Part shown: positions 1-64,000 of the stretch, piece after piece
How the letters are laid out: each line of letters opens with the position of its first letter
Position numbering within the stretch: the first letter of the stretch is position 1
Source: Gluconacetobacter dulcium
GTDB taxonomy: Bacteria > Pseudomonadota > Alphaproteobacteria > Acetobacterales > Acetobacteraceae
Assembly: GCF_014174165.1 (NCBI RefSeq)
Contig: NZ_JABEQN010000007.1
Span: forward strand, 62,001-126,000
Direction: 5' to 3'
Length of the DNA stretch: 64,000 nucleotides
Translations under genes and position numbers: made by a program
The notes under the pieces: generated by a model
The model's database searches: none
The model's input: the letters and a program-made list of their open reading frames with translations, nothing else
Told to the model about the DNA's origin: nothing

Positions 1-1228
1 CGTAAGCCGAACTGATGGCGGTCGATTGCGGGTCGTATTCGGCTTCCTTGCTCATCGGGTCCAGAGCGGGGCCGGAGAAGCGGGTGTCGAGGCGGCCGGT
101 CGTCATGCCGTCGTCCGATTGCAGGGTCTTGGAGAATTCGCCGCCGTCGATGCGCAGGTCGGCGCGGCGGATATAGTCGGCGGGTAGGCCGGTATAGGCG
201 TGCAGCCGCTCGATGATCCGTGCCCGGTCGGCATCGGGCAGGGCCGCGCCCTGCTGGAGCGCCGCCAGATAGTCGGTGCTGGCGAAATGCTCGACCTCGG
301 CCAGGAACGCCTTCAGGTCCGCGGGCTGCTGCGGCAGCTTGTGGTGATACCAGGCGGTGGCGGCGTAGGTGGGCAGGGCCAGCACGAATGGTTCGTCCAT
401 GCCGGGATTCAGCGCCGGTTCGTCCACGCTGTTGTCGTAGCTGAGGATCTGCGACAGCAGGATGACGCCGTTGAAGTCGATATTTTCCTGATTTTGCAGG
501 TCATTGACCAGAACGGCCGAGCGCATGGTGCCGTAGCTTTCGCCGAACAGATATTTCGGCGAGTTGTAGCGGCCGTATTTCGCCAGGAACTGGGTAATGA
601 AGCTGGTGAAGGCCTGGCCGTCGGCATCCACGCCCCAGAACAGCTTTTCCTTGTCCTTGCCGTTGAGGCGGCCGAAGCCGGTGCCCGGTGCGTCGATGAA
701 CACCAGATCGGTGACGTCGAGCAGGCTTTGCGGATTGTCGATCAGCCGGTAGGGGCTGGCGGGGGTGTGGGTGTCGTCGTTCGTGACCACCCGGCGCGGG
801 CCGAAGGCGCCCATATGCAGCCAGACCGAGGATGAGCCCGGCCCGCCATTATAGACGAAGGTGATGGGGCGGGAGTCCGGGCGGCTGTCCTTGCGGAAAT
901 AGGCGACATAGAACATCGACGCCGTGGCGTCGGGGTTGCCGTCGATGGCATGGGCGTCGCTGCCCGGCGTCTGGTGCTGGACGGTCTCGTCGGAATCGTC
1001 CCAACCATGGGGGTGCACGACCAATGTGCCGGCGACGGCCTGGTAGGCGACGGGTTTGCCGTCGATCGTGATCGTGCCGCTGCTGGTCCGTTCGATGGGT
1101 TGGGCGGGGTGGGCGGCATGGGCGGGATCGGGATGGGCCGCGTCCGGGTGGTCGATGGCGGCGCGGGCCGGCGACAGGCCCAGGCAGATGAGCGAGGCGG
1201 ACAGCAGCAGGGTCAGGCGTGTGGTCAA
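1..1228 (-). CDS. Exported peptidase S10 (serine carboxypeptidase), truncated by window edge
   Basis: About 409 residues are visible; the C-terminus lies beyond position 1. I translated the reverse strand. A TTG start at 1228 is preceded by GGAGGA five bases upstream and opens a clear signal peptide (TTRLTLLLSASLICLGLSPARA), so the enzyme should act in the periplasm. Family S10 marks are VYNGGPGSSS (oxyanion-hole region), DAPGTGFG, and the nucleophile motif GESYGT, where the usual form is GESYGG. The Asp and His of the triad would lie in the missing part. S10 enzymes remove C-terminal amino acids from peptides. The mature N-terminus begins with a His/Pro/Ala-rich low-complexity stretch. The following minus-strand gene upstream (MBL fold) is separate, with a gap of 16 bases. 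Confidence 0.88.
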   Translation of the reverse strand, partial: MTTRLTLLLSASLICLGLSPARAAIDHPDAAHPDPAHAAHPAQPIERTSSGTITIDGKPVAYQAVAGTLVVHPHGWDDSDETVQHQTPGSDAHAIDGNPDATASMFYVAYFRKDSRPDSRPITFVYNGGPGSSSVWLHMGAFGPRRVVTNDDTHTPASPYRLIDNPQSLLDVTDLVFIDAPGTGFGRLNGKDKEKLFWGVDADGQAFTSFITQFLAKYGRYNSPKYLFGESYGTMRSAVLVNDLQNQENIDFNGVILLSQILSYDNSVDEPALNPGMDEPFVLALPTYAATAWYHHKLPQQPADLKAFLAEVEHFASTDYLAALQQGAALPDADRARIIERLHAYTGLPADYIRRADLRIDGGEFSKTLQSDDGMTTGRLDTRFSGPALDPMSKEAEYDPQSTAISSAY

Positions 1229-1244
1229 CGGTTCCTCCGGTTGG

Positions 1245-2081
1245 TCAGGGGGCCGGGCGTGCCGGTTCCCGCGGAGGCGGGGAGTCTCCGTGTGCGGCAT
1301 CGGCGCGCCAGACAGCGTGATCGTGCATGGCGCGACCGTCATCACGCAATTTTTCCAGGTGCGCCAGCAGATTCAGTTCCGCCGCCCGGTGGAGGGAGGC
1401 CGGTATGGCGCGATAGACGCGTCGCATCATGTCGTCGAGCGTTGCGGGGCCTTGCCGCAGGGCGGCCAGGATTCTGTCCTCGCGCGAGAGGCGATGCGCG
1501 ATCAGGGCGGAGATGCAGGTTTCGGGTGTGGAGATCGGCGCGCCGTGGGCCGGCAGCAGCAGGGACGGGGCCAGGGCGCTGATCCGTTCCAGCCCGTCGA
1601 GAAACTGGCGCACCGAGCCATCCGGTGCCGGCGGCACCATCGTCGTCGACCAGCCCATGATGTGATCGCCGGTGAAGACGATGCCCTCCGCCGTCAGGAA
1701 GCAGAGATGGTCGGTCGCATGGCCCGGCGTGTGCAGGGCGGTCAGTCCGGCCACCACCGACCCGTCGTCGAGCGCGATGTCCGGCGTGAAGGATGCGACC
1801 GCGCTGTGGCGGAAGCCGCAGACCGGCGCGCCTGTCATGCGGCCCAGCGGGCGGGCGCCCGTCAGGTGGTCGCGGTGGGTGTGCGTCAGCAGGATGTGCG
1901 TGATCCGGCCGCCCCCGGCTGCGAGGATCGCTTCGAGATGCGCGGGATGGTCCGAGCCGGGGTCGATGACGGCCGTGCCGCCGGGATGGTCGACCAGCCA
2001 GCTATTGGTGCCGTGCCCGGTCATGGGACCGGGATTGGGGGCGACGATACGCCGCAGCCCCGGCAGGTGCGCCGCCGCCAT
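1245..2081 (-). CDS. Metallo-beta-lactamase-fold hydrolase, LACTB2/glyoxalase II-like
   Basis: A 278-residue protein from the ATG at 2081. The zinc motif HTHRDH is at about residues 67-72, with a further ligand segment HTPGHATDH and the TGDH motif, so two metal ions are expected. After the catalytic fold comes a C-terminal segment (DRILAALRQGPATLDDMM... LAHLEKLRDDGRA) resembling the winged-helix tail of LACTB2-type proteins. This class includes thioester hydrolases and endoribonucleases; the substrate cannot be told here. The frame stays open upstream through about 25 coding-looking residues (LTTRLEDRPRPAWQVREPPP) back to a CTG that overlaps the stop of the upstream ppc-like gene, so the true start may be that CTG near 2157. 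This gene and the ppc-like gene are probably co-transcribed. Confidence 0.85.
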   Translation of the reverse strand: MAAAHLPGLRRIVAPNPGPMTGHGTNSWLVDHPGGTAVIDPGSDHPAHLEAILAAGGGRITHILLTHTHRDHLTGARPLGRMTGAPVCGFRHSAVASFTPDIALDDGSVVAGLTALHTPGHATDHLCFLTAEGIVFTGDHIMGWSTTMVPPAPDGSVRQFLDGLERISALAPSLLLPAHGAPISTPETCISALIAHRLSREDRILAALRQGPATLDDMMRRVYRAIPASLHRAAELNLLAHLEKLRDDGRAMHDHAVWRADAAHGDSPPPREPARPAP

Positions 2082-2155
2082 CAGGGGACGGCCCGTGGGC
2101 GGCGGTGGTTCGCGGACCTGCCAGGCGGGGCGCGGGCGGTCTTCGAGGCGCGTGG

Positions 2156-4969
2156 TCAGCCGAAGGCTCCGACATGGTGCATCACCGCGACGCTGGTTTC
2201 GCGCAGCAGGTTGAACAGGCGCAGCATGGGCACGAAGATTTCGGCATGTTCGCGGACATAGGCGCCTTCGGAGCGGGGGCCGTGGGGTTCGTGGTAGTCC
2301 AGGTCCAGGCCGCTGCGCGTGACCGAGGGGAAGACATGGTCCAGCTCGCGCAGGGCGGAGGGGATTTCCAGGCACAGCACGCGCGTTGTCAGGGCGTCGC
2401 GCGAGAAGGCGTTGCGCGGCGAGAAATAGGGGATGCGCGTCGATAGCAGCCAGATCTGTTCGATCATGGCGATGCGGATCGCGTGCAGCAGCTTTTCCTC
2501 GGTGCCCATGGCGGGGGCCTGTGCCCAGGCGCGGCGCAGGGCGAGATGATCGGACTGGATGCGGCGGAACATGGCCTGCGTGCTGGCCCAGAAATTCAGC
2601 CGTTCCAGCCCCTGCATCAGGACCAGATAGGCGTCGCGCCGGGCCGGGTCGGTTTCGGCCGTTGCGCGGTTGAGCCACATATCCGGGTCGAGCATGTAGA
2701 TGACGGCGCGCAGCACCATGTCATCCGAATGGGCCAGGGCGTGGGCCGCGAAATCCAGCGCCCGGCGGAAGCGCGGGCTGCGGCCGAGAAATTCCTCGAA
2801 TGTTTCGGGGTGGCGGGCGGAGGCGGTGCCGAGCCCCTGGATGGTGTTGGCGCACCAGCCGAGCTGCTGGAGGATCGCGTTGTTGGGGATGGCGCGCAAC
2901 TGGCTGGGATGGCTGATGCGCGTGGTGGCGGCGCCGGCATCGCTCTGCCGGGCGGAAGGGCGCGAGCCGGTCTTGTCGATCAGGGACGGACCGAAGGCGC
3001 CCAGCAGCGCGGCATAGCCCGGATCTTCGACCAGGGTGGCCATGCCGGCACCGATGGTCGAGAAGAAATCGGCGGAGAAATCGGGCTCGTCATAGACCGG
3101 GTCGCGGTCGCGGGGCGGGTGGGCGAAGGCGTGCTCGGCGATGATGCTGATGGTGGCGTCGGCCAGCGCGCCCGTGCCGAACAGCAGGTAGCCGTCACCG
3201 CCCTGGAAGGCGGTTTCCTCGCGGATATGCACGCCTGCATCGGCGAAGGTGGCCCGTGCCTGCGGTGGCGACAGGTAGTCGAGCCGGTCGGTCAGGCGGA
3301 ACGGGTGGGCGCCGCGACCGATGCTCTCGCCATGGGTGTCGAACAGGATGACCTCGACCTCCGTGAGGTCCCATCGCCGGAGCAGGTCGCAGATTTTCAG
3401 CCGCAGGCGCTCGATCAGATAGGTGGCGGCGAGCTGCCCGACATAGCGGCCGGAATCCGAATAGCCGAATTGCAGGCTCATCCGGCCGGTGCGGCGCAGA
3501 TAGTCGCGCCAATGGGGCGAGCGCAGGGCTTCCTCGACGATATGGGCGCCATTTTCCAGAGCTTCCTGCGTTTCGAACAGCGGCGAGATCTCGACCTTGT
3601 CGGCGATGCCGAAGGTGCGGGCCAGCCAGAGGGCGGCCAGCAGCGTGTAGCCGCTTTCGGTCTCGGCGATCAGGAAGCGGACCGGACTTTCATTGTCGAT
3701 GTGGCGGATGATCTGGCGCACCGTCATCATCAGGCGGGCGGCGGTTGCCTGCTCGACCAGCAGCGAGCCGAAATCGATTTCGACCGGCTGGGCCTGTTCC
3801 AGCGCGTCGTTGATCTGCGTGAGCAGGGCGCGGCGCTGCGACGGGTTGTCCGGATTGTCCTCGATCCCCAGCCGCTGGCGGGCGACATTGTGGATCTGGG
3901 TCGAGTTCAGCCGTACATGGGTATGGGCGGCACCCATGCCGTGGGCCAGCAGCCCGGCGCGGGCGATGGAGAGGGCCATCCGGTCGTCGGGCGGGGCGGC
4001 GTCGATGGCCTCCTGGAACGGGGCGGCCAGCACGCTGGCGGCGGGGATGGCCTCGTCGCCGCGCTCGATCAGCACCGCGGCGAAGGCGGCGACGGCTTCG
4101 GGCTGCACGGAGGTGCCGACCGGGCAGGCCTCGATCTGGGCGGTGACGGCTTCCAGCGCCCCGCCGACCCGTGCATGCAGGGTTTCGGCCAGGGGCAGCA
4201 GGGGGGCGATCTGCGCCTGGAGCCGCTCCAGTTGCAGTTTCTTCATCCGCAGCCGCAGGCGGATCGTGTCCCACCAGCCGATATCGGTGCGCCCGTCGGT
4301 GTCGTAGCCGACCCAACTGGTCAGGATCACCGGACGGGGGCTGAGGACCGACCATTCATGCGGCCAGCGGGCGCGGGCTTCGGCCAGCAGGGCGCCGGTC
4401 AGCCGGTCCAGCGCGTCGCGTCCGCGCAGGATCGCGGCCGAGGCGAGGGTAAATTCCTCTTCCAGGGTCGGCGGTGCGGCGCGGCGGTGGGTTTCCAGCT
4501 CCGGCAGGGGGGGCGGAGTGGCGGGATCGGCCGATGCCATCGTCGCCAGGAGCGCGTAGACCGGATTGGCCAGGGCGAAGGTCGGGTGGGCGGTGAAGAC
4601 GGCCGCGAAGCGGCAGCGTTCCACGGTCTTGCGGAAGGCGCCGAAGGTGGGTGGCGTGCCCTCCGGCCCCGGTGCGGTGGCGACCGTGCGCGCGACCTCG
4701 CGCAGGCGGGTCGCGATCTGCGAATCGTCGGTGCCGTCGACATAGCGGCCCAGCCGGGCGGCCCGGGCGCGGAAGGCGTCGTCGCGCAACTGGCGCACCA
4801 CGCCGTCGAGCATGTCGGTCGTGAGGGTACCGGCCGTCAGCCGCCGGCCGATTCGGCGCGCCAGGGTGATGATGGGATTGCCCGCGGACAGGTCCTCGGC
4901 TCCCGTGACCGATTGCCGTGCGAGGTCGAGCAGCATTTCCGCCGCGTCGCTGATGGAGGTGTCGGTCAT
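2156..4969 (-). CDS. Phosphoenolpyruvate carboxylase family protein with divergent active-site loops
   Basis: A 937-residue protein, about the length of bacterial PEP carboxylase (880-960), which adds bicarbonate to PEP to make oxaloacetate. Family hallmarks include VFTAHPT (catalytic His about 128), HVRLNSTQIHN (about 351-361), PLFET (463-467), the FGYSDSG segment and a GRG loop near 551-553. Several normally invariant pieces differ. VFTAHPTE ends in F. The GGDRDGNP-type loop is GYDTDGRTDI. The E. coli GYSDSAKDAG lysine position is Arg (GYSDSGRYVG). The FHGRGGSIGRGG loop is shortened to THGESIGRGA, losing the first loop Arg. FRAIPWIFAWTQ is LRAIPNNAIL. It is clearly in the family, but carboxylase activity is uncertain, so I give no ppc symbol. 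The start at 4969 has a weak ribosome site. Confidence 0.82.
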   Translation of the reverse strand: MTDTSISDAAEMLLDLARQSVTGAEDLSAGNPIITLARRIGRRLTAGTLTTDMLDGVVRQLRDDAFRARAARLGRYVDGTDDSQIATRLREVARTVATAPGPEGTPPTFGAFRKTVERCRFAAVFTAHPTFALANPVYALLATMASADPATPPPLPELETHRRAAPPTLEEEFTLASAAILRGRDALDRLTGALLAEARARWPHEWSVLSPRPVILTSWVGYDTDGRTDIGWWDTIRLRLRMKKLQLERLQAQIAPLLPLAETLHARVGGALEAVTAQIEACPVGTSVQPEAVAAFAAVLIERGDEAIPAASVLAAPFQEAIDAAPPDDRMALSIARAGLLAHGMGAAHTHVRLNSTQIHNVARQRLGIEDNPDNPSQRRALLTQINDALEQAQPVEIDFGSLLVEQATAARLMMTVRQIIRHIDNESPVRFLIAETESGYTLLAALWLARTFGIADKVEISPLFETQEALENGAHIVEEALRSPHWRDYLRRTGRMSLQFGYSDSGRYVGQLAATYLIERLRLKICDLLRRWDLTEVEVILFDTHGESIGRGAHPFRLTDRLDYLSPPQARATFADAGVHIREETAFQGGDGYLLFGTGALADATISIIAEHAFAHPPRDRDPVYDEPDFSADFFSTIGAGMATLVEDPGYAALLGAFGPSLIDKTGSRPSARQSDAGAATTRISHPSQLRAIPNNAILQQLGWCANTIQGLGTASARHPETFEEFLGRSPRFRRALDFAAHALAHSDDMVLRAVIYMLDPDMWLNRATAETDPARRDAYLVLMQGLERLNFWASTQAMFRRIQSDHLALRRAWAQAPAMGTEEKLLHAIRIAMIEQIWLLSTRIPYFSPRNAFSRDALTTRVLCLEIPSALRELDHVFPSVTRSGLDLDYHEPHGPRSEGAYVREHAEIFVPMLRLFNLLRETSVAVMHHVGAFG

Positions 4970-5153
4970 TGCTGGCCTGTCTTTTCTGTAATCATCCGTG
5001 GCGTCACGCCCCGGCAGGGTTTCATGTTCGCGTTCCCATCGCAATCTCTGGCGGTGTCGATCACGCCGAATTTCGGTCGATGTGCCGCGAGGGGGCAGCG
5101 GGTTTCGTGGGCGGCGCTTGGGTCTGTGCGTGCGGAGTGGTATCGAGCAGGGG

Positions 5154-6467
5154 ATGAAGACGACCCCCGATGCGGAAAACGCCATGTCCGATGCGGATCG
5201 GGCCGCCTGGCGGACATTGCGCCGATATCGCCTCGCGGCGGGCGGCCTTCTGGCCGGCATGGGGGTGCTGACCGTGGCGACCTGTGCCGCGCCGGCGGTC
5301 GGCCTGGTGGCCAATGCCCTGTGGCTCGATGTGTTGCGGTCGGGCGCGAAGGCCGGCGTGGTGGGCGGTCTGGCCGACTGGTTCGCCGTGACGGCGCTGT
5401 TCCGGCGGCCCATGGGGCTGCCGATTCCCCATACCGCCATCCTGCCCGCGCAGAAGGCGCGTCTGGGCGAGGCGCTGGGCCGTTTCGTGGCGACGCACGT
5501 CTTTACCGAGGCCGATGTGGCGGCTGCGCTGGAGCGGATCGACCTGCCCGGAATCGTGGCCGGCCTGCTGGATGACCCGGCGACCGCGCAGACTGTATGC
5601 CGTACGCTGGCCGGCGCCGCGCCCGCCGTGATGGCGCGGCTGGAGGATGGGCGGGCGGGATCGGCCGTGACGCGGATGCTGCCGCTGATTCTGGGCGGCG
5701 AGGACGTGGCGCCCGTGGTGGCGCGGACCTTGCGGGCGTTGGTGGAAGGCGATCGGCATCAGGAAGTGCTGTCGTTTCTGCTGGCGCGGCTGAAGGACGG
5801 GCTGAAGGCCAAGGAAGAATCGCTGCGTGCGATGATCGAGGACCGCGTGCGCGAGCAGGGGGGGCGGATTCTGGGCTGGGCCATCGGCGGCTCGATCGCG
5901 ACCAAGGTGCTGATCGCGGTCAATCAGGAACTGGATCGGGTCGATCCGCAGAATTCGGACCTGCGCGAGGGCTTCACCACCTGGGTGCGCGGGGAGATCG
6001 ACCGGATCGAGACCGACCCCGAGCGGCGCCGGGAGATCACGGGCGCGATTGCCGGCGTGATGACCCATGACAGTATCCGCGACTGGGGGAGCGATGTCTG
6101 GCGCCGGATGCGGCTGATGATCGAGGCCGACATGACCCGTTCGGATGGCTGGACGGCGTCGATCGTGCGGGACACGTTGCTGCGTCTGGCCGAGCAGATG
6201 CGTACCGACCAGGCGTTGCGCGAGCGTGTGGTCGGGTGGGCGCGCCGCATGATCCTGGGCAGCCTGCCTTTCGTACGCGAGCGGCTGTCGCGCTTCATTG
6301 CCGGGGTCGTGGCGGCCTGGGATACCGACATGCTGGTTTCGCGGCTGGAATTGCGGGTGGGCCGGGATTTGCAGTTCGTGCGGCTGAACGGCACGCTGGT
6401 CGGCTTCCTTGCCGGGGCCGTGCTGTCGCTGGCGCTGCATCTGATTTTCGGGGCGCAGGCGGGATGA
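5154..6467 (+). CDS. DUF445 family membrane-anchored protein
   Basis: A 437-residue protein of the DUF445 (YjiN-like) family, whose molecular role is not established. The N-terminus carries two hydrophobic stretches (about residues 28-62), followed by the family-typical GLADWFAVTALFRRPMGLPIPHTAI block. A long, mostly helical soluble middle follows, with charged segments such as RLKDGLKAKEESLRAMIEDRV. A C-terminal transmembrane helix (about 410-432, GTLVGFLAGAVLSLALHLIF) ends the protein, so both ends are probably in the inner membrane. Start 5154 follows GCAGGGG directly; the ATG at 5184 is an alternative. It is divergent from the PEPC-family gene across a 184-base gap in which I see no other gene. 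Confidence 0.85.
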   Translation: MKTTPDAENAMSDADRAAWRTLRRYRLAAGGLLAGMGVLTVATCAAPAVGLVANALWLDVLRSGAKAGVVGGLADWFAVTALFRRPMGLPIPHTAILPAQKARLGEALGRFVATHVFTEADVAAALERIDLPGIVAGLLDDPATAQTVCRTLAGAAPAVMARLEDGRAGSAVTRMLPLILGGEDVAPVVARTLRALVEGDRHQEVLSFLLARLKDGLKAKEESLRAMIEDRVREQGGRILGWAIGGSIATKVLIAVNQELDRVDPQNSDLREGFTTWVRGEIDRIETDPERRREITGAIAGVMTHDSIRDWGSDVWRRMRLMIEADMTRSDGWTASIVRDTLLRLAEQMRTDQALRERVVGWARRMILGSLPFVRERLSRFIAGVVAAWDTDMLVSRLELRVGRDLQFVRLNGTLVGFLAGAVLSLALHLIFGAQAG

Positions 6468-6552
6468 TCGGCCGCGTCAGGCGGACATGAAGGTCCGCCG
6501 TGCGCGGTTTGCACTTGACGATGGCGCCGTTGGGTATCATCTGGATCGTAAA

Positions 6553-6562
6553 TCAGTACTGA
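6553..6562. promoter_or_regulatory. Candidate operator dyad upstream of the SUF operon
   Basis: TCAGTACTGA is a perfect 10-base palindrome 51 bases before the GTG of the Rrf2-type regulator. It lies just downstream of a possible promoter (TTGACG at 6515-6520, TATCAT at 6535-6540; the 14-base spacing is shorter than ideal). Autoregulation by IscR-like proteins through dyads near the promoter is common in SUF and ISC operons. The assignment to this regulator is inference. Confidence 0.35.
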
Positions 6563-6613
6563 ATTGGTCCGCTATGGGGCGGGCCGGAATCCAGGGACGA
6601 AAAGGGGGGGCGG

Positions 6614-7084
6614 GTGCTGAGACTCTCGAAGCTGACCGACTATGCCGTCGTGGCCCTGGTGCGCCTGGCGCAGCAGGACGAGATGATGACCTCGCCTTCG
6701 CTGTCGCATGCCACGGGGATTCCCGAACCGACGGTGGCCAAGGTGCTGAAGATTCTGGCGGCCGACGAACTGGTGATTTCCCTGCGCGGCGCGCGTGGGG
6801 GATACCGTCTCGCGCGGCCGCTGCATGAAATTTCGGTGGCGCGGGTCATCACCGCCGTGGATGGGCCGATCTCGCTGACGGCATGCGTCGATGGCGGGGA
6901 GTGCGATGCGCGCACCCTGTGCGGCCTGTGCGGGCAGTGGGATGCGGTCAATGACGCGATCCGGGGGGCGTTGTCCTCGATCACGCTGGCCGACATGCAG
7001 ACCCGCGGGCAGGCCGCGCGGGGACCGGGGGCCGGTTGCGCGGCCCATGACATATCCGCTGCCGGCCCGGCCGTCGCAGTCTGA
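6614..7084 (+). CDS. iscR: Rrf2/IscR-type regulator of the SUF operon
   Basis: A 156-residue Rrf2-family transcription factor. The N-terminal winged helix ([17 protein letters not shown]... [35 protein letters not shown]) is intact. The sensor region has Cys91, Cys97, Cys103 and Cys106 in [16 protein letters not shown], matching the spacing of the Fe-S ligands of E. coli IscR (Cys92, 98, 104 with His107). It probably binds a labile Fe-S cluster and represses suf when clusters are plentiful. The start is GTG at 6614. A Gly/Ala-rich tail beyond about residue 130 adds a fifth Cys at 142. The gene sits 14 bases before sufB as the first gene of the operon. The protein is often named SUF system regulator, and the iscR symbol is by similarity. 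Confidence 0.9.
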
Positions 7085-7098
7085 GGGAGCAGGAAGAC

Positions 7099-8589
7099 AT
7101 GCCAGCGATTGCCGAAACCCGCGATGCGGTCGAGACTCTGGGCCAGTCCACCTACAAATGGGGCTTCGAGACCGAGATCGAGATGGACATGGCCCCCAAG
7201 GGCCTGACCGAAGACACGATCCGCCTGATCTCGCAGCGCAAGCAGGAGCCGGAATGGCTGCTGGAATGGCGGTTGAAGGCCTTCCAGGCCTGGCAGGCCA
7301 TGACCGAGCCGACCTGGGCCAAGGTCAGCCATCCGCCGATCGATTTCCAGGACGCGCATTATTATGCCGCGCCGAAGAAGAAGCCGGGGCCGAAATCGCT
7401 GGAAGAGGTCGATCCGGAACTGCTGCGCACCTACGAAAAGCTGGGTATCCCGCTGCATGAGCAGGCGATGCTGGCCGGGGTGGAACTGCCCGAGGGGGAG
7501 ACCGCGCGGCCGCCGGTGGCGGTGGATGCGGTGTTCGATAGCGTGTCGGTGGTGACCACCTTCCGTGAAACGCTGGCGAAGGCCGGCGTGATCTTCTGCC
7601 CGATTTCCGAGGCGGTGCGCGAGCACCCCGAACTGGTGCGCCGCTATCTGGGCAGCGTGGTGCCGGTGGCGGACAATTTCTATGCGGCGCTGAATTCGGC
7701 GGTCTTTACCGACGGGTCGTTCGTGTATGTGCCCAAGGGCGTGCGTTGCCCGATGGAGCTTTCGACCTATTTCCGCATCAATGCGCGCAATACCGGGCAG
7801 TTCGAGCGGACGCTGATCGTGGTCGAGGACGGGGCGTCGGTGTCGTACCTGGAGGGCTGCACGGCGCCGATGCGCGACGAGAACCAGTTGCACGCGGCGG
7901 TGGTCGAACTGGTGGCGATGGAAGATTCGTCGATCAAATATTCGACGGTCCAGAACTGGTATCCGGGCGACGAGCAGGGGCGCGGCGGGATCTATAATTT
8001 CGTGACCAAGCGCGGCGCGTGCCGGGGCGACCGGTCCAAGATTTCGTGGACGCAGGTCGAGACCGGATCGGCCATTACCTGGAAATATCCCTCCTGCATC
8101 CTTCAGGGCGACGGTGCGGTGGGTGAGTTCTATTCGGTCGCGGTGACCAATAATCATCAGCAGGCCGATACCGGGACCAAGATGATCCATCTGGGGCGCA
8201 ATACGCGCTCGACGATCATCGCCAAGACCATCAGTGCCGGGCATTCCGACAGCACCTATCGCGGGCTGGTGCGGATGATGCCCAAGGCCGCCGGGGCGCG
8301 GAACTTTACCCAGTGCGACAGCCTGCTGATCGGCGACCAGTGCGGGGCGCATACCGTGCCCTATATCGAAAGCCGCAACCTGTCGGCCAAGATCGAACAT
8401 GAGGCGACGACTTCGAAGATTTCGGAAGACCAGCTGTTCTATTGCCGCCAGCGCGGCCTGTCCGAGGAAGATGCGGTGGGCCTGATCGTGAACGGCTTCT
8501 GCAAGGACGTGCTGAAGGAACTGCCGATGGAATTCGCGGTCGAGGCCCAGAAATTGCTGCAGATCAGCCTTGAAGGCAGCGTCGGCTGA
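7099..8589 (+). CDS. sufB: SufB, Fe-S cluster scaffold subunit
   Basis: A 496-residue protein of usual SufB length. SufB is the core scaffold of the SufBC2D complex in the cytosol, where sulfide and iron are assembled into clusters. Typical segments are [18 protein letters not shown] near the N-terminus, [14 protein letters not shown], the beta-helix core containing SYLEGCTAP, and the C-terminal [30 protein letters not shown] helices. The start has a good AGGAAG site. It is followed by sufC after 6 bases, and the operon order gives its partners directly. Confidence 0.97.
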
Positions 8590-8595
8590 ACGGAG

Positions 8596-9378
8596 ATGAG
8601 TGACGTGAGCAACGAGTTTTTGCGGATTGCCGGCCTGTGCGCCAAGATTTCGGATAACGGCGCGGACAAGGAAATCCTGCGCGGCGTCGATCTGGAGATC
8701 CCGGCCGGTGAGGTCCATGCGATCATGGGGCCGAACGGGTCGGGGAAATCCACGCTCTCCTACGTTCTGGCGGGGCGCGAGGATTATGAGGTGACGGCGG
8801 GCAGCGCGACCTTCAAGGGCCAGGACCTGCTGGCGCTGGAGCCGGAAGAGCGCGCGGCGCTGGGGCTGTTCTTGGCCTTTCAGGCACCTGTCGAACTGCC
8901 GGGCGTCAATAACGCGAACTTCCTGCGTACCGCCGTGAATGCGGTGCGCCGTGCGCGCGGGCAGGAAGAACTGGACGCGGTGGCCTTTCTGAAGGCGGTG
9001 CGGCAGGAGACGAAGCATCTGTCGATGTCCGACGACATGCTGAAGCGCAATGTGAATGTCGGCTTTTCGGGTGGCGAGAAGAAGCGCAACGAAGTGCTCC
9101 AGATGCGTATGCTGAACCCGTCCTTCGCCATTCTGGACGAGACGGACAGCGGGCTGGATATCGATGCGCTGCGGATCGTGGCCGAGGGTGTGAATTCGCT
9201 GCGGGCGCCGGATTTTTCGGCGCTGGTCATTACCCATCATCAGCGGCTGCTGGATTACATCGTGCCGGACCGCATCCATGTGATGGCGCGCGGGCGCATC
9301 ATCCATAGTGGCGGGCCGGAACTGGCGAAGCAGCTTGAGGCCCAGGGCTATGCCCGTTTCCTGGCGGAGGCCGCGTGA
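8596..9378 (+). CDS. sufC: SufC, ATPase of the SUF assembly complex
   Basis: A 260-residue cytosolic ABC-type ATPase that drives conformational change in SufB-SufD. Walker A GPNGSGKST is at about residues 45-53. The signature is FSGGEKKRNEVLQ and Walker B is AILDETDSGLD; the atypical ABC signature with EKKRNE is characteristic of SufC rather than of transport ATPases. Its TGA overlaps the GTG start of sufD (GTGA), which points to coupled translation. Confidence 0.97.
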   Translation: MSDVSNEFLRIAGLCAKISDNGADKEILRGVDLEIPAGEVHAIMGPNGSGKSTLSYVLAGREDYEVTAGSATFKGQDLLALEPEERAALGLFLAFQAPVELPGVNNANFLRTAVNAVRRARGQEELDAVAFLKAVRQETKHLSMSDDMLKRNVNVGFSGGEKKRNEVLQMRMLNPSFAILDETDSGLDIDALRIVAEGVNSLRAPDFSALVITHHQRLLDYIVPDRIHVMARGRIIHSGGPELAKQLEAQGYARFLAEAA

Positions 9379-10640
9379 ACGCGATCGCGCCCGTCGGCGT
9401 CAGCGCCGCTGCGTTCCTGAACCGCTATGCCGGCGGGGAGGGGAATGCCACGCGCGCCCAGGCGGCCGACCTGCTGCGCAAGGCGGGCCTGCCGCGCGCG
9501 GGGGTCGAGGCGTGGAAATACACGTCGCTGCGGACGCTGGCGGATATCGCGTTTGCCGGCGCGCCGGTGCGGGCCGATGCGGCGGCGGTCGATGCCCTGC
9601 TGGCCGAGGCCGAGCGGGCTTATGCACTGGATGCCGGCCTGTCGCGCGCGGTGATGGTGAACGGGCGTTTCGCGCCCGGCCTGTCGCGCCTGCCGGACGG
9701 GGTGTCGGTGGCGCGTTTCGCGGCGGACGCGGATCTGGCGCCGCATGACGATGTGGCCAGTGCGCTGAATGCGCTGCTGGCGGAAGACGGGCTGACGCTG
9801 ACGGTAGCGCCCGGTGTCGATGCCGGGCGGATGGCGCTGCTGTCGGTCGTGGTGGCGCCGGATGGTGTCGCGCTGTCGGTTCATCCCCGGCACCGGATCG
9901 TGCTGGGGGCGGGGGCGCGCCTGTCGGTGCTCGATCTGTCGGTCGGGCGTGGCGATTATCTGAACAATCCGGTGCTGGATGTCGCGGTTGCGGAAGGCGG
10001 GCATCTGATCCACGCCAAGTTGCAGACCGAGGACCCGGTTGCCCGGCATCTTGCGGTGGTTCATGCCGAGGTCGCGGGTGACGCGTCCTATGACAGTTTC
10101 ACCCTGACGCTGGGGGCGGCGCTGGCGCGGCACGAAGTGCATGCCAGGCTGACGGCCGAGGGTGGCATCGTGCATGTCAATGGCGCGCAGTTGCTGGACG
10201 GACGGCAGGTGGCCGACCTGACCAGCGTGATTACCCATGCCGCGCCGGCGTGCAATTCGCGCCAGACGGTGAAGAACGTGCTGGCGGGCCATGCGCGGGG
10301 CGTCTTTCAGGGCAAGATCCTGGTCGAGCGTGTTGCGCAGAAGACCGATGGCTACCAGATGAATCAGGCCCTGCTACTGTCGGATACCGCCGAGATCGAC
10401 GCCAAGCCGGAACTGGAAATCTATGCCGACGACGTGCGGTGCAGCCACGGCGCGACCGTGGGGGCGCTGGATGCGGAGCAGCTTTTCTACCTGCGCAGCC
10501 GGGGGGTGGCGGGCGATGAGGCCCGGGCGATTCTGGTCAAGGCGTTTCTGCACGACGCGGTGGAACTGATGGGCGACGAGGCCCTGCGGGCGGTGCTGGA
10601 CCGCGCGGTCGAGACCTGGTGGAACCGAAAGGACGCATGA
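9375..10640 (+). CDS. sufD: SufD, Fe-S assembly subunit
   Basis: A 421-residue paralogue of SufB that completes the SufBC2D scaffold and is implicated in iron acquisition. The GTG start overlaps the sufC stop. The N-terminal part (AWKYTSLRTLADIAF) and the C-terminal part (CSHGATVGALDAEQLFYLRSRGVAGDEARAILVKAFL) are characteristic of SufD. The conserved His in the CSHGATVG loop is present. Its stop overlaps the ATG of sufS (ATGA), so sufC-D-S are translationally linked. Confidence 0.95.
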   Translation: MNAIAPVGVSAAAFLNRYAGGEGNATRAQAADLLRKAGLPRAGVEAWKYTSLRTLADIAFAGAPVRADAAAVDALLAEAERAYALDAGLSRAVMVNGRFAPGLSRLPDGVSVARFAADADLAPHDDVASALNALLAEDGLTLTVAPGVDAGRMALLSVVVAPDGVALSVHPRHRIVLGAGARLSVLDLSVGRGDYLNNPVLDVAVAEGGHLIHAKLQTEDPVARHLAVVHAEVAGDASYDSFTLTLGAALARHEVHARLTAEGGIVHVNGAQLLDGRQVADLTSVITHAAPACNSRQTVKNVLAGHARGVFQGKILVERVAQKTDGYQMNQALLLSDTAEIDAKPELEIYADDVRCSHGATVGALDAEQLFYLRSRGVAGDEARAILVKAFLHDAVELMGDEALRAVLDRAVETWWNRKDA

Positions 10641-11893
10641 TTATGGATGTCCCGCCCGTGGTGATGCTCGACCCCATCGATTCGCTGCGCGACCGGCGTG
10701 CCGATTTCCCGATCCTGGGCGAGACGGTGCATGGCCGGCCGCTGGTCTTTCTGGACAGCGCGGCCTCCGCGCAGAAGCCCGTCCAGGTGATCGATGCGAT
10801 GGGCGACGCCATGCGCACGCAATACGCCAACATCCATCGCGGCCTGCACTGGATGAGCGAGCGTACCACCGACGCCTATGAGGCGGTGCGTGGCCAGGTG
10901 GCCGGGCTGATCGGGGCTCCGGCGCGGGAAGAGGTGATCTTTACCCGCAACAGCACCGAGGCGATCAATCTGGTTGCCTACTCCTTCGGCAGCCTGATGC
11001 GGCCTGGGCAGGCGGTGGTGATTTCGGAGATGGAGCACCATGCCAATCTGGTGCCGTGGCAGATGCTGCGGGACCGGACGGGCATTGAACTGCGCGTGGC
11101 GCCGATCACCGATGACGGCGACCTCGAACTGGATGCGCTGGAGCGTCTGCTGGCGGACGGCAAGGTGGCGCTGGTGGCCGTGACCCACATGTCGAACGTG
11201 CTGGGGACCGTGACGCCGGCGCGGCGGATTGCCGATATCGCCCATGCGGCGGGGGCGCGCGTGCTGTTCGACGGCAGTCAGTTCGTCGTGCATCGCCGGG
11301 TCGATGTGCAGGCGATCGATGCCGATTTCTATACTTTTACCGGCCACAAGCTGTATGGCCCGACCGGGATCGGCGTGTTGTGGGGGCGGCGGGAGTTGCT
11401 GGATGCCATGCCGCCTTTCATGGGTGGCGGGGACATGATCTCCACCGTGACCTTCGAGCACTCCACCTGGGCCGGCCTGCCGCATAAATTCGAGGCCGGT
11501 ACGCCTGCGATCATCGAGACGATCGGGCTGGGGGCGGCGATCAGCTACATTGAGGCCATCGGGTATGAGGCCATCGCGGCGCATGAGGCGGCGCTGGTCG
11601 CATATGCGTTGCCGCGTCTGGCCGAGGTGCCGGGCCTGCATGTGGTGGGAGCGCCTGCCGAGCGCGGGGGTGTGATTTCGTTTACGATGGATGATGTGCA
11701 TCCGCACGACATCGCCACCCTACTGGATCGCAACGGGATTGCGGTGCGGGCGGGCCATCATTGCGCCGAGCCGCTGATGCGGCGCCTGGGGCTCTCCGCC
11801 ACCGCGCGCGCCAGTTTCGCACTGTACACGACGCGCGAGGAGGTGGATGCCCTGGTATCGACGCTGACGCAGATCCGCGGCTTTTTCGTCTGA
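10637..11893 (+). CDS. sufS: SufS, group II cysteine desulfurase
   Basis: A 418-residue PLP enzyme that takes sulfur from cysteine as a persulfide for cluster assembly. The PLP lysine is in FTGHKLYGPTG (about Lys238). The catalytic cysteine is in RAGHHCAEPLMRRLG (about Cys376), in the short-loop arrangement of type II desulfurases. EMEHHANLVPWQ supplies the PLP-stacking His. The usual FDGAQ motif reads FDGSQ here, a mild change. The start is at the ATGA overlap with sufD; an ATG six bases later is an alternative. The expected sulfur acceptor is the neighbouring SufU, since no sufE is present in the operon. Confidence 0.95.
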   Translation: MIMDVPPVVMLDPIDSLRDRRADFPILGETVHGRPLVFLDSAASAQKPVQVIDAMGDAMRTQYANIHRGLHWMSERTTDAYEAVRGQVAGLIGAPAREEVIFTRNSTEAINLVAYSFGSLMRPGQAVVISEMEHHANLVPWQMLRDRTGIELRVAPITDDGDLELDALERLLADGKVALVAVTHMSNVLGTVTPARRIADIAHAAGARVLFDGSQFVVHRRVDVQAIDADFYTFTGHKLYGPTGIGVLWGRRELLDAMPPFMGGGDMISTVTFEHSTWAGLPHKFEAGTPAIIETIGLGAAISYIEAIGYEAIAAHEAALVAYALPRLAEVPGLHVVGAPAERGGVISFTMDDVHPHDIATLLDRNGIAVRAGHHCAEPLMRRLGLSATARASFALYTTREEVDALVSTLTQIRGFFV

Positions 11894-11903
11894 GACGGGC
11901 ACG

Positions 11904-12347
11904 ATGGATCGGGACGGGCTCTACCAGCGGCAGGTGATCGAACGGGCGCGTGCGCCCGCTCATGCCGGCCCGCTGGAAGGGGCGACCGGGCGGGGCGAAG
12001 GAACGAACCCGATGTGCGGCGACCGGGTGCGCATCGGGATATGGTTTGATGGCGACGGGCGGATCGGGACCGTGCGCCATCAGGCCAGGGGATGTGCGAT
12101 CTGCCTGGCTTCGGCCGACATGATGGCCGAACTGGCGGTGGGGCAGGACCAGGGCGGGGCCGTGACGATGGGACGGAGTTTCGCCGCCCTGTTGCAGACC
12201 GGGCAGGATGGCGGGGTTCGTCCGGAACTGATGGTTTTCGCGCCCTTGCGGCAGCATCGGTCGCGCATCCGCTGCGCGACGTTGGCGTGGTCGGCGCTGG
12301 AAGCTGCGTTGACCGGGACCCCGGCGGAAGACTCGAAGGACGGATGA
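11904..12347 (+). CDS. sufU: SufU-like sulfur acceptor / scaffold protein
   Basis: A 147-residue IscU/SufU-fold protein. Likely zinc or cluster ligands are Cys38 and Asp40 (NPMCGD), Cys64 (GCAIC) and Cys124 (RCATLAW), matching the Cys-Asp-Cys-Cys set of SufU, which accepts sulfur from SufS through a zinc ligand swap. An extra Cys lies at 67. SufU rather than SufE as partner of SufS is well known in Firmicutes and Actinobacteria; here it replaces SufE in an alphaproteobacterial operon. It starts 10 bases after sufS with a poor ribosome site, consistent with translational coupling. Confidence 0.88.
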   Translation: MDRDGLYQRQVIERARAPAHAGPLEGATGRGEGTNPMCGDRVRIGIWFDGDGRIGTVRHQARGCAICLASADMMAELAVGQDQGGAVTMGRSFAALLQTGQDGGVRPELMVFAPLRQHRSRIRCATLAWSALEAALTGTPAEDSKDG

Positions 12348-12354
12348 GGCGGGA

Positions 12355-12813
12355 ATGATGGTTGAGACCGACAGGATGGCCGCGATGGAAGAGACCGGGA
12401 ACGGGGCGGCGGGGCATGGCTTCTCGTTCGATGCGCCGCCGGCCGGCGACAGCCCCTCGGTGGCAGGCTGGACGCCTGATGGCCAGCCGGCGGCGGAAGC
12501 GGCCGTTGCGGTGCCTGACGAGGAGGCGGTGATCGCGGCGATCGCCACCGTCTTCGATCCGGAAATTCCGGTGAATATCTATGAACTGGGTCTGATCTAC
12601 GCCATCGACCTGCATCGTGACGGCACGGTGCGTGTTGAAATGACGCTGACGGCGCCCAATTGTCCGAGTGCGCAGGAACTGCCGGCCCAGGTGCAGGAAG
12701 CGGTTCGTACCGTCCCCGGCGTGACCGATGCGACGGTCGAGATCGTCTGGGACCCGCCGTGGGACATGTCGCGCATGAGCGACGATGCCCGCCTCAGCCT
12801 GAACATGTTCTGA
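12355..12813 (+). CDS. sufT: SufT, DUF59/MIP18-type Fe-S maturation factor
   Basis: A 152-residue protein with a C-terminal DUF59 (MIP18-like) domain from about residue 55 (DEEAVIAAIATVFDPEIPVNIYELGLIY, then LTAPNCPSAQELPAQV with the conserved Cys, and VWDPPWDMSRMSDDARLSLNMF). SufT proteins help in maturation or carriage of Fe-S clusters. The N-terminal 50 residues are low-complexity and may be disordered. It starts 7 bases after sufU at an ATGATG pair, so the exact first Met is ambiguous by one codon. Confidence 0.9.
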   Translation: MMVETDRMAAMEETGNGAAGHGFSFDAPPAGDSPSVAGWTPDGQPAAEAAVAVPDEEAVIAAIATVFDPEIPVNIYELGLIYAIDLHRDGTVRVEMTLTAPNCPSAQELPAQVQEAVRTVPGVTDATVEIVWDPPWDMSRMSDDARLSLNMF

Positions 12814-12859
12814 CACGTCGCGGCGGGGTGCCATGCCCGCCGGGATCGGGAGATTGCCA

Positions 12860-13243
12860 ATGACTGTTTCCAGCAATGCGACGACCGCATCGCCCACCCC
12901 TTCCAGGCGGGCTCTGCCGCCCCTGATGGCGCTGTCCGACCGGGCGGCCGATCGGCTGCGGGCGTTGTACGCCACGGCCCATGCCGGGCAGTTGCTGCGG
13001 ATCGCGATCTCGACCAAGGGTTGTTCGGGCCATGCCTACGACATGAGTTTCGTCGAGGCGGCCGGGCCGGGGGACGAAGTGGTGACCGACAAGGGCGTGA
13101 CCGTTCTGGTCGACCGCAAGGCGACGCTGTTCCTGATCGGCACGACGATGGATTATGAGGTCAAGCAGCTCGAATCCGGCTTTACCTTCAATAATCCGAA
13201 CGAGAAGGGCCGCTGCGGCTGCGGCGAAAGCTTCCACGTCTGA
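12860..13243 (+). CDS. sufA: SufA / A-type Fe-S carrier protein
   Basis: A 127-residue A-type carrier that receives clusters from SufBCD and passes them to apo-proteins. The three conserved cysteines are Cys55 (STKGCSGHAYD), Cys119 and Cys121 (GRCGCGESF). I chose the ATG at 12860 because GGGAG lies at a suitable distance; an in-frame ATG at 12833 would add nine residues. It is the last gene of the SUF operon, with no clear intrinsic terminator after it. Confidence 0.93.
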   Translation: MTVSSNATTASPTPSRRALPPLMALSDRAADRLRALYATAHAGQLLRIAISTKGCSGHAYDMSFVEAAGPGDEVVTDKGVTVLVDRKATLFLIGTTMDYEVKQLESGFTFNNPNEKGRCGCGESFHV

Positions 13244-13370
13244 ATGCGGCGTCTCCGGGCGATGGGCTGCCGTCATGCGGTCTGAATCCGGATTGTACAG
13301 GCCGCGAGACGTGCTCTTTCCCTGAGTGGATGGGCGAGCCGCCGATGGCGGTGGGAAGGAGCGAAAGAGC

Positions 13371-14171
13371 ATGAAGGTTCTCATCTGTTCCGATTCCGGG
13401 CGCGTTGCCGAACTGGCGGCGCAGCTGCTGGCCGGACAGGTGCGCGGCAAGCCGGATTCCGTCCTTGGACTGGCGACGGGGCGGACGATGGAGAGCATCT
13501 ACCGTCGGCTGGTCGGAATCGCCGGCGCGGATGGCATCGATTTTGGTGCGGTGACCACCTTCAATCTCGATGAATATGTCGGCCTGTCGGGTGAACAGGC
13601 GCAGTCTTACCGCCATTACATGCGCGCGCATCTGTTCGGGCACGTCAATCTCGACACTGCGCGAACCCATGTTCCCGATGGCGCGGCGCGGGATGCCGAT
13701 GCGGAAGCGCGGGCCTATGAAGCGCGGATTGCCGGGGCGGGCGGGATTGATTTGCAGCTTCTCGGTCTGGGAGAGAACGGACATATCGGCTTCAACGAGC
13801 CGTTGTCCGCGCTTGCCAGTCGTACCCGCGTCGTTACCCTGGCGCGGGCGACGCTGGTGCAGAATGCGGGACTGTTCGACGGTGATCCGGCCCGCGTGCC
13901 GACGCGGGCCATCACGATGGGAACGGGTACGATCCTGGAGGCGCGCAAGGCGCTGATGGTCGTGACCGGTGCCCGGAAGGCCGGGATCGCCGCACAGGCC
14001 ATCGAGGGGCCGGTCAGCGCCTCGGTGCCGGGATCTGCCCTGCAATGTCACCCCGATTGCATCGTCCTTCTCGATCCGGCGGCGGCGTCCGCGTTGAAGC
14101 TGCGCGACGCGATCGAATGGCAGATGCGTCATGATGCGGAACTGCTCGCGATTCAGGCGCTCGGCCGGTAA
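13371..14171 (+). CDS. nagB: Glucosamine-6-phosphate deaminase
   Basis: A 266-residue cytosolic enzyme converting glucosamine-6-phosphate to fructose-6-phosphate and ammonia. The phosphate-binding SVLGLATGRTMESIY segment is near residue 30. The general base Asp67 is in FNLDEY, and the motif GLGENGHIGFNEP has His138 and Glu143. Asn136 sits where E. coli has Asp141; Asn at this place is usual in the shorter, B. subtilis-like NagB group. AAGGAG lies about ten bases before the ATG. It is followed after 87 bases by an exported hexosaminidase, which would feed the same pathway. No nagA or GlcNAc transporter is visible here. Confidence 0.93.
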   Translation: MKVLICSDSGRVAELAAQLLAGQVRGKPDSVLGLATGRTMESIYRRLVGIAGADGIDFGAVTTFNLDEYVGLSGEQAQSYRHYMRAHLFGHVNLDTARTHVPDGAARDADAEARAYEARIAGAGGIDLQLLGLGENGHIGFNEPLSALASRTRVVTLARATLVQNAGLFDGDPARVPTRAITMGTGTILEARKALMVVTGARKAGIAAQAIEGPVSASVPGSALQCHPDCIVLLDPAAASALKLRDAIEWQMRHDAELLAIQALGR

Positions 14172-14258
14172 GACATTGATGGCGCGGGACTCTGGGCGGT
14201 GCGATATCCCTTGGGCGGGTCGCGTCGTGGCGGTATCCGCGGAGCGTTCCAGGAGAGG

Positions 14259-16445
14259 ATGAGCATGGCGTTTTCGACCGCGCGCGCGGCCCTGGTCGGG
14301 TCTTCGCTGCTGGCTGCGATGATGGTCGTTCCGGCGTGGGCGGCGCCCTCGGGCGAACAGCCGGTGGTGGCGCAGTCCGTGGCTCCCGCGCTGATGCCGC
14401 TTCCGTCTTCGGCGACCTTCTCCAACGGTGCGCTTCCCTTGCCCGAGGGGTTTGCCGTGGTGTGGGGGCGTCCGCCTTCTGCGATGCTGCGCGCGGCGGC
14501 CGGGCGTTTTCTGCGCCGTGCCGATGCGCTCGCGGGGCGGGTGTTGCCTGTGGCGGCTCGCCCGGCCGGCCCCACGGCGGGGCCGGTTGCGCTCCGGATC
14601 GATGCCGGGCTGGATGCGGGCTGGCTGAGCACGCGGGCGAAGGAGGATTACCGGCTGGTGGTCGGCCCCGACGGCGTGACGCTGACGGCCGGTGGTCCTG
14701 ATGGGGTGCTCCATGGTCTGGCGACCCTCGCGCAACTGATTGTGCGGGATGAAAACGGCCCGAAGATCGGTTTTGCGACCATTGCGGATCATCCCCGTTT
14801 CGTCTGGCGCGGGATCATGATCGATACGTCGCGCCATTTCGTGACGGTCGAGACCATCAGGCGCCAGATCGACGCGATGGAGATGCTGAAACTCAACGTT
14901 CTGCACCTGCATCTCAGCGACGGCACCGGCTTTCGGGTGGAGAGCCATGTGCTGCCGGAACTGACCGCGAAGGGATCGCACGGCCAATATTATACCCAGG
15001 CGCAGATCCGCGATCTGGTGGCTTATGCGGCGGATCGGGGTATTCGCATCGTGCCGGAATTCGATCTGCCCGGCCATGCCCTGGCCGTGCTGCTGGCCCA
15101 TCCGGAACTGGCGGCCACCCATCCGGTCGATCCGGAGCCGAAGAACAAGAACACGGCCGCGCTTGATCCCACCCTGCCGGAGACGCTGCGCCTTGTGCGC
15201 CGGCTCTACGGTGAGATGGGGCGGCTGTTTCCGGATGCCTATTTTCATGCCGGTGGCGACGAGGTCGAGCCGGACGAATGGATGAAGAATCCGAAGATCG
15301 TGGCCTGGATGAAGGCGCATGGCGATACCACGCCGCAGGCCCTCCAGGCGGGGTTTACCGTCCAGGTGCAGAAGATCCTGGCCGCGCAGGGGAAGGTCAT
15401 GGTCGGGTGGGATGAGGTCAGCGAGGCCGCCATTCCATCCGACGTGGTGGTCGATGTCTGGCGGAGTTCGAAATTCATCGCATCCGCGACCGCGGGCCAT
15501 CATCCGGTTATCGTTTCTGCCGGATATTATCTCGATCTGCTTCAGCCGGCCGGGCAGCATTATCTGGTCGACCCGTACGATCCGGCTGCGAACGGCGTGA
15601 CCCGAGAGCAGGCTGACAGATTGCTGAAGAAGGGGATGCGCCCCGATCTGGTGAATGCGTTCCTCAAGGAGCCGGCCCCCCCGCCGCTGACCGGGGAGCA
15701 GAAAGCCTTCGTCCTTGGGGGCGAAGCCCCGTTGTGGGCGGAACTCGTGACCGACGAGATGCTCGATGCGCGGATCTGGCCGCGTGCCGCCGCGATTGCC
15801 GAACGGTTCTGGTCGCCTGCCGAGGTGCGGGATGTCGATGACATGTATCGTCGCCTCGCGGTGGTGAATGCCACGCTTCAGATCACGGGATTGCAGGCGG
15901 AGGCGAACCGGTGGCGCATGGCGGCGCGGCTCTCGCCCGGCGCGGTCGATCCGGTCATGGTGCTGGCCAGTGCGACGGTGCCGCTGCGTAATTACAACAT
16001 GAACCGTTATGTGGGACGCCATGGCAGGAGGCTGGATGAGATCGGGGAAGTGGCGTCGCCCGATCCGGCGCCGGCGCTGCGGTTCTCGATGCTGGTGACG
16101 CGCTATGTGTCGGGCGACCGCACGGTGGTGCCGGCACTCCGGCGGCAGCTTGTGGCGTGGCGCGACAATGATGCGGCGTTTGCTCCGGTGGCGTATGTCC
16201 GTGGTCTGTCCGAGGCGCGGGTGACCTCCCGCCATCTCGCGGTGATCGCCCAGGTTGGGTTGAGGGCGCTCGATGGCAAGCCGACGCTCTCTGCCGAGGA
16301 GAAGGAGATTTTCGACCAGGAAGATGCGGCCATCAACAGTTCCGCCGATGTCTCCGGTTCATCAGGTGGCCCCGCGAGCCTGCCGCCCGCGGGGCTGATG
16401 ATCGCGGTCGAACCGGCGGTGAGGAAACTTCTCGGCCCGTCATGA
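14259..16445 (+). CDS. Exported beta-N-acetylhexosaminidase, glycoside hydrolase family 20
   Basis: A 728-residue protein with an N-terminal signal peptide (cleavage probably after PAWA, about residue 28). The N-terminal accessory domain runs from about 45 to 175. The GH20 catalytic barrel follows (WRGIMIDTSRHF at 183-194, HLHLSDGTGFR, PEFDLPGHALA). The catalytic pair is Asp334-Glu335 in FHAGGDEVEPDEW. GH20 enzymes release terminal GlcNAc or GalNAc from chitin oligomers, peptidoglycan fragments or glycans. It should act in the periplasm or outside the cell. The C-terminal 150 residues beyond the barrel are less conserved. ATG 14259 and ATG 14265 are both served by AGGAG at 14251. Confidence 0.92.
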   Translation: MSMAFSTARAALVGSSLLAAMMVVPAWAAPSGEQPVVAQSVAPALMPLPSSATFSNGALPLPEGFAVVWGRPPSAMLRAAAGRFLRRADALAGRVLPVAARPAGPTAGPVALRIDAGLDAGWLSTRAKEDYRLVVGPDGVTLTAGGPDGVLHGLATLAQLIVRDENGPKIGFATIADHPRFVWRGIMIDTSRHFVTVETIRRQIDAMEMLKLNVLHLHLSDGTGFRVESHVLPELTAKGSHGQYYTQAQIRDLVAYAADRGIRIVPEFDLPGHALAVLLAHPELAATHPVDPEPKNKNTAALDPTLPETLRLVRRLYGEMGRLFPDAYFHAGGDEVEPDEWMKNPKIVAWMKAHGDTTPQALQAGFTVQVQKILAAQGKVMVGWDEVSEAAIPSDVVVDVWRSSKFIASATAGHHPVIVSAGYYLDLLQPAGQHYLVDPYDPAANGVTREQADRLLKKGMRPDLVNAFLKEPAPPPLTGEQKAFVLGGEAPLWAELVTDEMLDARIWPRAAAIAERFWSPAEVRDVDDMYRRLAVVNATLQITGLQAEANRWRMAARLSPGAVDPVMVLASATVPLRNYNMNRYVGRHGRRLDEIGEVASPDPAPALRFSMLVTRYVSGDRTVVPALRRQLVAWRDNDAAFAPVAYVRGLSEARVTSRHLAVIAQVGLRALDGKPTLSAEEKEIFDQEDAAINSSADVSGSSGGPASLPPAGLMIAVEPAVRKLLGPS

Positions 16446-16499
16446 GGATATGGGGGAGGGGAGCAGGATGATTCTTCCCCCGGTCACGTCAGGTCCGTC

Positions 16500-17171
16500 T
16501 TATGTTGCCGCGTAGGTATAAGGGCCGCCTCGTTCCAGTGCCCGCCTCCAGGCCGGCCTTGCGTGGATACGACGCAGAAACGCCCCGACATGGAGAAGAT
16601 GCCGCGCTGCTCCCGTTCGGGCGGATGCGGCCTCCAGTGGAAAACTCATCTGGATATCCGCCGCGCTGAACGAATCTCCGGCAAACCAGCCGGTCGGCGT
16701 CAGCGATTCTTCCCAGAAGGCCGTGTGACGCTTGATTTCGGGGTCCAGAAGCTGGGTCTGCATCCCCTTCGCGATGAGGGAGGCGAAGGGGCGAAGCACG
16801 AATGGCACGCGGGATGGCAGCATCCCGAAGATCAGCTTCATCACCAGCGGCGGCATGGCCGATCCTTCCGCGTAATGCAGCCAATAGATGAAACTGCGAT
16901 ATTCCGGGGTTCCGGCAGGAGGGCGCAGGTGGCCTTTATCATGTTCATCGAGAAGATATTCGATGATGGCTCCGCTTTCCGCGAGTGTGACGTGGCCTTC
17001 CGTGATGATCGGCGACTTGCCCAGCGGGTGGATTTTCCGGAGTTCCGGCGGCGCTTGCATCGTTCGAGGATCGCGTTTGTAGAAGCGTATCTCGTATGGC
17101 ACGCCGAGTTCTTCGAGCAGCCAGAGCACACGTTGCGAGCGGGAATTTTCGAGATGATGCACGATGATCAT
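16500..17171 (-). CDS. Glutathione S-transferase family protein
   Basis: A 223-residue protein with an N-terminal thioredoxin-like domain (MIIVHHLENSRSQRVLWLLEELGVPYEI, then HPLGKSPIITEGHVTLAESGAIIEYLLDE, the ESGAI glutathione-binding motif) and an all-helical C-terminal domain (about 90-220) with WFAGDSFSAADIQMSFPLEA. Such cytosolic enzymes conjugate or use glutathione in detoxification; the substrate is unknown. The catalytic residue is not a Tyr; the Ser in the HLENSRSQR loop is a candidate. I chose the ATG at 17171; upstream codons to 17219 lack homology-like sequence. It converges with the hexosaminidase across 54 bases holding a weak GGGGGA/TCCCCC dyad (16452-16481). Confidence 0.87.
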   Translation of the reverse strand: MIIVHHLENSRSQRVLWLLEELGVPYEIRFYKRDPRTMQAPPELRKIHPLGKSPIITEGHVTLAESGAIIEYLLDEHDKGHLRPPAGTPEYRSFIYWLHYAEGSAMPPLVMKLIFGMLPSRVPFVLRPFASLIAKGMQTQLLDPEIKRHTAFWEESLTPTGWFAGDSFSAADIQMSFPLEAASARTGAARHLLHVGAFLRRIHARPAWRRALERGGPYTYAAT

Positions 17172-17359
17172 GAGAGGCCGTCCTTGTCGCGTCCTTTTTT
17201 CAGGCGCGGTCTGGAGCATCGGGACTCGTGATAACGTCGGACGGCGTGGGGGCGTTCATGTTGCTGGTGTGACCGTGACCGTGGGCGCGCCGCGTCGGAG
17301 ACGCCAGGCGACGGATTCCGTTTTTCAGAGGCGGTTTTAAAAGCTCTGGTGGCAGGCGC

Positions 17360-18085
17360 TTAGTCTGTCCGCTTCCAGGGGGTGAACGGGACTGGAAAAA
17401 TCATTGTCATAGCGGTGATCGGCTTTGTGCTGACGAACACGGCCTCGGCCGGATAAACGCGGGGCTGGAAAGAGAAATCATAGGGTTTGTCGCCATTGTT
17501 CTGCACGAGGCTGAATGTCTTGCCGGCTTCGGTCACGGACAGTTCGGATTGGGGCGGCAGGGTGATGGTGACCGTCTTCGCGTCCGGTAGAAAGGCTGAC
17601 ATGAGGAGGCCGGCCTTGCGGCTTATTTGGTGATCGAGCCGCGATAACCATGCTCTGGCGTCGTTGCCCGTGAAACGGGGCGCCGGTGGCGGGTCCATGC
17701 TGACCGTCGCCTGAAACCGGATCTCCTGGCCTTTGGACAGGGCCGCCACGACATTCGGGTTTTCCGCCTGCAAGGCGGGGTCGGCCGGGAGGACGATTTC
17801 ATTGTCGCCTCTGGGAAACAGGGAGACATGGCCCTGTTTCGCATCGAGAAAAATATGGGCGTCTTCGGGTTGACGGTCGCCGGGCTCCAGCAGCGCCCGG
17901 ACGTGCAGGTGCAGACCCGTCGGGTGGCCGTCTTTCAGGCCAATGGCGTTCATCGTATCCGTCATGCGGCCTAGATTCGACAGCACGACATGATGAAACG
18001 CACCGCGAATGGCGATATCTTCAGCCGATGCGGGTGAGGCAACGAACAGCCAGGCGGGCAGAGCGGCCAAGAACCTCAAGCGCAT
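17360..18085 (-). CDS. Unrecognised exported protein
   Basis: A 241-residue protein I do not recognise. It begins with a signal peptide (MRLRFLAALPAWLFVASPASA, cleavage near residue 21), so it is likely periplasmic. There are no transmembrane segments after that, and no cysteines or repeats. The body is beta-rich in appearance, with phrases such as ISRKAGLLMSAFLPDAKTVTITLPPQSELSVTEAGKTFSLVQNNGDKPYDF and a hydrophobic C-terminus ending in PFTPWKRTD. The start at 18085 has AAAGGA seven bases upstream; upstream in-frame codons to 18211 do not look coding. It stands alone between a GST gene (same strand, 188-base gap) and a divergent M13 peptidase. Confidence 0.7.
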   Translation of the reverse strand: MRLRFLAALPAWLFVASPASAEDIAIRGAFHHVVLSNLGRMTDTMNAIGLKDGHPTGLHLHVRALLEPGDRQPEDAHIFLDAKQGHVSLFPRGDNEIVLPADPALQAENPNVVAALSKGQEIRFQATVSMDPPPAPRFTGNDARAWLSRLDHQISRKAGLLMSAFLPDAKTVTITLPPQSELSVTEAGKTFSLVQNNGDKPYDFSFQPRVYPAEAVFVSTKPITAMTMIFPVPFTPWKRTD

Positions 18086-18509
18086 TCCTGTATCCTTTAC
18101 CCGGCGTTGTGTGACGACGATCCTGTAACTGTCCATCGGATATCGGTCGGCATGACGATTGATATCATTACTTGCGATGGTACGTATGCTGCCGCCGGCG
18201 ACTGATTCCATAGCGATGCGGCATTATGCCTGAAATGTTACCTCGAATACCTGTTGTCGTTCTGGAGATTAATAATATTTTACTTTAAACGCGATCATCG
18301 CCCCAGCATTTTTCAAGCATTATGTGGCCGATATGAAGCGGTAACATCTTGATGCGGGTTCGGCCTCATGCTCTTTCGACGGCATTGTCGACTGTCCGGG
18401 CCGGATCATGGTCCAGGCGAATTTCCGAGCGCGGACATCCATGTCATGCAGGGCCTGGACGACCACAACACGTAATCGGCGCGCGATTGCGCGCTGGGGA
18501 GAATATGAT
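18086..18509. other. 424-base divergent intergenic region with AT-rich core
   Basis: It lies between the unrecognised exported protein (minus) and the M13 peptidase (plus), and should hold promoters for both. The stretch about 18170-18330 is clearly richer in A/T than the rest of the window (runs such as AATAATATTTTACTTTAAAC near 18271). I see no RNA gene, repeat family or convincing protein. The plus-strand frame that stays open from 18408 looks like a random extension of the peptidase frame. Confidence 0.5.
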
Positions 18510-20627
18510 TTGATCCGGACGAAACTTCACGGTGCCGCGAAGCGCCGTGTCAGGACCATGATGCTGCTGGGCACGGCGTGCCTTGCCGGCGTGCTGGCGG
18601 GGACGCAAGCGCAGGCCGCCGCGACCATGACGGCGCCCGCGACGCCGAGCGTGCCCGCGATGGCGCAGGGGTCGTGGGGCTTCGACCTGCCCGGCCGCAA
18701 TCTTTCGGTAAAGCCGGGCGATAATTTCTTCGATTATGCCAACGGCACCTATGTCGATCATCTGGTCATTCCGCCGGATCGGACAAGCTGGGGGCCGTTC
18801 AACGAACTTGCGGAACTGTCGCGCACGCGGGTGCAGGCGATCCTGAAGGACGTATCGTCCCAGCCCGAGGCGAATCCCACGACGATCGAAGGCAAGCTCG
18901 GCACGTTCTATGCCTCGTTCATGGATGAGGCAGCCGTCGAGGCGCTGGGCGCCAAGCCGCTGGCGGCCGACCTGGCGGCGATCCGCGCCGTGCATGACGC
19001 CGCATCCTTCGCCGCCCTTGCGGCGAAGGCGCAGGAGACATTCCAGTCCTCGCCGTTCTCGCTCATGATCCAGCCCGATGCCAAGGACCCGACGCGGTAC
19101 GCGCTCGATCTGGACCAGGCGGGCCTGGGCATGCCGGATCGCGATTATTATTCCAAGCCGTCTTTCGCCGCGAAGAAGACCGCGTATCTGGCCTATGTCG
19201 AGCAGATGCTCGGCCTGATCGGCTGGCCCGACGCGAAGCAGGCCGCCTCCGACATCGTCGCCCTTGAGACGGCGATTGCGAAAGTGCACTGGGCGCGCGA
19301 CGAGATGCGCGATCCGGAGAAAAGCTACAACCCGCGCACCGTGCAGCAGCTTCAGAAGGACGCGCCCGGCTTCGACTGGCCGACATGGCTGAAGGCGGCG
19401 GGCATCCCCGAGGCGGGCCTTGCGCAGCGCGTCCTGATCGCGGGCGAGCCGAGCGCGATCGCGGGGGAGGCGAAGATCCTCGGCGCGACGGATATCGCGA
19501 CCCTGCGGGCCTGGCTTGCATTCCATCTGGCGGACAATGCGGCCCCCGACCTGTCGAAGTCGTTCGTCGATGCGTGGTTTGCCTTCAATGGCAAGACCCT
19601 GTCCGGCCAGCCGCAACTGCCGGTGCGCTGGAAGCGTGCGGTGGGGGCGACGAGTTCCGCGATGGGGTGGGCGATCGGCCGCGTCTATGTCGCGCGTTAT
19701 TTCCCGCCGGAAAGCAAGGTGGAGATGGGGCATCTGACGGATGCGCTGAAGACCGCGTTCCATGTCCGTCTGGAACATAATAGCTGGATGGGGCCGGCCA
19801 CCCGCGCCGCCGCGCTGCGCAAGCTGGACAATTTCACCATCCAGATCGGCTACCCCACCAAGTGGCGCGACTATGGCACGCTGGAGGTCCACAAGGGCGA
19901 CGTGTATGGCAATGCCACGCGGGCGGTCGCCTTTGAATGGCAGTACTGGCTTGGCCATCTGGGCAAGCCGGTCGATCGCGATGAGTGGGACATGACGCCG
20001 CAGACGGTGAATGCCTACAATATGCCGGTCTTCGACGAGATCGTGTTCCCCGCCGCCATTCTTCAGCCGCCCTTCTTCAACCCGAAGGCGGATGCGGCGA
20101 TCAATTATGGCGCGATCGGCGGTGTGATCGGGCATGAGATGACTCACTCCTTCGATGATGAAGGCCGCAAGTTCGACGAGCATGGGCGGCTGCGCGACTG
20201 GTGGACCAAGGCGGATGCCGTGCGGTTCCAGAAACTCGCGGACCGGCTGGGCGCGCAGTACGACGCCTTCGAGGTGCTGCCGGGCGTGCATGTGAACGGC
20301 AAGCTGACGATGGGCGAGAACATCGCCGATCTGGGCGGGCTGACGCTGGCGCTCGATGCCTATCATGCCTCGTTGCACGGCAAGCCGGCCCCGGTGATCG
20401 ACGGGTTGACCGGCGACCAGCGGGTGTTTCTCGGCTGGGCGCAGGTCTGGCGCGAGAAGGTGCGTGACGATGCCGTTCGCCAGGAAATCGTGGTCGATCC
20501 GCATTCGCCGCCGGTCGCGCGCGTCAATATCCCGATGCACAATATCGACGCCTGGTACGCTGCATGGGCCGTCGAGGCCGGGCAGAAGCTTTATCTCAAG
20601 CCCCAGGACCGCGTGAAGATCTGGTAA
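18510..20627 (+). CDS. Exported M13 (neprilysin-type) zinc metallopeptidase
   Basis: A 705-residue protein. The zinc site is HEMTH (542-546), with the third ligand and helper in GENIADLGGLTLALDAY about 60 residues later. The typical N-terminus after the signal is WGFDLPGRNLSVKPGDNFFDYANGTY, and the protein ends in the family-typical ...RVKIW. M13 enzymes (PepO, neprilysin) cleave peptides and usually act outside the cytoplasm. I chose the TTG at 18510 because GGGGAGA lies 8-12 bases upstream and the start gives a basic n-region (KRRVR) before the hydrophobic core MMLLGTACLAGVLAGTQAQA. ATG 18558 is an alternative. The gene is followed by an intrinsic terminator. Confidence 0.92.
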   Translation: MIRTKLHGAAKRRVRTMMLLGTACLAGVLAGTQAQAAATMTAPATPSVPAMAQGSWGFDLPGRNLSVKPGDNFFDYANGTYVDHLVIPPDRTSWGPFNELAELSRTRVQAILKDVSSQPEANPTTIEGKLGTFYASFMDEAAVEALGAKPLAADLAAIRAVHDAASFAALAAKAQETFQSSPFSLMIQPDAKDPTRYALDLDQAGLGMPDRDYYSKPSFAAKKTAYLAYVEQMLGLIGWPDAKQAASDIVALETAIAKVHWARDEMRDPEKSYNPRTVQQLQKDAPGFDWPTWLKAAGIPEAGLAQRVLIAGEPSAIAGEAKILGATDIATLRAWLAFHLADNAAPDLSKSFVDAWFAFNGKTLSGQPQLPVRWKRAVGATSSAMGWAIGRVYVARYFPPESKVEMGHLTDALKTAFHVRLEHNSWMGPATRAAALRKLDNFTIQIGYPTKWRDYGTLEVHKGDVYGNATRAVAFEWQYWLGHLGKPVDRDEWDMTPQTVNAYNMPVFDEIVFPAAILQPPFFNPKADAAINYGAIGGVIGHEMTHSFDDEGRKFDEHGRLRDWWTKADAVRFQKLADRLGAQYDAFEVLPGVHVNGKLTMGENIADLGGLTLALDAYHASLHGKPAPVIDGLTGDQRVFLGWAQVWREKVRDDAVRQEIVVDPHSPPVARVNIPMHNIDAWYAAWAVEAGQKLYLKPQDRVKIW

Positions 20628-20633
20628 CGCAAG

Positions 20634-20658
20634 ACCGGCCGGGCAGAGCCCGGCCGGT
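20634..20658 (+). repeat. Perfect 11-base-arm hairpin after the M13 peptidase
   Basis: ACCGGCCGGGC, loop AGA, GCCCGGCCGGT. It starts 7 bases after the peptidase stop and has no following T run. It probably acts with the true terminator just downstream, for example by protecting the 3' end. Confidence 0.5.
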
Positions 20659-20677
20659 TCGCATGGGGATATTCACA

Positions 20678-20726
20678 TCAGGTCCGGATCGCTTCAGGTT
20701 GAGGCGATCCGGGCCTGATTTTTTTT
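20678..20726 (+). terminator. Rho-independent terminator of the M13 peptidase gene
   Basis: Arms TCAGGTCCGGATCGC (20678-20692) and GCGATCCGGGCCTGA (20704-20718) pair with one G-U wobble across an 11-base loop, and eight T follow (20719-20726). This is the clearest intrinsic terminator in the window. On the minus strand there is no T run, so it serves the plus-strand gene. Confidence 0.85.
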
Positions 20727-20780
20727 GGATGGGCGATTCGCGTTTCCGGAGCGGCCTGGAACGATCAGGCCCCGTGCGGT

Positions 20781-22061
20781 TTATCGCGGGCGGCGGCGTG
20801 GGGCGGGCGGGGCGCTGAAAACGCAGACGGCTTCGACTTCGGTCGACCACAGGAACTGGTCGATGACCGTTACGCCGTCCAGCCGGTATCCCGCCGCCTT
20901 CAGCCCGGCGGTGTCGCGGGTCAGGGCCTGTGGGTTGCAACTGACATAGATGATCCGGGCCGGCTTGCCGTCGATGATCTGCGCCATCTGGGCGCCCGCA
21001 CCCATATAGGGGGGATCGAGGACGATGGCGCTGGCTTCGGCGATCTGGCGGGCCATGATCGGCTGGCGGTTCAGGTCGCGCTGTTCGGCGACGACGCGGG
21101 TGCCGCTGGTCGCGCGGCGCATGGCGGCGACCGCGTCGGGATGGCCTTCGAACGCCAGGACCCGGGCCTTCTCGCTGAGTGCAAAAGAGAGGGTTCCGCA
21201 GCCGGCATACAGTTCGATGATCGCGTCGCGGCGCGCCAGTTTGCGCGGCAGCGCGGCCAGGACCGCTGCAATGATCGCGGCTTCGCCCTCGCGACTGGGT
21301 TGGAGGAAGGCCCCGGAAGGGGGGGCGACGGAGATACCCGAGAACAGGTGATGCACCGGTCCGGTCTGGGCGGCGGTCTCCGGTGTGTCGGTGCTGCCAG
21401 TGCGGCGCCAGGCGATGCGGGGGATGCGCTGGCTGCGCGCGAATTCCGCCAGTTTGGCGCGATCGCTCGGCTCCAGGGGACCGTCGGTTGCCAGCAGCAG
21501 GTCCGGCCCCGAGTCGAGGAGGTTGATCAGCACGTCGCCGTTCTGCCGCAATGCGCCCAGCGAGCGGGTGACCTCGCGCAACGCGGGGAGGAGGGCGAAC
21601 AGCGCGGGGGCGAGAATCGGGCAGGTCGTCAGATCGACCACGTCCCCGCGCCGTGCGTGCAGGCCGATTGCCACGCCGTCCGGCCGGCGGCGGATCGCCA
21701 GATCGACGCGCCGCCGGGATGCGGGCGGGCTCTGGAATCGCGCGGTGACGAGGGGCTCGGCAAAGCCGGCGCGCTCCAGGGCATGGACGACCGTTTCGCT
21801 CTTCCACGCCAGCGCGGCGGGGAGGAACAGATGCTGGATGGCACAGCCGCCGCATTGCCCGAACAAGGAGCAGGGCGGCTCTACCCGGTCCGGGCTGGGG
21901 CGCAGGACCGACAGCAGGTGGGCCGAACGGGCATCGAACGGTTCGACACGGACATGTTCGCCCGGCAGGGCGCCGGGAACGAACAGGGGGTCGCCGTTCG
22001 GCATGCGGGCCAGACCGTCGCCGTCCGCTCCGAGTGCGCTGATTTCGATTTCGGTGTTCAT
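20781..22061 (-). CDS. Class I SAM-dependent RNA m5U methyltransferase (TrmA/RlmD family)
   Basis: A 426-residue protein. An N-terminal TRAM-like beta domain (about 1-55) is followed by the Fe-S ligands Cys64, Cys70, Cys73 (CSLFGQCGGC) and Cys147 (TTCPIL). The SAM site is ELYAGCGTLSFAL (283-295). DPPYMGAG (349-356) and the nucleophile Cys375 in SCNPQALTRD complete the catalytic set for 5-methyluridine formation. The family covers tRNA U54 and 23S rRNA U747/U1939 enzymes; the target base cannot be decided from this sequence. The Fe-S cluster makes it a probable client of the SUF system in this window. It converges with the M13 peptidase. Confidence 0.9.
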   Translation of the reverse strand: MNTEIEISALGADGDGLARMPNGDPLFVPGALPGEHVRVEPFDARSAHLLSVLRPSPDRVEPPCSLFGQCGGCAIQHLFLPAALAWKSETVVHALERAGFAEPLVTARFQSPPASRRRVDLAIRRRPDGVAIGLHARRGDVVDLTTCPILAPALFALLPALREVTRSLGALRQNGDVLINLLDSGPDLLLATDGPLEPSDRAKLAEFARSQRIPRIAWRRTGSTDTPETAAQTGPVHHLFSGISVAPPSGAFLQPSREGEAAIIAAVLAALPRKLARRDAIIELYAGCGTLSFALSEKARVLAFEGHPDAVAAMRRATSGTRVVAEQRDLNRQPIMARQIAEASAIVLDPPYMGAGAQMAQIIDGKPARIIYVSCNPQALTRDTAGLKAAGYRLDGVTVIDQFLWSTEVEAVCVFSAPPAPRRRPR

Positions 22062-22274
22062 CAGGGTCTTATATCCAGATCGTCCCGGCCGGTCTGCGTC
22101 GGCCAGGACGCCCGGAACTCAGAGCCTGACTGGCATATGGGCTGGTGAGCGGGAGCGATCGTGGCCGCTCCGGCGTGGGTGTTTTACGTATCGGAGCCGC
22201 CTTGATCGGCTTGGGCGCCGATACATTGCATGTGCGCGCTGGATCGCTGCCCGCGCGCACATGCGGTCGGGCGC

Positions 22275-23915
22275 TCAGGCCGGTTCGTCGGCCGTATGGG
22301 TGCTCTCGTCGTCAGCCGAGGGCGTGATCGTGAACTGTCGGCGGGGCAGCAGCATGAAGGCGGGGACCTCCGTGCCGAAGCCTGTGACCGGATTGCCGTT
22401 TGCCTGCACGGTGGCGTCTTCGAGTTCGCGCTCCCGATGATGGCGTGGCGGCGCGGGCTTGCGCGCTGGCGGCGGCGCGGCGGCGGTTTCGGGTGCGGGG
22501 CTGGCCTCGGCCGGTGCGGCGGGAGCAGCGGCCGAACGGGCGGGTTTGGGGCCGCGACGGTCGTCCTTCTCCCGGCCGCGTCCGCGACCCTTGCCCCCAC
22601 GGGGACGCGCTTCCTCGGACCAGTCGAGCTGGGTCACGCCTTCGACCGCCAGACGCGGAATCGGGTGGCCGATCAGCTTTTCGATCGCTTCGGCCAGGCC
22701 CCGGTCATGCGGCGAGGCCAGGCTGTAGGCGTGGCCGGTGCGGCCGGCGCGGCCGGTGCGGCCGATCCGGTGCACATAATCTTCGGCATGGAACGGCAGG
22801 TCGAAATTGAAGACGTGCGACAGGCCGCCGATATCGATGCCGCGCGCCGCGACGTCGGAGCAGACCAGGAATTTGAGGTCGCCGGCCTTGAAGCGCTCAA
22901 GCGTCGAGAACCGGACCGACTGCGGCAGGTCGCCATGCAGCGCGCCGGCCGAGAAACCGTGCTTGACCAGCGATTTGCACAGCACGTCGACATCGCGCTT
23001 GCGATTGCAGAAGATGATGGCGTTCTGCACCGCGTCGTCGCGCAGCATCTGGCGCAGCACGCGCCGCTTGTCGTCCTCGTCGACCACCACCAGTCCGGCC
23101 TCGATGGTCGTGGCGACGGAGGATGGGCGGCTGACGGTGATTTCCTTGGGGTTTTGCAGGAACATGTCCGCCAGGCGCCGGATTTCCGGCGCCATGGTGG
23201 CGGAGAAGAACAGCGTCTGCCGCAGGGGCGACAACATGCCGACGATCTTCTCGATATCGGGGATGAAGCCCATATCGAGCATGCGGTCGGCTTCGTCGAT
23301 CACCAGCAGGCGGGTCTGGGTCAGCAGCAGGCCGCCGCGCTCGAACAGGTCGATCAGCCGGCCCGGAGTCGCGATCAGCACGTCGACGCCGCGATTCAGC
23401 ACGTCCTTCTGCTCGGCCATGCTCTCGCCGCCGATCAGCAGCGCGTGGTTCAGCTTGAGATATTTGCCGTATTTGACGAAATTCTCGGCCACCTGGAGCG
23501 CCAGTTCGCGCGTCGGCTCCAGGATCAGCGAGCGCGGCATACGAGCCCGTGCCCGGGAGCCCGACAGGATTTCGAGCATCGGCAGGGTGAAGCCGGCGGT
23601 CTTGCCGGTGCCGGTCTGGGCCACGCCCAGCACGTCTCGGCCCATCAGCACATACGGGATGGCCTGGGCCTGAATCGGCGTGGGGTGGATGTAGCCGGCT
23701 TCGTCGATGGCACGCTGGATCGGCTCGGACAGGCCAAGATCGGAAAAGAGCGGCTGTGCGGCGGCTTCGGCCGGCTCGTCGGGAGTGTCCACGGTACCGG
23801 AAGCGGACAGCGCGCCACCGGGGGAGCCGGCGTCCGTGTCAGGTGGGACAATGGAGACGGGATGGGCTGCGGCGTCAGGTTCGGCCGAAGCGGAGGCATT
23901 CGTCTTGGCGCTCAA
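22275..23915 (-). CDS. RhlE-type DEAD-box RNA helicase
   Basis: A 546-residue protein. An acidic/Ala-rich N-terminal stretch (1-55) precedes the Q motif (F56 SDLGL... PTPIQ), Walker A AQTGTGKT (99-106), PTRELA, DEAD (207-210), SAT (238-240), and the C-terminal helicase lobe with ARGIDIGGL and HRIGRTGRAG. The last 130 residues are low-complexity with basic RGRGR and Pro/Ala-rich segments, typical of RNA-binding tails in the RhlE group. It unwinds short RNA duplexes in ribosome assembly, RNA turnover or cold adaptation. It is divergent from the GH15 gene across 254 bases, and the 213-base gap downstream holds no gene that I can support. Confidence 0.92.
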   Translation of the reverse strand: MSAKTNASASAEPDAAAHPVSIVPPDTDAGSPGGALSASGTVDTPDEPAEAAAQPLFSDLGLSEPIQRAIDEAGYIHPTPIQAQAIPYVLMGRDVLGVAQTGTGKTAGFTLPMLEILSGSRARARMPRSLILEPTRELALQVAENFVKYGKYLKLNHALLIGGESMAEQKDVLNRGVDVLIATPGRLIDLFERGGLLLTQTRLLVIDEADRMLDMGFIPDIEKIVGMLSPLRQTLFFSATMAPEIRRLADMFLQNPKEITVSRPSSVATTIEAGLVVVDEDDKRRVLRQMLRDDAVQNAIIFCNRKRDVDVLCKSLVKHGFSAGALHGDLPQSVRFSTLERFKAGDLKFLVCSDVAARGIDIGGLSHVFNFDLPFHAEDYVHRIGRTGRAGRTGHAYSLASPHDRGLAEAIEKLIGHPIPRLAVEGVTQLDWSEEARPRGGKGRGRGREKDDRRGPKPARSAAAPAAPAEASPAPETAAAPPPARKPAPPRHHRERELEDATVQANGNPVTGFGTEVPAFMLLPRRQFTITPSADDESTHTADEPA

Positions 23916-24169
23916 AATTCTCTCGAACGTGTCAGTGGTGTGGTCCCGTCCATTCCGCCACGATGTGGTCCGGCAGGCATTTCGGCCTGTTTTCCTGCGA
24001 CGAAGCAGGGCCTTGCGAAAATGAAGGCGAATCCTCCGATTCCGCGTGACTGTCCGTATCGGTAAATGCGACGAAAATCAAGCACCGAGCACGGAAGCGA
24101 GCGGAGTCTGTCCGGGGTGTCGCAGGTCCTTGCGTGTCATGTCTCTGGCGTTTTGTCTCTGGAGGATTC

Positions 24170-26002
24170 GTGGTCACAGTCACGCCGTTGAAAATCGAGG
24201 ATTATGGCCTGATCGGCGATGGACGCAGTTGCGCGCTGGTCGGGCGGAACGGGTCGATCGACTGGCTCTGCTGGCCGCGATTCGACAGTCCGGCCTGTTT
24301 CGCCGCCCTGCTGGGAGATGGGGAGAACGGGCACTGGCAACTGGCGCCGGACGAAGAGCGTGGGGGGACGCCCGTTACGGTGACGCGGTCGTACCGCAAT
24401 CACGGCATGGTGCTGGAAACGGTGTTCGAGACGCATACCGGCGTGGTCGCGGTCCTGGATTTCATGGCCATCGGCGCCGCCGAACCGACCCTGATCCGGA
24501 TTGTCGAAGGCCGGCGCGGGGCGGTGCCGATCCTCAACTGGCTGGTGCTGCGTTTTGACTACGGGCTGTCTGTGCCGTGGGTGACGCGCCTGCCGGACAA
24601 TATGGGCATCAGTGCCATTGCCGGCCCCTCGCGTTGCGTGCTGCGCTGCCCGGTGGCCCTGCATGGCGAGGATCGTCATACCGTGTCGCGGTTTATCGTG
24701 TCGGAAGGTGATCAGGTGCCTTTCGTGCTGACCTATATGGATTCGCACGGTGCGTTGTCCCAGCCCGTCGATGCGCGGGCCGCGCTGCATCGGACGGAAC
24801 AATTCTGGTCGGACTGGATCGGGCGCTGCACCTATCAGGGCGAGCATGCCTCGATCGTGCGGCGCTCGCTGCTGACGCTCAAGGCGCTGATCTACCAGCC
24901 GACGGGGGGGATCGTGGCGGCGCCGACGACCTCGCTGCCCGAGGAACTGGGGGGCGGGCGGAACTGGGATTATCGCTATTGCTGGTTGCGTGATGCCTCG
25001 CTGACGCTGATCGCGATCATGGCCGGTGGGTATTTTGAAGAGGCGATGGCGTGGCGTGACTGGTTGCAGGCGGCCGTCGCCGGCAGTCCCGACCAGGTCC
25101 AGATCATGTATGGCATCGCCGGCGAGCGGCTGCTGAACGAATGGGAGGCCGGCTGGCTGGCCGGTTACGAGGGATCGAAGCCGGTTAGGGTCGGCAATGC
25201 GGCGGCCGGTCAGTTGCAGCTCGATGTCTATGGCGAGGCGATCGCGGCCCTGCATGTCGCCCGCCAGACGCGCCTTTGCGCGATCACCGATGGCTGGCGG
25301 TTGCAGGTCGGGCTGTTGCAGCATCTGGCGACCATCTGGAAGGAACCGGACGAAGGGATGTGGGAAGTCCGCGGGGGGCGGCGCCAGTTTACCGTATCCA
25401 AGATCTCATGCTGGCTGGCGTTCGACCGGGCGATCCGGGATGTCGAGAAATATGGGCTCGAGGCGCCGCTGGAGGAGTGGAAGGCCCTGCGGCAGGATAT
25501 TCACGACACGGTCTGCCGCGAGGGGTTCAATGCGGACAAGAACAGCTTTGTCCAGTATTTCGGCGGCACCGGGCTGGATGCGGGATTGCTGCTGATCCCG
25601 GTCGTCGGCTTTCTGCCTGCTGATGATCCGCGCGTCAGCGGTACCATTGCGGCGATCGAGCGCGAATTACTGGACGAGCATGGATTTGTCCGCCGCTATC
25701 TGCCCGATCATGTCATCGAAGGCGTAGCGGGGGACGAGGGGGCATTCATTGCCTGCTCGTTCTGGCTGGTGAATGCCTATGTCGCCCAGGGGCGGATGGA
25801 GGAGGCCCACGCCCTGTTCAACCGGTTGCTGGCGTTGTGCAGCGACCTTGGCCTTCTGGCTGAGGAATATGACGCGATCACCGGGCGGCAGGTGGGAAAT
25901 TTCCCGCAGGCGTTCTCGCACCTGTCGCTGATCAACTCGGCGTCGATTCTCAGTGCCGGCCGCATCACCACCATGGGGGCGGCGCCGCTGCCGGTTCTGT
26001 AG
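24170..26002 (+). CDS. Glycoside hydrolase family 15 protein (glucoamylase/trehalase-like)
   Basis: A 610-residue protein without a signal peptide, so probably cytosolic. The N-terminal beta domain begins IEDYGLIGDGRSCALVGRNGSIDWLCWPRFDSPACF, a stretch typical of GH15. The (alpha/alpha)6 catalytic part carries ELGGGRNWDYRYCWLRDASLTL (259-280) and the second acidic region LLAEEYDAITGRQVGNFPQAFSHLSLI (from about 562). The family includes glucoamylases and bacterial trehalases; which one cannot be told. The GTG start at 24170 has GGAGG five bases before. There are no glycogen or trehalose genes next to it. It converges with the CopD-like gene. Confidence 0.9.
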   Translation: MVTVTPLKIEDYGLIGDGRSCALVGRNGSIDWLCWPRFDSPACFAALLGDGENGHWQLAPDEERGGTPVTVTRSYRNHGMVLETVFETHTGVVAVLDFMAIGAAEPTLIRIVEGRRGAVPILNWLVLRFDYGLSVPWVTRLPDNMGISAIAGPSRCVLRCPVALHGEDRHTVSRFIVSEGDQVPFVLTYMDSHGALSQPVDARAALHRTEQFWSDWIGRCTYQGEHASIVRRSLLTLKALIYQPTGGIVAAPTTSLPEELGGGRNWDYRYCWLRDASLTLIAIMAGGYFEEAMAWRDWLQAAVAGSPDQVQIMYGIAGERLLNEWEAGWLAGYEGSKPVRVGNAAAGQLQLDVYGEAIAALHVARQTRLCAITDGWRLQVGLLQHLATIWKEPDEGMWEVRGGRRQFTVSKISCWLAFDRAIRDVEKYGLEAPLEEWKALRQDIHDTVCREGFNADKNSFVQYFGGTGLDAGLLLIPVVGFLPADDPRVSGTIAAIERELLDEHGFVRRYLPDHVIEGVAGDEGAFIACSFWLVNAYVAQGRMEEAHALFNRLLALCSDLGLLAEEYDAITGRQVGNFPQAFSHLSLINSASILSAGRITTMGAAPLPVL

Positions 26003-26010
26003 TGCTGACA

Positions 26011-26085
26011 TAGGCTGGAGCGGCTGCACCGAAGCGGAGAACATGCGCGTCGGATCGACAGGAGCGGTGCAGCCGCGCCAGCCTA
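26011..26085. repeat. Long inverted repeat between convergent genes
   Basis: A 21-base arm at 26011-26031 (TAGGCTGGAGCGGCTGCACCG) and its near-perfect complement at 26065-26085 (one mismatch) are separated by 33 bases. The right arm contains the stop codon of the CopD-like gene on the minus strand. It lies exactly between two converging genes and lacks T runs. It is likely a bidirectional 3'-end or terminator-like structure, but a remnant of an inverted duplication is also possible. Confidence 0.7.
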
Positions 26086-26535
26086 CAGGCCTCGGGCCAT
26101 GGCGGCGGAGAGGATCGTGAGGACGCCGAGGCCGATATTGATCGTCACCAGCGAGCGGATGGAGTCGAACAGGGCGGGTTGGGGGCGGATGGCGCGGCGG
26201 GCCTTCTGGAACGGGCCGAAATAAATGCGGGCGAATAGGGCTGCCATGATCAGGCCCAGGAGCTGCATCGCGTTGACCTGCCACGGGATGGCGGCGAAAC
26301 CGCCCTCGTGCAGGATCATCAGCCAGCCGGTGATCAGGACGGCGGGCATCGTGTGCCAGACGACGCGAAAGAAGCGGGTGAGCGTTTGCAGGTGGACCGA
26401 CGCGCGCTGGGTGGCGTCCAGCAGCCCCAGGCTGGGACGCAGGACGAACACGGCATAGATCATGCCGCCGACCCAGGCGGTCATGCCGAGTAGATGGATC
26501 GCGAGCACGAGGCTCCAGAGGATTGAGGAGGTCAT
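26083..26535 (-). CDS. CopD-like four-helix integral membrane protein
   Basis: A 150-residue inner-membrane protein with four predicted hydrophobic helices (about 5-28, 55-77, 86-104 and 128-147). The first contains AIHLLGMTAWVGGMIYAVFVLRP, a pattern with a conserved His and Trp seen in CopD/DUF2269-like proteins. Related proteins have been linked to copper handling or haem-containing membrane proteins, but no function can be claimed here. A His in VVWHTMPAVLITGW could bind metal or haem. GGAG lies five bases before the ATG. It is divergent from the NAD(P)HX repair gene. Confidence 0.72.
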   Translation of the reverse strand: MTSSILWSLVLAIHLLGMTAWVGGMIYAVFVLRPSLGLLDATQRASVHLQTLTRFFRVVWHTMPAVLITGWLMILHEGGFAAIPWQVNAMQLLGLIMAALFARIYFGPFQKARRAIRPQPALFDSIRSLVTINIGLGVLTILSAAMARGL

Positions 26536-26683
26536 GTCAACTCCCGGGCGGGGTGAGTGGATGGCCCGCGTGACGGGGCGCGGGCGTCGATGGTATGCTT
26601 GATCGCCAATTCCGCCCCGGCGCGCAAGGCGGCGGTGCGCGGATGCCCCCGACAACCCGCCCCTGACCGGAGGACAGTGCCCG

Positions 26684-28201
26684 ATGGGCCAGCCCCAATC
26701 CAAGAGCGAATGCCCGCCCGCGACCGCGCTGCTGTTGCCGGACCCGGCGGAGATGGCCTTGATCGACAGGGCGGGTAGTCGAACCGTGCCGGTGCGCGAT
26801 CTGATGGAGCATGCGGGCCGGGCCGTGGCGCGCGCCGTGATGCGCCATGTCGCGCCGTGCCGGGTGCTGGTGCTCTGCGGTCCGGGCAATAACGGTGGGG
26901 ACGGTTATGTCGCGGCGCGGCGTCTCGCGCAGGCCGGCTGGCCGGTTGCCGTGGCGGCTCTGGCGCCCCCTCGGGCAGGTGGCGACGCTGCCGCGGCGGC
27001 TGCTGAATGGCAGGGGCCGCGTGTGGCGTTTACGGCGGACGAGGTCATCCGCGCTGACCTTGTCATTGATGCGGTGTTCGGTGCGGGGCTCAGCCGCGCG
27101 ATCGAACCGGACCTGGCATCCGTGCTGGCGGCCGCGCGGCGGATAGTGGCGGTGGACATGCCTAGCGGCATCGACGGGGCGACGGGGCGCGTCCTTGGTT
27201 ATGCGCCGTCGGCGGAAATGACCGTGACCTTTGTGCGGGCCAAGCCGGGGCATCTGCTGTTGCCGGGGCGTGAGAGGCTGGGGCGGCTGGTGGTTGCCGA
27301 TATCGGCATGCCCGACACGGTGTGGGACGCGGTGTCCGTGCGCACATGGCGCAATGCGCCGGGACTGTGGCAGGTGCCGGGCCAGACGGTGGATAGTCAC
27401 AAATATGCGCGCGGTGTGGTCAGCATCTGCGGGGGCAGCACGATGCCGGGGGCGGCGCGGCTGGCGGCCGGGGCGGCGCGCATGGCGGGGGCGGGGCTGG
27501 TGCGGCTGGCGGCGGGCTCGGCGGCGGGGCTGTATAGAATGACCGAGCCGGGGTTGATCGTGGATGACGGCGATCTGTCCGGTCTGCTGGAGGATCGGCG
27601 CCGGACGGTGTGGGTCTGCGGGCCGGGCCTGACGGAGGCGGAAGTCGGCCGGGCGCTGCCGGCGCTGGTGGAGGCCGGGCGGATGGTGCTGGCCGATGCC
27701 GGAGCGTTTGCCTGGGCGGCCGGGCAGCCGGAACGGCTGGTCGGGGTTGGGGTGATCACGCCGCATGAAGGGGAATTCGCGCGGGTGTTCGGGGCGCCGG
27801 TGAATGGGCGGCTGGAGGCGGCCCGCGCGGCCGCGCGGCGGATCGGGGCCGTGGTGGTGCTGAAGGGGCCGGACACCGTGATCGCGGCGCCTGACGGCAG
27901 GGCGGCGATCAACGACCATGCCACGGCGGCGCTGGCGACGGCCGGTTCGGGCGATACGCTGACCGGCATCATTGCCGCGCTGCTGGCGGCGGGGATGGAG
28001 CCCTGGGATGCGGCCTGCGCCGGCGTGTGGATCCATGGCGAGGCCGGCATGCGTGCCGGCCCGTGGCCGGTGGCTGAGCAGTTCGACCGGCATCTGGGCG
28101 CGGCGCGGGCCCGTGCCGTCTCGCTGGGGTTGGAGGAGGCTGCGCCTCGGGGCGCGGACTCGCGCCATTGTCGGCTTGCCGGATCAGGCGGTGTGCGCTA
28201 A
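26684..28201 (+). CDS. nnr: Bifunctional NAD(P)HX epimerase / ADP-dependent NAD(P)HX dehydratase
   Basis: A 505-residue fusion protein repairing hydrated, inactive NADH and NADPH in the cytosol. The N-terminal epimerase (YjeF_N) domain, about 15-225, has the nucleotide loop CGPGNNGGDGYVAARRL and the MPSGIDG motif. The C-terminal ribokinase-like dehydratase domain, about 240-485, has HKYARGVVSICGGS, VITPHEGEFARVFG, VVLKGPDTVIA and TAGSGDTLTGIIAALLA. The start at 26684 follows GGAGGA with a nine-base spacing. The last 25 residues look unconserved. It ends 29 bases before tRNA-Leu. Confidence 0.94.
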   Translation: MGQPQSKSECPPATALLLPDPAEMALIDRAGSRTVPVRDLMEHAGRAVARAVMRHVAPCRVLVLCGPGNNGGDGYVAARRLAQAGWPVAVAALAPPRAGGDAAAAAAEWQGPRVAFTADEVIRADLVIDAVFGAGLSRAIEPDLASVLAAARRIVAVDMPSGIDGATGRVLGYAPSAEMTVTFVRAKPGHLLLPGRERLGRLVVADIGMPDTVWDAVSVRTWRNAPGLWQVPGQTVDSHKYARGVVSICGGSTMPGAARLAAGAARMAGAGLVRLAAGSAAGLYRMTEPGLIVDDGDLSGLLEDRRRTVWVCGPGLTEAEVGRALPALVEAGRMVLADAGAFAWAAGQPERLVGVGVITPHEGEFARVFGAPVNGRLEAARAAARRIGAVVVLKGPDTVIAAPDGRAAINDHATAALATAGSGDTLTGIIAALLAAGMEPWDAACAGVWIHGEAGMRAGPWPVAEQFDRHLGAARARAVSLGLEEAAPRGADSRHCRLAGSGGVR

Positions 28202-28230
28202 AGCCGCGCGCTTGGAGACCGGGCGCCGAT

Positions 28231-28315
<85 letters not shown>

Positions 28316-28462
28316 GCCCGGCGAGAGACTGATTGAATTGGTACGGGGTGCGGGCGCGAAGGCGGCTGTGGCTCGCGCCGGTTGTTTTTGCGTGCGGATA
28401 CCGCCGTCCGGGGTGGGCTCGTGCGTTCTTTGGAAGTTCTGACCGAGAGGATGGCCTCGCAG

Positions 28463-29800
28463 ATGCAGGTTACTGAAACGCTTTCCGACGGCCTGAAGCG
28501 CGGTTACACCGTCACGGTGCCCGCCGGCGAACTGGAGAGCAAGCGGACCGCTCGCCTGAAGGAAATGGGGCAGTCCATGAACCTGCCGGGTTTCCGCCCC
28601 GGCAAGGTGCCGTTGAGCCTCGTGACGCAGCGCTACGGCGCCGCCGTGCAGGGTGAAGTGCTGGAGCAGGCCGTCAGCGACGCGACCCGTGCATTGCTGG
28701 AGGAGCGCAATCTGCGCCCCGCGATGCAGCCGCGTGTCGATCTGGTTTCGGGCGCCGAGGCGGACGGCAAGGCCGACCTGGAATTCAAGATCGAGATGGA
28801 AGTGCTGCCCGAGATCGCGCAGCCGGACCTGTCGGACCTGACGCTGACCCGCCTGAAGGCGACGGCGGATGCCGAGACGGTCGACAAGGCCCTGAAGGAC
28901 ATCGCGAGCCGCCAGCGCAATTTCGTGACGGTCGAAGAGATTCGTCCGGCTGCGGTGGGCGACGTCGTGGTTGTCGATTTCGTGGGTAAGCTGGACGGCG
29001 TGCCGTTCGAGGGCGGTACGGCGGACGATGTCAATGTGGAGATCGGCGGTGCCGGCTTCATCCCCGGTTTCGCCGAGCAGCTTGAAGGCCTGTCGCCGGG
29101 TGAGGAGAAGGTGATCACCGTTACGTTCCCGGCTGATTACTCGGCCGAGGCTCTGGCGGGCAAGGAAGCGACCTTCGACATCAAGGCCAAGGGGCTGAAG
29201 CGCCCGGTCGATGTCGAGATCGACGAGGATCTGGCCAAGAAGATGGGTTTCGAGGGCCTGGAGCAGGTTCGCGAGCTGATCACGAAGCAGGTCGAGCAGG
29301 AATACGAACAGCTTTCGCGCCTGCGTATCAAGCGCGAACTGCTGGATGCCCTGGCGGAAAAGACCGACTTCGAGGCTCCGCTGGGCATGGTCGAGGCCGA
29401 GTTCGCCCAGATCTGGCAGCGCGTCGAGGCCGACCGCAAGGAAGGGCAGCTTGACGAGGAAGACCAGGGCAAGGACGAAGAGACCCTGCGGGCCGATTAC
29501 CGCAAGATCGCCGAGCGCCGGGTGAAGCTGGGCCTGCTGCTGGCCGAGATCGGCCGTGCCAATGCCATCACGGTTTCGCAGGACGAGATGCTTCAGGCGA
29601 TTCGGGCCGAGGCCATGCGCTATCAGGGGCAGGAGCAGGCGGTGTTCGACTTCTTCCGCAAGAACCCGCAGGCAGCCGAGAGTCTGCGTGGCCCGATCTT
29701 CGAGAACAAGGTCGTCGATTATGTGATCGAGCTGGCCACCGTGACCGACAAGGACGTGACGCCCGAGGAACTGGCCGAGATCCCGCCCGCCGATCTCTGA
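28463..29800 (+). CDS. tig: Trigger factor, ribosome-associated chaperone and prolyl isomerase
   Basis: A 445-residue protein of usual length. The N-terminal ribosome-binding domain has the signature GFRPGKVP (about 41-48). The middle FKBP-type PPIase domain (about 155-240) contains GDVVVVDFVGKLDGVPFEGG and FIPGFAEQLEGLSPGEEK. The long helical C-terminal domain forms the chaperone cradle. The MQVTETL start at 28463 matches the family N-terminus; ATG 28451 would add MASQ but sits directly on its GAGAGG. It binds nascent chains at the ribosome exit. It heads the tig-clpP-clpX-lon-hup order conserved in many bacteria. Confidence 0.96.
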   Translation: MQVTETLSDGLKRGYTVTVPAGELESKRTARLKEMGQSMNLPGFRPGKVPLSLVTQRYGAAVQGEVLEQAVSDATRALLEERNLRPAMQPRVDLVSGAEADGKADLEFKIEMEVLPEIAQPDLSDLTLTRLKATADAETVDKALKDIASRQRNFVTVEEIRPAAVGDVVVVDFVGKLDGVPFEGGTADDVNVEIGGAGFIPGFAEQLEGLSPGEEKVITVTFPADYSAEALAGKEATFDIKAKGLKRPVDVEIDEDLAKKMGFEGLEQVRELITKQVEQEYEQLSRLRIKRELLDALAEKTDFEAPLGMVEAEFAQIWQRVEADRKEGQLDEEDQGKDEETLRADYRKIAERRVKLGLLLAEIGRANAITVSQDEMLQAIRAEAMRYQGQEQAVFDFFRKNPQAAESLRGPIFENKVVDYVIELATVTDKDVTPEELAEIPPADL

Positions 29801-29903
29801 TCGGTTCGGACTTCCGCCATCGGCACCCCATCGCTTTTATCGCCGCGAAATGATGGCGGTGGGGTGGTATCTGGCCGGTTTATCTCTATCTTGTTGGAGG
29901 TAA

Positions 29904-29956
29904 CCGGGGAATGACCCGGCCACCCTCCCCGACGGACGCCCCGGCGTTCTTCGGGG
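29904..29956 (+). promoter_or_regulatory. Structured leader upstream of clpP
   Basis: Adjacent hairpins are visible: CCGGG/CCCGG (29904-29908 and 29915-29919), a CCCCGA/TCGGGG stem (29927-29932 and 29951-29956), and inside it ACGCC/GGCGT (29936-29940 and 29943-29947). They sit 44-96 bases before the clpP ATG. They could shape translation or transcript stability. No poly-T follows, so a classical terminator is unlikely. Confidence 0.35.
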
Positions 29957-29999
29957 GTGGTGAGTCGGGTCTTCGCGTCTTCAGAACGGGAATGAGACT

Positions 30000-30638
30000 A
30001 TGAGGGATCGGGATCCCGTGGAGATCTTCAGCAACGCCCTAGTGCCCATGGTGGTCGAACAGACCTCTCGCGGGGAGCGGGCTTTCGACATCTATTCCCG
30101 CCTGTTGCAGGAACGAATCATCTTCCTGACCGGGCCGGTCTATGATCAGGTGTCTGCCCTGGTGTCGGCGCAGCTTCTGTATCTGGAGAGCGTGAATCCG
30201 ACCAAGGAGATCTCGTTCTATATCAACAGTCCGGGTGGCGTGGTGTCGGCTGGTCTGGCGATCTACGACACCATGCAGTACATCCGTAGCCCCGTGAGCA
30301 CGGTGTGCATCGGTCAGGCGGCCTCGATGGGGTCGCTGCTGCTGGCGGGTGGCGAGAAGGGGCGGCGTTTCGCCCTGCCGAACGCGCGGGTCATGGTACA
30401 TCAGCCTTCGGGCGGTGCGCAGGGGCAGGCCAGCGACATCGAAATTCAGGCGCGTGAGATCCTGACGATTCGCCAGCGCCTGAACGAGATCTATGAAACC
30501 CATACCGGCCAGTCGCTTGAGGACATTGAGCGCAAGCTGGAGCGCGACAGTTATATGTCGGCCGACGAGGCGCTGGCCTTTGGCATCGTGGATGAGGTTG
30601 TGCGCAACCATGCATCGACGGTTGCCGCCAAAAGTTGA
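30000..30638 (+). CDS. clpP: ClpP, ATP-dependent protease proteolytic subunit
   Basis: A 212-residue serine protease forming the 14-subunit chamber that works with ClpX (next gene) and other unfoldases in the cytosol. The catalytic triad is Ser109 (GQAASMG), His134 (MVHQPSGGA) and Asp183 (ERDSYMSA). The start at 30000 is the only ATG in frame that gives the usual short propeptide region; its ribosome site is weak (GGGA). The 5' region is hairpin-rich. The 210-base gap to clpX holds an inverted repeat, so clpX may also have its own promoter. Confidence 0.97.
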
Positions 30639-30668
30639 GGCTGGGCTTTAAAATATTGATTTATTTTA

Positions 30669-30710
30669 ATGCCCGTGACCTGAAACGCTTTGGAATCAGG
30701 TTTCGGGCAT
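30669..30710. repeat. Interrupted inverted repeat between clpP and clpX
   Basis: Outer arms ATGCCCG/CGGGCAT and inner arms ACCTGA/TCAGGT, with a two-base internal mismatch and a 12-base loop, give a 15-base imperfect stem. It begins 30 bases after the clpP stop. No T run follows on the plus strand, although an A/T-rich stretch precedes it. It may be a 3'-end stabiliser, attenuator or operator. Confidence 0.5.
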
Positions 30711-30848
30711 AAGGGGTGGGTGCGCTTTGTCTATCTTCGGCGCAACCCGCCGGCTTGGGTGGGCTTGATGGAAGCCCTGTCCTGAGTCAAGATTTTCGAC
30801 CCCGGCTCGGGCACGACGCGGCTTGGCATTCCGGGGGGAGGAGCGGTT

Positions 30849-32108
30849 ATGAATAACAAGTCCAGCGATTCCAAGAACACATTATATTGCTCGTTCTGCG
30901 GCAAGTCGCAGCATGAGGTCCGGAAGCTGATCGCTGGTCCGACTGTCTTCATCTGTGACGAATGCGTCGAACTCTGCATGGATATCATCCGTGAGGAGCA
31001 CAAGACGCATCTGGTGAAGTCGCGCGATGGCGTGCCGACTCCCAAGGAGATCTGCAAGGTTCTGGACGATTACGTGATCGGGCAGTTCCATGCGAAGAAG
31101 GTGCTGTCGGTCGCGGTCCATAACCATTACAAGCGCCTGGCCCATAGCCAGAAGAACAACGACGTCGAGATCGCGAAGTCGAACATCCTGCTGGTCGGGC
31201 CGACCGGATCGGGCAAGACGCTGCTGGCCCAGACGCTGGCGCGGATTCTCGACGTGCCGTTCACCATGGCCGATGCGACGACGCTGACCGAAGCGGGCTA
31301 TGTGGGCGAGGATGTCGAGAACATCATTCTCAAGCTGCTTCAGGCTGCCGATTATAATGTCGAGCGGGCACAGCGCGGCATTGTCTATATTGATGAGATC
31401 GACAAGATTTCGCGCAAGTCCGACAATCCGTCGATCACGCGCGATGTCAGCGGCGAGGGCGTGCAGCAGGCACTGCTGAAGATCATGGAAGGGACGGTGG
31501 CCTCGGTGCCGCCCCAGGGTGGGCGCAAGCACCCGCAGCAGGAATTCCTGCAGGTGGACACCACCAACATGCTGTTCATCTGCGGCGGGGCGTTCGCCGG
31601 GCTGGACAAGATCATCGGCGCGCGTGGCAAGGGCTCGGGGATCGGCTTCGGCGCGGATGTCCAGTCGCCCGACGAGCGGCGTACGGGGGCGATCCTGCGC
31701 GATGTCGAGCCTGAGGATCTGCTGAAATTCGGGCTGATTCCCGAATTCATCGGCCGTCTGCCGGTGGTGGCGACGCTGGAGGACCTCGACGAGGCGGCGC
31801 TGATCGAGATTCTGACCAAGCCGAAGAACGCGCTGGTGAAGCAGTACGCCCGCCTGTTCCAGATGGAAGGGGTCAAGCTGACCTTCACCGAGGATGCGCT
31901 GAAGCAGGTGGCATTGCGGGCGATCGCACGGCGCACCGGCGCGCGCGGCCTGCGTGCGATCATGGAGAGCATTCTGCTGTCCACCATGTTCGATCTGCCT
32001 GGGCTGGAGAACGTGGAAGAGGTGGTGATCAACAAGGAGGTCGCCGAGAACAAGACCAGCCCGGTCTATGTCTATGGCAAGGAAAAGCCTGCGGAGCAGT
32101 CGGCCTGA
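30849..32108 (+). CDS. clpX: ClpX, unfoldase ATPase of ClpXP
   Basis: A 419-residue AAA+ protein. The N-terminal zinc-binding domain has Cys14, Cys17, Cys36 and Cys39 (CSFC... CDEC). Walker A GPTGSGKT is at 117-124, Walker [11 protein letters not shown] follows, with sensor and arginine-finger regions typical of the family, and the ClpP-docking loop lies in the mid-domain (IGFGADV). It recognises tagged substrates and threads them into ClpP, encoded immediately upstream. GGGGGGAGGAG lies before the start. Confidence 0.97.
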
Positions 32109-32199
32109 TTGGTTGTTATCGCTCGCGTTTTTCTCCGGGATTTCCGCCCCGCGTCGGGGGTGAGCCCCATGCGGGCGGTCCCGGTTTCTTCCCGTCGTC

Positions 32200-32249
32200 C
32201 GGGGCCTTGCCGTGGCGGCCCCGAATGACGACATGATGTTATCCGTCAT
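32200..32249 (+). promoter_or_regulatory. Paired hairpins in the clpX-lon gap
   Basis: CGGGGCC/GGCCCCG with a 10-base loop (32200-32223) is followed by ATGACG/CGTCAT with a 13-base loop (32225-32249). They occupy the middle of the 218-base clpX-lon spacer. They could end the clpX transcript or act in the lon leader. The sequence alone does not separate these. Confidence 0.35.
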
Positions 32250-32326
32250 CGCGTCAGCGAGACACCGGGCGGTGCGTGCCGCGATTGGGCGCCCGCCCGC
32301 GATCGTCCTTCAGGAGGTCACACGAT

Positions 32327-34846
32327 ATGCCCAAACCCAACCGATCCGATTCTGATCGTCCCGAGAGCGGAGAACCCGCCCCCGTCGAGAGCCACGATCT
32401 GGCCGTGCCTGTTTCAGTCTCCGACTCCGCTGGGGATGAGGTTGGCATGTCCGATTCCGAGACGATGGCGGTGCTGCCGCTGCGCGATATCGTCGTCTTT
32501 CCGCACATGATTGTGCCGTTGTTCGTCGGACGCGAGAAATCGGTTCGGGCGCTGGAGGCGGTCACCAAGCATGACAAGCAGATCCTGCTGGTCGCGCAGA
32601 AGAACGCCTCGCAGGACGATCCGTCGGCAGACGATATCTATCGCTACGGCACGGTGTCGACGATCCTGCAACTGCTGAAGCTGCCCGACGGCACGGTGAA
32701 GGTGCTGGTCGAGGGCGTGCGTCGGGCGCGGATTACCGCGCTGCATGACATCGACGGGCATTTCGAGGCTGAGATTTCGGCCGTTGCCGAGGAGCCGGCT
32801 GCCGATAACGAGGGCGAGGCGCTGGGGCGCACCGTGGTCTCGCAGTTCGAGCAATATATCAAGCTGAACAAGAAGATCGCGCCCGAAGTGCTGGTTTCGC
32901 TGAACCAGATCGAAGACCTGTCGAAGCTGGCCGACACCATCGCCAGCCATCTGAATCTGAAGATCGCCGAGAAGCAGGAGATTCTGGAAATCCCTGGCGT
33001 CAATGCCCGGCTGGAGCGGGTGTTCGCGCATATGGAGGCCGAGATCGGCGTCCTGCAGGTGGAAAAGCGCATCCGCAACCGCGTCAAGCGGCAGATGGAG
33101 AAGACGCAGCGCGAGTACTACCTGAACGAGCAGTTGAAGGCGATCCAGAAGGAGCTGGGTGAGGGGGAGGAAGGCCGCGACGAAACGGCCGAGCTCGAGG
33201 AGAAGATCGCCAAGGCCCGCCTGCCCAAGGAGGCGCGCGACAAGGCATTGGGCGAGTTGAAGAAATTGCGGGCGATGAGCCCGATGTCGGCCGAATCGAC
33301 GGTCGTCCGCAATTATCTGGATTGGATTCTGAGCCTGCCGTGGAAGAAGCGGTCGAAGGTGCGCGGTGATCTGGCCGAAGCCGAGAAGGTGCTTGATACC
33401 GATCATTATGGTCTTGAGAAGGTCAAGGAGCGGATTCTGGAATATCTGGCGGTCCAGAGCCGGTCGCAGAAGGTCAAGGGACCGATTCTCTGTCTGGTCG
33501 GGCCGCCTGGCGTGGGCAAGACGTCGCTGGCGCGGTCGATCGCCAAGGCGACGGGGCGCCATTACGTGCGCATGTCCCTGGGCGGGGTGCGCGACGAAGC
33601 TGAGATTCGTGGTCACCGGCGGACCTATATCGGTTCGATGCCTGGCAAGATCATCCAGGGGATGAAGAAGGCGAAATCTTCCAACCCCCTGTTCCTGCTG
33701 GATGAAATTGATAAGCTGGGTGCCGACTGGCGCGGCGATCCGTCTTCGGCTCTGCTGGAGGTCCTGGATCCGGAGCAGAACAGCACGTTCGCCGATCATT
33801 ACCTGGAGGTCGATTACGACCTGTCGGATGTGATGTTCGTCACCACCGCGAACAGCCTGAACATGCCCCAGCCGCTGCTGGATCGCATGGAGATCATTCG
33901 CCTGTCCGGCTACACCGAGGACGAGAAGGTCGAAATCGCCAAGCGCCATCTGCTGAGCAAGCAGGGTGAGGCCCACAGCCTGAAGCCGGACGAATGGTCG
34001 GTCAGCGATGATGCGTTGCGCGAGCTGGTGCGCAGTTACACCCGTGAGGCCGGGGTGCGGAATCTGGAGCGTGAGATTGCGACGCTGGCCCGCAAGGCCG
34101 TGCGCGAAATCGTGACCGGCAAGACCAAAAAAGTGGCGATCACGCGCAAGAACCTTGAAAAATATGCCGGCGTGAAGCGGTTCCGCTATGGCGAGACCGA
34201 GGCAGAGGACATGGTTGGCGTGGTGACCGGCCTGGCCTGGACCGAGGTCGGCGGCGAGATCCTGACCATCGAGAGCGTGATGGTGCCGGGCAAGGGTGTG
34301 ATCAAGCACACTGGCAAGCTGGGCGACGTGATGCAGGAAAGTGTCGCGGCGGCGCTGTCTTATGTCCGTAGTCGCGCGGTGACCTTCGGCATCAAGCCGA
34401 CCCTGTTCGAGAAGCGCGACCTGCACGTTCATGTGCCCGAGGGCGCGACTCCGAAGGATGGGCCGTCGGCCGGTATTGCGATGGCGACGTCGCTGGTCAG
34501 CGTGCTGACGGGCATTCCCGTGCGGCGTGACGTGGCGATGACGGGCGAGATTACGCTACGTGGCCGCGTGCTGGCGATCGGCGGGCTGAAGGAGAAGCTG
34601 CTGGCCGCCCATCGGGCGGGAATCAAGACCGTTTTCATCCCCAAGGATAACGAAAAGGATCTGGTCGATATTCCCGAGACGGTGAAGAAGGGACTGCGCG
34701 TCATCCCTGTTTCCCATGTCGATGACGTGATCGGTCAGGCCCTGGTGCGGCGGCCCGAGCCGATCGAATGGAGCCAGGAGTCGGAAGACGCGGTTGCCAA
34801 ACCGGCCCCTGCTGCGGGAATGGCTGCCGCGTCCCTGCCGCATTGA
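32327..34846 (+). CDS. lon: Lon, ATP-dependent serine protease
   Basis: An 839-residue cytosolic protease that degrades misfolded and regulatory proteins. The N-terminal substrate-binding domain starts about residue 47 ([22 protein letters not shown]). The AAA+ module has Walker A GPPGVGKT and FLLDEIDK. The protease domain has catalytic Ser714 ([10 protein letters not shown]) and Lys757 ([14 protein letters not shown]). I chose the ATG at 32327, which has AGGAGG nine bases upstream. This gives a 40-residue hydrophilic, acidic N-terminal extension before the family-typical [14 protein letters not shown]. An internal start at 32447 would remove it. Downstream is hup, as in many proteobacteria. 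Confidence 0.96.
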
Positions 34847-34924
34847 GACCCTATTGATTGTGTCAAAATGGCACCAGCCCCCCGGTTTGGCCGGATTTTC
34901 GGCTGATCCGGGCGGTGTGCTCGG

Positions 34925-34952
34925 TTGACGCGGCAAAAAACGGCTGCATAGT
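34925..34952 (+). promoter_or_regulatory. Candidate sigma-70-type promoter for hup
   Basis: TTGACG (34925-34930), a 16-base spacer and CATAGT (34947-34952, four of six matching TATAAT) end 65 bases before the HU start codon. Spacing and placement suit an independent promoter within the lon-hup gap. Confidence 0.45.
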
Positions 34953-35017
34953 GCGGGCCAATGCGGCGTTGGCGAGAACTCGGTTCTGACGCATGCACAG
35001 AGAAAGAAAGGCGTAAA

Positions 35018-35302
35018 ATGGAGAAGCCACTTAACAAGCAGGAACTCGTCGCCGCTGTGGCCGATGATGCGGATCTGCCGAAGGCGAAGGCCGGCGAAGT
35101 GGTCGACGCCGTGTTGAACGCGATCGAGAAAGCCCTGGCGAAGAAGCAGGAAGTCCGCCTGGTGGGCTTCGGGACCTTCGTGACGGCCACCCGCAAGGCG
35201 GCCAAGGGGCGTAATCCCCGCACGGGTATGGAAATGGACATCGCGGCTTCGACCTCGGTTCGTTTCAAGCCGGGCAAGAACCTGAAGGAAGCCGTGAACT
35301 GA
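35018..35302 (+). CDS. hup: HU family nucleoid DNA-binding protein
   Basis: A 94-residue basic protein that dimerises and bends DNA without strong sequence preference, helping nucleoid compaction. The N-terminal helical part is LNKQELVAAVADDADLPKAKAGEVVDAVLNAIEKAL. The core LVGFGTFVTATRKAAKGRNPRTGMEMDIAASTSVRFKPGKNLKEAV holds the family signature GFGTF...R...RNP.TG and the DNA-binding arm. The start is preceded by an AAGAAAGG stretch. It follows lon, as in many bacteria, and precedes two tRNA genes. HU and IHF are close relatives; the neighbourhood and the RNPRTGM arm favour HU. Confidence 0.93.
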   Translation: MEKPLNKQELVAAVADDADLPKAKAGEVVDAVLNAIEKALAKKQEVRLVGFGTFVTATRKAAKGRNPRTGMEMDIAASTSVRFKPGKNLKEAVN

Positions 35303-35377
35303 TCACGCGCTGATACGACCGGGCAGGTGGTTCGTCCGCCTGCCCTGGCTGTCCCTGATGGGCGGCCTTTGTCTGAT

Positions 35378-35452
35378 GGGCGATTAGCTCAGCGGTAGAG
35401 CGTCTCGTTTACACCGAGAGGGTCGGCGGTTCGATCCCGTCATCGCCCACCA
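35378..35452 (+). tRNA. tRNA-Val (anticodon UAC)
   Basis: 75 bases with encoded CCA. The acceptor stem GGGCGAT pairs with ATCGCCC. The anticodon stem TCTCG/CGAGA holds the loop TTTACAC with TAC in the middle. The T loop GGTTCGATCCC is normal. Confidence 0.96.
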
Positions 35453-35564
35453 TCTGCCGGCTCGGTGCCGGCTTACCTGTCCTGTCTCGTCGGGATGCCG
35501 GACAAAATGATCATCTCCGGTTGACGCTTCCCGGCGGCATGGTTAAACACCGCCTCACGCCTTC

Positions 35565-35641
<77 letters not shown>

Positions 35642-35698
35642 TAGTCGTTTCATGTTTAATAATGATCGACTGCGTTGAACCTGTTAAAGATGCATTTT

Positions 35699-35758
35699 TC
35701 CAATAATTGGATCTGTTCCGTTCCCCAATATTTTGGTGCGAGGACGGACAAGTTGTCC
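35699..35758. promoter_or_regulatory. Cluster of dyads upstream of the nuo operon
   Basis: Three short dyads lie in the AT-richer part of the 286-base gap before nuoA: TCCAATAATTGGA (35699-35711, perfect six-base arms around A), CCAATATTTTGG (35725-35736, four-base arms with the same CCAA/TTGG ends) and GGACAAGTTGTCC (35746-35758, perfect six-base arms around G). They are candidate regulator sites controlling complex I. The regulator is unknown. Confidence 0.4.
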
Positions 35759-35927
35759 CTAACGCGCATATCCGCGTAGCGTATTCATCATCACGGGAAT
35801 GTTCATCCCCTGTTGGCGGGTGGTGGTCTGGTCGCGTCCGGGCGATGGGTCTAACCTCCTGACCATGACGACGCCCTGTTCGTCATGACGCCTGCAGCAA
35901 GCGGGCCACCAGTCAGGGAGACGCGCC

Positions 35928-36293
35928 ATGACGTCCGTTCTTGCGGATTATTTTCCAGTTCTGATTTTTGGTGTCCTGGCGGTCGTGATTGCCGGCGCGA
36001 TGCTGGGAAGCTCCCTGCTCTTCGGTCATCAGAAGCCCTATGCCGAAAAGGTGTCGGCTTACGAATGCGGGTTCGAGGCATTCGACGATGCGCGGCATCG
36101 TTTCGATGTCCGGTTCTATCTGGTGGCGATCCTGTTCATCATTTTCGACCTTGAAGTCGCCTTTCTTTTCCCTTGGGCGGTCAGTCTGTCGCGGATCGGC
36201 CTGTTCGGCTTTCTGTCGATGATGGGATTCCTGGGCATTCTGACGGTGGGGTTCATCTATGAATGGTGCAAAGGTGCCCTGGACTGGGATTGA
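35928..36293 (+). CDS. nuoA: NADH-quinone oxidoreductase subunit A
   Basis: A 121-residue inner-membrane subunit of respiratory complex I with three transmembrane helices (about 8-32, 62-82 and 88-110). The conserved loop [32 protein letters not shown], near the quinone-access region, carries the family Cys-Gly-Phe-Glu motif. It is the first gene of the nuo operon, with CAGGGAG nine bases before the ATG, followed by nuoB after 36 bases. Confidence 0.96.
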
Positions 36294-36329
36294 CCGGCGC
36301 TAGGATCGAGCGAGGGGAGGAGACGAGGC

Positions 36330-36905
36330 ATGAGTACCGCTGATGCGACAAGTGATGGGCAGGGCGCGATAGCCTGGAATCGGGACATGCTGCCTCCGGG
36401 GCCGGAGCAGGATGCCGTCATCAAGGGTATTACCGGCGAGATCACCGAGAAGGGGTTCGTCGTCGCCAACCTCGACAAGCTGGTCAATTGGGGCCGTACC
36501 GGTAGCCTGTGGCCGATGTCTTTCGGGCTGGCGTGCTGTGCGGTGGAAATGATCCACGCCTACATGCCGCGCTATGACCTGGACCGGATGGGCATCATTC
36601 CGCGCGGGTCGCCGCGCCAGTCCGACGTGATGATCGTGGCCGGGACCCTGACCAACAAGATGGCGCCCGCCCTGCGCCGCGTTTACGACCAGATGGCCGA
36701 GCCGCGCTGGGTGATCTCGATGGGGTCCTGCGCCAATGGCGGCGGTTATTATCACTATTCCTATTCCGTGGTGCGCGGATGCGACCGGATCGTGCCGGTG
36801 GACGTGTATGTTCCCGGTTGCCCGCCGACGGCGGAGGCGTTGATTTACGGCATCCTGCAGCTCCAGAAGAAAATCCGCAGGACAGGGACGATTCTCCGTG
36901 GCTGA
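36330..36905 (+). CDS. nuoB: NADH-quinone oxidoreductase subunit B
   Basis: A 191-residue peripheral-arm subunit holding the terminal [4Fe-4S] cluster N2, which passes electrons to quinone. The ligands are Cys69 and Cys70 (GLACCAVEM), Cys134 (GSCANGGG) and Cys164 (VPGCPP). GGGGAGG lies before the start. Its stop lies 8 bases inside nuoC, so the two are translationally coupled. Confidence 0.97.
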
Positions 36906-37563
36906 ACCGGGCACCGAACTGACGATGAAGGTGTCTCTGGCGCGTGGTGCGCTGGGGTCGCTGGCTTTCGCGCTGTCGACGGGCGTGCCCGGTATCCATT
37001 CGGCCGCGATTGAGGAGGGCGAACTGGTTGTGCGGACCGGCCGGGACCGCTTGCTCGCGTTGATGGGTCTCCTGCGCGATGATCCGCGCTATGCCTGCGA
37101 GCAACTGATGGATCTGTGTGGCGTCGACTATCCCGCTCGGGCGGAACGATTTGAGGTCGTCTATAATCTGTTGTCGGTGACGCATAATCACCGGATTCGT
37201 GTTATTGTGACGACGGATGAGGCCAATCCGGTGGCGTCGGTCCATCATCTGTGGCCGTGCGCTACGTGGTGGGAGCGCGAGTGCTACGACATGTATGGGG
37301 TCCTGTTTTCGGGGCAGCCGGATCTGCGGCGCATTCTGACCGATTACGGGTTCGAGGGGCATCCGCTGCGCAAGGACTTCCCGCTGACGGGCTATGTCGA
37401 GATGCGGTACGACGAGGATCGCCGTCAGGTGGTCTACGAACCGGTGAAGCTGACGCAGGATTTCCGCAATTTCGATTTTGAATCGCCGTGGGAGGGTATC
37501 CTGACCCTGCCGGGTGATGAGAAGGCCCATGAATCCCGCCAGGGACTGAAGTTGCCGCGATGA
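36898..37563 (+). CDS. nuoC: NADH-quinone oxidoreductase subunit C
   Basis: A 221-residue peripheral-arm subunit without cofactors. The family signature is in [14 protein letters not shown] and the [42 protein letters not shown] block. It is separate from nuoD, unlike the NuoCD fusion of E. coli. The GTG start at 36898 overlaps nuoB; an in-frame ATG 27 bases later (MKVSLARG) is possible. Confidence 0.95.
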
Positions 37564-37615
37564 CGGGACCGTTCAGGCAGATGGCGAGGGTGCGCACGGT
37601 GAGGGAGAGCGGACG

Positions 37616-38866
37616 ATGAGCGAGATTGTCCTTCACGAGGATATCCCGGAAGAGCTGATGTCCGCGGACGCGGCCGCCGAGGCACAGATCCGGACAGTGG
37701 AGATCGATTCCCACGCCCTGAATTTCGGCCCGCAGCATCCGTCGGCCCATGGTGTGCTGCGTCTGGTGCTGGAGATGGAAGGTGAGGTCGTTGCGCGCGC
37801 CATTCCGCATATCGGATTGCTGCATCGTGGCACCGAGAAGCTGATCGAATACAAGACCTATCCCAAGGCGCTGCCGTATTTCGATCGGCTCGATTACGTT
37901 TCGCCGATGTGCGAGGAACAGGCATTCGCGCTGGCGACGGAAAAGCTGCTGGGGATCGACATTCCCGACCGCGCGAAATGGATTCGCGTGATGTTCGCGG
38001 AAATGACGCGCATCCTGAACCATATCCTGAATCTGACCTCGTTCGGGCTGGATTGCGGTGCGCTGACCCCGGCGCTGTGGGGATATGAAGAGCGCGAGAA
38101 GCTGATCGAATTCTACGAGGCCGCGTCTGGCGCGCGCTTTCATGCCAATTATTTCCGTCCGGGTGGCGTGGCACGCGACCTGCCGGCGGGCCTGGAGGAG
38201 CGGATCGCGGAATGGGCGCGGCAGTTCCCGCGCTGGATCGACGATCTGGAAACGCTGCTGACCAATAACCGGATCTGGAAGCAGCGGACGGTCGGGATCG
38301 GCGTGTTCACCACCGAGCAGGCGTTGGCCTGGGGCTTCAGTGGTCCTTGTCTGCGGGCTTCGGGCGTGCCGTGGGATCTGCGCCGCGCGCAGCCGTATGA
38401 CAATTATGACAAGGTGACGTTCAATATCCCCGTCACGCGCCAGGGCGATTGCTACGATCGCTATCTGGTGCGTGTGGCGGAGATGCGCGAGAGCGTGAAG
38501 ATCGTCGAGCAGTGTCTGGCGCAGATCAAGCCGGGGCCGGTCAGGATCCAGGACCACAAGATCACCCCGCCGCCGCGCCGGGAGATGAAGCGGTCGATGG
38601 AAGCCTTGATCCATCATTTCAAGCTGTTCACCGAAGGGTATCATGTGCCGCCGGGTGCGACCTATACGGCGGTCGAGAGCCCCAAGGGCGAATTCGGGGT
38701 CTATCTGGTCGCGGACGGCAGCAATCGCCCCTACCGGTGCAAGATCCGGCCCACGGGCTTTGCCCATCTCCAGGCGATCGACGAGATGTCGCGCCGCCAT
38801 ATGCTGGCCGACGCGGTCGCGATCATCGGGTCGCTCGATCTGGTGTTCGGCGAGATAGACAGGTGA
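37616..38866 (+). CDS. nuoD: NADH-quinone oxidoreductase subunit D
   Basis: A 416-residue peripheral-arm subunit, the 49-kDa homologue, which with NuoB forms the quinone-binding site. [15 protein letters not shown] near residue 38 contains the conserved His of the quinone pocket, and [32 protein letters not shown] follows. The C-terminus ends in the usual [19 protein letters not shown] lies before the ATG, 52 bases after nuoC. Confidence 0.97.
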
Positions 38867-38871
38867 CAGAG

Positions 38872-39510
38872 ATGTCCGCTCATTCCCCCATCGATCAGAT
38901 CGAACAACCCGACAGCTTCGCCTTCGATGCTGAAAGCGAAGAGCAGATCGCGGCGATCCTGGCCAAATATCCGCCCGAGCGTAAGGCCAGCGGCACGCTC
39001 CCGCTTCTGTATGTCGTGCAGAAGCAGATGGGGCGGCAGACCGGGAGCGCCTGGGTGCCGCGCGTGGCGATGGACGAGGTTGCGCGCCGGCTGGATGTCG
39101 CGCCGATCCGTGTCTACGAAGTGGCGACCTTCTACCTGATGTTCAATACCAAGCCGATCGGGCGGTATCATCTTCAGGTCTGCACCACGACCTCCTGCTG
39201 GCTGCGTGGGTCGGACGATGTGGTCGCGGCTTGCAAGAAGGCGACCGGCATTGACGGTTTCGGCCAGTCGAGTGCCGACGGGCTGTTTACTCTGACCGAG
39301 GTGGAGTGCCTGGGGGCCTGCGCCAATGCGCCGATCCTGCAGATTGATGACGATTTCTACGAGGATATGGACGGACCGCGCACGATCGAACTGATCGAGG
39401 CGTTGCGTCGCGGCGAGCGGCCGACGCCGGGGCCGACGATCGACCGGTTGAACTCGGCGCCGGCCGGTGGACGCAAGACGCTGGCGGATAGTCCGGCGGA
39501 ACAGGGCTGA
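38872..39510 (+). CDS. nuoE: NADH-quinone oxidoreductase subunit E
   Basis: A 212-residue 24-kDa-type subunit with a thioredoxin-like fold binding the [2Fe-2S] cluster N1a through Cys104, Cys109 (QVCTTTSC), Cys146 and Cys150 (VECLGACANAP). The C-terminal 40 residues are a low-complexity Pro/Gly/Ala tail. The ATG at 38872 starts 5 bases after the nuoD stop; a GTG overlapping that stop at 38863 is an alternative. Confidence 0.95.
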   Translation: MSAHSPIDQIEQPDSFAFDAESEEQIAAILAKYPPERKASGTLPLLYVVQKQMGRQTGSAWVPRVAMDEVARRLDVAPIRVYEVATFYLMFNTKPIGRYHLQVCTTTSCWLRGSDDVVAACKKATGIDGFGQSSADGLFTLTEVECLGACANAPILQIDDDFYEDMDGPRTIELIEALRRGERPTPGPTIDRLNSAPAGGRKTLADSPAEQG

Positions 39511-39525
39511 GCGGGAGAGACGGCG

Positions 39526-40851
39526 ATGCTTCAGGATAAAGACCGGATCTTCACCAACCTGTATGGTCAGAACGACTGGCGGCTGGCAGGCGCGCGCCAG
39601 CGCGGCGACTGGGACGGCACTGCTGAGATCCTGGCGCGTGGCCGGGATGCCATCATCAACGAGATGAAGGGCTCTGGCCTGCGTGGTCGCGGCGGGGCTG
39701 GGTTTCCGACCGGTGTCAAATGGTCGTTCATGCCCAAGAATTCGGACGGGCGCCCGCATTACCTGGTCATCAATGGCGACGAGTCCGAGCCGGGAACCTG
39801 CAAGGATCGCGAGATCCTGCGGCATGAGCCGCACAAGCTGATTGAAAGCGCGCTGATCGCCTCCTTCGCGATGGGTGCGCATGCCGCCTATATTTATATC
39901 CGTGGCGAGTTCTTCAATGAGGCGCGCCATCTCCAGATCGCGATCGACGAAGCCTATGCGGCCGGGTTGATCGGCAGGAATGCCGCCGGATCGGGATGGG
40001 ATTTCGATTTTTACATCCATCGCGGTGCCGGCGCCTATATCTGCGGCGAGGAAACCGCGCTGCTGGAAAGCCTGGAAGGCAAGAAGGGGCAACCGCGCAT
40101 GAAGCCGCCCTTTCCGGCGGCGATGGGGCTGTATGGCTGTCCGACGACGGTCAACAATGTCGAGAGCATCGCGGTGTCGTCCACCATCCTGCGGCGCGGG
40201 GGCGCGTGGTTCTCGGCGCTGGGGCGGCCGAACAATGCGGGCACCAAGCTGATGGCCATTTCGGGCCATGTGAATACGCCTTGCGTGTTCGAGGAAGAAC
40301 TCGGCGTGCCGCTGAAGGAGATCATCGAGAAGCATGGCGGCGGCGTGCGCGGCGGCTGGGACAATCTGCTGGCGGTGATCCCCGGCGGATGTTCGGTGCC
40401 GCTGCTGCCGGCGTCGATCTGCGAAACGGTGCTGATGGATTATGACAGCCTGCGCGCCGAGCGTTCGGGCCTGGGCACCGCCTGCATGATCGTGATGGAC
40501 AAATCGACCGACATCATCAAGGCGATCGCCCGGTTCTCGCAATTCTTCAAGCATGAGAGCTGCGGCCAGTGCACGCCGTGCCGCGAAGGCACCGGCTGGA
40601 TGATGCGGGTCATGAACCGGATGGTCGAGGGACGGGCGGAAATCGAGGAAATCGACATGCTCGAACAGGTGACGCGCCAGGTCGAGGGCCACACGATCTG
40701 CGCCCTGGGCGATGCCGCAGCGTGGCCGATCCAGGGCCTGATCCGGCATTTCCGTCCGGTGATGGAAGAGCGGATTACCGCCTACAAGGCGGCTCATGGC
40801 GGTGGGCGGATCACGCAGGTGCCGCTGGGTATTCCCGTGGCGGCGGAGTAA
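39526..40851 (+). CDS. nuoF: NADH-quinone oxidoreductase subunit F, NADH/FMN subunit
   Basis: A 441-residue subunit that oxidises NADH and holds FMN and the [4Fe-4S] cluster N3. The N-terminal glycine-rich [16 protein letters not shown] binds nucleotide, and [19 protein letters not shown] contributes to the FMN/NADH site. The cluster ligands are in [15 protein letters not shown] plus a later Cys in [13 protein letters not shown]. It lies 15 bases after nuoE and 5 bases before nuoG, so the NADH-input module E-F-G is contiguous. Confidence 0.97.
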
Positions 40852-40856
40852 GGGCG

Positions 40857-42923
40857 ATGGTGAAAGTAACCGTCGACGGAATCGTCGTCGATGTTCCCAA
40901 CGGGTCCAGCGCGTTGCAGGCGTGCGAGGCGGCCGGCAAGGAAATTCCGCGCTTCTGTTTCCATGAGCGTCTGTCGGTCGCGGGCAATTGCCGCATGTGC
41001 CTGGTGCAGGTGGTGCGGGCGCCCAAGCCGGTGGCGTCCTGCGGTTTTCCGGTGGCGGAGGGGATGGAAATCCTGACCGACACCGAGATCGTGCGCAAGG
41101 CGCGGCGGGCGGTGATGGAATTCCTGCTGATCAACCATCCGCTGGACTGCCCGATTTGCGACCAGGGCGGCGAATGCGACCTGCAGGACCAGGCGTTCGG
41201 CTATGGCGCCGATCACTCGCGCTATCAGGAAGCCAAGCGCGCGGTGAAGGACAAATATCTCGGTCCGCTGGTCAAGACGGTGATGACGCGCTGCATTCAG
41301 TGCACGCGCTGCATCCGGTTCGCGACAGAGATCGCGGGTGTGCCTGAATTGGGTGCGGTTTCGCGTGGCGAGACCATGGAAGTCACCAATTATGTCGAGA
41401 AGGCGCTGACTTCGGAACTGTCGGGCAATCTGATCGACATCTGCCCTGTGGGTGCCCTGACCTCGAAGCCCTATGCCTTCACCGCCCGGCCGTGGGAGTT
41501 GAAGCGGACGGACTCGATCGACGTCAGCGACGCGGTGGGCGCCAATATCAGCCTGCATGTGCGCGGCAGTGCCGTGCTGCGGGCCGTGCCGCGCGTCAAT
41601 GATGCGGTGAACGAGGAATGGCTGGCTGACAAGGGGCGATTCTCGGTCGATGGGCTGAAGCATCGTCGTCTGGACCGGCCCTGGGTGCGGGTCCATGGCA
41701 AGTTGCAGGCGGTTTCGTGGCAGGATGCGTTCGTGGCCATCGGTCGCCGGCTGGACGGTGTGCCAGGGGATCGGATCGGGGCCATCGCCGGCGATCTGTG
41801 CGATGCCGAGAGCCTTCTGGCGCTGAAGGACCTGATGACGGCGCTGGGTTCGCCCAATGTCGACTGTCGTCAGGATGGTGCGGAGTATGATATGTCGCAT
41901 CGGGCTTATTATACCTTCGGCACCACCATTGCCGGGATCGAGGATGCCGACGCGCTGCTGATCGTGGGCGCGATTCCGCGCCAGGAAGCGCCGGTGCTGA
42001 ATGCGCGTATCCGCAAGCGTTTCCTGTCGGCGGGCCGTGGTGGGTTCCCGATCGGGTTGATCGGTGCGCCGACGGCTGACCCGACCTACAAGGCGGAGGT
42101 GCTGGGCGAGGGGCCGGACGTAATGGCCGCGCTGCGGGATGGTACGCATCCTTTCGCCGAGACGCTGAAGGCGGCGAAAAAACCGATGATCATCGTCGGG
42201 CACGGTGCGCTGACGCGGCCCGATGCGCGGGCGATCCTGGCTTCGACCTGGGCGCTGGCCGTCGAGGCCGGGGCGATCGCGGCGGGGTGGAACGGCTTCA
42301 ATATCCTGCATCGCGCGGCCAGTCGGGTCGCCGGGCTGGATCTGGGGCTGGTGCCGGGAAAAGGGGGACGCAGCGCCGCCGGGATGATGAGTGGCGGTGT
42401 CGACGTCCTGTGGCTGCTGGGGGCGGACGAGTTCCATACCGCGCAGATCGGGCCGCAGACGTTCGTCATCTATCAGGGCCATCATGGCGATGCGGCGGCG
42501 GCGCGGGCGGATGTGATCCTGCCGGGCGCGACCTATGCGGAGAAATCGGGCACTTATGTGAATACCGAGGGGCGGGTCCAGCGGTCGTTTCGGGCGGTCA
42601 TGCCGCCCGGCGACGCGCGCGAGGACTGGCGCATCCTGCGGGCGTTCTCCGAGGTCGTGGGCCATACGCTACCCTATGACACCGTGGAGGTGCTGCGCGA
42701 GCGGTTGGCGACGGTCAATCCGGTCTTCCGGGTGATCGGCGGTCTGGATGCGGTGGACGTGTCCGCGCTGCCGGGGCCAGCGGGAGGCGGTGCGGTGTCG
42801 CCGGCGCCGTTCCGCCCGGTCTTCGACGATTATTATCAGACGGACCCGATCTGCCGGGCGAGCCCGACGATGGGCGAATGTTCGCGGATCTATGTCCATC
42901 CCCGGACCGTGGCGGCGGAGTAA
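40857..42923 (+). CDS. nuoG: NADH-quinone oxidoreductase subunit G
   Basis: A 688-residue 75-kDa-type subunit. The N-terminal ferredoxin-like domain holds the [2Fe-2S] ligands in RFCFHERLSVAGNCRMCLVQV, the His/Cys cluster region follows in HPLDCPICDQGGECDLQDQAFG, and the [4Fe-4S] ligands are in CIQCTRCIRF with ICPVGALT. A molybdopterin-oxidoreductase-like domain without a cofactor follows (about 230-650). The ATG at 40857 follows AGGGCG. It is the electron conduit from NuoF toward NuoI and NuoB. Confidence 0.96.
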   Translation: MVKVTVDGIVVDVPNGSSALQACEAAGKEIPRFCFHERLSVAGNCRMCLVQVVRAPKPVASCGFPVAEGMEILTDTEIVRKARRAVMEFLLINHPLDCPICDQGGECDLQDQAFGYGADHSRYQEAKRAVKDKYLGPLVKTVMTRCIQCTRCIRFATEIAGVPELGAVSRGETMEVTNYVEKALTSELSGNLIDICPVGALTSKPYAFTARPWELKRTDSIDVSDAVGANISLHVRGSAVLRAVPRVNDAVNEEWLADKGRFSVDGLKHRRLDRPWVRVHGKLQAVSWQDAFVAIGRRLDGVPGDRIGAIAGDLCDAESLLALKDLMTALGSPNVDCRQDGAEYDMSHRAYYTFGTTIAGIEDADALLIVGAIPRQEAPVLNARIRKRFLSAGRGGFPIGLIGAPTADPTYKAEVLGEGPDVMAALRDGTHPFAETLKAAKKPMIIVGHGALTRPDARAILASTWALAVEAGAIAAGWNGFNILHRAASRVAGLDLGLVPGKGGRSAAGMMSGGVDVLWLLGADEFHTAQIGPQTFVIYQGHHGDAAAARADVILPGATYAEKSGTYVNTEGRVQRSFRAVMPPGDAREDWRILRAFSEVVGHTLPYDTVEVLRERLATVNPVFRVIGGLDAVDVSALPGPAGGGAVSPAPFRPVFDDYYQTDPICRASPTMGECSRIYVHPRTVAAE

Positions 42924-42929
42924 GGCGAC

Positions 42930-43955
42930 GTGGCGCATTTCTTTCTGCACACAATGATCGGTCAGGTGATCCTGACGGTTCTCGAAGCCCTGGCCGTTCT
43001 GGTGCCGCTTCTGCTGGGCGTGGCTTATCTGACCCTGGCCGAGCGCAAGGTCATGGCGGCGATGCAGCTTCGCAAGGGGCCGAACGTCAATGGCCCCTTC
43101 GGCGTGCTTCAAGCCTTCGCCGACGCGATCAAGATGATCACCAAGGAGACCGTGATCCCGTCCGGGGCCAACCGGTTTCTGTTCCTGTTCGCGCCGTTCC
43201 TGACCTTTTCGCTGGCCATGACGGCCTGGGCGGTCATTCCCACCAATGATGGCTGGGCAATCGCCAATATCAATGTCGGGGTGTTGTATCTGCTCGCGAT
43301 CTCTTCGCTGGGGGTCTATGGCGTGCTGATCGCGGGTTGGGCGTCGAACTCGAAATATGCCTTTCTCGGCGGCCTCCGTGCCGCGGCGCAGATGGTGTCG
43401 TATGAGGTGTCGATCGGCCTGGTGATCGTGTCGGTGCTGCTGGCGGTGGGTAGCCTGAACCTGAACGACATCGTGCTGGCGCAGCGCCATGTCTGGTTCT
43501 GCCTGCCGATGTTCCCGATGTTCATCATCTTCTTCATCTCGGCGCTGGCGGAAACCAATCGCGCGCCGTTCGATCTGCCCGAGGGCGAGAGTGAACTGGT
43601 GGCGGGCTTTTTCGTCGAATATTCGGCGTTGGCCTTCGGCCTCTTCTTCCTGGGCGAATATGCCAACATGTTCCTGATGTCGGGGATGGTCAGCATCCTG
43701 TTCCTCGGTGGCTGGCTGCCGCCGATCGGGATCGCGCCCTTTACCTGGATACCGGGGCCGCTGTGGCTGATCGCGAAAATCCTGTTCTGCCTGTTCGTCT
43801 TTATCTGGGTGCGCGCGACGTTTCCGCGCTACCGCTATGACCAGCTTATGCGCCTGGGCTGGAAAGTGTTCCTTCCGCTCTCGCTGGTGTGGATGGTGCT
43901 GACGGCCGGCTTCCTGCTGGCAACCGGGCTGCTGCCCCAGGGAGGAGCGAGCTGA
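42930..43955 (+). CDS. nuoH: NADH-quinone oxidoreductase subunit H
   Basis: A 341-residue inner-membrane subunit with about eight helices that forms the quinone tunnel at the junction of the two arms. [20 protein letters not shown] and the acidic loop [25 protein letters not shown] are diagnostic. The start is GTG at 42930, 6 bases after nuoG. Its TGA shares a base with the ATG of nuoI. Confidence 0.97.
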
Positions 43956-44443
43956 TGGGTACTCTTGATCGAACGATCCGTTCCTTTCTGCTGGCCGAAC
44001 TGGTGGCCGGCTTGGGCGCGACGCTGCGGGCCTTCTTCAAGCCCAAGGTGACGATCAATTATCCCTTCGAAAAGGGGCCGCTCTCACCGCGTTTCCGTGG
44101 GGAACATGCCCTGCGTCGCTATCCGAACGGCGAGGAACGCTGCATCGCCTGCAAGCTGTGCGAGGCGACCTGCCCGGCGGAGGCGATCACGATCGAATCC
44201 GAACCGCGCGATGACGGGTCGCGGCGCACGACGCGCTACGACATCGACATGACGAAATGCATCTATTGCGGCCTCTGCGAGGAAGCCTGCCCGGTCGATG
44301 CGATCGTCGAGGGGCCGAATTACGAGTTCGCGACCGAGACGCGCGAGGAACTCATGTACAACAAGGACAAGCTGCTCGCCAACGGCGACCGCTGGGAAAG
44401 TGTCCTGGCACGGCGGCTGGAACTCGATGCGCCCTATCGTTGA
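43955..44443 (+). CDS. nuoI: NADH-quinone oxidoreductase subunit I
   Basis: A 162-residue subunit with two 8Fe-ferredoxin-type motifs, [16 protein letters not shown] and [16 protein letters not shown], binding clusters N6a and N6b that link NuoG to NuoB. An amphipathic N-terminal helix (about 8-30) lies on the membrane. It starts inside the nuoH stop (TGATG), with GGAGGAGC upstream. Confidence 0.97.
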
Positions 44444-44503
44444 GGGAGAGGCCGAGCCAGTGAGGCAGCGGGAGAAAAGAGCCATGCGGCAGGAAGGTCA
44501 GCG

Positions 44504-45262
44504 ATGATGACCCAAATCGTCTTCTACGTGTTCGCGACGGTACTGGTCCTGTCGGCCGGCATGGTGGTCAGCGCGCGTAATCCCGTTCACTCCGTGCTGT
44601 TCCTGATCCTGGCCTTTTTCAATGCCGCGGGTCTGTTTCTGGTCGCGGGGGCCGAATTCCTCGCGATGATCCTGGTCATCGTCTATGTCGGCGCCGTTGC
44701 GGTGCTGTTCCTGTTCGTCGTGATGATGCTCGATGTCCGCTTCGCGCAGATGCGCGAGGGATTGCAGCGTTATGCACCCTTCGGGGCGGCGGTGGGGCTG
44801 GTGCTGCTGGCGGAACTGGCGCTGGCTTTCAGCCACTGGCAGGTCGCGCAGGATATCGGTTCCGTGCCGCATGTGGTGGCGGCGCCGGGACGGACCAATA
44901 CCGCGGCGCTGGGTGACGTGCTGTATACGCATTACGTCTTCCTGTTCGAATCCTGCGGTCTGGTGCTGCTGGTGGCGATGATCGGCGCGATCGTGCTGAC
45001 GCTGCGCGAGCGGCCGATGGGGCGTCGGCAGAACATCGATCGGCAGCACGAACGCACGGTGGCGGATACGCTTGCCATGATGACCGTGCCTCTGGGGCAG
45101 GGCGTGGCCGCCAATGGTGGTTTCCGCCGGCCGGAACAATCCTACTACATCGCGTCGGTGCCCGGATCGTACGGGGTGACGGCCGAGCCCGTGCCTCAGG
45201 GCAAGCCGGTCGATGAGGCCCCGAAGCACGGTGCCGACAACCATGGAGGGCTGGCGCAATGA
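44504..45262 (+). CDS. nuoJ: NADH-quinone oxidoreductase subunit J with long C-terminal tail
   Basis: A 252-residue membrane subunit with five hydrophobic helices up to about residue 167 (including [27 protein letters not shown], the conserved third-helix region). A hydrophilic tail of about 85 residues follows, rich in Gly, Pro and charged residues and ending in a His/Gly/Asp stretch. E. coli NuoJ is 184 residues, so the tail is an extension that should face one side of the membrane. It starts at an ATGATG pair 60 bases after nuoI and overlaps nuoK by four bases. Confidence 0.93.
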
Positions 45263-45582
45263 CCGGCGGACTGGGAAGCATCGGTATCGGGCCTTATCTG
45301 ACGGTCAGTGCCATCCTGCTGGTTCTGGGTGTGTTCGGCATTTTCCTGAACCGGAAGAACGTCATCATCATCCTGATGTCGATCGAACTGATCCTGCTGT
45401 CGGCGAATTTGAATTTCGTCGCGTTTTCCTCGGCACTCGGCGACCTTTCCGGGCAGGTCTTTACCCTGTTTGTCCTGACCATCGCGGCGGCCGAATCCGC
45501 CATCGGGTTGGCGATCGTAACGGTCTATTTCCGCAATCGCGGGTCGATCGAGGTCGAAGACATCACCATGATGAAGGGCTGA
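45259..45582 (+). CDS. nuoK: NADH-quinone oxidoreductase subunit K
   Basis: A 107-residue membrane subunit with three helices. The proton-pathway Glu residues are in [20 protein letters not shown] and [16 protein letters not shown]. The start overlaps the nuoJ stop (ATGA), and nuoL follows after 7 bases. Confidence 0.97.
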
Positions 45583-45589
45583 GCGGGCC

Positions 45590-47530
45590 ATGCAAACGGC
45601 ATCTACCCTTTTTGAGATCGCGGTCCTTGGGCCTCTGTTTTCCTGTATTGTGGCGGGCCTGTTCGGGCGGATCATGGGCGATGGGGCAGCCAAGGCGCTG
45701 ACCACGTCCGTCATGGTGATCGCGGCCCTGTGCGGCAGCGGGGCGCTGTTCACCGCGATGCATGTCGGCGGCATGCCGGTCGTGGTGCAACTGGCGGACT
45801 GGATCCGCGCCGGGAGCTTCCACGCTGCCTGGACGCTGCGGCTGGACACGCTGTCGCTGTCGATGGTCGTCATGGTCACGGCGGTTTCGGCCCTCGTACA
45901 TATCTACAGCATTGGTTACATGGGGCATGAGACGACCCCGACCTATCGGTTCTTCTCGTATCTCTCGCTCTTTACCTTCGCGATGCTGATGCTGGTGACG
46001 TCGAACGACCTGATCCAGCTTTTCTTCGGCTGGGAAGGCGTTGGTTTGGCCAGCTATCTGCTGATCGGCTACTGGTATGATCGGCCCAGCGCCTGTGCCG
46101 CCGCGATCAAGGCCTTCGTGGTCAATCGCGTCGCCGACCTGTTCTTCATGGTCGGGATCGCGTTGCTGTTCGTCGAATTCGGCTCGGTGACCTACGACAA
46201 TATCTTTGCGCTGGTGCCGGCGCATGGCGACGACACCTACATGCTGTTCGGCACGCATCGGATCTACGAAACGATCTGTCTGCTGCTGTTTATCGGTGCG
46301 ATGGGCAAGTCGGCGCAGCTTTTCCTGCACACCTGGCTGCCGGATGCGATGGAAGGCCCGACGCCGGTCTCCGCGCTGATCCATGCCGCGACCATGGTGA
46401 CCGCCGGCGTGTTCCTGATGGCGCGGATGTCGCCGTTGGTGGAATTCGCGCCTGATACCAAGGCGTTCATCCTGTTCATCGGCGCGACGACCTGTTTCTT
46501 TGCCGCCACGGTGGGGCTGGTGCAGCCGGATATCAAGCGCACCATCGCCTATTCGACCTGTTCGCAGCTTGGCTACATGTTCATGGCGGTCGGGGCCGGG
46601 GCTTACCAAGCGTCGATGTTCCATCTGACGACGCATGCGTTCTTCAAGGCGCTACTCTTCCTGGGTGCCGGCTCGGTGATCCATGCCGTTCATGACGAGC
46701 AGAACATGTTCCGCATGGGGGGGCTGTGGAAGAAGATTCCGCTGACCTATGGCGCAATGTGGCTGGGCAGCCTGGCGCTTGCCGGCATCTTTCCCTTTGC
46801 CGGATACTGGTCGAAGGACGCGATTCTGGAGGCCACATGGATGGCCCATAGCGGTCTCGGCTTCTATGGCTGGACGCTGGGCTGCGTTACGGCCTTCATT
46901 ACCGCGCTCTATAGCTGGCGTCTGATCTTTCTGGTCTTTCATGGCACGCCGCGCGATGCGCACCTGCATGAGGGCGCGCATGAGAGCCCGGTCTGGATGA
47001 CGCTGCCGCTGGTTCTGCTGGGCGTGGGTGCCGTGCTGGCCGGGCTGCTGCTGGCGCCGTACTATGTCGGCGAGGGACAGGCCGCGTTCTGGAGCGGGGC
47101 GATCGTGAATGCGCCGGGCAACACCGTCATCGCGACGCTGGAACAGACGCCGGAACTGATCGCGCTGGTGCCGACCTTTGCCGGTGTGCTGGGGATTCTG
47201 GTCGCTTATCTCTGCTATGTCGCCAGCCCGACCATTCCGGCGTCGTTCGCGACCAGCCTGCGGCCGATCTATCTGTTCCTGCTGAACAAATGGTATTTCG
47301 ACGAACTGTATGACCATCTGTTCGTCCGGCCGTACCGTGCGCTGGCCAACCTGTTGTGGAAGGGCGCGGACGAAGGGGTGATCGAGGGGATCCCGCAGGG
47401 TCTGGCCCGGATGACGGCCGGAACCGCTGCCCAGGCGGTGCGGACCCAGACCGGTTCGATCGCGATCTATGCCTTCACGATGCTGATCGGCCTGGTGGTG
47501 CTCGTCTCCACCCTGCTGGTCTTCCATTGA
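45590..47530 (+). CDS. nuoL: NADH-quinone oxidoreductase subunit L, antiporter-like
   Basis: A full-length 646-residue antiporter-like subunit, normally the distal proton-pumping unit of the membrane arm. Features are the TM5 region LIQLFFGWEGVGLASYLLIGYWY with its Glu, the TM7/8 region HTWLPDAMEGPTPVSALIHAATMVTAGVFL with Lys/His positions, the loop after LVQPDIKRTIAYSTCSQLGYMF, and at the C-terminus (about 560-646) the segment that forms the long lateral helix and final anchor. It is not fused or truncated. The expected next gene, nuoM, is missing: nuoN begins 23 bases after the stop. Confidence 0.96.
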   Translation: MQTASTLFEIAVLGPLFSCIVAGLFGRIMGDGAAKALTTSVMVIAALCGSGALFTAMHVGGMPVVVQLADWIRAGSFHAAWTLRLDTLSLSMVVMVTAVSALVHIYSIGYMGHETTPTYRFFSYLSLFTFAMLMLVTSNDLIQLFFGWEGVGLASYLLIGYWYDRPSACAAAIKAFVVNRVADLFFMVGIALLFVEFGSVTYDNIFALVPAHGDDTYMLFGTHRIYETICLLLFIGAMGKSAQLFLHTWLPDAMEGPTPVSALIHAATMVTAGVFLMARMSPLVEFAPDTKAFILFIGATTCFFAATVGLVQPDIKRTIAYSTCSQLGYMFMAVGAGAYQASMFHLTTHAFFKALLFLGAGSVIHAVHDEQNMFRMGGLWKKIPLTYGAMWLGSLALAGIFPFAGYWSKDAILEATWMAHSGLGFYGWTLGCVTAFITALYSWRLIFLVFHGTPRDAHLHEGAHESPVWMTLPLVLLGVGAVLAGLLLAPYYVGEGQAAFWSGAIVNAPGNTVIATLEQTPELIALVPTFAGVLGILVAYLCYVASPTIPASFATSLRPIYLFLLNKWYFDELYDHLFVRPYRALANLLWKGADEGVIEGIPQGLARMTAGTAAQAVRTQTGSIAIYAFTMLIGLVVLVSTLLVFH

Positions 47531-47553
47531 TCTCCGGGAACGGGTTTGAACCG

Positions 47554-48978
47554 ATGAACTGGACACTTGCTCTGCCGGAAATCGTCCTGGCGCTGTGTGG
47601 CCTCGCGATCCTCGTCTTCGGGGTGGTGCAGAAGAAGGGGCAGCCCTTTCTTTCCTGTTCCATGCTGACGATCGGCGCCTTCGTCCTGACCGCGTTCCTG
47701 GTCGTGATGTCGCCGGACGGGGTCGGCTACAACCACATCTTCGTCAATGACAGCTTTGCCCGTTTCATGAAGATCCTCAGCCTGGCCGGCGGGGCGGCGG
47801 CCATGATGCTGACGGTCGGCTATGCGCGGGCGCTGAAGGTGGAACGATTCGAGTTCCCGGTCCTGCTGCTGTTTTCGACCCTCGGCACGATGATGATGGC
47901 GTCGTCGGGTAATCTGATGACGCTGTTCATCGGGCTGGAACTGTCGTCGCTGGCCATCTACATCCTCTGCGCTTTTGCGCGGGACGATGTGCGGGGCGCC
48001 GAGGCAGGGCTGAAATATTTCGTGCTTGGTTCGCTGGCCTCGGGGCTGCTGCTCTATGGATCGGCGCTGGTTTATGGCTTTGCCGGTACCATGGAATATG
48101 GCGCCATCCAGACCGCGCTCAGCGCGACGTCCGCCGTGCCGCTGGGGCTGATGATCGGTATCGTGTTCATGCTGGCGGGGCTGACCTTCAAGCTGTCGGC
48201 GGTGCCGTTCCATATGTGGACGCCTGATGTCTATCAGGGCGCGCCGACCCCGGTGACGGCGTTCATGGCCGGTGCGCCGAAGATCGCGGCCTTTGCGCTG
48301 CTGCTGCGGGTGATGGCCGGGCCGTTCGGTCATGTCGCGCCGCAATGGCAGATGCTGGTCGAAGCCATTGCGATCGTCTCCATGTTGTTCGGGTCGCTGG
48401 CCGCCATTCCGCAGACCGATATCAAGCGGCTGATGGCCTATTCCTCGATCGGCCATATGGGCTACGCGCTGATGGGGCTGTCGGCCGGTACCGAAGAGGG
48501 CATGCGCGGGACGCTGGTTTATCTGACGACCTATCTGCTCATGAATGTCGGTGCGTTCGCCGTGATTATCGCCATGCGTCGCAAGGGGCGGGCGGTGACG
48601 GGGATTGCCGATCTGGCCGGGCTGGGCCGCACTGATCCGGGGCTGGCCACCGCGATGGCGATCTTCATGTTCAGCATGGCGGGGGCGCCGCCGCTGGCCG
48701 GTTTCTTCGGCAAGTTGATGGTGTTTTATGCCGCGATCAATGCTCACCTGTTCGGGCTGGCGGCGGTCGGTGTCGTCAGCAGCGTGATTGGTGCCTATTA
48801 TTATGTGCGTATCATCATGGTGATGTTCTTCGATGAGGCGGCGGCGCCGCTTGACCGGCGGCCCCTGTCGCTGTCCTTCGTCTCCGTCGGGATGGGGGTT
48901 GCGACCGTAGGATTCCTGGTGGTGCTGGGCCCGGTTTCGACGGCGGCCCAGGCCGCGGCTCAGGCTCTGTTCAGGTGA
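47554..48978 (+). CDS. nuoN: NADH-quinone oxidoreductase subunit N, antiporter-like
   Basis: A 474-residue antiporter-like membrane subunit that normally sits next to NuoK and contacts NuoM. NuoN-specific sequences are LFIGLELSSLAIYILCAFARDD, KLSAVPFHMWTPDVYQGAPTPVTAFMAGAPK and TDIKRLMAYSSIGHMGYALMGL. It is full length and begins MNWTLALPEIVLALCG, a normal NuoN N-terminus, so it is not a NuoM-NuoN hybrid. The ribosome site before 47554 is weak. Its stop shares a base with the birA ATG (TGATG). Confidence 0.95.
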   Translation: MNWTLALPEIVLALCGLAILVFGVVQKKGQPFLSCSMLTIGAFVLTAFLVVMSPDGVGYNHIFVNDSFARFMKILSLAGGAAAMMLTVGYARALKVERFEFPVLLLFSTLGTMMMASSGNLMTLFIGLELSSLAIYILCAFARDDVRGAEAGLKYFVLGSLASGLLLYGSALVYGFAGTMEYGAIQTALSATSAVPLGLMIGIVFMLAGLTFKLSAVPFHMWTPDVYQGAPTPVTAFMAGAPKIAAFALLLRVMAGPFGHVAPQWQMLVEAIAIVSMLFGSLAAIPQTDIKRLMAYSSIGHMGYALMGLSAGTEEGMRGTLVYLTTYLLMNVGAFAVIIAMRRKGRAVTGIADLAGLGRTDPGLATAMAIFMFSMAGAPPLAGFFGKLMVFYAAINAHLFGLAAVGVVSSVIGAYYYVRIIMVMFFDEAAAPLDRRPLSLSFVSVGMGVATVGFLVVLGPVSTAAQAAAQALFR

Positions 48979-49760
48979 TGGCGCGGCCGGTGCCGGGAGC
49001 GACAGCCTGGCGCCTCGAGATTCATGACGAACTGGGGTCTACGTCCGATCGCTGCGTCGAGCAGGCCAGTCTCGGGGCCGAGGCTGGGCTGGCGATCATG
49101 GCCCGACGCCAGACCAGTGGGCGGGGAAGTCGGGGCCGCGACTGGCAGGACCCAGGCGGGAATCTGGCCTTCTCGGTTCTGCTGCGCCCCGTCGAGGCTG
49201 AAGGTGCGATTGGACTCTGGCCGTTCGTGGCCGGACTGGCCTTCCATGGGGCGATCCTGCCCACGGTTCACGATCCCGCGCAGTTGCGGCTGAAATGGCC
49301 CAACGATCTGCTGCTGGGCGGATGCAAGACCGCCGGCATCCTGATCGAGAGCGGGAGCGATGCCGCGGGGCGGTGGCTGGTCATCGGGTTCGGGGCCAAT
49401 CTGCGGGCCGCGCCTTCGATTGCCGGGCGGACTCTTGCCTGCGTCGCCGATTATGGAACCGTGCCGGCCCCTGAGACCGTAGCCCGCGCGATCTGTGTTG
49501 AACTGGATCGCTGGCAGGCGGTGTGGCGCTCTGACGGGTTCGGTTCGCTGCGCGCGGCATGGCTGGAGCGAGCCCACCCGATTGGCACGAGACTTGTAGT
49601 GCGCGACGAAAGCGGGCAGGTAGAAGGTTCGTTTGTGGGTCTGGACGAGCAGGGGATGCTCCTGCTGGGCTGTGCCGATGGGCTGAAACGGATTTCGACC
49701 GGCGAGATCCTGCTGTTGGACCGTGACGCTGCCGGGGTGTCCGGGCGGGCGGGAACCTGA
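48978..49760 (+). CDS. birA: Biotin-[acetyl-CoA-carboxylase] ligase
   Basis: A 260-residue cytosolic enzyme that makes biotinyl-AMP and attaches biotin to carrier proteins. The biotin/ATP site SGRGSRGRDWQDPGGNLAFSVLLRP, LKWPNDLLLGGCKTAGILIE and the C-terminal SH3-like domain (RLVVRDESGQVEGSFVGLDEQGMLLL) are present. It lacks the N-terminal helix-turn-helix of E. coli BirA, so it is a ligase only and not a repressor. The ATG overlaps the nuoN stop; a GTG one codon earlier is also possible. Its place behind nuoN is a conserved alphaproteobacterial arrangement. Confidence 0.93.
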   Translation: MARPVPGATAWRLEIHDELGSTSDRCVEQASLGAEAGLAIMARRQTSGRGSRGRDWQDPGGNLAFSVLLRPVEAEGAIGLWPFVAGLAFHGAILPTVHDPAQLRLKWPNDLLLGGCKTAGILIESGSDAAGRWLVIGFGANLRAAPSIAGRTLACVADYGTVPAPETVARAICVELDRWQAVWRSDGFGSLRAAWLERAHPIGTRLVVRDESGQVEGSFVGLDEQGMLLLGCADGLKRISTGEILLLDRDAAGVSGRAGT

Positions 49761-49777
49761 CGGCCGGTCAGGGTTTT
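49756..49777 (+). terminator. Possible weak terminator of the nuo-birA operon
   Basis: CCTGAC and GTCAGG pair across a five-base loop (49756-49772), overlapping the birA stop codon, followed by G and four T. The stem is short and the T run minimal. Confidence 0.4.
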
Positions 49778-49891
49778 AGGGTCGTATGGGGCCGATGATC
49801 GTCGAGCGGGAACGGGTGTTCCAGGCTCCGATCGGAAGGGCCATGCGGCCGGATACGGTGGGATTGCCCCGAAGGGGGCGTGGGAGTCTGA

Positions 49892-49910
49892 TGGACAGAA
49901 TCGCTGTCCA
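49892..49910. promoter_or_regulatory. Dyad in the region upstream of rnj
   Basis: TGGACAG and CTGTCCA are perfect seven-base arms around a five-base centre, 117 bases before the RNase J start codon, in a 266-base gap with no other gene that I can support. It may be an operator or leader hairpin; no regulator can be named. Confidence 0.35.
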
Positions 49911-50026
49911 CAAAGGGAGAGACGCCGGCAGGCCCCTCGCGGGCCGCGCGGGCCATCCCGATATGCATACTCTCATGAACGGGCTGTTTTCCCGTCATGA
50001 TTCGTGTTGGTACAAAAGGATAGGTT

Positions 50027-51673
50027 ATGAACGACACCAATGATGGTCTGGCCTTTCTGCCTCTGGGCGGAACGGGCGAGATCGGCATGAATCTGAATCT
50101 CTACCGGCTGGGGTCCACCTGGCTTGCCATCGATTGCGGCATCGGCTTTTCCGGCAACGACACGCCCGAGGCCGAGATCCTGATGCCGGACCCGGTCTTT
50201 ATCGTCGATCGCAAGGCGGATCTGGCGGGTCTGGTCATTACCCACGCGCATGAAGACCATCTGGGGGCGGTTGCCCATCTGTGGCCGCGTCTGGGCTGCC
50301 CGGTCTATGCCACGCCCTTTGCCGCTTCGGTGCTGCGCCGCAAGCTGGGCGAGGCGCATCTGACCCAGCAGGTGAAGATCCACGTCATCGCTCCCGGTGG
50401 CGGGTTCAATGTCGGGCCGTTCGACCTGCGCTTTATCCCGGTGACGCATTCAGTGCCTGAGGCCCAGGCAGTGGTGCTGCGCACGCCGCATGGCATCGTG
50501 GTGCATACCGGCGACTGGAAGTTCGACCCTCAGCCGATGGTGGGGCCGCCCACCGACGTAGCGGCGTTCGAGGCTCTGGGCGACGAGGGCGTCCTGGCCA
50601 TGGTCTGCGACAGCACCAATGTGATGACGCAGGGACCGTCGGCGTCGGAATCCGACGTGCGGCGGAGCATGACCGACCTGATCGCCTCGCTGAGCGGGCG
50701 CATCGCCGTGACCTGTTTCGCCAGCAACGTGGCCCGTATCGAGACCATCGCCAAGGCGGCGCAGGCGGCCGGACGGTCGGTGGTGATCGTTGGTCGTTCG
50801 CTGCGTAATCTGGACGTGTCGGCGCGGGAATGCGGCTATCTGGCCGATGTGCCGCCCTTCCTCTCCGAGCAGGAAGCCAATTCGCTGCCGGACGATGAAG
50901 TGGTGATGATCATCACCGGCAGCCAGGGCGAGCCGCGTTCGGCCCTCTCGCGCATCGCCAGCGACAGCCACCCCAACATCTCGCTGGGGCAGGGGGATAC
51001 GGTCATCTACAGCAGCCGTATGATCCCCGGGAACGAGCAGGCGGTCATGCAGGTCCAGGACAATCTGACCCGTCGCGGGGTACGGGTGCTGACCGACCGC
51101 GACCATCTGGTGCATGTGTCCGGTCATGCAACGGGCGGCGATGTGCGGCGGTTGTTCGATCTGGTGCGGCCGCGCTTTGCTGTGCCGGTGCATGGCGAGT
51201 GGCGCCATCTGACGGCCAATGCCGCGATCGCGCGCGAGAAGGGGGTGCTGCCGATCCTGCTGGAGGATGGCGACATCCTGAACCTCGCGCCGGGTACGGT
51301 CGAGGTCGTGGACACCGCGCCGACCGGCCGGCTCGTGCTGGATGGCGGCCGGCTGCTGCCGATGAATGGCGGTGTGCTGGCGGCGCGTCGGCGCATGCTG
51401 TTCAACGGCATCGTGATGGGCAGCTTCGCGGTGGATGATGAAGGTTATCTGATCGGCGACCCGAAGGTGAGCGCGCCCGGACTGCTGGACCCCGAGGACT
51501 CGGAGACCGCCCGCCTGACGGAAGAGTTCGGCAACGCGCTGGACGAGATCCCCGACGAGTTGCGCCGGGACGACAATACCTTCCGCGAGGCGGCGAAGAC
51601 GGCGTTGCGCCGGGCGCTCGGGCGGAAATTGCAGAAGCGGCCGCTGGTCGACGTCCATCTCCTGCGGGTCTGA
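50027..51673 (+). CDS. rnj: Ribonuclease J
   Basis: A 548-residue metallo-beta-lactamase/beta-CASP RNase with 5'-3' exonuclease and endonuclease activity, used in mRNA decay and rRNA maturation in alphaproteobacteria. The metal motif is HAHEDH (73-78). SVPEAQAVVLRTPHGIVVHTGDWK carries further ligands, and the beta-CASP part has VMIITGSQGEPRSAL and VHVSGHATGGDVRRLFDLVRP with the late His ligands. The C-terminal domain is present (to 548). The AAAGGATAGG site precedes the ATG. A perfect hairpin lies 8 bases after the stop. Confidence 0.94.
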   Translation: MNDTNDGLAFLPLGGTGEIGMNLNLYRLGSTWLAIDCGIGFSGNDTPEAEILMPDPVFIVDRKADLAGLVITHAHEDHLGAVAHLWPRLGCPVYATPFAASVLRRKLGEAHLTQQVKIHVIAPGGGFNVGPFDLRFIPVTHSVPEAQAVVLRTPHGIVVHTGDWKFDPQPMVGPPTDVAAFEALGDEGVLAMVCDSTNVMTQGPSASESDVRRSMTDLIASLSGRIAVTCFASNVARIETIAKAAQAAGRSVVIVGRSLRNLDVSARECGYLADVPPFLSEQEANSLPDDEVVMIITGSQGEPRSALSRIASDSHPNISLGQGDTVIYSSRMIPGNEQAVMQVQDNLTRRGVRVLTDRDHLVHVSGHATGGDVRRLFDLVRPRFAVPVHGEWRHLTANAAIAREKGVLPILLEDGDILNLAPGTVEVVDTAPTGRLVLDGGRLLPMNGGVLAARRRMLFNGIVMGSFAVDDEGYLIGDPKVSAPGLLDPEDSETARLTEEFGNALDEIPDELRRDDNTFREAAKTALRRALGRKLQKRPLVDVHLLRV

Positions 51674-52091
51674 TACCGTGCCTCTGAAATTCGCCTGCGA
51701 ATTTCAGAGATCGGACGGCCGTTGCATTGTCGGTTGATCGGTTATGGCCAGGGATCTGAACGCGCAGAGGTTTCGGATCCGGGTCATCGCGTCCTTCATG
51801 AGGGTTGCGGCAGAAAGGGGCGCGTCGCCCTTCCTGCCGGCCCTGGACGTTTTTTCCCTAAACCCGGCGCTTCCTCCGGATTGGGTGGCCGTATTTTATG
51901 TGTCCCGACCTGGCCTGTCATCAGCCTCACGCGCTTGTTGAACGGGACCGGACGGCGTTGGCCCTTCACAGTTGGGTGTTCGTGCGGGCCGCGTTAGCGG
52001 ACATGGCGGCGGCGCGGATTCTGGCGTATTCCTCTTGTCCTGAATAATGATCCACCCGGCGCTCCGCCGGTTTTTCGAGGTTGATAACGGT
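51674..52091 (+). other. 418-base rnj-proS gap with a perfect hairpin
   Basis: CTCTGAAATTCG and CGAATTTCAGAG (51682-51693 and 51698-51709) form a 12-base perfect stem with loop CCTG, 8 bases after the rnj stop and without a T run. The rest holds only a short frame at 51744-51941 (65 codons), which I do not consider a supported gene. The frame of proS stays open back to an ATG at 52047, but homology-like sequence starts at 52092. Confidence 0.55.
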
Positions 52092-53408
52092 ATGCGTCTG
52101 TCGCGTGGCTTCCTGCCCACTCTCAAGGAGAATCCTGCCGAGGCGCAGGTCATTTCCCACCGGCTGATGTTGCGGGCCGGGCTGATCCGCCAGACGGCGG
52201 CGGGGATCTATGCCTGGTTGCCGGCGGGATGGCGCGTGCTGCAAAATATCGCGCGCATCGTGCGCGAGGAGCAGGATGCGATCGGGGCGCAGGAACTGCT
52301 GATGCCCACGGTCCAGTCGGCCGAGTTGTGGAAGCGGTCGGGCCGCTATGATGCCTATGGCCCGGAAATGCTGCGTATCCAGGACCGGCATGAGCGCGAA
52401 TTGCTGTATGGACCGACCAACGAGGAGATGATTACCGACCTCTTCGGGCAGGTGATCAAATCCTATCGCGAATTGCCGCAGGCGCTGTACCATATCCAGT
52501 GGAAGTTCCGCGACGAAGTGCGGCCGCGCTTCGGCGTGATGCGTGGGCGCGAATTCCTGATGAAGGACGCCTATAGTTTCGACGTCGATTACGCCTCGGC
52601 AGTCGATTCCTATCGACGGATGATGCTGGCCTATCTGCGCACGTTCCAGCGGATGGGCGTGAAGGCGATTCCGATGGTGGCCGATACCGGGCCGATCGGC
52701 GGCGAACTGAGCCATGAATTCCTGATCCTGGCGCCGACGGGTGAAAGCGGCGTGTTTTTTGACAGCGCGTTCGAGGCGCAGGACTGGCTGTCGGAACCGG
52801 TGGATATCAATGATCGGGACGCGCTGGATGCCTTCTTTACCCGCATGACCTCGTTTTATGCCGCGACGGACGAGAAGCATGACGAGGCGGCCTGGGCGGA
52901 CGTGCCGGTTGAGCGTCGGCGCGAGGGCAGGGGCATCGAGGTCGGCCATATCTTCCATTTCGGCCGCAAATATACCGAATCGATGGGAATCACCGTCAGC
53001 GGGCCGGATGGCGCGCCGCTCTATCCGGAAATGGGTTCGTACGGGATCGGTGTCTCGCGTCTGGTCGCCGCGATCATCGAGGCCAGCCATGACGAGAACG
53101 GCATTATCTGGCCCGACAATGTGGCCCCGTTCCGTGCCGCGATCCTGAACCTGAAATCGGGCGACCCGGCATGCGACGCCATCTGTGAGACGATCTATGC
53201 CGCCGCGCCGGGAGCATTCCTGTATGACGACCGGAGCGAGCGTGCGGGTGTGAAGTTTGCCGATGCCGATCTGATGGGGCATCCGTGGCAGATCATCGTC
53301 GGCCCGCGCGGGGCGAAGGACGGGGTGGTGGAACTGAAGCGCCGTGCGGATGGCACGCGCCTGGAACTGCCGGTGGACGAGGCTCTGGCGCGTATTCTCG
53401 GGGGCTGA
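52092..53408 (+). CDS. proS: Prolyl-tRNA synthetase, short alphaproteobacterial type
   Basis: A 438-residue class II aminoacyl-tRNA synthetase charging tRNA-Pro. Motif 2 is in [31 protein letters not shown], and motif 3 is [19 protein letters not shown]-terminal anticodon-binding domain follows (about 345-438). The insertion domain that edits Ala-tRNA-Pro in E. coli ProS is absent, as usual for the roughly 440-residue alphaproteobacterial form; editing would need a separate protein not seen here. I chose the start [18 protein letters not shown] by family likeness. Confidence 0.95.
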
Positions 53409-53411
53409 TCC

Positions 53412-54662
53412 ATGTTCGGTCCGTTCGAACGGGCGGTTGCCGGCCGGTATCTGCGCGCCCGCAAGGGGGAGCGGTTCGTATCGGTCATCGCCATCTTCTC
53501 GCTGGTCGGTATCGCATTGGGCGTGGCAACGCTGATCATCGTCATGTCGGTCATGAACGGGTTCAAGGCCGACCTGATGGGGCGAATCCTGGGCCTGAAT
53601 GGTGATCTGAGCCTGTTCGGCGTGGCCCGGACCATCGGGGATTATGACGATTTGGCCGCCACGGTGCGGCAAGTGCCGGGCGTGGTGACGGCGACGCCGC
53701 TGATCGAGGGGCAGGCCCTGCTCAATTCCGGCTCGTACAACGCGGGCGGGATGGTGCGGGGCATGAGCATGCAGGGGCTGCGAGACCTGCATGAGGTCAG
53801 CGATTCCCTGGTCGCCGGGTCGCTGGACAAGTTTGTCGGCAATGATGCGATCATTATCGGCGTGACGTTGGCGGAACGGGCGGGGCTCTCGGTGGGGTCG
53901 AAGATCACGCTGATCTCGCCGAACGGGGCGGCGACCCCGTTCGGCACCATGCCGCGCATTCGCGCCTATCATGTAGTTGGCATCTTTGATGCCGGCATGA
54001 ACGATTATAATTTGGGTTATGTGTTTCTGCCGCTGGCGGCGGCGCAAATCTATTTCGAGATGCCGGCGCAGGTAACGCAGATCCAGGTGATGACGCGAGA
54101 CCCGACGAATGTGCGCCCGGTGCGTCAGGCGATCGAGCAGGCGATCGTCGGCGATCCGAGAGTGCGGGTGCTGGACTGGACGCAGAGCAACAATGCGTTC
54201 TTCGGCGCAGTGCAGGTGGAGCAGAACGTGCTCTTCCTGATCCTGACATTGATCGTGCTGGTTGCGGCGTTTAACGTGATTTCGTCGTTGATCATGATGG
54301 TGAAGGACAAGACGGGCGATATCGCGGTGTTGCGGACCATCGGGGCCACGCGGGGTGCGATCATGCGCATCTTTCTGATGTGCGGGGCATCGGTTGGTGT
54401 GACGGGGACGGCGATCGGCACCGCGATAGGGATCGTGTTCTGCCTGAATATCGAGCGGATTCGCCGGTTCCTGCAATCGCTGACCGGTACCAATCTGTTT
54501 AATCCGGAAATCTATTATCTGGAGCGCCTGCCGGCGAAGCTGGTGTGGCCGCAGGTGTTCGAGGTGATCGGTATGGCCCTGGTGCTGTCGCTGCTCGCGA
54601 CGCTTTATCCATCCTGGCGCGCGGCGCGGACGGATCCGGTGGAGGCCCTGCGCCATGAATGA
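53412..54662 (+). CDS. lolC: Lipoprotein-releasing ABC transporter permease, LolC/LolE family
   Basis: A 416-residue inner-membrane protein with one N-terminal helix (about 23-47), a large periplasmic domain (48-270) and three C-terminal helices (about 275-300, 318-345 and 375-402), the LolC/E topology. Start [51 protein letters not shown] is typical. With LolD (next gene, 8-base overlap) it extracts lipoproteins from the inner membrane for transfer to LolA. Only one permease gene is present, so a homodimeric LolC/E (LolF-like) form is likely. Confidence 0.92.
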
Positions 54663-55356
54663 TGAATCCGCGACCCCGCTGGTGCTGCGCGATGTCTGCC
54701 GTACCTTTCGCAGCGGTGACGAGCGGCTGGATGTGCTGCGGGGGGTGAACCTGACCTTGCGGGCGGGTGAAATCGTGGCGCTGGTTGCCCCCTCGGGGAC
54801 GGGCAAATCGACCCTGCTGCATCTGGCGGGTCTGTTGGAATCGCCGGATGCAGGGGCGGTGATTGTTGGCGGGCAGGATGCCGGACGGATGGGCGACCTG
54901 GAACGGACGGCGATTCGTCGGCGCATGATCGGCTTTGTCTATCAGGCGCATCATCTGCTGCCGGAATTTACGGCGCTTGAGAATGTGGTGCTGCCGCAAT
55001 TGATCGCGGGTGTCCGCCGTGTCGATGCACGGGTGCGGGGGGAGGCGCTGCTGGGCTCGTTCGGGTTGGCGCATCGGCTGGAGCATCTGCCGGGGCGGCT
55101 GTCGGGTGGCGAGAAGCAACGTGTGGCGATCGCCCGTGCCCTGGCCAACCGGCCGGGCCTTCTGCTGGCCGACGAACCGACGGGAAATCTGGATGTGAAT
55201 ACGTCCGGCGCCGTGTTCGATGAATTGCTGCATATCGTGCGGGGACATGGGGTGGCGGCGCTGATTGCGACCCATAACGAGGAACTGGCGGCGCGGATGG
55301 ACCGGGTGGTGACGCTGCGGGATGGGCAATTGATGGATCTGAGTTTGAGTCGGTAG
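54655..55356 (+). CDS. lolD: LolD, ATPase of the lipoprotein-releasing transporter
   Basis: A 233-residue cytosolic ABC ATPase that powers the LolC/E permease. Walker A is APSGTGKST (about 44-52), the Q loop region is [18 protein letters not shown] with the LolD-typical HHLLPEF wording, the signature is [15 protein letters not shown], and Walker [13 protein letters not shown]. Here Walker A begins APSGTG where GPSGSG is more usual, a tolerated variant. It overlaps lolC. Confidence 0.95.
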
Positions 55357-55370
55357 AGGGCGAGGGAAGA

Positions 55371-55486
55371 CCTTCTTTTTCTGAAGAAAAAGAAGCAAAA
55401 AGACTTTTTGCGGTTTTGGACCTTTGTAAGGTGAAAGTATAAAGCTCCTGAACGGGTCAGGCGTTTTTTGGGTCTTTTTTCAAAAA
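55371..55486. repeat. Cluster of A/T-rich perfect palindromes between lolD and dnaE
   Basis: Three hairpins sit in the 160-base gap: CTTCTTTTTC/GAAAAAGAAG with loop TGAA (55372-55395), GCAAAAAG/CTTTTTGC around a single A (55395-55411), and TCTTTTTT/AAAAAAGA around C (55473-55489). Each contains T runs on both strands. The first can act as a terminator for lolD; together they look like a dispersed intergenic palindromic element. No gene fits here. Confidence 0.6.
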
Positions 55487-55516
55487 AGAACGAAGGCCAT
55501 GTGATACAGTTGCGGC

Positions 55517-58500
55517 ATGTCCTACGCCGATTTCGTCCATCTTCGTGTTCATTCCGCCTATTCGCTCAGCCAGGGGGCGATCAGGGTGGCGGATATCGCC
55601 GGGATGGCGAAGGATATGCGAATGCCGGCGGTGGCGATCACCGATACGGGCAATCTGTTCGGCGCCCTTGAATTTTCGCAATATTGCTCGGGCAAGGGCG
55701 TGCAGCCGATCATTGGCTGCCAAATTGCTCTGCCGCCGCGCGGAGACAAGCCGGGCCTGCCTGTGGAGCCTGTGGTACTGCTGGCGCAGGACGATATCGG
55801 GCTGATGAACCTGCAATATCTGTCCTCGCAGGGGTTCCTGCAGGGTGATACCGCCGAACCGACCGTGTCGCTGGAGACGCTGTGCGCACGCGCCGAAGGG
55901 CTGATCCTGCTGACCGGTGGGACGCGGGGGCCGCTGTTCCGTCTGCTGGCCGATGGGCAGCAGGACGAGGCTGCCCGGCTGCTGGAGACTTTGCACGAGG
56001 CATTTGGCGACCGGCTGGCGGTGGAACTGCACCGCCATGGGTTGCCGGTCGAACAGGCGGTGGAACCGGGCATGATCGCGCTGGCCGACCGGCTGGGGCT
56101 GCCGCTGGTGGCGACCAATGAATGTTTCTTCCCCAATCCGGGAATGTATGAGGCGCATGATGCGCTGCTGTGTATCGCGCAGGGCCGGACGATCGCCGAG
56201 CGTGACCGCTGGCGCGTGACGCCGGAGCACTGGTTCAAGCCGCCCGAGATGATGCGCGAACTGTTCGCCGACCTGCCGGAGGCCTGCGACAATACGCTGG
56301 CCATTGCCCGGCGTTGCGCGGTGCGGGTGGAGACGCGCAAGCCGCTGCTGCCGGTGTGCCCCAAGGTGCAGCCAGGGGCGACCGAGGAAGAAACGCTGCG
56401 GTCGATGGCGGCCGAGGGGCTGGAAAACCGCCTGGCGCGCATGACGATGGACGACGCGACGCGGCAGGTCTATCGCGAGCGGCTGACCTTCGAACTCGAT
56501 ATCATCGCGAAGATGGGGTTCCCCGGCTATTTCATGATCGTGGCGGACTTCATCCAGTGGGCGAAGGCGCATGACATTCCGGTGGGGCCGGGACGCGGAT
56601 CGGGCGCGGGATCGCTGGCCGCCTGGGCGCTGACGATTACCGATATCGACCCGATTCCCTTCAATTTGCTGTTCGAGCGGTTTCTGAACCCCGAGCGCGT
56701 GTCGATGCCGGATTTCGATATCGATTTCTGTCAGGACCGGCGTGACGAGGTGATCCGTTACGTGCGGGGGGAATATGGTTCCGACCGGGTGGCGCAGATC
56801 ATCACCTTCGGAAAATTGCAGGCTCGGGCGGCGGTGCGCGATGTCGGGCGCGTGCTGGGCCTGCCGTTCGGCATGGTCAACAAGGTCGCGGAACTGATTC
56901 CGAACAATCCGGCCAAGCCCGTCACCCTGAAGCAGGCGATCGAGGGCGAGCCTCGGTTGCAGGAGATGCGCGACGACGACGAGGCGATTCGCCGCCTGCT
57001 GGAGATCGGCCAGCAGCTTGAGGGCCTGTATCGTCATGCCAGCACCCATGCCGCCGGCGTGGTGATTGGCGACCGGCAGCTTGTCGAACTGGTGCCGCTC
57101 TATCGCGATCCGAAGAGCGACATGCTGGTGACGCAGTACAACATGAAGTTCGTCGAGCAGGCGGGGCTGGTGAAGTTCGACTTCCTGGGCCTGACGACGC
57201 TGACGATTCTTCAGCGCGCGGTGCAGTTTCTCAAGGGGCTGGGGGAGACGGTGGAACTGTCGGCTCTGCCGCTGGACGATGCGCTGACCTACGAGATGCT
57301 GGCGCGCGGCGATACCGGCGGCGTGTTTCAGTTCGAAGGCGCTGGCATGCGCGACGTCCTGAAGCAGATGCGGCCGACGCGGCTGGAGGATCTGATCGCG
57401 GCGGTGGCGCTGTATCGGCCGGGGCCGATGGCCAATATCCCCGATTACTGCCGGCGCAAGCATGGCGAAGCGTGGGAGCCGCCGCACGAGGAGATCCGCT
57501 CTATCCTGGAAGAGACCTACGGCATCATGGTCTACCAGGAGCAGGTGATGCAGATTGCCCAGAAAATGGCGGGCTACAGCCTGGGCGGCGCTGACCTGCT
57601 GCGTCGCGCGATGGGCAAGAAGATTCGCGCGGAAATGGACACGCAGCGCGAGATCTTCACCGAAGGCGCGGTGGGACGAGGGATCGACCGCGAGAAGGCG
57701 GTCGAGGTCTTCGATCTGATGGCCAAGTTCGCGGATTATGGGTTCAACAAATCCCATGCCGCAGCCTACGCCCTGGTGTCGTACCAGACGGCGTGGATGA
57801 AGGCGAACCATCCGGTGCCTTTTCTGGCGGCATGTATGTCGCTGGCGCGGGAAAAGACCGACAAGCTGGCGGCGCTGCGGCAGGAAGCCGAGCGGTTGGG
57901 CATCCCGGTGCTGCCGCCCGACATCAACGCTTCAGGTCCGGATTTTACCGTCGAGCGGCTGGCCGATGGGCGGCTGGGTATTCGCTATGCCCTGGCGGCG
58001 GTGAAGAAGGTCGGTTTCTCGGCGATGGAGGCACTGGTGGTGTCGCGCGGGGGGCGCCCGTTCTCCGACCTGGCTGACATGGCGGCGCGGGTCGATCCGC
58101 GACAGTTGAACAAGATGCAGATCGAGAATCTGGCTAAAGCGGGAGCTTTCGATTCCATTACGCCCAACCGCCGTCTGGTTGCAGCGGCGGCGGAAACCGT
58201 GCTGCGGCGGGCAAACGCACAGGCGGAAGAAGCGGCCAGTGGGCAGATCGGGCTATTCGGTGGCGGTGGCGCGACGGCGGAGCCCGAGCCGCTGAGGCTG
58301 CCCGACGTGGTGGACTGGCCGGAATTCGAGCGGCTGGGGATGGAGGCCGAGGCGATTGGCTTTCATCTGACCGCGCATCCGCTGGATTCCTATGGGCCGC
58401 TGCTGCGCCGACTGGGCGCGGTGCGGGCGACGGGGCTGGAGGCCGCGGCCCAGGCTGGGCTGACCCGTGTGAAGATCGCGGGATGCGTGGTCGACCGCAA

Positions 58501-58945
58501 GGAGCGGCCGACGCGCACCGGCAGCAAGATGGCCTGGGTTCGGCTCTCCGATTCCAGCGGGGGATGCGAGGTCACGCTGTTTTCCGAGGTGCTGTCGCGC
58601 ACACGCGAGATCCTGACCGCCGGCAGCGCGATCCTGGTGACGGCGGACCTGCGGCTGGATGGGGAGGCGTTGCGCATCACCGCCAGCGAAGTGGTCTCGC
58701 TGGAGCAGGCGGCGGCCGAGGCCGCCGCCGAATTGCGCATCTGGTTCGACCGCGAGGACGCGGTGCCGCCGATCCATGACATTCTGGCCGACAGCCGGGG
58801 TGGGCGGGGCAAGGTCGTGTTGCTGCCGTCGGTGGCCGAGACGCGGGATGTCGAGGTGACGTTGCGCGGCGCCTATCGCGTGACGCCGCGCATGGCCCAG
58901 GCGATCCGGGCCGTTGCAGGTGTCGCGCGCGTGGAGCAGGGCTGA
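55517..58945 (+). CDS. dnaE: DNA polymerase III alpha subunit, replicative polymerase
   Basis: A 1142-residue DnaE of usual length. The N-terminal PHP domain begins FVHLRVHSAYSLSQGAIRV. The palm domain has GPGRGSGAGSLAAWAL and the catalytic acidic motif PDFDIDFCQDRRDEVIRYV. SHAAAYALVSYQTAWMKANHP lies in the fingers/beta-binding part. The C-terminal OB-fold (about 985-1070, VKIAGCVVDRKERPTRTGSKMAWVRLSD) closes it. The beta-clamp motif may be the QIGLFGGG segment near residue 911. It extends both strands during chromosome replication. Confidence 0.96.
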   Translation: MSYADFVHLRVHSAYSLSQGAIRVADIAGMAKDMRMPAVAITDTGNLFGALEFSQYCSGKGVQPIIGCQIALPPRGDKPGLPVEPVVLLAQDDIGLMNLQYLSSQGFLQGDTAEPTVSLETLCARAEGLILLTGGTRGPLFRLLADGQQDEAARLLETLHEAFGDRLAVELHRHGLPVEQAVEPGMIALADRLGLPLVATNECFFPNPGMYEAHDALLCIAQGRTIAERDRWRVTPEHWFKPPEMMRELFADLPEACDNTLAIARRCAVRVETRKPLLPVCPKVQPGATEEETLRSMAAEGLENRLARMTMDDATRQVYRERLTFELDIIAKMGFPGYFMIVADFIQWAKAHDIPVGPGRGSGAGSLAAWALTITDIDPIPFNLLFERFLNPERVSMPDFDIDFCQDRRDEVIRYVRGEYGSDRVAQIITFGKLQARAAVRDVGRVLGLPFGMVNKVAELIPNNPAKPVTLKQAIEGEPRLQEMRDDDEAIRRLLEIGQQLEGLYRHASTHAAGVVIGDRQLVELVPLYRDPKSDMLVTQYNMKFVEQAGLVKFDFLGLTTLTILQRAVQFLKGLGETVELSALPLDDALTYEMLARGDTGGVFQFEGAGMRDVLKQMRPTRLEDLIAAVALYRPGPMANIPDYCRRKHGEAWEPPHEEIRSILEETYGIMVYQEQVMQIAQKMAGYSLGGADLLRRAMGKKIRAEMDTQREIFTEGAVGRGIDREKAVEVFDLMAKFADYGFNKSHAAAYALVSYQTAWMKANHPVPFLAACMSLAREKTDKLAALRQEAERLGIPVLPPDINASGPDFTVERLADGRLGIRYALAAVKKVGFSAMEALVVSRGGRPFSDLADMAARVDPRQLNKMQIENLAKAGAFDSITPNRRLVAAAAETVLRRANAQAEEAASGQIGLFGGGGATAEPEPLRLPDVVDWPEFERLGMEAEAIGFHLTAHPLDSYGPLLRRLGAVRATGLEAAAQAGLTRVKIAGCVVDRKERPTRTGSKMAWVRLSDSSGGCEVTLFSEVLSRTREILTAGSAILVTADLRLDGEALRITASEVVSLEQAAAEAAAELRIWFDREDAVPPIHDILADSRGGRGKVVLLPSVAETRDVEVTLRGAYRVTPRMAQAIRAVAGVARVEQG

Positions 58946-59113
58946 AGCTGCGGTTTTCTGCGACGCTCCGCTTGCATTGCGGGGCAAAAATGGCCATAGG
59001 ACGCCCGTCGGTGGAGACACCGGCAATTCGCACGCGAGGCAATTCCTCTGGTGTCCCTGAGCGGGACGGGGGCCTCGCGGAGGACCAACCAGAAGATCAA
59101 GGATTCAGCCATC
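58946..59113 (+). promoter_or_regulatory. rpsB leader region with small hairpins
   Basis: 168 bases between dnaE and rpsB. A weak promoter-like pair, TTGCAT (58972-58977) and CATAGG (58995-59000), has 17-base spacing. Downstream hairpins are GTCCC/GGGAC (59053-59067) and CCTC/GAGG (59073-59083). Ribosomal protein S2 is known to control its own mRNA leader in some proteobacteria; whether these hairpins do so here is inference. Confidence 0.35.
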
Positions 59114-59902
59114 ATGGCTATGCCCGATTTCACCATGCGCCAACTGCTGGAAGCCGGCGTTCATTTCGGCCATCACACCCGTCGCTGGAACCCGCGCATG
59201 GCGCCGTTCCTGTTCGGCGTGCGCAACCAGGTCCATATCATCGACCTGCAGCAGACGGTGCCGATGCTGGACCGCGCCCTCAAGGCGATCCGTGACACCG
59301 TTGCCGGTGGCGGCCGCGTCCTGTTCGTCGGCACCAAGCGGGCCGCCGCCGACCAGATCGCCGAAGCCGCGAAGCGCTCCGGCCAGTATTACGTCAACCA
59401 TCGCTGGCTGGGCGGCATGCTGACGAACTGGAAGACCATCACCGGTTCGATCAAGCGCCTGCGTCAGATCGACGACATGCTGAGCGGCGACACGCACGGC
59501 CTGACGAAGAAGGAAATTCTCGACATCACCCGCAACCGCGAGAAGCTCGAGCGCTCGCTGGGTGGCATCAAGGAAATGGGCGGCCTGCCGGACATCCTGT
59601 TCGTGATCGACACGAACAAGGAGAAGCTGGCGGTCGAGGAAGCCAACAAGCTGGGCATTCCGGTCGTGGCGATCCTGGACAGCAATTCCGACCCGCGCGG
59701 CGTGACCTTCCCGATTCCGGGCAACGACGACGCCATCCGTGCCATCGCCCTGTATTGCGAGCTGGTGTCGGGCGCGGTGCTGGACGGCATTTCGGCCGAG
59801 CTGGGCGCCTCGGGCGAGGATTTCGGCGCTGCCGAGGAACTGCCGATCGACACGGCCGCCGAAGTGGCAGCAGCGGAAGCCGAGACCGCCCCGGCGGTCT
59901 GA
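59114..59902 (+). CDS. rpsB: 30S ribosomal protein S2
   Basis: A 262-residue small-subunit protein. The N-terminus is [30 protein letters not shown], followed by [15 protein letters not shown] and the Rossmann-like core with [15 protein letters not shown]. The C-terminal 40 residues are an acidic Ala/Glu tail. I chose ATG 59114 by family likeness; the frame stays open upstream to 59051 without resemblance. tsf follows, the standard rpsB-tsf pair. Confidence 0.97.
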
Positions 59903-59984
59903 TCCCGGCGGATCGCTGAAAGGATCCCGGCTCATCCGGGACGGGGTCTTGACGATATGAAAGCGCGGGCGTGTCCGGCCGGAA

Positions 59985-60003
59985 GGCAGGGCGCGCCCCT
60001 GCC
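59985..60003 (+). promoter_or_regulatory. Hairpin just upstream of tsf
   Basis: GGCAGGG and CCCTGCC form a perfect seven-base stem with loop CGCGC, ending 16 bases before the tsf ATG and just before its GAGGAGAG ribosome site. A second small dyad, TCCCGG/CCGGGA (59925-59941), lies after the rpsB stop. Such structures can attenuate or modulate the rpsB-tsf message. Confidence 0.4.
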
Positions 60004-60019
60004 TTGAGGAGAGACGGAT

Positions 60020-60925
60020 ATGGCGGAGATTACCGCAGCTCTGGTGAAGGAACTTCGCGAGAAGACCGGCGCCGGCATGATGGATTGCAAGAAGGCCCTG
60101 AACGAGGCCGCTGGCGAGATCGAAGCGGCCATCGACTGGCTGCGCAAGAAGGGTCTGGCCGCCGCAGCGAAGAAGTCGGGCCGTGTCACGGCGGAAGGCC
60201 TGGTTGGCGTGGCTTCGGCCCCGAACCGTGCCGCCATCGTCGAAGTGAACGCCGAGACCGATTTCGTTGCCCGCAACGAGAGCTTCCAGAGTTTCGTCGA
60301 GGCCGTGGCCAAGGCCGCGCTGGTCGCCGGCGAGGATCTGGAGAAGATCAAGGACGTCGTGCTCGAGAGCGGCCGCACGGTTGCCGACGAACTGACGCAC
60401 CTGATCGCGACCATCGGCGAGAACATGTCGATCCGTCGCGCCCGCGTGCTGAGCGTGCCGTCGGGCGTCGTGGCCAGCTACATCCATTCGGCCGTGCGTC
60501 CGGGCCTGGGCAAGATCGGCGTTCTCGCCGCCATCGAAGCGCCGTCCGAGAGCGAGGCGCTGGAGACGCTGGGCCGCCAGATCGGCATGCATGTCGCCGC
60601 GACCCGCCCGGCCGCGCTGGATATCGACAGCGTCGATCCGGCTTCGCTGGAGCGTGAGCGCGCTGTGCTGGTCGAGCAGGCGCGTGCGTCGGGCAAGCCC
60701 GAGGCGATCATCGAGAAGATGGTCGATGGCCGTATCCGCAAGTTCTACGAGGAAGTCGTTCTTCTGGAGCAGGTGTGGGTGCATGACGGCGAGAGCCGCG
60801 TGCGCGCGGTCGTCGAGAAGGCCGGTGCGAAGCTGAACGGCTTCGAGCGCTTCCAACTCGGTGAAGGCATCGAGAAGGAAGAGAACGACTTCGCGGCTGA
60901 AGTCGCGAAGGCCGCTGGCGGCTGA
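60020..60925 (+). CDS. tsf: Elongation factor Ts
   Basis: A 301-residue protein that exchanges GDP for GTP on EF-Tu. The N-terminal UBA-like domain has the signature [22 protein letters not shown], and the core has [29 protein letters not shown], containing the TDFV motif that touches the EF-Tu nucleotide site. The ribosome site GAGGAGAG is strong. Confidence 0.97.
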
Positions 60926-60966
60926 TCGACGCCCGGTAACGGCATGAACGGGGCGGGGCCTTCCTG

Positions 60967-61716
60967 ATGGAATGGGAGGCACCCGCCCTTGTGCTGTCTG
61001 CGGCCCCGTACGGGGAGAGCAGCGCAATCGTTCATCTGCTGACCGAGGAACATGGATTGTTCCACGGTCTGTCGCGCGGTGGGGCCGCGCGCGCCGGGCG
61101 GGCCTTGTGGCAGCCCGGTAATCTGGTCCGGGCCGTTTGGCGTGGACGTCTGCCCGAGCAATTGGGCAATCTCTCCGGCGAACTGGTGCATGGGTCGGCG
61201 GCGCGGGTGATGTCCGCCCCGCTGGCTCTGGCCATGCTGGCCTCGGTCTGTGCGGTGGCGGATGGCGGCCTGCCGGAACGGGAGCCCCATCCTCGCATCT
61301 TCCATCTTCTGACCCGTTTCTTTGCCCTGATCAGCCTCGACCCCGATATGGCGGCGTGGAACGGCATGGCGGCCCTGTTGCGGTGGGAGGCCTGTCTGCT
61401 GAGTGATCTGGGTTATGGCCTTGATCTGTCGGCCTGTGCGGTCACGGGGGCGACGGAGGGGCTGGCCTGGGTGTCGCCCCGGACTGGACGGGCGGTCAGC
61501 GACGCGGGGGCCGGGACGTGGCGACCGCGCCTGCTGCGTCTGCCGCCTCTTTTTATGGATGAGACCGACCCCGGCACCAGCATCGACTGGCAGGATGGGT
61601 TGCGGCTGACGGGGTATTTCCTGGCACGCGACGCCTTCGGCCAGCATCATCGGCCGCTGCCGGCGGCGCGTCTGCGGCTGGTGGATATGATCGGGGCGCT
61701 GGCGGCTACGGCCTGA
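60967..61716 (+). CDS. recO: DNA repair protein RecO
   Basis: A 249-residue protein. The N-terminal OB-fold is EAPALVLSAAPYGESSAIVHLLTEEHGLFHGLSRGGAAR, followed by a helical domain with LLRWEACLLSDLGYGLDLSACAVTG. The single Cys in this stretch (plus one in EACLL) does not form the four-Cys zinc site seen in some RecO proteins. RecO helps load RecA on SSB-coated DNA in gap repair. It lies 41 bases after tsf and 80 bases before parC. Confidence 0.92.
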   Translation: MEWEAPALVLSAAPYGESSAIVHLLTEEHGLFHGLSRGGAARAGRALWQPGNLVRAVWRGRLPEQLGNLSGELVHGSAARVMSAPLALAMLASVCAVADGGLPEREPHPRIFHLLTRFFALISLDPDMAAWNGMAALLRWEACLLSDLGYGLDLSACAVTGATEGLAWVSPRTGRAVSDAGAGTWRPRLLRLPPLFMDETDPGTSIDWQDGLRLTGYFLARDAFGQHHRPLPAARLRLVDMIGALAATA

Positions 61717-61796
61717 TCGTTCGTTCGCCATTCATCCGCGTGATGGACAAATCCTGTCTTTTCTCTATCTGTTCCCCCCGGACAGGAGGAGCGCGC

Positions 61797-64000
61797 ATGT
61801 CAGTGGAAACCAGTGGCCATATCGAGGAGACCCCCCTCGCGGAGGCGTTGAGCGAGCGCTATCTGGCCTATGCGATGTCCACCATCATGTCGCGGTCGCT
61901 GCCCGACGTGCGCGACGGGCTGAAGCCGGTGCATCGGCGCATGATATACGCGATGCGGCAGTTGCGGCTGGACCCGAGTTCCGGGTTCAAGAAATGCGCC
62001 CGTGTCGTCGGCGACGTGATCGGTAAATACCATCCGCATGGCGATGCCTCGGTCTATGAGGCGCTGGTGCGGCTGGCGCAGGATTTTGCCGTGCGGTACC
62101 CGCTGGTCGAAGGGCAGGGGAATTTCGGCTCGATCGACGGCGATAACGCGGCGGCCATGCGGTACACCGAAGCCCGGATGACCGAGGTCGCGCGTGCGCT
62201 GTTGCAGGGAATCGACGAGGATTCGGTCGATTTCCGCCCGACCTACGATGGCGAGGAAGAAGAGCCCGTCGTCATGCCGGCGGCCTTTCCGAACCTGCTG
62301 GCCAATGGGGCCGCGGGAATCGCGGTGGGCATGGCCACCAATATTCCGCCCCATAATGTCGGCGAGATCTGCGACGCGGCGATGCTGCTGGTCCGCAAGC
62401 CCGATTCCAGCGTGGCGGACCTGATGGCCCTGATGCCTGGACCGGATTTTCCGACCGGCGGCGTCATTGTGGAAGATCGCGAGACGCTGTTGCAGGCCTA
62501 TGAGACCGGGCGCGGCAGCATTCGCATCCGTGCCCGCTGGGCGGTGGAGCCGGGGCGCTTCGGCACCTGGCAGATCGTGGTGACGGAAATTCCGTATCAG
62601 GTGCAGAAATCGCGCCTGATCGAGTTGATCGCCGATCTGATGGAGCAGAAGAAGCTGCCGCTTCTGGGCGATATCCGCGACGAGAGCACCACCGACATTC
62701 GGCTGGTGCTGGAGCCGAAATCGCGCGGCGTCGAGCCTGAAGTGCTGATGGAGACGCTGTTCCGCGCCACGCCGCTGGAAAGCCGCTTCGGCCTGAACAT
62801 GAATGTGCTGGGGGCCGACCGGGTGCCCGGCGTGCGCGATCTGCGCGCGGTGTTGCAGGCGTGGCTGGACCACCGGCATGAGGTGCTGCAACGGCGCAGT
62901 CGCCATCGGTTGCAGGCGGTGGATCGCCGGCTGGAGATTCTGGACGGTTTCCTGGCTGTCTACCTCAATCTTGACGAGGTGATTCGCATCATCCGCGAAG
63001 AGGATGATGCGAAGGCCGGGCTGATGGCCACGTTCTCGCTGACCGAGTTGCAGGCGGATTCGGTTTTGAACATGCGGCTGCGCAGCCTGCGCCGGCTGGA
63101 AGAGATCGAGATCCGCAAGGAGCATGCCGAGCTGAGTGCCGAGCGCGCGGGCCTGAATGACCTGCTGGAGAGCGAGGCCCTGCGCTGGAAGACGATCACC
63201 GGGGAAATCAAGGAGATCCGCAAGGCGTTCGGCGGTGGCAAGCTGGGTGCGCGGCGCACTGAACTGGCGGACCCGCCGCGTGCCATCGACGTGTCGGTGG
63301 TGGAGGCCGTGGAGCGCGAGCCGCTGACCCTGATCATGTCGGCGAACGGGTGGGTCAAGACCGTCAAGGGCCATGCGGTCGATCCGGCGGCCCAGAAATT
63401 CAAGGAGGGGGACAGGTTCCGCCTCGCGGTGGAATGCCAGTCCACCGATCGGCTGTGCTTCTTCGCGACCGATGGGCGGGCCTTTACGCTGCGGGCCGCC
63501 GATCTGCCGCGTGGGCGTGGCGATGGCCAGCCGATCCGCCTGCTGGCCGATCTGTCGAACGACGAGGATGTGGTGGCGGTGTTCCCTGTACGCGAGGGCG
63601 GACGACACCTTCTGGCCTCCAGTTCCGGGCGTGGCCTTGTGGTGCGCGATGAGGACATGGTGGCGGAAAAGCGCACCGGGCGGCAGGTGCTGAACCTGAA
63701 GGACGATGAGAGCGCGCGCATCTGCCTGCCGGTTGAGGGCGACCATGTGGTGGTGCTGGGCCAGAATCACCGCATGCTGGTCTTTCCGGTGGCGCAGTTG
63801 CCGGAAATGGCGCGGGGACTCGGCGTCGCCTTGCAGAAATACAAGGACGGTGGGCTACTGGATGCCTGCATCCTCTCATCGACGGCCGGCGTGGCCTGGC
63901 CCGATCCGGCGCGCGTGCGTGGCTTCGCCGATTTTCGCGATTATCTGGGCAAGCGGGCGGATGTCGGCCGCGCGGCACCTGCATGGGCGACCCGGAAGCC
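61797..64000 (+). CDS. parC: DNA topoisomerase IV subunit A, 3' end cut by window edge
   Basis: About 734 residues are visible and the frame is open at the window end; the usual length is about 740-780. The N-terminal breakage-reunion domain has DVRDGLKPVHRRMIYAM and the catalytic Tyr123 in AAAMRYTEARM. The C-terminal beta-pinwheel shows degenerate repeats (TVKGHAVD, FTLRAADLPRGRGDGQPI, LVVRDEDMVAEKRTGRQVLNLKDDE). The loop HPHGDASVYEAL has Ala84 at the place of E. coli ParC Ser80. The early LAEALSERYLAYAMSTIMSRSLPDVRDGL and lack of a canonical GyrA box favour ParC over GyrA. AGGAGG lies eight bases before the ATG. Confidence 0.93.
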   Translation, partial: MSVETSGHIEETPLAEALSERYLAYAMSTIMSRSLPDVRDGLKPVHRRMIYAMRQLRLDPSSGFKKCARVVGDVIGKYHPHGDASVYEALVRLAQDFAVRYPLVEGQGNFGSIDGDNAAAMRYTEARMTEVARALLQGIDEDSVDFRPTYDGEEEEPVVMPAAFPNLLANGAAGIAVGMATNIPPHNVGEICDAAMLLVRKPDSSVADLMALMPGPDFPTGGVIVEDRETLLQAYETGRGSIRIRARWAVEPGRFGTWQIVVTEIPYQVQKSRLIELIADLMEQKKLPLLGDIRDESTTDIRLVLEPKSRGVEPEVLMETLFRATPLESRFGLNMNVLGADRVPGVRDLRAVLQAWLDHRHEVLQRRSRHRLQAVDRRLEILDGFLAVYLNLDEVIRIIREEDDAKAGLMATFSLTELQADSVLNMRLRSLRRLEEIEIRKEHAELSAERAGLNDLLESEALRWKTITGEIKEIRKAFGGGKLGARRTELADPPRAIDVSVVEAVEREPLTLIMSANGWVKTVKGHAVDPAAQKFKEGDRFRLAVECQSTDRLCFFATDGRAFTLRAADLPRGRGDGQPIRLLADLSNDEDVVAVFPVREGGRHLLASSSGRGLVVRDEDMVAEKRTGRQVLNLKDDESARICLPVEGDHVVVLGQNHRMLVFPVAQLPEMARGLGVALQKYKDGGLLDACILSSTAGVAWPDPARVRGFADFRDYLGKRADVGRAAPAWATRK

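Follow-up and report, generated by a model that had tools for sequence, protein, structure and literature searches.

Described complex I gene sets and the operon of the window

NuoM/ND4 is the central antiporter-like, proton-pumping subunit of complex I, and the order nuoL-nuoM-nuoN is intact in other Acetobacteraceae. Complex I genes lying outside one cluster, alongside single-cluster sets, have been reported for the majority of clades in the available text of PMC12361115, where the main text names Acetobacter zero times and describes no replacement by a paralogue. The nearest precedent is a single line in PMC5158111, according to which nuoM is coded separately in Acetobacter pasteurianus SKU1108; within the text available from that source, the separate gene comes without comment, neighbour, clade-wide comparison or origin. 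In the literature we found no account of a clade-wide moved-nuoM pattern or of how it arose.

The complex I operon in the window, that is, the whole 64,000-nucleotide stretch analysed here, comes from a Gluconacetobacter and is of the alphaproteobacterial type; it lacks nuoM because this lineage encodes its NuoM at another site. The genes nuoA to nuoK stand in the standard order, each with a match to an NCBIfam model of its own subunit:

35928..36293, plus strand: nuoA; subunit A models, best 103.7 bits, below the cut-off of 155
36330..36905, plus strand: nuoB; NF005012, 266.5 bits
36898..37563, plus strand: nuoC; NF004733, 285.5 bits
37616..38866, plus strand: nuoD; NF004739, 607.2 bits
38449..39510, plus strand: open frame containing nuoE; TIGR01958, 157.8 bits, and NF005724, 211.6 bits, match starting at residue 149
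39526..40851, plus strand: nuoF; NF010120, 826.5 bits
40569..42923, plus strand: open frame containing nuoG; TIGR01973, 723.6 bits, match starting at residue 100
42930..43955, plus strand: nuoH; NF004745, 515.4 bits
43889..44443, plus strand: nuoI; NF004539, 306.7 bits, match starting at residue 26
44504..45262, plus strand: nuoJ; NF005164, 263.8 bits
45259..45582, plus strand: nuoK; NF004323, 161.1 bits
45590..47530, plus strand: nuoL, full length, 646 aa; TIGR01974, 790.3 bits, residues 7-642
47531..47553, plus strand: nuoL-nuoN junction of 23 bases, the site of nuoM in other Acetobacteraceae; read directly
47554..48978, plus strand: nuoN, full length, 474 aa; NF004440, 607.1 bits, residues 3-473
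48975..49760, plus strand: birA-like biotin ligase gene after nuoN; TIGR00121, 120.6 bits

An earlier sequence-only reading had described nuoA to nuoL followed by nuoN across a 23-base gap, with nuoM absent and with both flanking proteins complete, and the family matches and the direct read bear this out. A hybrid or fused NuoL-NuoN is ruled out by the nearly end-to-end match of each protein to its own family, and the 23 bases leave no room for a hidden nuoM on either strand. The birA-like gene 3′ of nuoN is also found in many relatives whose operon retains nuoM.

A full-length nuoM behind mutL

In the genome of the window (G000; other G numbers denote compared genomes), a full-length nuoM was found on another contig (G000:C1:314276-315718, minus strand), preceded on the same strand by ileS, lspA, a DUF3035 gene and mutL. 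Its product scores above the curated cut-offs of the NuoM/ND4 family, both for TIGR01972 (545.9-546.3 bits; cut-off 263.8) and for the equivalog NF004499 (592.2 bits; cut-off 585), and its alignment with the solved NuoM chain 8qby_M spans residues 5-497. E144, K234, H241, K265, H322, H348 and E407 (E. coli numbering) are intact in all 24 moved NuoM proteins; E144, K234 and K265 are pump residues, and E407 is typical of NuoM. Unlike the family generally, the moved nuoM is coded alone, behind mutL. Thus, among the options offered by the sequence-only reading, the one that nuoM had moved elsewhere held, and the whole-genome search turned an apparent absence into a relocation; what that reading did not foresee was that the moved gene would look like a diverged paralogue. 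The window is therefore no case of a NuoM-less complex I, and this false alarm is removed.

A CTCGGSAGAACGTGA motif 5′ of nuoM is conserved in most Gluconacetobacter and Novacetimonas loci. As a control element common to nuoM and nuoA it was rejected, the genome holding no second exact copy and one copy with a mismatch; matches in the window were at chance level and none lay close to nuoA. A promoter scan upstream of nuoM detected no promoter. The mutL-nuoM locus L007 holds a hairpin resembling a terminator at 9200-9171.

Spread of the arrangement in Acetobacteraceae

In other genomes, each of the 42 nuoL-nuoN junctions that were measured likewise lacks nuoM, which excludes an artefact peculiar to the window. 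In the stretch around nuoM at 80 loci, nuoL or nuoN adjoined nuoM at none of the 66 solo-type loci and one or both did so at all 14 remaining loci, and 54 of the 66 had mutL no more than 400 bases upstream of nuoM. The mutL-nuoM arrangement occurs in Gluconacetobacter, Komagataeibacter, Novacetimonas, Acetobacter, Commensalibacter and Lichenicoccus, and the genomes returned by a gene-order search were all of the same family. Among 120 family genomes, 13 contained a window-type nuoN and carried their nuoM elsewhere, none within 3 kb of that nuoN; the junction itself was read in 10 of these 13. This count was reduced from an automatic 15 by leaving out G052 and G091, whose apparent relocations were judged from their coordinates to be contig breaks; G082 (nuoN at a contig start, 73% complete, no NuoM) was not counted.

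The moved nuoM is full length, keeps the seven conserved residues examined and co-occurs with the nuoM-less operon. It was accompanied by a window-type nuoN in 13/13 family genomes and in 47 of the 48 genomes behind the named loci, two sets that are not independent because many of their genomes coincide by place (e.g., G073/G153); in the 20 family genomes without a detected window-type nuoN, a solo nuoM of the moved kind was not found either. In A. malorum DsW_057 (G156), the sole exception among the 48, mutL and nuoM form a pair, and no orthologue of NuoL, NuoN or NuoD and no BirA were found. We rejected the idea that this genome lost the operon naturally and retained nuoM, and read the absence as an assembly gap because the biotin ligase gene that follows nuoN in relatives is missing as well. 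The solo nuoM genes of G102 and G011 and the second nuoL-nuoM of G041 are separate duplications that fall outside the moved clade in the tree.

Divergence, origin and alternative explanations

Moved and operon NuoM share a mean identity of 50.5%, as against 71.4% among operon NuoM themselves, while mean identity within the acetous clade is 64.8% for NuoM, 66.6% for NuoL and 63.9% for NuoN. On one topology, the stem branch measures 0.617 for NuoM, 0.213 for NuoL and 0.148 for NuoN, about three times that of NuoL and four times that of NuoN. Sixteen changes are fixed in the moved NuoM of the clade, which supplies a list for probing the tunable parts of the central antiporter; 12 of the 16 also occur in the solo copy of G100, but 8 are likewise present in the solo copy of G011 and 3 in that of G102, neither of which is related.

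G100 has two kinds of nuoM, an operon copy and a second, solo copy. The NuoM trees comprised 67 rows and a subset of 53 rows, the latter also used for the AU tests; the subset lacked 6 outgroups, four fast operon rows (L147, L148, L161, L162), L130, L213 and the solo rows of G102 and G011. Both trees drew long-branch warnings, and Granulibacter proteins are reported to make long branches (PMC10715153). In these two overlapping trees, the moved NuoM grouped with the solo NuoM of G100/G184 (support 100/100), and the moved clade did not include the solo copy (96/84 and 98/86). AU tests rejected the solo gene as a young in-lineage copy of the G100 operon nuoM (131 log units) and also the moved NuoM joined to the G043/G006 operon NuoM with the solo copy excluded (133 log units); a clade uniting moved and solo NuoM with the operon NuoM of G100 was not rejected (p 0.42). 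In neither the trees nor the AU tests did the moved NuoM side with the operon copies of the nearest relatives without the solo paralogue, as an orthologue of their operon nuoM would.

The explanation we consider probable is that the nuoM coded behind mutL descends from a duplicate. From the trees, a duplicate of nuoM would first have arisen outside the operon and diverged fast as a solo copy; the ancestor of the acetous bacteria would then have lost the operon copy, so that the clade would run on a NuoM paralogue. NuoM would be synthesized separately from the other 13 subunits before insertion between NuoN and NuoL, giving an otherwise normal complex of 14 subunits. As far as the available text of PMC10742644 goes, proteomics of A. 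pasteurianus found NuoM changes similar to those of NuoB-NuoI and NuoN. The clade offers a clean natural case of an enzyme with 14 subunits in which one core gene left the operon, lies outside it clade-wide and has been rewritten on one branch. The link between the G100 solo copy and the moved NuoM may reflect, judging from the sequences, either shared duplication or transfer; placement of G100 by NuoL and NuoN is unsure, a sister position to the acetous clade not being rejected (p 0.237).

A single-step move of the ancestral operon nuoM behind mutL, followed by fast evolution, with the G100/G184 solo copy acquired by later transfer from an early acetous bacterium, is a possible but rather doubtful alternative. 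A tree that nests the solo copy within the moved clade, the pattern expected from such a transfer, was not rejected (p 0.12), and G006, nearest to the acetous clade in the MutL tree (99/96), and G043, nearest to it in the NuoL+NuoN trees, yielded no solo NuoM above the cut-off of the genome census. The position of moved plus solo NuoM varies, lying beside G068/G023/G096 and G053 in the 67-row tree and, in favour of a plain move, beside the operon NuoM of G043 and G006 in the 53-row tree. However, the solo copy is placed outside the moved clade with the support given above, that of G100 (C1:813154) is unlinked to its mutL (C1:531607), and the threefold longer NuoM stem would better suit a redundant phase.

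More speculatively, duplication and divergence may have replaced the central pump of the acetous bacteria with the paralogue and left G100-like genomes with two NuoM forms per operon, so that a single complex I could exist in two versions differing in coupling or regulation, an extension that we regard as unlikely on present evidence.

It is very improbable that the solo NuoM serves a second complex I or another antiporter instead of the window operon. A second complex I is present at G000:C3, but that cluster owns a NuoM (512 bits), flanked by two further antiporter-like genes, of which one was matched by NuoN. Moreover, 8 of the 13 moved-nuoM genomes have no second NuoN at E 1e-40, and therefore no second complex for the solo NuoM, and in three genomes whose only operon is of the other type, the extra NuoM sits in a nuoL-nuoM pair, is not of the moved kind and matches the G000 NuoM at 37-41%.

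A true loss, with complex I working on a shorter membrane arm, scarcely deserves consideration: the operon does lack nuoM, but a complete NuoM is encoded in G000, nuoM lies elsewhere in 13/13 such family genomes, and NuoM is conserved within the clade about as well as NuoL and NuoN. The proposal of an altered arm with lower proton yield thus finds no support in a genome that encodes a NuoM with E144, K234, K265 and E407. Least credible of all is an assembly collapse or strain-specific deletion of about 1.5 kb, also proposed earlier, for which no evidence turned up and which is refuted because the arrangement is common to many species; comparison with relatives showed the same junction at 42/42 loci and hence no strain-specific loss, and the closed genomes of G. 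diazotrophicus and C. melissae (NC_011365.1, NZ_CP033087.1) share it. Acetous operons labelled nuoA-nuoN may be without M, which calls for caution in annotation.

The nuoL-nuoN junction and the separate nuoM of G. dulcium

In the window (G000:C7:62001-126000, G000 being its own genome and C7 its contig), nuoA to nuoL and then nuoN follow one another in standard order, each matching its own family, with the nuoA match lying under its family model's cut-off. The nuoL-nuoN junction without nuoM described in the sequence-only reading was borne out, and of the explanations raised there relocation stood and absence of NuoM from the genome fell: in a whole-genome profile search with TIGR01972, which gave six matches, two above cut-off, a nuoM was found alone on another contig.

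Window 47530 and 47554, end of nuoL and start of nuoN, 23 intervening gene-free bases
G000:C1:314276-315718, minus strand, moved nuoM standing alone, TIGR01972 545.9 bits
L007:10806-10820 (in the stretch around this nuoM), minus strand, motif CTCGGSAGAACGTGA in the mutL-nuoM interval
L008:3692-17025 (on G000:C3), cluster for a second complex I: fused nuoCD, own nuoM, nuoN-like gene

The moved NuoM has 502 residues, and its gene is preceded by ileS, lspA, a DUF3035 gene and mutL, all on the same strand; the nearest named relative among the records fetched is Gluconacetobacter liquefaciens (NuoM, 99%). A terminator-like hairpin of 13 pairs lies 3' of the stop, in a stretch with 3 such sites against a shuffle mean of 1.5, and a promoter scan upstream of the gene found no promoter-like site. 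The motif CTCGGSAGAACGTGA is shared by most loci of Gluconacetobacter and Novacetimonas, lacks a second exact copy in the G000 genome, and is perhaps a promoter or leader element. The NuoM on C3 (512 bits against TIGR01972) is flanked by two other antiporter-like genes, one of them matched by NuoN. Genes for tRNA-Val and tRNA-Asp lie immediately upstream of nuoA (window 35378-35641).

Distribution among relatives and within the family

Scanning species genomes with the moved NuoM recovered 114 relatives, and among the best 80, which were taken, nuoM had no adjacent nuo gene in 66 of the fetched stretches. mutL lay at most 400 bases 5' of nuoM in 54 of these 66 loci and farther 5' in five (L015, L016, L058, L066, L070); it was not seen in seven of the stretches (L031-L034, L062, L064, L065), that of L033 covering only 213 bases upstream. 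In the Acetobacter nitrogenifigens/oeni group (L031, L034, L062, L142), the stretch fetched around nuoM holds no mutL, and therefore nuoM or mutL has moved again. nuoL and/or nuoN adjoins nuoM in the remaining 14 of the 80, which came from other Acetobacteraceae or Rhodospirillales MAGs, an unclassified alphaproteobacterium and Acidobacteria. One MAG, whose title names Asaia bogorensis (L077, CALQTN020000010.1), has nuoM in the operon and a NuoM that clusters with relatives outside the moved clade; the title is probably wrong.

A search for nuoN that covered two controls and 48 of the 66 genomes found it in 47 of the 48. The comparison of the junction in relatives proposed by the sequence-only reading gave nuoL-nuoN without nuoM at 42 of 42 junctions (38 of the 47 and four more), with gaps of 2 to 151 bases as measured by tblastn ends, and nuoM between nuoL and nuoN in both controls (L124, L126); two junctions fetched besides (L140, L144) look the same. 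Assembly error is excluded, because two members of the nuoM-less set, G. diazotrophicus PA1 5 and Commensalibacter melissae, have closed genomes. The original observation is real, and the alarm over a NuoM-less complex I unfounded.

In a census of 120 family genomes, NuoM matches above cut-off were paired with NuoN places, proximity being 3 kb. nuoM lay within this distance of the window-type nuoN, with no other above cut-off, in 79; four (G011, G041, G100, G102) carried it both there and elsewhere, and 15 solely elsewhere. Two of the 15 (G052, G091) look like contig breaks and were not counted as relocations, leaving 13, G000 among them; the junction was read directly in ten, and G030, G042 and G117 were judged from NuoM and NuoN places. 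Ten genomes had neither window-type nuoN nor nuoM, and ten had the other operon type alone; in three of the latter a nuoL-nuoM pair provides an additional NuoM. Two were left unjudged: G004, where NuoL-NuoM lies at the end of a contig, and G082, a 73% complete genome without NuoM whose nuoN lies at the start of one. Solo nuoM is tied to the window-type operon, since it occurred in 13/13 genomes with a nuoM-less operon versus 0/20 without window-type nuoN, some of these 20 being less than 90% complete; it also occurs outside such genomes, G100 holding a copy of the moved kind and a complete operon. Other extra copies were as follows.

L149, L150, L151:7100-10500, extra nuoL-nuoM pair (G022, G025, G048)
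L157:7956-9467, other solo NuoM (G102, operon nuoM kept)
L158:7977-9494, other solo NuoM (G011, operon nuoM kept)
L159:4399-7861, second nuoL-nuoM pair (G041)
L137, L138, two operon copies, nuoM in each (G064)

The pairs in L149-L151, whose family assignment was checked in L150, had no nuoN or nuoK matches beside them in the fetched stretches, and their genomes also own another operon of the same general type.

Origin of the moved NuoM

Moved NuoM formed a single clade (96/84) in a 67-row tree, with the second, solo NuoM of both G100 and G184 as its sister group (100/100). G100 (one 2.7-Mb contig) also retains operon nuoM (L143), and the second NuoM of G184 (one contig; 641 bits) is presumed to be solo. 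We take both genomes to be Granulibacter, in part from the position of that genus, which PMC10715153 places where the acetous clade begins. Without distant and fast rows the grouping was the same (98/86 and 100/100), and the joint clade of moved and solo copies shifted its place among operon copies between the full and reduced trees. With the NuoL+NuoN topology fixed over 50 genomes, 20 with moved nuoM, the stem to the moved group was 0.617 for NuoM, 0.213 for NuoL and 0.148 for NuoN. NuoM was rewritten on this stem, because its stem is the longest despite the slowest rate among operon copies (tree length 7.64 versus 11.39 and 10.65 for NuoL and NuoN).

The AU test rejected the G100 solo copy as a young duplicate of G100 operon nuoM (130.7 log units), as well as a grouping of moved NuoM with the operon copies of G043 and G006 that leaves out the solo one (133.0 log units). 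A common duplication with G100 was not rejected (p 0.42), and NuoL+NuoN permits G100 as the clade's sister (p 0.237); in the MutL tree, G006 is nearer to the clade than G100. We lean towards a history in which nuoM was duplicated and diverged, the operon copy then being lost. That nuoM was relocated and transferred later to G100 we rate at somewhat under an even chance; the AU test did not reject a tree with the solo copy inside the clade of moved NuoM (p 0.12). Of 16 clade-fixed NuoM changes, 12 are shared by the G100 solo copy, and convergence plays a part, because the unrelated G011 and G102 solo copies repeat 8 and 3. The relocation is fixed across a clade, probably through a diverged duplicate.

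Earlier reports and probable retention of function

One sentence of PMC5158111 lists the nuoM of A. pasteurianus SKU1108 separately from its operon. PMC4596401 describes one nuo operon as common in acetic acid bacteria, some of which have a second type, and built its tree from nuoHIJKLN. In the portions of the literature on nuoM of acetic acid bacteria or Acetobacteraceae that were covered, we found no description of the clade-wide pattern or its origin. As nuoM outside the operon is already in print, a subunit gene away from its operon is known in kind, and the paralogue history is a variation on it. In the proteomics excerpt of PMC10742644, A. pasteurianus nuoM is HN.1610 and other nuo genes are HN.3342-3354; the protein ratios of NuoM (0.62, 0.33, 2.16, 1.78) and NuoN (0.93, 0.31, 2.22, 2.12) are similar and so indirectly support joint use of the separate NuoM and the other Nuo subunits.

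Mean identity inside the moved clade was 64.8% for NuoM, 66.6% for NuoL and 63.9% for NuoN (190 pairs), and among operon-copy genomes 71.4%, 65.8% and 63.2%, respectively (435 pairs). Moved NuoM is thus under somewhat weaker constraint, because it is about level with NuoL and NuoN there, yet above both among operon copies. E144, K234, H241, K265, H322, H348 and E407 (E. coli NuoM numbering), which we presume to have functional roles in NuoM, are retained in 24/24 moved NuoM. The K265 position is N in the solo NuoM of both G102 and G011 and the H348 position is Y in that of G011, so that, judged from these residues, both look altered as pumps.
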